DNA from: Chromatiales bacterium
GTDB lineage: Bacteria; Pseudomonadota; Gammaproteobacteria; Xanthomonadales; SZUA-36
DNA length: 32,324 bases
Direction: 5' to 3'
NCBI GenBank assembly: GCA_024640025.1
Contig: JAHEFT010000010.1
Span: forward strand, 10,177-42,500
Shown here piece by piece: positions 1 through 32,324 of the stretch (position 1 is the stretch's first letter; each line of letters opens with the position of its first letter). The notes below the pieces were generated by a model. That model did no database searches. It saw nothing but the letters and a program-made list of their open reading frames with translations, and had not been told where the DNA came from. The translations under genes were made by a program, and so were the position numbers.

Positions 1-22
1 CGCGGCTGAAGCCGCTCCTACG
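1..22 (-). repeat. REP-like element (partial at window edge)
   Basis: The reverse complement reads CGTAGGAGCGGCTTCAGCCGCG, a short palindromic element with the GTAGGAGCGG...CCGCGA pattern of gammaproteobacterial REP sequences. Related copies lie at 2649, 2881 and 20186. It sits just upstream of clpB and may continue outside the window. Confidence 0.6.
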
Positions 23-84
23 TTTGTATTGATTCCCGGGGCTCCCGCCCACAAATTGTGAGTATTGAATTTGAGGATATTCTC

Positions 85-2652
85 ATGCGGATGGACAAAC
101 TGACCAGTAAGTTTCAGCTAGCTCTTGCGGACGCCCAGAGCCTGGCCAACGGGTTGGATAACCAGATGATTGAGCCGGTTCACGTGATGACGGCCCTGCT
201 GGACCAGGAAGGCGGTTCGACGGGTCATCTTCTGGCCCGGTCCGGCGTAAGGGTCAACCAGTTACGGTCCCAGTTGGGTGAGCGCCTGGAGAGTCTGCCC
301 CGGGTCAGCGGAGCGGAAGGTGAAATCAACCTTTCCAATGACCTGATCAAGCTGATGAACCACACCGACAAGCTGGCGCAGAAGCGCGGTGACCAATACA
401 TCGCCAGCGAGTTGTTTATCCTGGCGGCGCTGGATCTCAAGGGCGCGTTGGCCGACATTCTGAACCAGGCCGGAGCCAATCGCGAGGCGATTGAGAAGGC
501 CATTGACGACATGCGCGGCGGAGAGCAGGTGGATGACCCCAACGCGGAGGAGAACCGCCAGGCACTGGAGAAGTACACCATTGACCTGACCGAGCGGGCC
601 GAACAAAGCAAGCTGGACCCGGTGATCGGGCGCGACGAGGAAATCCGTCGCTGCATCCAGGTTTTGCAGCGCCGCACCAAGAATAACCCGGTGCTGATCG
701 GCGAACCCGGTGTGGGCAAGACCGCCATCGTGGAAGGCCTGGCTCAGCGCATCATCAACAACGAATGTCCCGATGGCATCCGCGGCAAACGGGTTCTGAG
801 CCTCGACATGGGCGCCTTGATTGCCGGCGCCAAATTCCGGGGCGAATTCGAGGAACGAATGAAAGCCGTTCTGAACGACCTGGCCAAGCAGGAAGGCAAT
901 ATCATCCTGTTTATTGACGAGATTCACACCATGGTGGGCGCCGGCAAGGCCGAGGGTTCGATGGACGCCGGCAATATGCTGAAACCCGCCCTGGCGCGGG
1001 GAGAGCTGCATTGCATCGGCGCGACAACGCTGGATGAGTATCGTCAATATGTTGAGAAAGATGCGGCCCTGGAGCGCCGCTTCCAAAAAGTATTCGTTGG
1101 TGAGCCTTCCGTCGAAGACACCATTGCGATTCTTCGCGGCCTGCAGGAGCGCTACGAAGTCCACCATGGTGTAAACATCACCGACCCGGCCCTGGTTGCC
1201 GCGGCGACCTTATCACACCGCTATATCAGCGACCGGCAACTGCCGGACAAGGCCATCGACCTGATGGACGAGGCGGCCTCGCGCATCCGCATGGAGATCG
1301 ATTCCAAGCCCGAGGCGCTGGACCGGTTGGAGCGCCGTTTGATCCAGCAAAAGATCCAGCGCGAGGCGCTCAAGAAAGAATCCGACGAGGCGTCCCTCAA
1401 ACGCCTGGAAGAACTCGAGGCCGATATTGCCGGGATGGAGCGGGAATTTTCCGACCTGAACGAGATCTGGAAGTCCGAAAAAGCGGCAGTGCAGGGCACT
1501 ACCCATATCAAGGAGGAATTGGAAAGAACCCGCGCTGCGCTGGAAACTGCCATGCGCGCACAGGATCTCGCACGGATGTCCGAACTGCAATACGGCAAGA
1601 TACCCGAACTGGAGAAACAGCTGGCGGACGCTGAGAAAGGTGAACAGGGTGATTTCCAGTTACTGCGCACCCAGGTGACCGAGGACGAAATTGCTGAAGT
1701 GGTTTCGCGCTGGACCGGGATTCCCGTGTCGCGCATGCTGGAAGGTGAGCGCGACAAACTGCTGCGGATGGAAGAAAGCCTGCATACGCGGGTGATCGGG
1801 CAGAATGAAGCGGTAAGTGCCGTATCCGATGCCATCCGGCGTTCACGGGCCGGACTTTCCGATCCCAACCGCCCGATTGGCTCCTTCCTGTTCATGGGCC
1901 CGACCGGCGTCGGCAAAACCGAGCTGTGCAAGGCCCTTGCCGGGTTCATGTTTGACACTGAAGAGGCCATGGTGCGGATCGACATGTCCGAGTTCATGGA
2001 GAAGCATTCGGTAGCGAGGCTGGTCGGTGCGCCTCCGGGTTACGTCGGTTACGAAGAGGGCGGATACCTGACCGAGGCGGTTCGCCGCCGGCCCTATTCG
2101 GTCATCCTGCTGGACGAAATCGAAAAAGCCCATCCAGATGTGTTCAACATCCTGCTGCAGGTGCTGGATGACGGCCGACTGACGGATGGCCACGGCCGCA
2201 CGGTGGATTTCCGCAACACGGTGGTCGTAATGACATCGAACCTGGGTTCGCAGCGAATTCAGGCCATGTCAGGTGAAAGTTACGAAGAGATGAAAGCGGC
2301 CGTGATGGATGTTGTAGGCCAGCATTTCCGGCCGGAATTCATCAACCGCGTCGATGACATGGTGGTGTTCCACCCGCTGGACCTGGAACAGATCAAGCTG
2401 ATCGCCGGTATCCAACTCGGGCACCTGAAGAAACGCCTGGAAACGCATGGATTTACGCTGGAAATTTCGGACGAGGCCCTGGGGTTGCTCGGCAATGCCG
2501 GTTTTGATCCCGTTTACGGAGCGCGTCCGCTAAAACGTGCTATCCAGAACGAAATTGAAAACCCGCTGGCGCAGAAGATTCTGTCCGGCGCTTATAAGCC
2601 GGGCGCATCGATCAAGGTGGACGTGAAAGACGGGCGCTTTACATTCAAGTAG
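85..2652 (+). CDS. clpB: ATP-dependent disaggregase ClpB
   Basis: ClpB is the Hsp100 hexameric AAA+ chaperone that pulls polypeptides out of aggregates together with DnaK/DnaJ/GrpE in the cytoplasm. From the ATG at 85 the protein is 855 aa (E. coli 857) and begins [10 protein letters not shown], matching the family N-terminus. That start has GAGG about 8 nt upstream, so the ORF-track GTG at 58 is an over-extension. Visible are the N-terminal Clp repeat domain (about 1-150), the first Walker A GEPGVGKT at residues 206-213, Walker [10 protein letters not shown], the coiled-coil middle domain (about 410-530), the second Walker A GPTGVGKT at 605-612 and [12 protein letters not shown]. The absence of a ClpP-binding IGF/L loop, as known for ClpB, fits a disaggregase rather than a protease subunit. 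The TAG stop lies inside a REP-like repeat. Heat-shock regulation is likely but the promoter is outside the window. Confidence 0.98.
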
Positions 2653-2900
2653 GAGCGGATTCATCCGCGATCGAGTCCCCTGTCACAGTCGGGAGCGACC
2701 TTGCCCTGTTCAGGACACGCTCAAGACATCCATGTGCACGCACGACGGCATTCCGGCGGTACTTCTTTCCCTGCGGGAAATCCGCCCCGCCTTCATTGCC
2801 TGTGCTAGTAACACGCTCCCGGCGTGTTATTGTCCTGAACAGGGCAAGGCCACTCCCTCCTCACAATGTGGGGAGTGTTGTCGCGGATAAATCCGCTGCT
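2649..2900. repeat. MITE/REPIN-like element with ~70-bp imperfect terminal inverted repeats
   Basis: The left end GTAGGAGCGGATTCATCCGCGA (2649-2670) and right end TCGCGGATAAATCCGCTGCT (2881-2900) are inverted REP-like copies. Inside them a perfect 19-bp inverted repeat, CCTTGCCCTGTTCAGGACA (2699-2717) and its complement (2831-2849), continues outward with mismatches to the ends, giving arms of about 70 bp. The interior holds small hairpins: TTTCCC-TGC-GGGAAA near 2767-2781 and TAACACGC-TCCCG-GCGTGTTA at 2809-2829. No ORF is supported in it. It could act as a terminator or mRNA stabiliser between clpB and the convergent gene that follows. Confidence 0.7.
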
Positions 2901-2905
2901 GCCAC

Positions 2906-3376
2906 TCAGTGAGTCAGCTGCGCCTCAACCTGTTGTTGAAACCAGGCACCAGGCCACCCCCACTTCTCTTGCTCCCAGAGTGCCCGGCTGACGTTTCGGG
3001 AAGTCCATTCACGGAAGAAGGCGTGCCAGGCCTCGGAAGTTTCGGGGCTGATCAGGCCTTCTCTTTCCCGCGTTGTCATCCGATCCCAAAGGTCGAGGTT
3101 CATCGCAACATAAAGTTTGTAAAGCTCCTGGTCCGATTCCGACAACGAATCGAAATCCGCCATTCCTCTCTTGGTGATCATGACCATTTCGGGGTTCTCG
3201 ATCATCGCGAGCTGCATTTCCCGGTAACCGTCGTAGATATCGTTGACGCCCTGGCCGCTGATGGCGATCGTGTTCTGGTTCAGGCTGTAGACCACCATCA
3301 ACAGGGAAATTACCACGCCAATCGTGCCGGCAATTTCCGCTACGGCAGCCCATTCGGACAAGCCAAGTTTTTTCAT
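2906..3376 (-). CDS. Hypothetical protein with one N-terminal membrane segment
   Basis: I do not recognise this 156-aa protein. The ATG at 3376 (MKKLGLSEW) is preferred over the ORF-track start at 3397 because AGGAGA lies just upstream of it. Residues about 10-32 (AAVAEIAGTIGVVISLLMVVYSL) form one hydrophobic helix. The rest is soluble and probably helical, rich in charged and aromatic residues (YDGYREMQLAMIENPE, SEAWHAFFREW). It resembles the small one-TM hypothetical proteins common in environmental Gammaproteobacteria. It is convergent with clpB across the MITE-like element and lies downstream of its own short leader, so it is probably monocistronic. No catalytic motif is seen. Confidence 0.75.
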   Translation of the reverse strand: MKKLGLSEWAAVAEIAGTIGVVISLLMVVYSLNQNTIAISGQGVNDIYDGYREMQLAMIENPEMVMITKRGMADFDSLSESDQELYKLYVAMNLDLWDRMTTREREGLISPETSEAWHAFFREWTSRNVSRALWEQEKWGWPGAWFQQQVEAQLTH

Positions 3377-3451
3377 CGGATCTTCTCCTGGAATCATTGC
3401 TACCTTATGAGCATAGTTGAATTTGATCTTAAAACATGCGGAAGCCGGCCT

Positions 3452-4198
3452 TCAGCGTGACGGCAGCACATGCCGGCTGTTGCGCTCTCCCAGTGGGTGC
3501 AGGAACTGGCCGAACATTTCAAAGCTGAGCGCCGCCGATTGTCCAATCAACTCGTGGGTCTGTTTTTGAATGGCAGCCGCGTTTCCACGACTTCCATGGC
3601 GTTCGATATCTTCAGCGTATTCCGGCAGGTTCAGCCAGCGGTTGATGAGGCGTTCGTCCAGCTCCAGGTGACACTGCAGGCCATAAGCGTTATGCCCGTA
3701 CCGAAAGGCCTGGTTAGTACAGGTCTGTGACTGTGCCAGGTGAACTGCTTCCCTGGGCAGGTCAAACGTGTAGCCATGCCACTGGAAAACAGCATGTGGT
3801 TCGACCAGTGCGCAGAACATGGGGTCGGCCGCGGACTGGTGTGTGGGCTCGAGGTCATACCAGCCGATTTCCCATTCCTTCATAGGGCGGACTCCGCCGC
3901 CCAGCGTATAGGCTAGCAGCTGCGCGCCCAGGCAGATGCCCAGCACCGGGATTTCGCGTTTCAGGGCTTCTTCAATGCAGCGCATTTCCACGTTTAGATG
4001 CGGGTGGATATCTCCCTGGTCGGGCATTTGCGGCCCGCCGAGGATAATCAGCGCATCGTAGCGGCTGACATCCGGCCTGGCGTCGGGATCCCGGTGAAAA
4101 TTGACGTATCGAATACGGTGGCCGCGGTTGCGGAGCATCGGGTCGAGTGTGCCAAGCGGTTCCGCTGGCACATGCTGAAAAACCATGACTTTCGCCAT
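3452..4198 (-). CDS. Class I glutamine amidotransferase (GMP-synthase GATase-like)
   Basis: This 248-aa stand-alone class I amidotransferase would hydrolyse glutamine, or act as a gamma-glutamyl hydrolase, in the cytoplasm. The nucleophile elbow is GICLGAQ with Cys89; the His/Glu pair is in GLQCHLE (about 177/179). The LILGGPQMPD and FQWHGYTFDLP segments are typical of GMP-synthase-like amidotransferases. The ATG at 4198 (MAKVMVF) overlaps the proA stop as TGATG, which implies translational coupling; the upstream extension in the ORF track runs into proA and is rejected. There is no synthetase domain, so this is not GuaA. The physiological acceptor is unknown. Its place as last gene of a proBA operon suggests a role in glutamate or glutamine supply, which is inference. 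Confidence 0.85.
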   Translation of the reverse strand: MAKVMVFQHVPAEPLGTLDPMLRNRGHRIRYVNFHRDPDARPDVSRYDALIILGGPQMPDQGDIHPHLNVEMRCIEEALKREIPVLGICLGAQLLAYTLGGGVRPMKEWEIGWYDLEPTHQSAADPMFCALVEPHAVFQWHGYTFDLPREAVHLAQSQTCTNQAFRYGHNAYGLQCHLELDERLINRWLNLPEYAEDIERHGSRGNAAAIQKQTHELIGQSAALSFEMFGQFLHPLGERNSRHVLPSR

Positions 4199-5466
4199 CA
4201 GTTCACGGCACGGATCTGGCCGCTCCCGCGGACTATCCACTTGTAACTGGTCAGTTCGGGCAGGGCCATCGGCCCGCGCGCGTGCAGTTTTTGCGTGCTG
4301 ATGCCGATTTCAGCGCCCATGCCGAATTGACCGCCATCGGTAAAAGCGGTGGAGGCATTGGCGTACACGGCTGCTGCGTCGACGCTGTTGAGGAAACGCT
4401 CGATCACGTCCGGGTCTTCCGCGACGATGGCTTCGGAGTGCCTGGAACTGTAGCGGTGAATGTGCGCAAGCGCCTCATCGAAATTCGCAACGGTCTTGAC
4501 CGATAGCCGCAATGACAGGAATTCCTGTCCGAAATGCTGCTTTTCAGCGTGTCGCAGCGGTCCGGAGTAGCGCCCTTTCAGCGCCTCGAACGCCTGGTCG
4601 TCCGCGAAAACCTCGACCTGGTGGCTTGCCCCCATTTCTGCCATCAATTCGGGTAATTCAGACAGCAGGTCGCGGTGCAGCACCAGGGTATCCAACGCGT
4701 TGCAGACACTGACCCGCCGGGTCTTGGCGTTGGTGATGATCGACTTTGCCTTGCCCAGGTCAGCGCTGGCGTCAACATAGGTATGCACAATGCCGGCGCC
4801 GGTCTCGATGACGGGAATCCGTGCGTTGTCGCGGACGAAATCAATCAGCCCCTTAGAGCCGCGCGGGATGGCCAGGTCAATGTATCCCACGGCCTGCAGA
4901 ATCTGCGGCAGCCATTCACGCTCGGGCGGCGCCAGGAACACCGCAGCGGGATTGATCCCATGATTTCGAAGGACTTCATGCATTAACTTTACGACCACGC
5001 CGTTGGTGTCATGCGCGTCGCTGCTGCCTTTGAGGACACAGGCGTTGCGGGTTTTCAGGCACAGCGCAAAGACATCAAACGTCACGTTGGGACGTGATTC
5101 GAAAATAACGGCGATCACCCCCATCGGCACGCGCACCTTGCTGAGTTCGAGGCCGTTGTCCAGCCGACGCTGCTCCAGTACTTCGCCGACCGGTGTGGGC
5201 AGGTTGGCGACGCTGCGCAGGTCATCGGTAATGGCCTGGATGCGCGCCGGATTCAACAGAAGGCGGTCATACTTGGGATCGCTTTCCGGCATCCGGGACA
5301 GGTCGAGCCGGTTCGCCGCAAGAATATCTTCGGAGACGTCCAGCGCCCGGTCCGCCAGGTCAAACAGAACGGCCCGGATGGTCGCATCGTCACAACCGGC
5401 CAATTCACGAGCGGCTTCACGCGCCTGTTTGAGGCCCTGGTTCAGATAGTCCTGTTGATCATTCAT
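4198..5466 (-). CDS. proA: Gamma-glutamyl phosphate reductase (glutamate-5-semialdehyde dehydrogenase)
   Basis: ProA reduces gamma-glutamyl phosphate with NADPH to glutamate-5-semialdehyde, the second step of proline synthesis. The 422-aa product (E. coli 417) spans the ALDH-like fold: the N-terminal segment LEVSKVRVPMGVIAVIFESRPNVT-like region, the PRGSKGLIDF loop, the catalytic Cys in KTRRVSVCNALDT, and the C-terminal TDGGQFGMGAEIGISTQKLHARGPM signature with YKWIVRGSG. I prefer the ATG at 5466 (MNDQQDYL), 13 nt after the proB stop. The ORF-track ATG at 5505 would overlap proB by 26 nt, has no ribosome-binding site and adds 13 residues absent from the family. The stop overlaps the next gene by one base. 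Cytoplasmic. Confidence 0.96.
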   Translation of the reverse strand: MNDQQDYLNQGLKQAREAARELAGCDDATIRAVLFDLADRALDVSEDILAANRLDLSRMPESDPKYDRLLLNPARIQAITDDLRSVANLPTPVGEVLEQRRLDNGLELSKVRVPMGVIAVIFESRPNVTFDVFALCLKTRNACVLKGSSDAHDTNGVVVKLMHEVLRNHGINPAAVFLAPPEREWLPQILQAVGYIDLAIPRGSKGLIDFVRDNARIPVIETGAGIVHTYVDASADLGKAKSIITNAKTRRVSVCNALDTLVLHRDLLSELPELMAEMGASHQVEVFADDQAFEALKGRYSGPLRHAEKQHFGQEFLSLRLSVKTVANFDEALAHIHRYSSRHSEAIVAEDPDVIERFLNSVDAAAVYANASTAFTDGGQFGMGAEIGISTQKLHARGPMALPELTSYKWIVRGSGQIRAVN

Positions 5467-5479
5467 GCTGCTGTTTCCG

Positions 5480-6559
5480 TCAATCGACAAGGAATAGGTA
5501 GTCATAATGCACCAGCGCTTTCTGTCCGCGCTGGCCTTTCAGGCGGCTGGCTTCTTCGTGGCTGTAACGGGCCCGGCCACAACCCAGTACTTTGCCCGAA
5601 AGGTTGCGAATCTGTATCACGTCGCCATCCTTGAACGGCCCTTCGACCGACTCGATCCCCACCGGTAACAGACTGGCCAGGTGGTTTTTATCCAGCAGGG
5701 CCGCCTCGGCGCCCTCGTTGACGGTCACAAAACCGGCGGCATGATCATCGGCACTGGCCAGCCAGCGCTTGGCAGGTGAAGCATCGCCCATGGCGGGAAA
5801 CCGAGTGCCGGCGCTCTGTGCGCCGGTGACTTTTACCAGGATATCCGGGTCGCTGCCATCGGCAATAACGACCTCCGTGCCCAGTTTCGCCGTTTTCCGC
5901 GCAATCGCCAGCTTGCTGTGCATGCCGCCACGCCCCAGCGCCGAGGTGCCGCGCAGCACGATGTCTTCCATCTGGTATTTCGCTTCGTCCCAGGTAGCTA
6001 TACAGCGGGTTGCCGGGTCATCGGGGTCACCGTCAAACACGCCCGGCACCATGCTGAGCAGGCACAGCAGGTCCGCATTGACCATGCCCGCCAGCAGGCC
6101 GGCGAGTTCATCATTATCGGTGAACATCAGCTCGGTAATTGCCACAACATCGTTCTCGTTCACGATTGGAACAATACCGGCGGTGAGCAAAGCCTCGATG
6201 CAGCCGCGCATATTGAGGTAATGGCGGCGTGTCTGGAAGTCGCTTTTACTGGTCAGGACCTGGGCAATGGTCAGGCCGTGTTGCTGGAACAGTGCCCGGT
6301 AAGTTTCCATCAGGCGAACCTGTCCGGTCGCAGCCATTACCTGTTTGCGGGTAACCGGGTCATTGATGCGCTTCAGTTGAACAGCCGGAATCCCCCGTCC
6401 GGCGGCCACGGCGCCCGACGAAACGATCAATACCTGCCAGCCGTCAGCAGCCAGCAAGCTGGCCTGGTCCACCAGCCTTCCCAGCACCTCGTGGTTCAGC
6501 GCCCCGTTCGGGTCACACAGAACCTGGCTGCCGATCTTGACGACAATTCTTTGGCCCAT
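5480..6559 (-). CDS. proB: Glutamate 5-kinase
   Basis: ProB phosphorylates glutamate with ATP to gamma-glutamyl phosphate, the committed and feedback-controlled step of proline synthesis. The 359-aa protein (E. coli 367) has an amino-acid-kinase domain (about 1-250) starting RIVVKIGSQVL, with IVSSGAVAAGR, IPIVNENDVV and FTDNDELAGLLAGMV. The C-terminal PUA domain (about 270-350) includes KDGDVIQIRNLSGKVLGCG. It starts 15 nt after the stop of the upstream peptidase gene, with GGA about 9 nt before the ATG. Gene order peptidase-proB-proA-amidotransferase on one strand with short gaps indicates one transcript. Confidence 0.97.
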   Translation of the reverse strand: MGQRIVVKIGSQVLCDPNGALNHEVLGRLVDQASLLAADGWQVLIVSSGAVAAGRGIPAVQLKRINDPVTRKQVMAATGQVRLMETYRALFQQHGLTIAQVLTSKSDFQTRRHYLNMRGCIEALLTAGIVPIVNENDVVAITELMFTDNDELAGLLAGMVNADLLCLLSMVPGVFDGDPDDPATRCIATWDEAKYQMEDIVLRGTSALGRGGMHSKLAIARKTAKLGTEVVIADGSDPDILVKVTGAQSAGTRFPAMGDASPAKRWLASADDHAAGFVTVNEGAEAALLDKNHLASLLPVGIESVEGPFKDGDVIQIRNLSGKVLGCGRARYSHEEASRLKGQRGQKALVHYDYLFLVD

Positions 6560-6574
6560 CGATATGATTCCGGG

Positions 6575-8260
6575 TTACAGGCCCAGCACCCCTGCGCCTT
6601 GCTCAAAAACGATATCCACCGGGATGGCTGCCGCCGCCAGGCGGTCAAGGTCAGCCTGGAGCTGGGGACTGACATTGCCCATTTCCGCGACAAAGGCATT
6701 GACAGCTGCATAGTCTCCGTCGCCCTGCAGCGTCAACAGGCGGTTTGCGAGATCGCGCACAGCCTGTTCGAATTCTTCCCGGTTAACGCGGAAGGTTCCG
6801 GTTTCCCCGTCACGGCTGAAGGCGCCGGCCTGCTCGAAGAAATTGAAGCGGATCATGTTCGCCCTGCCGTGTGCGCTGCTGGCGCCGAAACGGACCGAGC
6901 GGAAAATGCCGGCCAGGAAGGTGACGTAATCGTCCATTACCTCACCGTCGGTGATTTCGCCTTTTTCGCGCAGTTTTTGCACCATGTACAGCCCCAGGAT
7001 GTCCGCCTTGCCTTCTTCCAGCGCCGGATCATGCTCTTTCAAGGCCTGGCGCACAGTACCCTGGCCAGTCAGAGTGTTCTTGATGCCCAGGCCATGGGCA
7101 ACCTCGTGGAACATCGTGTTGCCAAAGAAAGAATTGAAGGTGATGTGCTGCCGCTGATCCTCCGCGATCAGCATGTCCGAAATCGGGACAAGGATCTGGT
7201 TATACTTGGCCAGCATTGCGTTTTTCAACTGCAGGCGGCGCGAGCCCTTGGCCAGTTGTACTTCCTCGTCATTCGGCAGGTTGATGGCGATGGTTTTGCT
7301 GCCGGCATTGGAATGCCCGGCGTAATAAACGACATCGTAGGCGTTCAGGTCGGCGTCCGAGCCCGGCATTTCCTGCTTGTAGGCTTCCGCTACCGGCAGG
7401 CCAGTCTGTAATTCCGGGAGGTACTGCGCAAACCGCGCCAGCCGTTCACTCCATTCCAGGTCCTTGATCAACACGTAGGACTCGTAGGCGGTGCGGTAGC
7501 CAAACAACTGGTCCTCGTAGGATTCGATGGGTCCAATGACCAGTTCAACCGGGTTGTTCTTCATCTCCATCCAGGCCATGTCCGACGGTTGGAACGTGTC
7601 GGTTTCCAGCGCTGAGGCCCGCATCAACAGGTAGTTGGCGAATTCGGGGTCATCGGCCAGTTCGGCGGCCAGGCGCAACAGGTTTGCGGCCTCCTGCAGT
7701 TGCGCGGCATAGGCCACACTGTAAGGCTCCAGGTACAACTCACCGGCTTCATTGCGTTTCACCAGCGAGTATTGGCCGTCTTTTCCTTCCTGGCCCCAGG
7801 CTTCAAATTCTTCCCGGCTCATGTCGGGTGGATAGAACTGCGCGCCCGGCGGTTTGGGTCCGGCGCTCTCGATGAACGGCTGATCAGCCGCCAGGCGGTC
7901 CCAGGGGCCGTAGTTGATCACCGCGAAACGGCGAATCAAAGGGTCTTCGATGGACGCCAGGAGAGGCGCCTTGTCACCGTAGGCCTGCAGCCAGAACAGG
8001 TCATCCATGATCCTGGACGCATCAATCAGTAGAGGGATCATCTGTTTCTGCCGATCGCTCAGGTGACTGAGATCTGCGGTCAGCCGCACCGTGGCGTAGA
8101 TTTCAAAACGCGAGGGTTGCTCCACGGCGGGCTCTGCCGTCATTTCGCGGACCGTTTTCACCGGTTCGTCGATGGCCTCCGCGGGGGGCGGGGGTTCCGC
8201 CTGTTGGCAGGCTGCGAGAAGCAACAGTGCGGCAATGCTCAGGAAGTGAAGGGCTTTCAT
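6575..8260 (-). CDS. Lipoprotein zinc peptidase of the M49 (dipeptidyl-peptidase III) type
   Basis: The 561-aa product starts MKALHFLSIAALLLLAAC, a lipoprotein signal peptide with lipobox LAAC and Cys18 as the lipidated residue, so it should be anchored in the envelope. Position 8260 is chosen because GGAG lies 9 nt upstream; the ORF-track start at 8293 would bury the signal peptide. The zinc site is HEVAHG (385-389) with a downstream EEGKAD (415-420), the arrangement of bacterial M49-like peptidases, whose members often carry HExxH instead of the HExxGH of classical DPP III. It would cleave short peptides or dipeptides in the periplasm. Being first in the proBA operon, it may feed peptide-derived glutamate or proline, which is inference. 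Substrate is not visible. Confidence 0.82.
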   Translation of the reverse strand: MKALHFLSIAALLLLAACQQAEPPPPAEAIDEPVKTVREMTAEPAVEQPSRFEIYATVRLTADLSHLSDRQKQMIPLLIDASRIMDDLFWLQAYGDKAPLLASIEDPLIRRFAVINYGPWDRLAADQPFIESAGPKPPGAQFYPPDMSREEFEAWGQEGKDGQYSLVKRNEAGELYLEPYSVAYAAQLQEAANLLRLAAELADDPEFANYLLMRASALETDTFQPSDMAWMEMKNNPVELVIGPIESYEDQLFGYRTAYESYVLIKDLEWSERLARFAQYLPELQTGLPVAEAYKQEMPGSDADLNAYDVVYYAGHSNAGSKTIAINLPNDEEVQLAKGSRRLQLKNAMLAKYNQILVPISDMLIAEDQRQHITFNSFFGNTMFHEVAHGLGIKNTLTGQGTVRQALKEHDPALEEGKADILGLYMVQKLREKGEITDGEVMDDYVTFLAGIFRSVRFGASSAHGRANMIRFNFFEQAGAFSRDGETGTFRVNREEFEQAVRDLANRLLTLQGDGDYAAVNAFVAEMGNVSPQLQADLDRLAAAAIPVDIVFEQGAGVLGL

Positions 8261-8300
8261 GCTTTTTACTCCGCAAATAAGGCTTTGATCCAAACTTCAA

Positions 8301-8306
8301 ATGATA
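8301..8306 (-). promoter_or_regulatory. Candidate extended -10 for the peptidase-proBA operon
   Basis: On the minus strand the sequence TGATATCAT gives a TGn-TATCAT extended -10 about 40 nt before the ATG at 8260. The -35 region (AACCCG at 17 bp) is poor. Called only from hexamer resemblance and position in the divergent gap. Confidence 0.3.
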
Positions 8307-8372
8307 TCAGACCGCTTGCTGGGCGGGTTGTAGAAAACGGCAGCCAGAGTCCCCATCTAGGCACTCTTCACT

Positions 8373-8378
8373 TATAAT
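8373..8378 (+). promoter_or_regulatory. Candidate -10 (TATAAT) for fmdB-like gene and aspS
   Basis: A consensus TATAAT lies 28 nt before the ATG at 8406 within the divergent gap. No good -35 is visible at 16-18 bp (TCCCCA). The -10 would give a short leader for the zinc-ribbon gene and aspS. Confidence 0.4.
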
Positions 8379-8405
8379 TAACCGGTTTTACCAGGGTGTG
8401 CCGAT

Positions 8406-8708
8406 ATGCCGATTTACGAATACCAATGCGAAGCTTGTGGCTGCAGCCTCGAAAAGCTGCAGCGAATCAATGATGAACCGCTGCTGGAATGCCCGGAATG
8501 CGGCAAACCGGCATTGCAGCGCCTGGTGTCGGCTGCCGGTTTTCGTCTCAAGGGTGCGGGCTGGTATGAAACCGATTTCAAAAAGGGCAGCAAAAAAAAC
8601 CTGCATGACTCCGGGAGCCCAGCCAGTGTCAAGACGGCCGACAAGCCTGTAGAAACGAAGAAGTCCCCCGAGCCGAAACCTGCTGCAACCAAGTCCGGCG
8701 CGGACTGA
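8406..8708 (+). CDS. FmdB-family zinc-ribbon regulatory protein
   Basis: This 100-aa protein begins MPIYEYQCEACG and carries two CxxC knuckles, CEAC (9-12) and CPEC, the zinc ribbon of the FmdB family. A lysine/proline/serine-rich disordered tail follows (about 60-100, KKSPEPKPAATKSG). The family sits next to aspS in many Gammaproteobacteria. Its role is poorly known; regulatory or RNA/DNA-binding functions have been proposed for relatives. AGGGTG lies upstream of the ATG. It is 36 nt from aspS and probably co-transcribed. Confidence 0.88.
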   Translation: MPIYEYQCEACGCSLEKLQRINDEPLLECPECGKPALQRLVSAAGFRLKGAGWYETDFKKGSKKNLHDSGSPASVKTADKPVETKKSPEPKPAATKSGAD

Positions 8709-8744
8709 ACTCACCATCAAACACGCTCACCGGGAGCCCAGAAC

Positions 8745-10511
8745 ATGCGTACACACCTTTGTGGCGAAGTAACCGAACAACTGGCTGACCAGGCCGTCCA
8801 GCTTTGTGGCTGGGTCGATCGGCGCAGGGATCTTGGCGGCCTGATATTCATCGGCCTGCGGGACCACGCCGGGGTCGTGCAGGTCGTTGTGGAGCCCGAA
8901 AGCCCCGCATTTGGCGACGCTGAAGCGCTGCGCAACGAATACTGCGTGCGCATCGCGGGCCGGGTCCGGCTGCGCCCGGAAAGCCAGTGGAATGATGCCA
9001 TGGCCACCGGAAAAATCGAAGTGGTGGCCGACAAGGTGGAATTGCTGAATGCGTCCGCTCCGATGCCGCTGATGATGACCGATGAAGACGGCGAGGAGAT
9101 TCGTCTCAAGTACCGCTACCTGGACCTCCGGCGCCCGCGCATGCAGCACAACCTGCGCACCCGGGCGCGCATGTACCAGGCGATCCGTAAGAGCCTGGAC
9201 AAGGCGCGGTTCACGGAACTGGAAACGCCGATCCTGACCAAGGCGACCCCGGAAGGCGCGCGTGACTACCTGGTGCCCAGCCGGGTGCATGCAGGCCAGT
9301 ATTTCGCCCTGCCGCAATCACCCCAGCTGTTCAAGCAGTTGCTGATGATGTCCGGCATGGACCGCTACTACCAGATTGCCCGCTGCTTCCGTGACGAGGA
9401 CCTTCGCGCTGACCGTCAACCGGAGTTTACGCAACTCGATATCGAGATGGCTTTTGTTGAAGAAGCCGACGTGCAGGACCTGGCGGAAAAAATGATCTGT
9501 GAAGTGTTCAAAGACGCGCTGGACGTCGACCTGCCGTCGCCGTTCCCACGTCTTACCTGGCATGATGCGATGGATATTTACGGTTCCGACAAGCCCGACC
9601 TGCGCATCCCGATGGAATTGGTGACGGTTGATGAGTATGTCGCCCATGTTGAGTTCAAGGTTTTTTCCGGACCGGCCAATGACGGCGATTCCCGCGTGGC
9701 TGCTCTTCGTGTGCCGGGCGGGGCGGAGTTGTCACGCAAACAGATCGATGAATACACCGGTTACGTGGGCCGTTACGGCGCTCGCGGCCTGGCCTGGATC
9801 AAGGTCAACGACGCCAAAGCAGGCCTGGCGGGGTTGCAGTCCCCGATCGCCAAGTTCCTGGACGAGAAGGCCTGGCAGGGTATTGCCGGCGCCACCGGGG
9901 CGGAATCGGGAGACATCCTGTTTTTCGGCGCAGGTGAATGGTTAACGGTCAGCAATTTCATGGGCCAGTTGCTGGTCAAGACCGGCCAGGATCTCGGGCT
10001 GGTCGCTGCTGGCTGGTGTCCGCTGTGGGTGACCGAGTTCCCGATGTTTGAATACGATGAACAGGCAGGCCGGTACATGGCCGTGCACCATCCGTTCACG
10101 GCGCCCACGATACCGGACGCCGGCGAATTGCTGGCCAACCCGTCGAAATCGCTATCCAAGGGCTACGACATGGTGCTCAACGGTGCTGAAATCGGCGGGG
10201 GCTCCATCCGTATTCACAAGCCGGATATGCAGGATGCTGTGTTCAAGCTGCTGGGAATCAGCGAGGAAGAGGCCCGGCAGAAATTCGGATTCCTGCTGGA
10301 CGCCCTGAAATACGGCTGCCCGCCCCACGGTGGAATCGCCTTCGGGCTGGACCGCGTCGCGGCCATTATGTCCGGTGAGGATTCGATCCGCGACGTGATC
10401 GCCTTCCCCAAGACCACCACGGCGCAGTGCTTGCTGACCGGAGCGCCATCGCCGATACCGGATGAGCAGGTGGCCGAACTGCACATTCAAAATGTCAGCA
10501 AGGACCGTTGA
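8745..10511 (+). CDS. aspS: Aspartyl-tRNA synthetase
   Basis: AspRS charges tRNA-Asp with aspartate in the cytoplasm. The 588-aa product is the bacterial class II type: an OB-fold anticodon-binding domain (about 1-110, [22 protein letters not shown]), motif 2 [21 protein letters not shown], the bacterial GAD insertion (about 290-420) and motif 3 [13 protein letters not shown] near the C-terminus. In the anticodon domain the residue after RRRD is Leu, as in discriminating E. coli AspRS, whereas Pseudomonas-type non-discriminating enzymes have His there. That suggests a tRNA-Asp-specific enzyme, but it is a single-residue inference. The stop overlaps the next gene's TTG start. Confidence 0.97.
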
Positions 10512-11428
10512 AGCAGAGGCCGGATAAACCGCAGTACAGCGCAGAGCACATTGGCATAGCGGCCGCCCTGGCGGCCTACATCCTGTGGGGCCTGGCGCCC
10601 ATCTACTTCAAGCAGCTTCAGTCGGTAGCACCGCTGGAAGTCATTGCGCACCGGATCCTCTGGTCGATACCCATTTTGGCGGGCTTCCTGTGGTTGCGAG
10701 ACCGTGCGGCCTTCCTTCAGCGCATGCGCCTGCCCGCCCGGACCATCGGTGTTCTCCTGTTCTCCGGAATCCTGGTGGTTTTCAACTGGCTAATCTTCGT
10801 CTGGGCCGTGGTGAACAACCAGATCCTGGCAACCAGCCTGGGATATTTTATCGGGCCGCTGGTCAACTTCCTGTTGGGATTCCTGTTTCTGAAAGAACGG
10901 CTGACGCCAATCCAGACGGGCGGGGTGCTGATCGCCGCCTCGGGTACGGTTTACCTCGGCTGGTTCCTGGGAACACCACCATGGATATCCCTCAGCCTGG
11001 CTTTTTCATTCGGCTTCTATGGTCTGATCCGAAAAATGCTGGATGTCGGTCCCATGGTAGGTTTGCTGTGGGAGACGCTCCTGCTCGCGATCCCGGCCCT
11101 GCTCTTCATGGTGTGGTCGAGACAAAACGGCTCCCTGGATTTCGCTACTGGTGACCTGGGACTCGACGTGTTGCTGGTGTTGGCGGGACTGGTTACTGTC
11201 CTGCCGCTGGTCTGGTTCAACGTGGCGGCCCGGGCGCTGCGCCTCTCGACAGTAGGTTTTTTCCAGTACATCGCGCCCTCGCTGACCTTCCTGCTCTCGG
11301 TATTCATTTACGATGAAGTTTTCACGCGGGGGCATGCCGTGGCCTTCGGCTGTATCTGGTTTGCTCTGTTGATGGTTTCAGCGGAAACCCTGGCCCGGTC
11401 CCGAAAAAAACGGCGGGGCATAGGGTAG
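10508..11428 (+). CDS. rarD: RarD-type EamA-family inner-membrane transporter
   Basis: The 306-aa protein shows about ten hydrophobic helices, as in the DMT/EamA superfamily, and the RarD signature regions [68 protein letters not shown] and [25 protein letters not shown]. It should export or import a small metabolite across the inner membrane; the substrate of RarD proteins is not settled. The TTG start shares four bases with the aspS stop (TTGA), and AAGGA is very close upstream. No downstream ATG would keep the first helices. The gene is an addition to the usual aspS-yebC interval. Confidence 0.9.
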
Positions 11429-11430
11429 CC

Positions 11431-12069
11431 ATGGCATCGGGTCCCGAAGTCATTTTGGTCCACGGACTCTGGTTTGGCCCCTGGGCCATGGGCCGGCTCG
11501 CCCGGAAGCTGCAAGCTGGCGGGTTCACCGTCCGGCGGTTTGCCTATGCGAGCACCAGCGGGCAGATTGATGCGCATGCCCGGGAACTGGCGGGGTTTGC
11601 CAGGCGGGCAACTTCTCAACAGGTGCATTTTGTCGGTCACAGCCTGGGAGGCCTGGTGACCCTGCATATGCTGAATGAGATCAGCGACCTGCCGCCCGGA
11701 AGGGTGGTCCTGATGGGCAGCCCGCTGGACGGCAGTATCGTGGCGCGCCGATCAAGCAGGATTCCGGGCGGTGCAAAGCTGTTGGGGCGGGTTCAGGAAG
11801 CGCTTGAACAGGGTTACGGGCGGCTTCCCCCTGGCCGTGAAACCGGCATGATTGCGGGTACCCGGTCGATCGGCCTGGGCAGCCTGGTGGGCGGGGCAGG
11901 AAAGCCCGGAGACGGCACAGTGGCGGTAGCCGAAACCAGGACTCCGGGTCTCAAGGATCATCTCCTCCTTTCGGTAAACCACACGGGCATGCTGTATTCT
12001 TCCGAAGTAGCGCGGCAAGTCGCCTGTTTTCTTCGGACGGGTAGCTTCGACTGGCCGGCCGCATGTTAA
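11431..12069 (+). CDS. Alpha/beta-hydrolase (lipase/esterase-like)
   Basis: The 212-aa protein has the oxyanion-side HG motif in VILVHGLWFGPWAM, the nucleophile elbow GHSLGG (Ser about 71), and a late His in SVNHTGMLYS, which could complete a catalytic triad with an acidic residue in the GDGTVAVAETR strand. This resembles the PGAP1/triacylglycerol-lipase-like small hydrolases. No signal peptide is present, so it is probably cytoplasmic. It starts 2 nt after the rarD stop, so the two are co-translated. The natural ester or amide substrate cannot be read from the sequence. Confidence 0.85.
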   Translation: MASGPEVILVHGLWFGPWAMGRLARKLQAGGFTVRRFAYASTSGQIDAHARELAGFARRATSQQVHFVGHSLGGLVTLHMLNEISDLPPGRVVLMGSPLDGSIVARRSSRIPGGAKLLGRVQEALEQGYGRLPPGRETGMIAGTRSIGLGSLVGGAGKPGDGTVAVAETRTPGLKDHLLLSVNHTGMLYSSEVARQVACFLRTGSFDWPAAC

Positions 12070-12105
12070 AATACCCCGTTTGACTATCTACCAGGGAATT
12101 CTCTT

Positions 12106-12846
12106 ATGGCCGGACACAGTAAATGGGCCAATATCCAGCACCGTAAAAAGGCGGTGGACGCCAAGCGCGGAAAAATCTTCACCCGTATCAACCGTGAGTT
12201 GAGCGTTGCGGCGCGCGAAGGCGGCAGTGATCCGGACGCCAATCCCCGTCTGCGCCTGGCGATACAGAAAGCCAATGCGGTGAACATGCCCAAAGACACC
12301 ATCGAGCGCACCATCAAGAAGGCCGCGGGTGAACTCGAAGGCGTCACCTACGAGGAGATCCGTTACGAGGGATACGCGCCGAACGGCGTCGCCGTGATGG
12401 TGGATACCCTGACCGATAACCGTAACCGAACGGTCGCCGAAGTACGGCATGCGTTTTCCAAGGCCGGCGGCAACCTGGGCACGGACGGTTCGGTGGGCTA
12501 CCTGTTCAACAAGATCGGCGTGCTCAACTTCGAGCCGGGGACACCGGAAGAGGGTGTCCTCGAAGTCGCCATGGAAGCAGGCGCTGATGACATCGTGACC
12601 GAAGAAGACGGTTCAATCGAGGTGGTTACTTCGCCGGAAGTCTACTCCGACGTGGTCAGCGCGATGGAGGATGCGGGCCTGGCGCCGGCAAATTCCGAAA
12701 TCACGATGCGGGCCACGATCGAAGTGGAACTCGACGTCGAGGCCGGGCAGAAAGTCCTGCGCTTGCTGGATGCCCTGGAAGACCTGGATGATGCACAAGC
12801 GGTTTACTCCAACGCCGATATTCCCGACGAGGCGTACGACGATTGA
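12106..12846 (+). CDS. yebC: YebC/TACO1-family translation or transcription factor
   Basis: The 246-aa protein starts MAGHSKWANIQHRKKAVDAKRGKIF, the unmistakable YebC N-terminus, and contains the conserved EEIRYEGYAPNGVAVMVDTLTDNRNRT and HAFSKAGGNLGTDGSVGYLF blocks. Members have been described as DNA-binding regulators and, more recently, as ribosome-associated factors easing polyproline stalls. AGGGA precedes the ATG by about 10 nt. It heads the ruvCAB block as in E. coli and its stop overlaps the ruvC start by one base. Confidence 0.97.
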   Translation: MAGHSKWANIQHRKKAVDAKRGKIFTRINRELSVAAREGGSDPDANPRLRLAIQKANAVNMPKDTIERTIKKAAGELEGVTYEEIRYEGYAPNGVAVMVDTLTDNRNRTVAEVRHAFSKAGGNLGTDGSVGYLFNKIGVLNFEPGTPEEGVLEVAMEAGADDIVTEEDGSIEVVTSPEVYSDVVSAMEDAGLAPANSEITMRATIEVELDVEAGQKVLRLLDALEDLDDAQAVYSNADIPDEAYDD

Positions 12847-13343
12847 TGAGAATTCTGGGCATTGATCCGGGATCACGGTTCACCGGCTTCGGCATCATCG
12901 AGGTGCACGGCGACACGATCGTTGCCCTGCACCGCGGTGTGATCAAGACCGGCGGAGGTGAGTTTCCGCAACGCCTGGGCATCATTTTCAATGGCATTGT
13001 CGAACTGGTCGAAGAATTCTCTCCGGATGAAGCCGCGGTTGAATCCGTTTTCATCAGTAAGAATGCAGGATCCGCCCTCAAGCTTGGTCAGGCGCGCGGC
13101 GCCGCGATTTGCGCGGTGGTTTCCCGCGGTGTCCTGGTCGCGGAATATTCCCCGCGCTCGGTCAAGCAGGCCATCGTCGGGCGTGGCAGCGCGGATAAAG
13201 TGCAAGTCCAGCATATGATCAGGGTTTTACTGCAGCTTAAAGAATTGCCGGTCGAAGACGCCGCCGACGCGCTTGCTGTGGCATTATGTCACCACCATAC
13301 ACAGCAGACCGCGGTAAGGCTGCAGGCCCTGGAACAAAGATGA
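12846..13343 (+). CDS. ruvC: Holliday junction resolvase RuvC
   Basis: RuvC cuts Holliday junctions symmetrically during recombinational repair, working on junctions held by RuvAB. From the ATG at 12846 it is 165 aa (E. coli 173) and begins MRILGIDPGSRFTGFG. The metal-binding acids are visible: Asp in GIDPGS, Glu in AAVESVFI and two Asp in VEDAADALAVALCHHH. The ORF-track TTG at 12843 is an unnecessary one-codon extension. TGATG overlap with yebC and ATGA overlap with ruvA indicate coupled translation. Confidence 0.97.
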   Translation: MRILGIDPGSRFTGFGIIEVHGDTIVALHRGVIKTGGGEFPQRLGIIFNGIVELVEEFSPDEAAVESVFISKNAGSALKLGQARGAAICAVVSRGVLVAEYSPRSVKQAIVGRGSADKVQVQHMIRVLLQLKELPVEDAADALAVALCHHHTQQTAVRLQALEQR

Positions 13344-13942
13344 TCGCACGCCTGGCAGGAACCCTGATTCACAAGCTACCACCGCTGATGGTGATCGACG
13401 TTGGCGGTGTGGGATACGAAGTGGAAGCGCCGCTTTCAGTGTTCTACGATTTGCCGGAAACCGGGCAAGCCGTGGTGGTCCTGACACATCTCGCGATCAA
13501 GGACGACAGCCATACGCTTTATGGCTTTTCCAGCGAAGCCCAGAGAACCGTTTTTCGCCAGTTGCTCAAAATCAGCGGCATTGGGGCCAAACTCGCGCTG
13601 ACCATATTATCAGGCGCCAGCAGTGAAGAATTGGCGCGCTACGTGGCGGAAGAAGATTCCGCAGCCTTGACCCGGTTGCCCGGTATCGGCAAAAAAACGG
13701 CGGAGCGGATCATCATCGAGTTGCGGGATAAACTCGACGTGATACCGATGGCCTCTGCTTCCGGGCCGGGAAGCCGGCCTGCTGCCCCCGCCAGCGCAGT
13801 CAGCGAGGCGGTCACGGCTCTGAATGCCCTTGGTTATAAGCCGCAAGAGTCCAGCAGCATGGTCAGGGCAGTGGCCGAGCCGGACATGGGCGTCGAAGAA
13901 ATCATTCGCCTTGCCCTGAAGTCCATGGTGAAAACCCTATGA
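13340..13942 (+). CDS. ruvA: Holliday junction branch migration protein RuvA
   Basis: RuvA is the tetrameric junction-binding subunit of the RuvAB branch-migration motor. The 200-aa protein (E. coli 203) starts [15 protein letters not shown] at 13340, overlapping the ruvC stop as ATGA; the 18 extra residues in the ORF track lie inside ruvC and are not family sequence. Domain I OB-fold includes [14 protein letters not shown], domain II has the helix-hairpin-helix motifs [18 protein letters not shown] and [16 protein letters not shown], and domain III (about 145-200) ends with the RuvB-contacting helices. Confidence 0.97.
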
Positions 13943-14976
13943 GCGAAGCAGAAGAGCGAATCACCTCACCCGAGGACAGCGCCGATGATTTCTTGGTGGA
14001 GGCAAGCCTCCGGCCCCGGACCATGGATGAATACATCGGGCAGCCCGCCATGCGGGAGAAGCTCGGTATTTTTCTCGAGGCCGCCAAGCGCCGCAAAGAG
14101 GCGCTTGACCATACCCTGATATTCGGCCCCCCGGGTCTGGGCAAGACGACCCTGGCGCACGTGATTTCCCATGAACTGGGCGTCAACCTGCGACAGACCT
14201 CGGGTCCGGTGCTGGAACGCGCTGGAGACCTGGCCGCGCTGCTGACCAACCTGCAACCGGGTGACGTGCTGTTCGTCGATGAAATCCACCGCCTGTCGCC
14301 GGTGGTGGAAGAAGTGCTGTATCCGGCGCTGGAAGATTTTCAGATCGACATCATGATTGGCGAAGGCCCGGCCGCCCGCTCCATCAAGCTTGACCTGCCG
14401 CGGTTTACACTGATCGGCGCGACCACGCGGGCCGGCCTGCTGACCTCACCGCTGCGCGACCGTTTCGGCATCGTCGAGCGTCTGGAGTTTTACAGCGCCG
14501 GGGAATTGTCCCAGATTGTCACACGATCGGCACGGATTCTGCAGATTGCCATAGATAATGAAGGGGCAATGGAGCTCGCGCGGCGTTCGCGCGGAACACC
14601 GCGGATTGCCAACCGGCTGCTGCGGCGGGTGAGGGATTTTGCCGAAGTCAAGGGCGACGGGCACATCAACCAGTCGATTGCGGACCTGGCAATGGAAATG
14701 TTGCGCGTGGATGAACAGGGTTTCGACACCATGGACCGCCGTTTGCTGATGATGATTATCGAGAACTTCGACGGCGGCCCGGTCGGTGTCGACAGCATAG
14801 CGGCCTCTCTTTCGGAGGAGCGCGGTACGGTCGAGGATGTGCTGGAACCCTACCTGATTCAGCAGGGTTATATCACCCGAACCGCACGCGGGCGGATGGC
14901 GACCCCGAAGGCCTATCGGCACTTTGGCCTGGAACAGCCAGGCAGTGCCGGCAATGACCTGTTCAACAAGAAATGA
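13939..14976 (+). CDS. ruvB: Holliday junction branch migration ATPase RuvB
   Basis: RuvB is the AAA+ hexameric helicase motor of branch migration. The 345-aa protein shows [12 protein letters not shown], Walker [13 protein letters not shown], Walker [13 protein letters not shown], the sensor 1 segment [20 protein letters not shown] and the sensor 2 region [21 protein letters not shown], then the C-terminal winged helix. The ATG overlaps the ruvA stop by ATGA. The C-terminal tail after the winged helix ([18 protein letters not shown]) is of ordinary length. Confidence 0.98.
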
Positions 14977-15401
14977 GTGAACTAAAGACCGAACCTTTTG
15001 TCTGGCAGCTAAGGGTGTATTTCGAGGACACGGATGCCGGGGGTGTCGTTTACCATTCGCGTTACCTGAATTTTTTTGAGCGCGCCCGGACCGAAATGTT
15101 GCGGGCCATGGGAGTTTCACAAACTGAACTCAGGGAAAAACACGGGTTGATCTGGGTGGTGCTGGAGATCAATGTGAAATTTCGCAAGGCGGCGCGGCTG
15201 GACGATGAATTGCTGGTGAGTGCGGAACTTCAGTGGGTGAAAGGCGTGCGGCAGGGTTTTCGGCAGGTGATGACAAGAATTTCAGATGGAGTGGAGATAG
15301 CGATCGCGGAACTCAGCGCAGTCATGCTCCACGCGGACAGTCTCAAACCGGCGCGGATGCCGGAATGGATCAAGGCGGAGTTAAATAAACATGCAGAGTG
15401 A
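14973..15401 (+). CDS. ybgC: Tol-Pal-associated acyl-CoA thioesterase YbgC
   Basis: This 142-aa hot-dog-fold protein has the 4HBT signature [28 protein letters not shown], with the catalytic Asp in EDTDAGG. YbgC hydrolyses acyl-CoA or acyl-ACP thioesters in the cytoplasm and is a constant partner of tolQRAB-pal, probably linking phospholipid metabolism to envelope constriction. It overlaps ruvB by ATGA and tolQ by 11 nt, so the ruv and tol blocks appear joined into one translational run. Confidence 0.95.
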
Positions 15402-16077
15402 TTTACAAATCTGGCAGTTGATCTGGGATGCAAGCCTGATGGTGAAGGGCGTGATGCTGCTGCTTCTCCTGGCTTCAGTGGCTTCCTGGATGATCATTTT
15501 CCGAAAACGGCAAATCCTGGCGAAATCAGAAAAAGACGCCAACGTGTTCGAGGAAAAATTCTGGTCCGGCACCGATCTGACTGCCCTGCACGAAGGGATA
15601 ACCGGGGCACACCGGGTGACCCGGGGCATGGAGCGGATTTTCGATGCGGGCTTTTCCGAGTTCCTGCGCATGCGGCAGCAAGGCAGGATGGGGCCGGTTG
15701 CGATGGTCGAAGGCTCTCAGCGCTCCATGCGGATTGCGCTGACCCGAGAGGCGGAGGAACTGGAAAATCATCTGAATTTCCTGGCCACGGTGGGCTCCAC
15801 CAGCCCGTACGTGGGGCTGTTCGGTACCGTGTGGGGCATCATGACATCCTTTCACCAGCTGGCGAACGTCAACCAGGCCACCATCGCGATGGTGGCGCCG
15901 GGCATTTCCGAAGCCCTGGTCGCGACTGCCATGGGCTTGTTTGCAGCCATCCCGGCAGTGATCGCCTACAACCGTTTTTCGAACCAGGTTGAAAGGCTGG
16001 AAGTCCGGTACGACAACTTCAAGGAAGAGTTTTCCAGCATCCTTCAGCGGCAGGCACACCTGCTCAAAGAGGAGTAG
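15391..16077 (+). CDS. tolQ: Tol-Pal system proton-channel subunit TolQ
   Basis: TolQ is the ExbB/MotA-like inner-membrane protein that, with TolR, uses the proton motive force to energise TolA. The 228-aa protein has three membrane helices: about 15-37 (LMVKGVMLLLLLASVASWMIIF), about 130-155 (VGSTSPYVGLFGTVWGIMTSF) and about 170-192 (ALVATAMGLFAAIPAVIAYN). Conserved GLFGTVWGI and EALVATAMGLFAAIPAVIAYNR are present. The ATG lies inside the end of ybgC. Confidence 0.97.
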   Translation: MQSDLQIWQLIWDASLMVKGVMLLLLLASVASWMIIFRKRQILAKSEKDANVFEEKFWSGTDLTALHEGITGAHRVTRGMERIFDAGFSEFLRMRQQGRMGPVAMVEGSQRSMRIALTREAEELENHLNFLATVGSTSPYVGLFGTVWGIMTSFHQLANVNQATIAMVAPGISEALVATAMGLFAAIPAVIAYNRFSNQVERLEVRYDNFKEEFSSILQRQAHLLKEE

Positions 16078-16083
16078 AAAGCC

Positions 16084-16551
16084 ATGGACACCGTCAGGGG
16101 ACGCCGCCGCCCGATGGCAGAAATCAACGTCGTGCCGTATATCGACGTGATGCTGGTTCTGCTCGTGATTTTCATGATTACCGCACCGTTGTTGAACCTG
16201 GGCGTAGAAGTGGAACTGCCAAAGGCCGACGCCGAACCCATGGATACCCAGGAAAACGACGAACCGCTGGTCATTACCGTATTGCAGAACGGGGATCTCT
16301 ACCTCAATGCCGGAGGCGATCTCGACGGCACCAGCAGCGGCCTGATCGACCCCGAATCCCTGGTCACGATGGTCTCCGCCATCGTCAGCCGGAACCCGGA
16401 GATACAGGTTCTGGTCGGCGGTGACGAACGCGCCAATTACGGCCAGGTGTACAACGCCATGGTGTTGCTGCAAAAGGCAGGGGTAACCAAGGTCGGCCTG
16501 ATGAGCGATCCGATGGAGCTTGGCCTGGGGCCGGAGGGAGCGGCGGAGTAG
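16084..16551 (+). CDS. tolR: Tol-Pal system protein TolR
   Basis: TolR is the ExbD-like partner of TolQ. The 155-aa product has a short cytoplasmic N-terminus, one TM helix (about 20-40, YIDVMLVLLVIFMITAPLL) with the proton-carrying Asp in PYIDVMLVLL, and a periplasmic peptidoglycan-contact domain ending in VYNAMVLLQKAGVTKVGLMSDP. It starts 6 nt after tolQ. Confidence 0.96.
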   Translation: MDTVRGRRRPMAEINVVPYIDVMLVLLVIFMITAPLLNLGVEVELPKADAEPMDTQENDEPLVITVLQNGDLYLNAGGDLDGTSSGLIDPESLVTMVSAIVSRNPEIQVLVGGDERANYGQVYNAMVLLQKAGVTKVGLMSDPMELGLGPEGAAE

Positions 16552-16554
16552 GCC

Positions 16555-17445
16555 GTGTTTTCCTGGCAGGAATTCAATGCGCGACTGCGGGTATTCGCGC
16601 TCGCAATCGGCGTGCACGTGCTGATGGCGGCGCTGGTGGTATTGGGCACCATGCACTGGGAGCCTTTCCGCAAGCCCAATCCTGTCGGGCTGACCATTGA
16701 AGCCGTCATGGTGGACACCAGCGAAATCAAGAAGCAGCGCGACGAAGCAAAAGCAGCAGCAGAGAGAGAAGAGCGGCGCAAACAGCGTGACGAGGAACTC
16801 GAACGCCAAAGGCAGCGCGAAAAAGAACAGCAGAAACAAAAAGAAAAGGACGCAGCTGAAAAACGGCAAAAAGAACTGGAAGAACAAAAAAAACGCGAGG
16901 CGCAGGACCGCCTGCAAAAGCTTAGAATGGAAAACGAACGCAAGCTGGAAGAGGAGCGCCTGAAGCAGCAAAGCGAACTGGAGAAAATTACGAAGCAGCG
17001 CGAGGCCGCGGAGAAGCAGCGAAAGCTGGATGAAGAACGCCTCAAGCAGACCGAGGCCCGCAAGGAACAGGACCTGCTGGAGCAACAGCGACTGCAGCGC
17101 GAAGCCGCCGCAAAGCGCAAGGCCGATGAAGAAGCCAGGGAGTTTCGGGCGGGTCAGCAGGCCACCCTGAGTGATAACTACCAGGCCGCTATCCAGTCGT
17201 TCGTGACGCAGAACTGGTTGCGGCCGCCTACCGCCAAGCCTGGTCTCCGGTGTACCCTGAAGATCGTGCAGATTCCGGGCGGGGAAGTAATTTCGGCGGC
17301 CATTGCCGGTAAATGCAACGGCGACGAGGCCACGCGGAGATCCATTCTGGCGGCGGTAGAAAGAGGTGGGGCGCTTCCTTACCGCGGTTTCGAGGACGTA
17401 TTCCAGAGACAAATTGATTTTATCTTTATTTATGATGGTGATTAG
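16555..17445 (+). CDS. tolA: Cell-envelope integrity protein TolA
   Basis: TolA spans the periplasm and links TolQR to Pal. The 296-aa protein has one N-terminal membrane helix (about 13-33, [19 protein letters not shown]), a long charged K/E/Q/R coiled-coil domain II (about 58-200, runs such as [22 protein letters not shown]), and the C-terminal domain III (about 205-296) with [25 protein letters not shown] and the paired cysteines that usually form a disulphide. The start is GTG at 16555, 3 nt after the tolR stop; no better ATG exists before the TM helix. Domain II is of low complexity and produces long antisense ORFs. Confidence 0.93.
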
Positions 17446-18742
17446 AAACGTGAAAAAACTACTCTTCATATTCATCGCGGCGCTGTCTTTCCAGACAGCC
17501 CAGGCCCAGTTGGAAATCGAGATCATCAGCGGCAACGCAAGCGCCTTGCCGATCGCGATCGTTCCCATGGCCTGGCAGGCCAACGATCCGGCGCCGGCCA
17601 CCCGGGTTGATGAAATTATCTCCGGAGACTTGTATAGGTCCGGACTGTTCGACCCGATGGATGTCGGGGACATGGCGGAAAAACCTACGGATGGCGAAGC
17701 GATCAGGTTCGGTAACTGGCGGCTTCTTAAAGTCGACTACATCGTGGTCGGTCAGGTGCGTACACCGCCTGATGGGGATGGCTATGAACTGATCTACCAG
17801 TTGTTCGATGTTCACACCCAGGAAATGCTGTTGTCGCGCATCACGACGGTGGGACCGGGTGATCTGCGTTTCGGCGCACACCGCGTGGCCGATTCGATCT
17901 ACGAAGCGCTGACCGGCGTACCCGGCGCGTTCTCCACCCGGATTGCCTACATCACAGCCACTGGCCTCGGTAATGATCAGCGCTACGAACTGGTCGTCGC
18001 CGACGCCGACGGTTTCGGCCCGCAATCCATTGTGGGTTCGCCCGAACCGCTGCTGTCACCGGCCTGGTCGCCGGATGGCCGTCATCTTGCTTATGTCTCA
18101 TTCGAGCAGGGCAATTCCGCCATTTACATGCAGGATGTTTCCACTGGAGCGCGCGAGCTGATTTCCAGCGGAAAAGGCATCAACGGCGCGCCCTCCTTTT
18201 CACCCGACGGCAAGAGAATGGCCCTGACGCTTTCCCGTACGGGCAATCCTGAAATCAATGTTCGGGACATGGCCACAGGCCGCACAAACCAGGTTACCCA
18301 GCACTGGTCGATCGACACCGAACCCGTGTGGTCGCCCGACGGGCGGTACATCTATTTCACCTCGGATCGGGGTGGCCGGCCGCAGATTTACCGGGTTTCA
18401 CCGGAGGGTGGAAATCCTCAACGAGTAACGCTTGAAGGCGACTATAATGCCCGCGCCAGTATTTCGCCTGATGGGCGCAGAATAGCTGTAGCGCAAGGCA
18501 GAGGAAACGAGTATCGTATAGCAGTCTGGGACATTGAAACTGAACGATTCACTGTACTTACACCGGGAACTCTTGACGAATCCCCCAGTTTTGCACCGAA
18601 CGGAAGCATGATTCTTTACGCAACCCGGGAAGGCAGCCGGGGCGTACTGTCTGCAGTATCTGCAGACGGAAACGTAAGGCAGAGACTGATTTTAAGTGAA
18701 GGCGACGTTCGGGAACCGGCATGGTCACCTGTAATCAGGTAG
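17432..18742 (+). CDS. tolB: Tol-Pal system beta-propeller protein TolB
   Basis: TolB is the periplasmic protein that binds Pal and TolA. After a Sec signal peptide ([19 protein letters not shown]) come the TolB N-terminal domain ([21 protein letters not shown]) and a C-terminal six-blade propeller with PD40-type repeats such as [28 protein letters not shown] and [14 protein letters not shown]. The start is uncertain: ATG 17432 (or 17435) overlaps tolA by up to 14 nt, while GTG 17450, after the tolA stop, also leaves a good signal peptide. The ORF-track start at 17366 lies in tolA. None has a clear ribosome-binding site, suggesting coupling to tolA translation. Confidence 0.95.
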
Positions 18743-18808
18743 AATACTTTAATAAGTTTTGAGAGAAGTCGATGTGGACGACTCAAAGAAAAAAATCTGG
18801 AGAAAGAA

Positions 18809-19339
18809 ATGAAAAACGCATGGAAACTGGCCCTTGCAGTACTAATTGCACTAACCCTGGCAGCATGTCAGACGGCTCCAAAAGCCAAGCCTGCTACCCC
18901 TGAGACGGCGCCTGAACCACCAAAAACCGACGTGGATACTTCGGCTGCCCCCAATCCGCATGATTATGCCGATGCACGTAATTTCGATAATCCGGAGAGC
19001 TTGCTTTCAAAGCGCGTGATCTATTTCGATTTTGACAAATCAACCGTGCGTCCTGAATACCGCGGAATCGTTTCTGCACACGCTGCTTATGCCAAGGCTC
19101 ATGGCAGCGCCCGCGTTACGCTTGAAGGTCATGCTGACGAACGCGGCACACGTGAATACAACCTGGGTCTCGGCGAACGCCGCGGCAACGCCGTTGATGC
19201 ATTGATGGCGGCACAGGGCGCGAGCAGCAACCAGTTGACAGTTGTCAGTTATGGTGAAGAACGTCCGGTCTGCCGTGTGAGTGACGAAGAGTGCTGGTCA
19301 CTGAATCGTCGCGTGGAGATCGTCTACACGGCTAAATGA
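18809..19339 (+). CDS. pal: Peptidoglycan-associated lipoprotein Pal
   Basis: Pal is the outer-membrane lipoprotein that holds peptidoglycan and is pulled by TolA/TolB during constriction. The 176-aa product has a lipobox LAAC with Cys20, a proline/alanine-rich linker (about 21-65) and an OmpA-like domain: VIYFDFDKSTVRPEYRGIV, VTLEGHADERGTREYNLGLGERR and LNRRVEIVY. The residues binding diaminopimelate in OmpA domains (Asp/Arg in HADERGT...LGERR) are present. GGAG lies before the ATG. The 66-nt gap after tolB is the longest inside tolQRAB-pal-cpoB and could hold a secondary promoter. Confidence 0.97.
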   Translation: MKNAWKLALAVLIALTLAACQTAPKAKPATPETAPEPPKTDVDTSAAPNPHDYADARNFDNPESLLSKRVIYFDFDKSTVRPEYRGIVSAHAAYAKAHGSARVTLEGHADERGTREYNLGLGERRGNAVDALMAAQGASSNQLTVVSYGEERPVCRVSDEECWSLNRRVEIVYTAK

Positions 19340-20163
19340 TCATGATTGGAGTTATTCGTTACAAAGCCATGGTGGCCAGCTTCGTGCTGGCCACTGTCGT
19401 ATCCACTTCGGCCTCAAGCCCGGCCATGGCCCAGGCAACGGACTCCAGCGCCATGGCGAACCTGGTCATCCAGGTCCAGGAATTGCAGGACGAAGTCCGC
19501 ATGCTGCGCGGCAGGCTGGAAGAGCAAAGCACGGAACTGGAAAATCTCAAGCGCCGGCAGCGCGACCAGTACCTCGACCTGGACCAGCGCCTGTCTGATA
19601 CGCGCAACGCACAACCCATGGTCGGAGCCGGTCAGGCAGTCACAGCGCAGCAGGGACCCGTGCTTTCACCGGCCCAGGATGAACCCGAAGTGCGCGGGGC
19701 AATGGAATCACAGTCCGAAGTAACGCCAATCGAACAGCCCGTGGCGCAAAGCCAGTCAGCACCGATGTCGGCAGCGGATGAGAAAGCTGCCTACGACCAG
19801 GCTTTCCAGGCCCTCAAGGAACTTCGCTACGCCGATGCAGCGGAGGATTTCCAGTCATTTCTCGACCAGTATCCCAATAGCGAGTACGCAGACAATGCGC
19901 AGTACTGGTTGGGTGAATCCTATTACGTTACCCGCAATTACGATATCGCGCTGACCTCTTTCGAGACCCTGATCAGCCAGTTCCCGGAAAGCCCGAAAGC
20001 GCCCGATGCTCTGCTCAAGATCGGTTACACCTATTATGAGTTGGAACAGTGGGACAGCGCCCGCTCAGCCCTGACCCAGGTGCAGGAACAATACCCCGGT
20101 ACCACGTTGTCCCGCCTGGCGGAAAATCGCCTGCGCAGCATGCGTATGGAAGGCCACTATTGA
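19336..20163 (+). CDS. cpoB: Cell division coordinator CpoB (YbgF), TPR protein
   Basis: CpoB is periplasmic and coordinates Tol-Pal with PBP1b-driven septal synthesis. The 275-aa protein has a Sec signal (ending near SSPAMAQ), an N-terminal coiled coil (about 40-90, LVIQVQELQDEVRMLRGRLEEQ) that mediates trimerisation in the family, a low-complexity linker, and a C-terminal TPR array: AYDQAFQALKELRYADAAEDFQSFL, YWLGESYYVTRNYDIALTSFETLI and KIGYTYYELEQWDSARSALTQV. The ATG overlaps the pal stop; an internal ATG at 19369 would also leave a signal peptide. REP-like DNA follows the stop. Confidence 0.93.
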   Translation: MIMIGVIRYKAMVASFVLATVVSTSASSPAMAQATDSSAMANLVIQVQELQDEVRMLRGRLEEQSTELENLKRRQRDQYLDLDQRLSDTRNAQPMVGAGQAVTAQQGPVLSPAQDEPEVRGAMESQSEVTPIEQPVAQSQSAPMSAADEKAAYDQAFQALKELRYADAAEDFQSFLDQYPNSEYADNAQYWLGESYYVTRNYDIALTSFETLISQFPESPKAPDALLKIGYTYYELEQWDSARSALTQVQEQYPGTTLSRLAENRLRSMRMEGHY

Positions 20164-20185
20164 AGCAAGTCGTGGCCAGGCTTCC

Positions 20186-20207
20186 GTAGGAGCGGCTTCA
20201 GTCGCGA
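20186..20207 (+). repeat. REP-like element
   Basis: GTAGGAGCGGCTTCAGTCGCGA lies in the cpoB-queE gap and matches the elements at 1, 2649 and 2881. It could stabilise the upstream tol mRNA or act as an attenuating hairpin before queE. Confidence 0.6.
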
Positions 20208-20220
20208 TCAGGATTCCTGA

Positions 20221-20895
20221 ATGGAACCAGCATCCAAAATGGCTGAATCCCGCGAGGGCATGCTGAAAATCACGGAGATTTTCCATTCTCTCCAGGGTGA
20301 AGCGCTCCAGGCAGGCCTTCCCACCGTATTTGTACGACTCACGGGATGCCCGCTGCGCTGCACCTATTGCGACAGCGAATACGCCTTCCACGGCGGTGTG
20401 TGGATGCACTTTGACGATATCCTGGCCGAGATCCGGCGCCATGAAACCCCTTACGTTTGTATCACGGGTGGTGAGCCTTTGGCACAGAAACGTTGTTCCG
20501 AACTACTGGCGCTGTTATGTGACGAAGGTTTCCGGGTTTCGCTGGAAACCAGCGGCGCGGCAGACATCGGCCTGGCCGATCAGCGGGTGAGCCGGGTCAT
20601 GGACCTGAAAACGCCGGATTCGGGAGAGGAAGACAAAAACCTTTGGGCTAATCTCGAAAAATTGACGCCGAACGACCAGGTCAAGTTCGTGATCTGTTCC
20701 CGTGCGGATTACGAGTGGGCAAAAAAGCAGTTGCGCCAGCGCAGTCTGGATTCTTATTGTGATGTCCTGTTCTCGCCCGCCTGGGAATTGGTGGAAGCGA
20801 GGAAGCTGGCGGAATGGATACTGCAAGACCGCTTACCGGTAAGATTCCAGCTTCAGCTTCACAAGTTGTTGTGGGGCGACACGCCCGGTAAATAA
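20221..20895 (+). CDS. queE: 7-carboxy-7-deazaguanine synthase QueE
   Basis: QueE is the radical-SAM enzyme that contracts 6-carboxytetrahydropterin to 7-carboxy-7-deazaguanine on the way to preQ0/queuosine. The 224-aa protein carries the cluster motif CPLRCTYC (CX3CX2C), the SAM-binding [10 protein letters not shown] and the conserved N-terminal segment [27 protein letters not shown]. Start at 20221 is used since AGGA lies 7 nt upstream; MLKITEIF at 20260 is the usual family beginning and a possible alternative. Two bases separate the stop from an in-frame TTG, and queC follows at once. Cytoplasmic. Confidence 0.96.
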
Positions 20896-20909
20896 ATTTG
20901 GAATTCACG

Positions 20910-21581
20910 ATGGTTGAAAAAAAGAGAGCCGTGGTGCTGGTCTCCGGAGGCCTCGATTCGGTGACCGCCCTGGCCATCGCACAAGGGCAGGATTTCGATT
21001 GTTACGCGCTATCGGTAGACTACGGACAGCGCCACCGTTCGGAGCTGGATGCCGCAAGGCGAGTGACAGATGCAGCCAGGGTGCCACTGAAGGTTCTCCC
21101 GCTCGATCTGCGTGGAATCGGAGGTTCTGCCCTGACCGATGACATTGAGGTCCCTGAGACTGAAACGAGCGGCATCCCGGTCACCTATGTGCCTGCACGC
21201 AACACCATCATGTTGTCCCTGGCGCTGGCCTATGCCGAGGTGCTTGGCGCAGATGATATCTTCATCGGCGTCAACGCGGTCGATTATTCCGGTTACCCGG
21301 ACTGCCGGCCCGAATTCATCGCTGCCTACCAGCAGATGGCCCGCCTGGCGACAAAAGCCGGTGCAGAAGGCCGGGAGATGACCATCCACACGCCGCTGAT
21401 CGACCTGGCCAAGGCCGGAATCATCAAAAAAGGCATCGAGCTGGGCGTGGACTACGCCCTGACGGTTTCCTGTTACCAGGCGGACGAGCAGGGAAAAGCC
21501 TGCGGTGTCTGTGATTCCTGCCGGATACGCAGAGAGGGTTTCAGGGCAGCGCAGGTTCCCGATCCAACCCGATATCGTTAA
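20910..21581 (+). CDS. queC: 7-cyano-7-deazaguanine (preQ0) synthase QueC
   Basis: QueC converts 7-carboxy-7-deazaguanine to preQ0 with ATP and ammonia. The 223-aa protein shows the PP-loop [13 protein letters not shown], the Tyr/Arg strand [13 protein letters not shown], and a C-terminal zinc site with Cys in [21 protein letters not shown]. The ATG at 20910, with GGA upstream, is preferred over the ORF-track TTG at 20898. Next to queE it makes a two-gene preQ0 unit; queD and the later tgt/queA steps are not in the window. Confidence 0.97.
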
Positions 21582-21597
21582 AAAAGACCCGCAAACC

Positions 21598-21626
21598 TTG
21601 AGCCAGCCGGCAAATTCCCCTACAAT
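21598..21626 (+). promoter_or_regulatory. Sigma-70-type promoter of tRNA-Lys
   Basis: TTGAGC (21598-21603), a 17-bp spacer and TACAAT (21621-21626) make a near-consensus promoter with a start expected 8-10 nt before the tRNA. The discriminator is C-rich (TCCGCC), as in stringently controlled stable-RNA promoters. Confidence 0.65.
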
Positions 21627-21641
21627 TCCGCCTCTTCCCGG

Positions 21642-21717
21642 GGGTCGTTAGCTCAGTTGGTAGAGCACTGGACTTTTAATCCATTGGTCGTAGGTTCGAA
21701 TCCTACACGACCCACCA
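21642..21717 (+). tRNA. tRNA-Lys (anticodon TTT)
   Basis: The 76-nt sequence GGGTCGTTAGCTCAGTTGG...CACGACCCACCA folds as a standard cloverleaf: the acceptor GGGTCGT pairs with ACGACCC, the anticodon loop is CTTTTAA (anticodon 21675-21677), the T arm has GGTTCGAATCC, and CCA is encoded. It is nearly identical to E. coli tRNA-Lys. A T-rich stretch follows directly and may terminate transcription. Confidence 0.97.
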
Positions 21718-21741
21718 ATTTTTCCTTTTTTCGAAACCTGT

Positions 21742-21755
21742 GTTTCCGCGGAAAC
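21742..21755. repeat. 14-bp perfect palindrome GTTTCCGCGGAAAC
   Basis: A self-complementary sequence downstream of the tRNA. The T-runs are upstream of it on the plus strand, so it is not a normal terminator for the tRNA. The gap 21718-21980 otherwise contains no gene that I can support. Confidence 0.4.
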
Positions 21756-21798
21756 GTTCCCCGCATTCCGATACGGCAAAGGCGTCGCGTCCCCTTCT

Positions 21799-21828
21799 TT
21801 GTCGGATCCACAAGGTTTCGCTTACACT
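21799..21828 (+). promoter_or_regulatory. Candidate promoter of the amidase gene
   Basis: TTGTCG (21799-21804), an 18-bp spacer and TACACT (21823-21828). It would leave a leader of about 145 nt before the TTG start. The leader matches no riboswitch that I recognise. Confidence 0.35.
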
Positions 21829-21980
21829 TGCAGTCAGCCCGGTAGCCCATCGGAGTACGCAGACCGTCCGAGACTCCCGGCGAGTGGGTAGTCGATGAAA
21901 ATCGGTTCAGTTCGAATGACGCGGATTTGCCGCGCTGCGTCCATGACCCGTACCCGGACCTCAAACACTGGAGAACGAAA

Positions 21981-23513
21981 TTGAATTTCAGACTTCTTAC
22001 CTTCCTGACCATCTGCCTCCTCTGTCAGCCTCTGTACGCGGTGGATTTCGATCCATCGGACAAGTCGATCCTGGAACTCCAGGTCGCGCTCAGTTCGGGA
22101 CAAACCAGTTCCGTTGAACTGGTCGATTTCTACCTGGACCGGATCGCCCGATTCGACCGGAAAGGGCCTTCGCTCAACAGCATGGCGGTGGTCAACCCTG
22201 CCGCCCGCGAAGATGCCGCCGTCCTGGACCGTGAACGAAAGGCGAGCGGGCCTCGAGGTCCGTTGCATGGTATCCCGATCGTGGTCAAGGATAACTACCA
22301 GACCCGGGGTATGCCGACCACCGCAGGCTCGGTCACTCTGGCAGGATTTGCTCCCGATGAAGACGCCGAGATGGTCCGGCGGCTACGGGCGGCCGGCGTG
22401 GTCATTCTCGGCAAGACCAATATGCATGAATTTGCCTATGGCACAGAAACTCTCGGCTCCGCGTTCGGGGCAACCCGCAATCCCTACGACCCGACGCGAA
22501 ATCCCGGCGGTTCCAGCGGGGGCACCGGGGCCGCGGTCGCGGCCAATTTCGCCGTGGCGGGGCTGGGCAGCGACACCTGCGGCTCGATCCGCATTCCCGC
22601 CGCCCACAATTCACTGGTGGGCTTGCGCGGAACGCAAGGAGCCGCCAGCCGTACGGGCATCATTCCGCTGTCGGCAACGCAGGACATCGGCGGGCCGCTG
22701 GCACACAACGTGACGGACCTGGCCCTGCTGCTGGATGTCACCACCGGGTACGACCCGGCTGACCCGCAGACCGCCGCGGTCATCGGGCATTTTAATACCC
22801 CGTTCACCGATTCACTGAATCCCGATGCACTGCGTGGCAAGCGAGTCGGCGTCGTGGGCGAATTACGCCTGGTGGATCAAGAAGATGAAGAAGTCGCCCG
22901 GGTATTCGACGCTGCCATGGAGCAGGTGCGGGCCCTGGGCGCGGATGTCATGGAAGTCAGTCTTGCCAATCTCGACAGCCTGGTCTTCGAGGTCAATTAC
23001 GGCTACTACGTACTGCAACACGACTTTTTCAGAGACATCAATGCCTATCTCGCGGCCCACCAGGATGCCCCGATCGGGAATATCGAGGACATTCTTGCCA
23101 GCGATGCCCTGTCCGCCCAGATCCGTGAGCGCGTACAACAGTCGGTTGACTTCCAGAATGATCCGCCGGAACTCTACCTGAGCGAATTTGCCAAGCGGGA
23201 AAAGCTCAAAGTGGCAATCTATGAACTCATGGCGAGCGCTGGCCTGGATGCTCTGGCCTACCCGACCATGCGAAGAAAGGCGGCTCTCGTCGGCGAAGAA
23301 AACCTTGGAGAGACTTGTCGCCTGGCGTCCAATTCCGGTCTGCCTGCGATCACGGTGCCCGCCGGCGTTACACCCGATGGCCTGCCGGTCGGCCTGGAGC
23401 TGTTGGGTCGCGCCTGGGACGACGCGAGCCTGCTCGGGTTGGCTTATGCATTTGAGCAGGCAACCCACCACCGCAATCTCCCGCCGCTGGTTGGGAATCC
23501 ACGATCTGATTGA
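21981..23513 (+). CDS. Exported amidase of the amidase-signature family
   Basis: The 510-aa protein has a Sec signal peptide (NFRLLTFLTICLLCQPLYA-V), so it is periplasmic. The Ser-cisSer-Lys triad is visible: Lys in HGIPIVVKDNY, the first Ser in the GGSSGGTGAAVAAN signature and the nucleophile Ser in LGSDTCGSIRIPAAHNSLVG. The family hydrolyses amides ranging from peptide amides to aryl amides. I chose the TTG at 21981 because GGAGA precedes it by 6 nt and the signal peptide then starts correctly; the ORF-track start at 21927 adds 18 unlike residues. A small hairpin overlaps the stop. It converges on the SCO-MauG gene. Substrate unknown. Confidence 0.9.
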   Translation: MNFRLLTFLTICLLCQPLYAVDFDPSDKSILELQVALSSGQTSSVELVDFYLDRIARFDRKGPSLNSMAVVNPAAREDAAVLDRERKASGPRGPLHGIPIVVKDNYQTRGMPTTAGSVTLAGFAPDEDAEMVRRLRAAGVVILGKTNMHEFAYGTETLGSAFGATRNPYDPTRNPGGSSGGTGAAVAANFAVAGLGSDTCGSIRIPAAHNSLVGLRGTQGAASRTGIIPLSATQDIGGPLAHNVTDLALLLDVTTGYDPADPQTAAVIGHFNTPFTDSLNPDALRGKRVGVVGELRLVDQEDEEVARVFDAAMEQVRALGADVMEVSLANLDSLVFEVNYGYYVLQHDFFRDINAYLAAHQDAPIGNIEDILASDALSAQIRERVQQSVDFQNDPPELYLSEFAKREKLKVAIYELMASAGLDALAYPTMRRKAALVGEENLGETCRLASNSGLPAITVPAGVTPDGLPVGLELLGRAWDDASLLGLAYAFEQATHHRNLPPLVGNPRSD

Positions 23514-23520
23514 GATCAGA
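23505..23520 (+). terminator. Possible weak terminator hairpin of the amidase gene
   Basis: TCTGAT-TGAG-ATCAGA is a perfect 6-bp stem with a 4-nt loop, lying across the stop codon. There is no following T-run, so intrinsic termination is doubtful. Confidence 0.3.
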
Positions 23521-23558
23521 AAGAGTGACAGGGCGCAGGCATTGATTGATGGCGCCAG

Positions 23559-25469
23559 TTAATCTGACCCCGTGTTACCTACGGGTACTGCGAAGGCATC
23601 CGCGACCAGCAAATCCACGTTGTCTCCGGTCAGCGCAATCAGGAACGCCAGCAAGGCACGGGTTTCATCATCAGACAGGCTCAGGGGCCGAATCAAGGGG
23701 TCCAGCTGTTCATTGCGTATGCCGCCCAGGTTATAAAAATTGATGACCTCTTCCAGGCTGGAAAGTGAGCCGTTGTGCATATAGGGTGCGGTCAGGGCGA
23801 TATTTCTTAATGAAGGAGTACGGTACTTCCATCGATCATCAGGGTCCTGCGTGATTTCATATTGCCCAAGATCATTGGGCGGAGGCTCGGATGCATCTGC
23901 CACGATGTTACCGCGAACCACCACGTGTTCGCCCGGAGCAATCTGAATTCGGGTTTCTGCCGGTGATTTCGACATCGATTGTTGGTAACCCAACCCGGTG
24001 TTATGCAACTGGTTGTCAGTGAACAATGCAAATTCTTCGGTCACATGGTGACAGGCTGAACAGTTGGCTTTGCCGTTGAATAATTTAAAACCATTTTTTT
24101 GTTCTTCTGACAGCGCCTCTTCTTCATCACCGTAGTACCAGCGATCGAACGGGCTGTTGGCAGACACCAACATGCGCTCGTAGCTGGCGATCGCCATACC
24201 GACGGTTTCCATCGTGTTCGGCCGGCCCTCGAAAACCCGTTCAAACTGTTCCCGGTATCCGGGAATGGCGCTGATCTTGTCGATCACATACCCGACTGAC
24301 GGATTGCCCATTTCATTGTGGGCCAGCAAAGGCCCCCAGATTTGTTGCTCCAGGGTACTCTCACGGCCATCGAGAAAAAGGCGTTCAAGATATGCCACGT
24401 TATAAATGGTGGGTGAGTTGCGTCGCACCGTTTGGCCCTCGATTCCCACAGCGGTAGCAAGCTCATTGCTGGAAAAGCCCTGTTCCGGGACATGGCACAT
24501 TGCGCAGGAGAATGTATTATTCAGAGAGAGCCGCCGGTCAAAAAATAATTGTTTTCCCAACTGGATTTTGGCGGAAGTTATCGGGTTATCGACTGGAATT
24601 GGGATGGCGGGAAGACCAAGCGGAGGCATGGACAGGTACATCTGCAGGTCTGCTGATGTTCCCCGCCTGCTTTCCAGGCTTTGTGCCCTGGTTTGATAGC
24701 TCGCACTCTCGTACCCTACCTTCACGTCCCCTGCGCCCTGCAAAACGGTGCCACCTGCGGCTTCCATTTGCAGGGTGCGAATGTCATTCAACATGGTGTC
24801 AGCATGCAGGTAGGAGGCGCTGAAAATATTTCGGATGCGTAAATTCTTGTCGATCAGGAACACTCGCAGTACGTGGGATATGTTGCCCGCAGCACCATCC
24901 CCGGCATCCGGGTCTCTGACAATCGACTGGCCATAGGACTCGAGAACGGGTTCCAAAGCTTGTGGACCACTGGTTGTAAGGAAGCGCCAGTCAAACCCCT
25001 CGGCAATATAGGGACGCCCATAGCGTTTCATTACCTCAGGCGTGTCCTGGACAGGGTCGAAGCTCAGGCTGATAAAGCGGATTCCTTGGGCCCCTCCAGG
25101 CTCTTGCAGCAACTGGTTCTGCAAACGTTCCAGCACGTGGGTGGCCAGGGGGCAGCCATTCGCATCAGAACAACTGCTGTAAATAAAACTCAAGACAATG
25201 ACATTGTCCCCCATCAGCTGATGCAGGCTGGTGGGTTCGCCGTTGCTGTCCAGTACCTGGCCATCCCCGGCCATACCCATTGGAGGGAGCCGGTAACTGC
25301 CTGCTTCTGGGGGATTGAATTCCAGTTCACTCCAGCCCGGCGCAAGTACCTGGGGCTCGTTCTTTTCAGCCTGCCCCGGTACCGTTTCGGCCTGAATGCA
25401 CAGCAACAGAACCAAACAGACAGGCCAGATGCCCGTCTGTTTGAGGTGCAGTGTCCAGCCTGAAACCAT
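23559..25469 (-). CDS. SCO1/SenC copper chaperone fused to a MauG/di-haem cytochrome c peroxidase
   Basis: This 636-aa exported protein joins two maturation domains. After a hydrophobic leader (about 12-27, TGIWPVCLVLLLCIQA) comes a SCO1/SenC thioredoxin-fold domain (about 60-235) with VIVLSFIYSSC...CPLATHV (Cys100/Cys106) and the late His199 in NISHVLRVFLID. A linker leads to a MauG/CcpA-type domain (about 275-630) with two haem-attachment sites, CAMCH (322-326) and CSACH (470-474). The SCO cysteines are spaced CX5C instead of the usual CX3C. The ATG at 25469 shares one base with the mtoX stop (TGATG). SCO1/SenC and mauG are the known companions of mtoX, so it probably matures the copper site of MtoX. 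The last codons (TGSD, stop) come from a short recurring motif. Confidence 0.9.
   Translation of the reverse strand: MVSGWTLHLKQTGIWPVCLVLLLCIQAETVPGQAEKNEPQVLAPGWSELEFNPPEAGSYRLPPMGMAGDGQVLDSNGEPTSLHQLMGDNVIVLSFIYSSCSDANGCPLATHVLERLQNQLLQEPGGAQGIRFISLSFDPVQDTPEVMKRYGRPYIAEGFDWRFLTTSGPQALEPVLESYGQSIVRDPDAGDGAAGNISHVLRVFLIDKNLRIRNIFSASYLHADTMLNDIRTLQMEAAGGTVLQGAGDVKVGYESASYQTRAQSLESRRGTSADLQMYLSMPPLGLPAIPIPVDNPITSAKIQLGKQLFFDRRLSLNNTFSCAMCHVPEQGFSSNELATAVGIEGQTVRRNSPTIYNVAYLERLFLDGRESTLEQQIWGPLLAHNEMGNPSVGYVIDKISAIPGYREQFERVFEGRPNTMETVGMAIASYERMLVSANSPFDRWYYGDEEEALSEEQKNGFKLFNGKANCSACHHVTEEFALFTDNQLHNTGLGYQQSMSKSPAETRIQIAPGEHVVVRGNIVADASEPPPNDLGQYEITQDPDDRWKYRTPSLRNIALTAPYMHNGSLSSLEEVINFYNLGGIRNEQLDPLIRPLSLSDDETRALLAFLIALTGDNVDLLVADAFAVPVGNTGSD
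23563..23573 (-). repeat. Recurring 11-bp motif TCTGACCCCGT, copy 1
   Basis: The motif is identical to the one at 32260-32270. On the minus strand it supplies the last coding bases ACGGGGTCAGA of the SCO-MauG gene. Motifs of this kind recur in gammaproteobacterial intergenic DNA and may mark the ends of old mobile elements; that link is recollection only. Confidence 0.45.
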
Positions 25470-26872
25470 CAATTACTGCCGGTGAGGGATCCGGCTGCCA
25501 GTTCACGGTGAGCTACTTGCGGGTTGGACAGACCATACAATGAATAGGCACCAAATCGCATCTGGTGCGGAAGCCCCAGGTTTTCAGCAACGAAGTCTAT
25601 GGAAAATTCATGGTTCAGCTTTTTGCCATCCCATGTGTACGCCTTGAAGTACTGCAGATCCTCACCTTCCGGTGCCTCGATCTTGTCCCAGTTGGCGAGC
25701 AGAGAAGACGTGAAATAGAGTCGCTTGCCATCCCAGCTTTGCGAAGTCATGTTGACCTGGGCGCCGATTTTTGTTTCCTGAACCTGCACCGGCGCGAATG
25801 GATCGGAGATGTCAAACAGTCGGGCCTTGCCATCGTTCCAGGTATCGATCCACAGCAGGGAATCGTCGGCCGAGATGGAGATATCCACCGGTAAAGGAAT
25901 TTGGGCTGCGTCACCTATATCCGCAACAGCCCTGGCCTGCCATTCACCTGCTGAATCTTCATAGATGAGCCAGACTTTGGAGGTCAGGGCAGTGGTAGTG
26001 AAGCAGTAATTGTTATGCGGACCCCAGGCACAGCGGATTTCCAGAGGAGCCCCTGGTACATCAAGAACTTTTTTGGGCTGGCGTGAATGCAGGTCCCATA
26101 CCACGACGGTGTTTCCGAAACGTTTCATGGCCTCGGCATCACCCATCAGCTTGCCCAGGTTCATCATGTAATTATTCCAGCCGGTAAACGACGAGGTTAT
26201 CATCACGTTGCGCCGGGGCAGGGCGCGAATATCGTAACCGTAACCGTCAGCGAAATTGCCTGATTTGGTGGCGCCACCCAGGTCTTCATCAGTGGGCATC
26301 CAATGTGTCGACACGTAGTCGCCGGCGTTGCTGTATTCGACCAGCGCCGTGCGGCCGCCGTGATCCTTGTCATTGGAAAGACCTGTCACCATCATGCGGC
26401 CCGGCAAGGCGTAAGTGGTATGCGGGCCAACGACACCGCCGCTGGTCTTGACGAAGTTGTCGATCGTCTTGTGCAGCGTTGGTTTGGCAGGGTCTGTATG
26501 GACGTCAAAAATAAAAATCTTGCTGGTGTCGAGTCCGCCGGCCCACAGGTAGTGCCGGTCATCGGTAAAACCTGAATGATGGGCTTCGTTGCGTCCGCCG
26601 ACTGATAAGGTGTTGACTACTTTTCCGTAGCTGGATGAGGCCGGATTCACATCGACCGTGACCAGTTTATCCTGCTCATCCCCCACGCCCTCGGCGCCCA
26701 GGGTCCAGACATAAACGAAGTCTTCCTGGCCGACGATTTTGGCCATGTAGGGTGACATGCATGTTTCATCTGCAAGCAAGGATGACGCAAAGGTGACGGC
26801 TGAAGAGAGAACCAGGCTGGTCCAGAAACGAATCCCTTTACTGAATAGCGATCTTGATTTGAAACCTGACAT
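25469..26872 (-). CDS. mtoX: Methanethiol oxidase (SBP56/selenium-binding-protein family), exported
   Basis: MtoX oxidises methanethiol with oxygen to formaldehyde, sulfide and hydrogen peroxide, and the family needs copper. The 467-aa protein has a Sec signal (about 1-34, to SSLLA) and then the SBP56 beta-propeller: KLVTVDVNPASSSYGKVV, NEAHHSGFTDDRHYLWAGGLDTSKIFIFDVHTDP, GPHTTYALPGRMMVTGLS, GYGYDIRALPRRNVMITSS, PLEIRCAWGP and DGKRLYFTSSLLANWD. Candidate copper ligands are His98-His99, His151 and His436 (LGLPHQMRFG). The selenium-binding Cys of human SELENBP1 aligns with Gly83. GGAG lies upstream of the ATG. It is co-transcribed with the SCO-MauG gene. Its upstream region contains a duplicated DNA segment. 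The identity rests on recalled family blocks; a database search was not possible. Confidence 0.9.
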   Translation of the reverse strand: MSGFKSRSLFSKGIRFWTSLVLSSAVTFASSLLADETCMSPYMAKIVGQEDFVYVWTLGAEGVGDEQDKLVTVDVNPASSSYGKVVNTLSVGGRNEAHHSGFTDDRHYLWAGGLDTSKIFIFDVHTDPAKPTLHKTIDNFVKTSGGVVGPHTTYALPGRMMVTGLSNDKDHGGRTALVEYSNAGDYVSTHWMPTDEDLGGATKSGNFADGYGYDIRALPRRNVMITSSFTGWNNYMMNLGKLMGDAEAMKRFGNTVVVWDLHSRQPKKVLDVPGAPLEIRCAWGPHNNYCFTTTALTSKVWLIYEDSAGEWQARAVADIGDAAQIPLPVDISISADDSLLWIDTWNDGKARLFDISDPFAPVQVQETKIGAQVNMTSQSWDGKRLYFTSSLLANWDKIEAPEGEDLQYFKAYTWDGKKLNHEFSIDFVAENLGLPHQMRFGAYSLYGLSNPQVAHRELAAGSLTGSN

Positions 26873-26996
26873 GGGTTGCTCTCCTTTTGGTTTGATATGG
26901 GCGCTGATTGTTTTTATTGCGACAGTTCAATAGTAATCATAGGCGAAAATCCCAGGATTGCAGTCATTCTGGTAGTGGTTGGGTTTATTGTAAAAT

Positions 26997-27206
26997 CGGT
27001 GCATTCCGGTTACAGGATTCGCAACATGTTCCGGTCACATTTACTTATGTCGATTTTCAGCAGGTTTCCGACCCCATTAAATTCTTACTTTAAAAACTGG
27101 CTCTATTCAGTTCACGATGGATCGGATGGTGAGAGGCAGGTCAATCTGTTGTTAAAAAGCAGCGAGTTCGCGCCTGGTTGACAATATCTTCGGCCTCCTC
27201 CGCCTT
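26997..27206. repeat. Segmental duplicate (copy A), with internal deletion relative to copy B
   Basis: CGGTGCATTCCGGT (26997-27010) opens a block that matches 31306-31465 throughout, for example TTTCCGACCC, CGATGGATCGGAT.GTGAGAGGCAGGTCAATC and GCGAGTTCGCGCCTGGTTG. It then jumps at GCGCCTGGTTG (27170-27180) to sequence matching 31849-31874 (ACAATA.CTTCGGCCTC.TCCGCCTT). Copy A also has about 25 bp extra near 27011-27035, bounded by TTCCGGT repeats. No gene is supported in 26873-27140; this block and the mtoX leader fill it. Confidence 0.85.
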
Positions 27207-27367
27207 AATGACCATTACCGTGGTGCCTTTATTCCAATTTATTTCGCTCTTGCGCGCAATCGTCTGCGGCTCGTAGGGCTTGATGGATGCAATGCTGGTG
27301 TTCTGGCCCATGTTCAATCGCGCAGTCCAGGGTGCCTTCAGCTCGCCGGACGCCCGAACCTTTCGTC
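27141..27367 (-). pseudogene. Chimeric gene remnant: unknown protein C-terminus joined to a fragment of the PLDc_N-TPR gene
   Basis: The minus strand stays open but has no convincing start. The first part, KVRASGELKAPWTARL...SEINWNKGTTVMVIK, reads like a genuine protein end, perhaps an OB-fold of the NfeD-like kind, though I am unsure. It then continues AEEAEDIVNQA, matching AEEAEGIVNQA of the gene at 31437-32180. After that point the frame shifts (RTRCFLTTD) because about 383 bp are missing relative to that gene. It begins directly behind the D-2-hydroxyacid dehydrogenase stop. Confidence 0.6.
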
Positions 27368-28306
27368 TCAAAACAGACGTCCCAACAGTGGTTCGTTGTT
27401 GATGTAGCGTTTGAGGTTCTGAAGCCAGAGCGCCATCACCCTTGGAGTGTAAAGCGGAGTCTGCGAAGCATTGTGAGGCGTCAGAAAAAGACCGGGGGTT
27501 GCCCACAAGTCGTGCTCCCTGGGAAGTGGCTCTGTCGGAACGACGTCCAGGCAGGCCTGCCCAAGTAACCCCGAATCCAGGGACTCCAGCAATGCAGGGA
27601 TATCAACAATGTCCCCTCGGGCGACGTTGATCAAAGTCGCTCCGGGTTTCATCTTTGAGAACGAATGCCGGTTTATCAACCCGTTCGTCAGAGGTGTCAG
27701 CGGCAACGCGAGAATCACGAAATCTGCCTTCGGCAAAAAGACGGTCAGATCGTCGGCATTACCTTGCTCGTCAACATATTCAACGGGCTCAACGGAATGC
27801 CGGATGCCCAGAACACGCATCCCAAATCCCTTGCTCATCCGGGCAATTCGGCTGCCTATCGCGCCCAGACCTACAACAAGTACGGTCTTGTCACTCAGGC
27901 CTTCCAATTCCAGTTGTTTCCACACTCCCCTCGATTGTTGATCGCGCAATTCATCCAGCCTTTTGGCTTTCCACAGGAGAAGGCTCATTGCAAACTCAGC
28001 CACCTCGGTCGCATTGCTCCCCGGGCTGTGAGTTACCATGACATTTTTGTCACGCATGGCTTCGTAAAACGGCCCATCAGTACCGGCATCCTCGGTATGT
28101 GCCCAAAGTGGAGCCGACAGTTCCGCTGTTTGTTGCTTGAACTCCGTTGAATAGCAGTCGCCGGCGAGAACGATCAATTCACAGTCATCTGGCGACTCAG
28201 ACCAGCTGCCATCCTGCTCGAACAGGGCCCAGCGAAGATCCGGAACAATTTCCAGTGCCGCGGCTCCATAGTCCAGGTAGATATCACGCCCGGTTGCTAC
28301 TTTCAT
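27368..28306 (-). CDS. NAD-dependent D-2-hydroxyacid dehydrogenase
   Basis: The enzyme would interconvert a 2-keto acid and a D-2-hydroxyacid using NAD(P)H in the cytoplasm. From the ATG at 28306 (MKVATGRDIYL) it is 312 aa, normal for the family. The Rossmann motif is VVGLGAIGSRIA (146-151), the catalytic Arg230 is in NVARGDIVD, Glu259 in DVVPTEPLP and His278 in LTPHNASQ. The open frame continues upstream to 28558 with alternatives such as MRKFLYASEQQDEW at 28372; these 84 codons do not resemble the family and no start has a strong ribosome site. It is divergent from the ATP-grasp gene. The subfamily (glyoxylate, lactate, phosphoglycerate type) cannot be fixed. Confidence 0.88.
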   Translation of the reverse strand: MKVATGRDIYLDYGAAALEIVPDLRWALFEQDGSWSESPDDCELIVLAGDCYSTEFKQQTAELSAPLWAHTEDAGTDGPFYEAMRDKNVMVTHSPGSNATEVAEFAMSLLLWKAKRLDELRDQQSRGVWKQLELEGLSDKTVLVVGLGAIGSRIARMSKGFGMRVLGIRHSVEPVEYVDEQGNADDLTVFLPKADFVILALPLTPLTNGLINRHSFSKMKPGATLINVARGDIVDIPALLESLDSGLLGQACLDVVPTEPLPREHDLWATPGLFLTPHNASQTPLYTPRVMALWLQNLKRYINNEPLLGRLF

Positions 28307-28550
28307 TGTCTGCCCGTCATCTTGCGGATTCCATTCGTCCTGCTGTTCAGAAGCATACAAGAATTTTCGCATGTTGCCGAACGGCTCCCCGGTTCCCCTG
28401 AAGCCGATGTTTGATATGGCGAGTAAGGTCACCGTGGGAAATACGTTTTCGAATATAATCCAGGGAACCTGTTGTGAAATGCCCAGCATGATTTCAATTG
28501 TCAGATCAGCCACTGAAAAAGGCTGGCCGAAAACCGGCGGTCTGTAAACA

Positions 28551-29426
28551 ATGAGCAAGCCAAAGCTCCTGGTTCTCCAACACGAATTTCAGAATTCGCT
28601 GCCGGGTTCCAAATACATCGTTGCCTTGTTCATCAAGAAATGGGAACAGCTCGGATATACCGTGCAGAGCGTGGAAGGCGTCCATGACAAAGTCCGTGCA
28701 GATCTTCTGTTTGTCCACATCGATGCGACGGTTCTGGCAGAGGAATACCTGGAATTCATCAGCCGTTATCCGGTTGCCATCAATGGCGGCGTGACGGATA
28801 TATCAAAAGACCGGTTCAGCACGATCCAACTGCAGCGTACCGACAGCTACCAGGGCCCTGTTATTGTCAAGACGAAGGCCAATTTTGGTGGACGTCAGGA
28901 CCTCAACCTGCAGCGCTTGGCGGGAACTCGACCCCTGGAAACAGACCTGCACCAACGTCCCTGGCGCAAAGTAGAAACCCTGGACTCGTATGACTACCCT
29001 GTTTTCGACTCTTTGCGCAATGTTCCAACGGGCGTCTGGAAAAATCACAGGCTGATCGTGGAGAAATTTGTCTCGGAAAAGAACGAGGACGGTCACTATG
29101 TGATGCGCAACTGGTTTTTTCTCGGTGATCAGGGCTTCACCCGTTTGGTGAGCAGCCCCTATCACATTGTGAAACCCGCTTCAGGAACCCCCATTCCGGG
29201 CCGCGAGACATTCCTGCACCCTCTGGATGAAGCCATCCATCCCGCACTCCATGCTCTGCGTGAACGCATGGGTTTCGACTATGGCCGGTTGGATTACATC
29301 ATGGTTAATGGAGAACCCGTTGTCTTCGATATCAATACGACTCCCGTCATCCTGCAACAGGGTGTGAATATGCATCCAAAACAATTTCTCGAGGAGTTGC
29401 CGCGGGGGCTCCTGTCATTTCTGTAG
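28551..29426 (+). CDS. ATP-grasp-fold ligase, unknown substrate
   Basis: The 291-aa protein has an ATP-grasp layout: an N-terminal Rossmann-like region (KLLVLQHEFQNS..., about 1-90), the nucleotide-binding strand GPVIVKTKANFGG (about 104-116), LIVEKFVSEK, and the metal-binding end FDYGRLDYIMVNGEPVVFDINTTP with Asp and Asn in the expected places. Members join a carboxylate to an amine or thiol nucleophile through an acyl phosphate. No signal peptide. It is divergent from the D-2-hydroxyacid dehydrogenase and convergent with the next TPR gene. I cannot assign the substrate; a glutathione-synthase, RimK-like or peptide-type ligase are all open. Confidence 0.72.
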   Translation: MSKPKLLVLQHEFQNSLPGSKYIVALFIKKWEQLGYTVQSVEGVHDKVRADLLFVHIDATVLAEEYLEFISRYPVAINGGVTDISKDRFSTIQLQRTDSYQGPVIVKTKANFGGRQDLNLQRLAGTRPLETDLHQRPWRKVETLDSYDYPVFDSLRNVPTGVWKNHRLIVEKFVSEKNEDGHYVMRNWFFLGDQGFTRLVSSPYHIVKPASGTPIPGRETFLHPLDEAIHPALHALRERMGFDYGRLDYIMVNGEPVVFDINTTPVILQQGVNMHPKQFLEELPRGLLSFL

Positions 29427-29452
29427 AAGGCTCATTTGCCAGCGCCCGGGTA

Positions 29453-31255
29453 TTAGCCTGAAACACGGCCGGAGCCGCCGGCAATGTATTGGCGGCGCAA
29501 CTGGTACAGTTCCTCCAACCCGGGCCGCTCCAGGGCGGCACGAACCAGGGGCAGTTCAGGCCAGTCCTCGGGCAGGAAAAAATAAAGTGGAGAAACGAGG
29601 ATGGGATCCTGTGCGTCAAGGGCGATGCTCAGCCAAAGGGCAGCGTTAATGTCATCACCCAGGCTGGCATATAAGAAAGCCAGGAAGGTGGGAGAAACTT
29701 CACCCCGCTGGCCAAGGTCTGCCAACAGCAACAGATTCTGTTCTTTCTGATCTAGATCCCCGCTGTCTGCTTCTATCAGGACATCCAGCCAGAGACTAAA
29801 GGGATAACTGAAGTGCGCATCACCGGACGCAAGTAACTCCTGCAGTTCCACTGTGCGACCCGTGAACAGGTAGATGCGGGCCAGCGACCCCCAGGCATTA
29901 CTGAACTCCGGATTAAGCTGCACGGCAAGCAACTCCAACGCTATGGCCTCGTCGTAGCGCGCCAGCAATAAATTGACCAGTGCCAGTTCATGCTGATTGG
30001 CGGCGGAAAGTGGTTCCAGTTCGACAGTCCTGCCCTCGATTTCGAGCGCGGCCAGATAATCACCTACCGTGTACAGGTAATCACCCAGCAGGTTGAGATT
30101 ACTGGCATCGTTGGGGTGAATTTCGACCGACCTGCGCAACTGCTCTTCGGCTTGTTTCCAGTGACGATCGAATACCATAGAGATGGTTCCCAGGACGGAG
30201 TAGCTTTCGCTGTTGCCCGCATCCAGTTCAATGGATTTCTGCGCGAGTTCCCTGGCTTGAATGAAGAGCTCTCTGGGCGGCATCAACTGGACGTAGTAGG
30301 GCGAGATGACAAGGGTTTTGGCCAGGCCGGAATAGGCCGGCGCATAGGTCGGGTCCAGCGCGACAGCCTGTTTGAAGTGTTCAATCGCCTGGCGAATGCC
30401 CGTTGCACTTCGTTGCGCCAATTCATGCCGCCCGAGCAGGTAAGCATTGTAGGCATCTATACTGGTGGCTCTCGCTCCCGGCATGGGTTTACCGGGGGGT
30501 GCACTTTCGCCTGTTTCAAACGCATTGACCACCAGTCGAGCCAATTCATCCTGAACCCGGAAGACATCTTCCATGCGGCCATCAAATTCACGGGTCCAGA
30601 CCTGGAATCCGTCAGCGCCATTGACCAGCTGTGCTGAGACCCGAAGCCGATCACCCGAGACCCGAACGCTGCCTTCCAGAATATGCGAAACATGCAGGGT
30701 CTCGGTAATGCTTTTCAGGTCTGTTTGTTCGCCACGGAAAGAAAAAGAGGAACTGCGGCCGGCAACCTTCAGGTTCGCCACGCGTGACAGGGCATTGATT
30801 AATTCCTCGGCAATGCCATCGGCAAGGAATTGTCGATCTTGTGCTTCACTCAGATCATGGAATGGCAATACGGCGACTGATTCGACCTTGCCGGAAGGTG
30901 ATGGCTCATCGGCAAAGCGGCTTTCCCAAATGAAATAACCCAGGGCCATGAGCAATGTGGCGATGATGACAAAATCCAGCCATCGGCCATGCATGGAATG
31001 CAGGCTGGCGTCGCGGTCGACATCCTGGGTTCGCCGCAAGCCTTTATTGGTCAGTTCATAGATCCAGGCCAGAACAACCGTGATGGGGAAACCGAGGGTC
31101 AGCAACCCCAGAACGATTCTTGGAAACCAGTCAGGCAGTTCGAGAATTGGCCCGATTTCCCCGACCAGTTGGATGATCAACCAGGCAATAGCCAGGTAGG
31201 CCAGGCTGACCCTGACCACGTTTCTTCTTTGCAGTTCTTTAATAAAGTGACCCAA
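29453..31255 (-). CDS. Membrane-anchored TolB-like (FlgO-type) domain and TPR protein
   Basis: The 600-aa protein begins MGHFIKELQRRNVVRVSLAYLAIAWLIIQLVGEIGPILELPDW, a conserved N-terminus of a large environmental family. Three membrane helices follow (about 15-33, 45-68, 92-112). Next is a TolB-like/FlgO-type domain (about 125-250, SVAVLPFHDLSEAQDRQFLADGIAEELINALSRV...ILEGSVR) and then TPR repeats to the C-terminus (about 270-590). Relatives often carry an N-terminal cyclase or winged-helix domain; here there is none. The start is TTG at 31255, supported by the family N-terminus. It may serve as an envelope scaffold or sensor. Function unknown. Confidence 0.8.
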   Translation of the reverse strand: MGHFIKELQRRNVVRVSLAYLAIAWLIIQLVGEIGPILELPDWFPRIVLGLLTLGFPITVVLAWIYELTNKGLRRTQDVDRDASLHSMHGRWLDFVIIATLLMALGYFIWESRFADEPSPSGKVESVAVLPFHDLSEAQDRQFLADGIAEELINALSRVANLKVAGRSSSFSFRGEQTDLKSITETLHVSHILEGSVRVSGDRLRVSAQLVNGADGFQVWTREFDGRMEDVFRVQDELARLVVNAFETGESAPPGKPMPGARATSIDAYNAYLLGRHELAQRSATGIRQAIEHFKQAVALDPTYAPAYSGLAKTLVISPYYVQLMPPRELFIQARELAQKSIELDAGNSESYSVLGTISMVFDRHWKQAEEQLRRSVEIHPNDASNLNLLGDYLYTVGDYLAALEIEGRTVELEPLSAANQHELALVNLLLARYDEAIALELLAVQLNPEFSNAWGSLARIYLFTGRTVELQELLASGDAHFSYPFSLWLDVLIEADSGDLDQKEQNLLLLADLGQRGEVSPTFLAFLYASLGDDINAALWLSIALDAQDPILVSPLYFFLPEDWPELPLVRAALERPGLEELYQLRRQYIAGGSGRVSG

Positions 31256-31305
31256 ACTACGCCCCGAAAAGTCCGGTGGACTGGAGTATAAGTAGAATAG
31301 AGGCC

Positions 31306-31465
31306 CGGTGCATTCCGGTCACGTCTACTTGCATCAATTTTCAATAAGTTTCCGACCCTGGCCATTTACTGCATAAAAAACGGACGCTAATCAGTTAACG
31401 ATGGATCGGATAGTGAGAGGCAGGTCAATCTTGCTGCTAAAAGGCTGCGAGTTCGCGCCTGGTTG
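31306..31465. repeat. Segmental duplicate (copy B, presumed parent)
   Basis: This block holds the 3' end and downstream flank of the PLDc_N-TPR gene and the leader of the TolB-like/TPR gene. It matches 26997-27180. A second piece inside the gene (31849-31874) continues the match after the deletion in copy A. The 11-bp direct repeat GCGCCTGGTTG occurs at 31455-31465 and 31838-31848. Confidence 0.85.
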
Positions 31466-32180
31466 CGTCCAGCCAGGGTTTTTGGCTTTTACGAAAATGC
31501 GCTGGCGCTAACTTCGCATCTTTCATGATTGATTCCATTTCATCGATTGATTCCTGCTGCTTTCCAGCCGCTTTCAGGCAAAGCGCTAACCGGTAGCGCG
31601 CTTCGAGCCCGGGGAAATGTTTTGCAACAGCGCTGTATTCCGCCAGCGCCTTGTTGATTTGGCCGTCCGCCTCCAGAGCCTGGGCATACAGCAGGTCGCC
31701 ATCGGCACTGCGAAAATCCGGATTATGCTCTCGCAGCGCTTCCAATGACTTTACTGTTTCACCCGGCCTGCTTTGCGTAAACTGAATGCGCGCCCTGGTC
31801 AGCAGCAACGTGGGTTCATTGACGAAAATGCCTTTGAGCGCCTGGTTGACAATACCTTCGGCCTCTTCCGCCTTTCCTGCATCCAGAAGGGCCTCGGCAT
31901 ATCGACGCGCATTATCTGTGTTCGGGGATTGCTCCCAGGCTGCCTGGTGTTGCCTGACCTGCGCGCCCGGGTTCAAGGTCATTTTCACCTTTCTTGCAGC
32001 GCGCTGACCGGAAATACTACTTGAGAATTCGGGTAGTAACTCGATCACCAGGTAAGCGATTCCCCCGATCAATGGCATGAAAATCAGGATGAAAATCCAA
32101 TAGCGGCTGCGCCCCGTTTTCAGAACATGGATGATGAGAGCCAGCTGAATGGCCCAGACAAAGATTGAGCTTGTACGCAC
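31437..32180 (-). CDS. PLDc_N-domain membrane protein with TPR repeats
   Basis: The 247-aa product starts at a GTG (32180). The N-terminus has two short membrane helices (FVWAIQLALIIHVLKTG and YWIFILIFMPLIGGIAYLVIELLPE), the pattern of the phospholipase D-nuclease N-terminal (PLDc_N) domain without any PLD catalytic HKD motif. A TPR region follows (about 85-245: ARRYAEALLDAGKAEEAEGIVNQAL, LLYAQALEADGQINKALAEYSAVAKHFP, YRLALCLKAAGKQQESIDEMESI). It is probably an inner-membrane protein with its repeat domain in the cytoplasm or periplasm. The 3' part was copied to 27000-27206. The role is unknown; it precedes the TolB-like/TPR gene on the same strand. Confidence 0.78.
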   Translation of the reverse strand: MRTSSIFVWAIQLALIIHVLKTGRSRYWIFILIFMPLIGGIAYLVIELLPEFSSSISGQRAARKVKMTLNPGAQVRQHQAAWEQSPNTDNARRYAEALLDAGKAEEAEGIVNQALKGIFVNEPTLLLTRARIQFTQSRPGETVKSLEALREHNPDFRSADGDLLYAQALEADGQINKALAEYSAVAKHFPGLEARYRLALCLKAAGKQQESIDEMESIMKDAKLAPAHFRKSQKPWLDATRRELAAF

Positions 32181-32259
32181 GTGTTTTCGGTTCCGGTCGT
32201 TGAGATCAGGCTGACGATCGTAATACCTGCAATCACGTCAGTTGAATCCTTCACCGGAC

Positions 32260-32270
32260 TCTGACCCCGT
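32260..32270. repeat. Recurring 11-bp motif TCTGACCCCGT, copy 2
   Basis: Identical to 23563-23573. It lies in the region after the last gene (32181-32324), where I see no further gene; the rest of that stretch is AT-richer and may be a promoter region or the edge of another element. Confidence 0.4.
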
Positions 32271-32324
32271 AATTGCAAAAAGGTTGAAAAATTTACACCA
32301 AGGAGTCAAGGGTGACCCGCTGGC

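Follow-up and report, generated by a model that had tools for sequence, protein, structure and literature searches.

What is the short block of DNA that lies in front of the methanethiol oxidase gene mtoX, and does it do anything for that gene? In the 32,324-nt stretch of a Chromatiales genome analysed here (C11:10177-42500, referred to as the window, the end of which is also the end of the contig), mtoX occupies 25469..26872 on the minus strand and scores 746 bits against NF052453, for which the cut-off is 650. A first-pass annotation read the block upstream of it as one of two copies of a duplicated segment, from which DNA had been deleted between 11-bp direct repeats and which might have carried a promoter or leader to mtoX. 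We conclude, with considerable confidence, that this block (copy A, 26996..27206, minus strand) is a non-functional relic, produced by the decay of an IS3-family element, a local duplication and, finally, the loss of 383 bp between 11-bp repeats. The promoter part of the earlier proposal found no support.

Homology between the two copies

A blastn comparison of 26900-27400 with the window returned two matches, 27029-27180 to 31313-31465 (157 columns, 79.6% identity, E 4e-34) and 27170-27206 to 31838-31874 (37 nt, 94.6% identity, E 3e-11), which bears out the existence of a duplicated block upstream of mtoX. Pairwise alignment of the copy A and copy B regions recovered both the homology and the junction within it; the score for A against the B region was 154, while the best control among 88 window segments, taken on both strands, reached 27. 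The coordinates given in the first-pass annotation stood, except that global alignment extended the homology leftward to 26996/31305 and that the alignment includes a 25-nt gap. At the other side, the homology ends abruptly at 27206/31874.

By these matches, copy A corresponds to the 3' part of a gene encoding a TPR-repeat protein, together with DNA downstream of that gene, duplicated and since decayed. Its counterpart, copy B, comprises two separate segments on the minus strand. The first (31305..31465) consists of the intergenic DNA between the TPR gene and a TolB-like/TPR protein gene (29453..31255, minus strand; Pfam TPR families), which lies downstream of copy B, plus the last 9 codons and the stop codon of the TPR gene; the second (31838..31874) consists of TPR gene codons KAEEAEGIVNQA, which in copy A are joined directly to the 3' end. 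The TPR gene itself (31437..32180, minus strand) is intact and encodes a membrane protein of 247 aa, recognized by Pfam TPR families; 15 members of the family, including members of sister genera, have orthologues that are 52-71% identical along almost their entire length. The C-terminal end KxWLDAxxxEL is the same in relatives where it was read, and by this comparison the C-terminus is ancestral. Because copy B lies inside a gene that is intact in relatives, B is the original from which A, now decayed, was derived. In addition, 27170-27206 is identical to 31838-31874 at 35 of 37 positions, as compared to 29 of 37 for the best relative, indicating that copy A was made from this lineage's own gene. 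A syntenic locus representing the state before duplication was not found, as congeners have no TPR gene and the neighbours of this gene differ in other genera.

Differences between the copies are more frequent in the intergenic part (21 of 127 aligned sites) than in the coding part (5 of 55), a direction that is as expected but without statistical significance (Fisher p 0.25). In the TPR gene frame, the sequence shows that four of these five coding changes are synonymous. This would fit a history in which constraint acted on the coding part of B and the intergenic parts drifted to approximately 80% identity. The divergence also bears on the idea that a chimeric gene order around copy A is an artefact of assembly. 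While the assembly is a fragmented draft of 155 contigs and mtoX is placed elsewhere in congeners, 80% identity between the copies is too low to mislead an assembler, and the synonymous coding changes and two separate indels look biological; we thus give hardly any credence to an assembly artefact.

A probable 383-bp deletion between short direct repeats

The point at which copy A switches from one segment of copy B to the other is the 11-mer GCGCCTGGTTG. Exact string search found this sequence three times in the window: once in copy A (27170..27180), where it marks the deletion scar, and twice in copy B, as a left repeat (31455..31465) and a right repeat (31838..31848) located 383 bp apart, confirming the repeat arrangement proposed from inspection. 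As also proposed, the reading frame shifts at this junction because 383 is not a multiple of 3 (383 mod 3 = 2); in copy A, codons KAEEAEDIVNQA abut the last codons of the TPR gene and the frame, which reads KAEEAEDIVNQA and then RTRCF, departs from the TPR gene frame at exactly this point.

Copy B thus has the repeat at both ends of the segment that is lacking from copy A, and a single repeat is left in A. The undeleted form, i.e., the full TPR gene, is found in 15 relatives and is ancestral, and the 383-bp loss is therefore a derived state of copy A. The chance of a perfect 11-bp repeat at a random junction is, by our own estimate, roughly 1e-6, which argues for an involvement of the repeats in the event. 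There is thus good support for a duplication followed by loss of the 383 bp between the repeats, as B runs on into a gene found whole in relatives and A does not; recombination or slippage between the repeats, as first suggested, would account for the loss. Direct repeats in bacteria induce precise deletion of the DNA between them (PMC3519483), and illegitimate recombination has been put forward as one of the main causes of small-scale variation in genomes (PMC2884548). Copy A resembles the products of slipped misalignment or illegitimate recombination in that one repeat is left at the junction and the DNA between the repeats is gone; it differs from a typical direct-repeat deletion in nothing essential, the process here having acted on an already redundant copy. 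A hairpin at the deletion endpoint was considered in view of a plus-strand match resembling a terminator, but folding was no better than for shuffles (z -1.1).

A different order of events could lead to the same end sequence, namely formation of the 11-bp junction during the duplication itself, through template switching or strand slippage in copying, rather than by later deletion. Microhomology at the junction suits both histories; however, nothing positive speaks for formation during duplication, which would require one compound event in place of two simple ones. We consider this order of events unlikely, and retain a deletion that followed the duplication.

The alignment also revealed a second indel, overlooked in the first-pass annotation. 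Copy A has 25 nt (27004..27028) that are absent from B and that are flanked by TTCCGGTYAC repeats, with TTCCGGTTAC at 27004-27013 and TTCCGGTCAC at 27029-27038 as the bounding sequences. This indel is probably a deletion in B between short direct repeats, such that B would have lost 25 bp in the same manner as A lost 383 bp.

An IS3-family left end in both copies

Within the intergenic part of the block, both copies contain, at the same placement, a left-end fragment of an IS3-family element, approximately 53 nt long, which was likewise overlooked initially. The remnant in copy A, which reads TGACCTGCCTCTCACC... on the minus strand and has lost its interior, is located at 27092..27143 (minus strand), and that in copy B at 31377..31427 (minus strand), 9 bp past the stop codon of the TPR gene. 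The assignment is based on a match of window positions 31377-31429 to G015:C5:250-302 in a relative (87% over 53 nt, E 1.4e-11), which sits immediately upstream of an orfA-type transposase gene (PF01527, E 1.5e-26). Sequences upstream of orfA in G015, and of its counterpart in a second relative, G116, define the left end of the element as TGACCTGCCCCCC...TTAGTAGAGTCC, and right ends with a matching inverted repeat are present in both of these genomes, in which the element has TG...CA ends. In both window copies, the left end begins exactly at TGACCTGCC, and none of 1000 shuffles scored as well. We take this terminus to belong to the IS407-like group.

The similarity to IS3-family elements therefore lies in the terminus, where TGACCTGCC...TAGAGTCC corresponds to sequence that adjoins an orfA with HTH_Tnp_1 in G015 and G116; a TG...CA terminus beside orfA was identified for the left end alone. 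Unlike full IS3 elements, the window copies retain approximately 53 nt of the left end, with neither a transposase nor a right end; no orfA or orfB transposase ORF occurs in either copy, and the organism's own genome, searched in full with an OrfA query, returned nothing at E 1e-15. The IS3 piece is a remnant, not an element. Behind the IS3 end of G015, positions 300-5000 of contig C5 (L033) hold a run of small ORFs, several of them toxin-antitoxin-like, with similar spacers (..TTAACAACGCGTTAAA.., ..CTAACAAGCCATTAAACACGGACGCC..), an arrangement that resembles an integron cassette array.

The presence of a true IS3-family terminus, found elsewhere in one relative, might suggest that the whole block is a small mobile or dispersed, MITE-like repeat that was inserted twice independently. 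The block occurs, however, at two places only in the 2.9-Mb assembly (82% complete, 155 contigs), which excludes, for this assembly, the independent repeat family with many genomic sites that the first-pass annotation had named as a refutation. Among 399 relatives, the mosaic is found in none and the block has a match in G015 only, limited to the 53 nt of the IS end; the IS-end pattern has one exact match across the 84,980 species genomes of GTDB. These counts led us to reject a dispersed repeat family. Furthermore, the homology does not stop at the IS end but takes in part of the TPR gene, sequence that would not belong to a MITE, and the opposite edge has no inverted partner of the TGACCTGCC end, so that in place of two terminal inverted repeats and multiple copies we find one terminus and two copies that share flanking gene sequence. 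While the lack of matches for the left approximately 90 nt leaves some room for a mobile unit with one unknown end, we regard two independent insertions of a MITE-like repeat as very improbable and favour duplication of a block that already contained the remnant.

This left part (26996-27090 in A and 31305-31375 in B) is a stretch common to both copies, with TTCCGGTYAC and TTTCCGACCC motifs, and is perhaps the end of another element; no match was found for its approximately 90 nt toward 26996/31305. An IS21-like identity, considered on account of the two TTCCGGTYAC repeats, was rejected as a search of 101 genomes showed the paired pattern at no other place, and weak DNA matches, which fell inside unrelated genes or were due to chance, give no identity either. 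Searches for an RNA element produced Rfam matches at chance level only, and neither pattern matched in viral contigs. On the other flank of copy A, the 161 bp between the block and a dehydrogenase gene (27207-27367) are open in frame with the copy A remnant; sequence from 27207 onward has no match in the window or in the loci of relatives compared, and no protein origin for 27207-27367 was found in Pfam, NCBIfam or relatives.

Proposed history of the block

Both copies share the order TPR gene end, IS3 end and further stretch, which suggests that the IS had inserted, and had largely decayed, before the duplication. An IS3-family element was once located directly behind the TPR gene and has decayed to the approximately 53 nt of left end seen in both copies. 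Duplication of the intergenic DNA, together with the 3' half or more of the TPR gene, would have followed, most simply as a direct and local event that left two copies in one orientation, separated by 4.3 kb. Copy A would then have lost its 383 bp by slippage or illegitimate recombination, an event that accounts for the truncated and frame-shifted gene fragment observed. No junction that would point to a duplication mechanism is seen at the edges of copy A; a tandem duplication from which the DNA in between was lost later and a copied insertion fit equally well. Processes of this kind are known and represent ordinary genome wear of little importance beyond this genome; the case is a clear one, in that a multi-step history of IS decay, local duplication and deletion between 11-bp repeats is readable from a single contig.

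The block and expression of mtoX

Inward promoters in the left end of IS3-family elements have been described for IS2 (PMC3219604), and in both copies the IS3 remnant faces the downstream gene, i.e., mtoX in the case of A and the TolB-like/TPR gene in the case of B. If the block provided mtoX, and possibly the TolB-like/TPR gene, with a promoter or leader, for example by way of the promoter for the transposase in the IS3 left end, a promoter conserved between copies would be expected inside the block. A consensus scan identified a single sigma-70-like site (TTTACA-17-CAGAAT, 26994-26966, minus strand), which is located just outside copy A, has no counterpart in copy B and is no commoner than chance (1 observed against a shuffle mean of 0.7); no such site was found inside copy A or in copy B. 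Moreover, copy A begins 124 bp upstream of the mtoX start, and in congeners G001 and G004, mtoX has an upstream spacer of approximately 100-126 bp before a divergent neighbour, without the block, so that the 123 bp that separate mtoX and copy A are enough by comparison. A promoter or leader contributed by the block is thus highly unlikely, and we consider it even less probable that the IS3 remnant represents a promoter recruited in front of both genes, with the duplication having rewired a relocated mtoX. Consistent with a non-functional relic, the remnant ORFs of copy A should not be taken as genes, nor the block as a regulatory leader.

A variable region behind tRNA-Lys

The order pal-ybgF-queE-queC is common to the window and to relatives, and a tRNA-Lys gene follows queC in the window (tRNA-Lys(TTT), 21642-21717) as well as in five of the six relatives read; synteny then ends, and the content of 21718-32324 differs between genomes. 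As a consequence, mtoX, copy A and the dehydrogenase, ATP-grasp-like, TolB-like and TPR genes are all located in a variable region. The region adjacent to tRNA-Lys is an insertion and rearrangement hot spot that holds mtoX and the duplicated block. It resembles tRNA-adjacent genomic-island hot spots in that conserved queC and tRNA-Lys are followed by genes that are non-syntenic in relatives; an integrase and a repeat of the tRNA 3' end, the latter indicating an attachment site, would mark a genomic island, and neither was found in the part of the region that precedes the contig end at 32324.

The pair formed by mtoX and a fused SCO1-MauG gene occupies 23559-26872, and the arrangement of mtoX followed by SCO1/MauG has been described for mtoX operons (PMC5739008). 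This pair is kept in congeners G001, G002 and G004 and in the relative G015 (about 85-89% and 72-74% identical) with different neighbours, suggesting that the operon was relocated or re-acquired here; the block marks the DNA behind tRNA-Lys as a hot spot of rearrangement, to which the mtoX-SCO1/MauG pair would have been moved. The divergent gene adjoining mtoX in G001 and G004 is, judging from its translation, presumably an M23-type peptidase, and the genes that follow in G001, G004 and G015 are, again by their translations, what we take to be an amidohydrolase and a DUF819-type transporter. Between the dehydrogenase and TolB-like genes of the window, the ORF at 28551-29426, for which there was no Pfam or NCBIfam match, is ATP-grasp-like by eye and has homologues of 30-45% identity in relatives.
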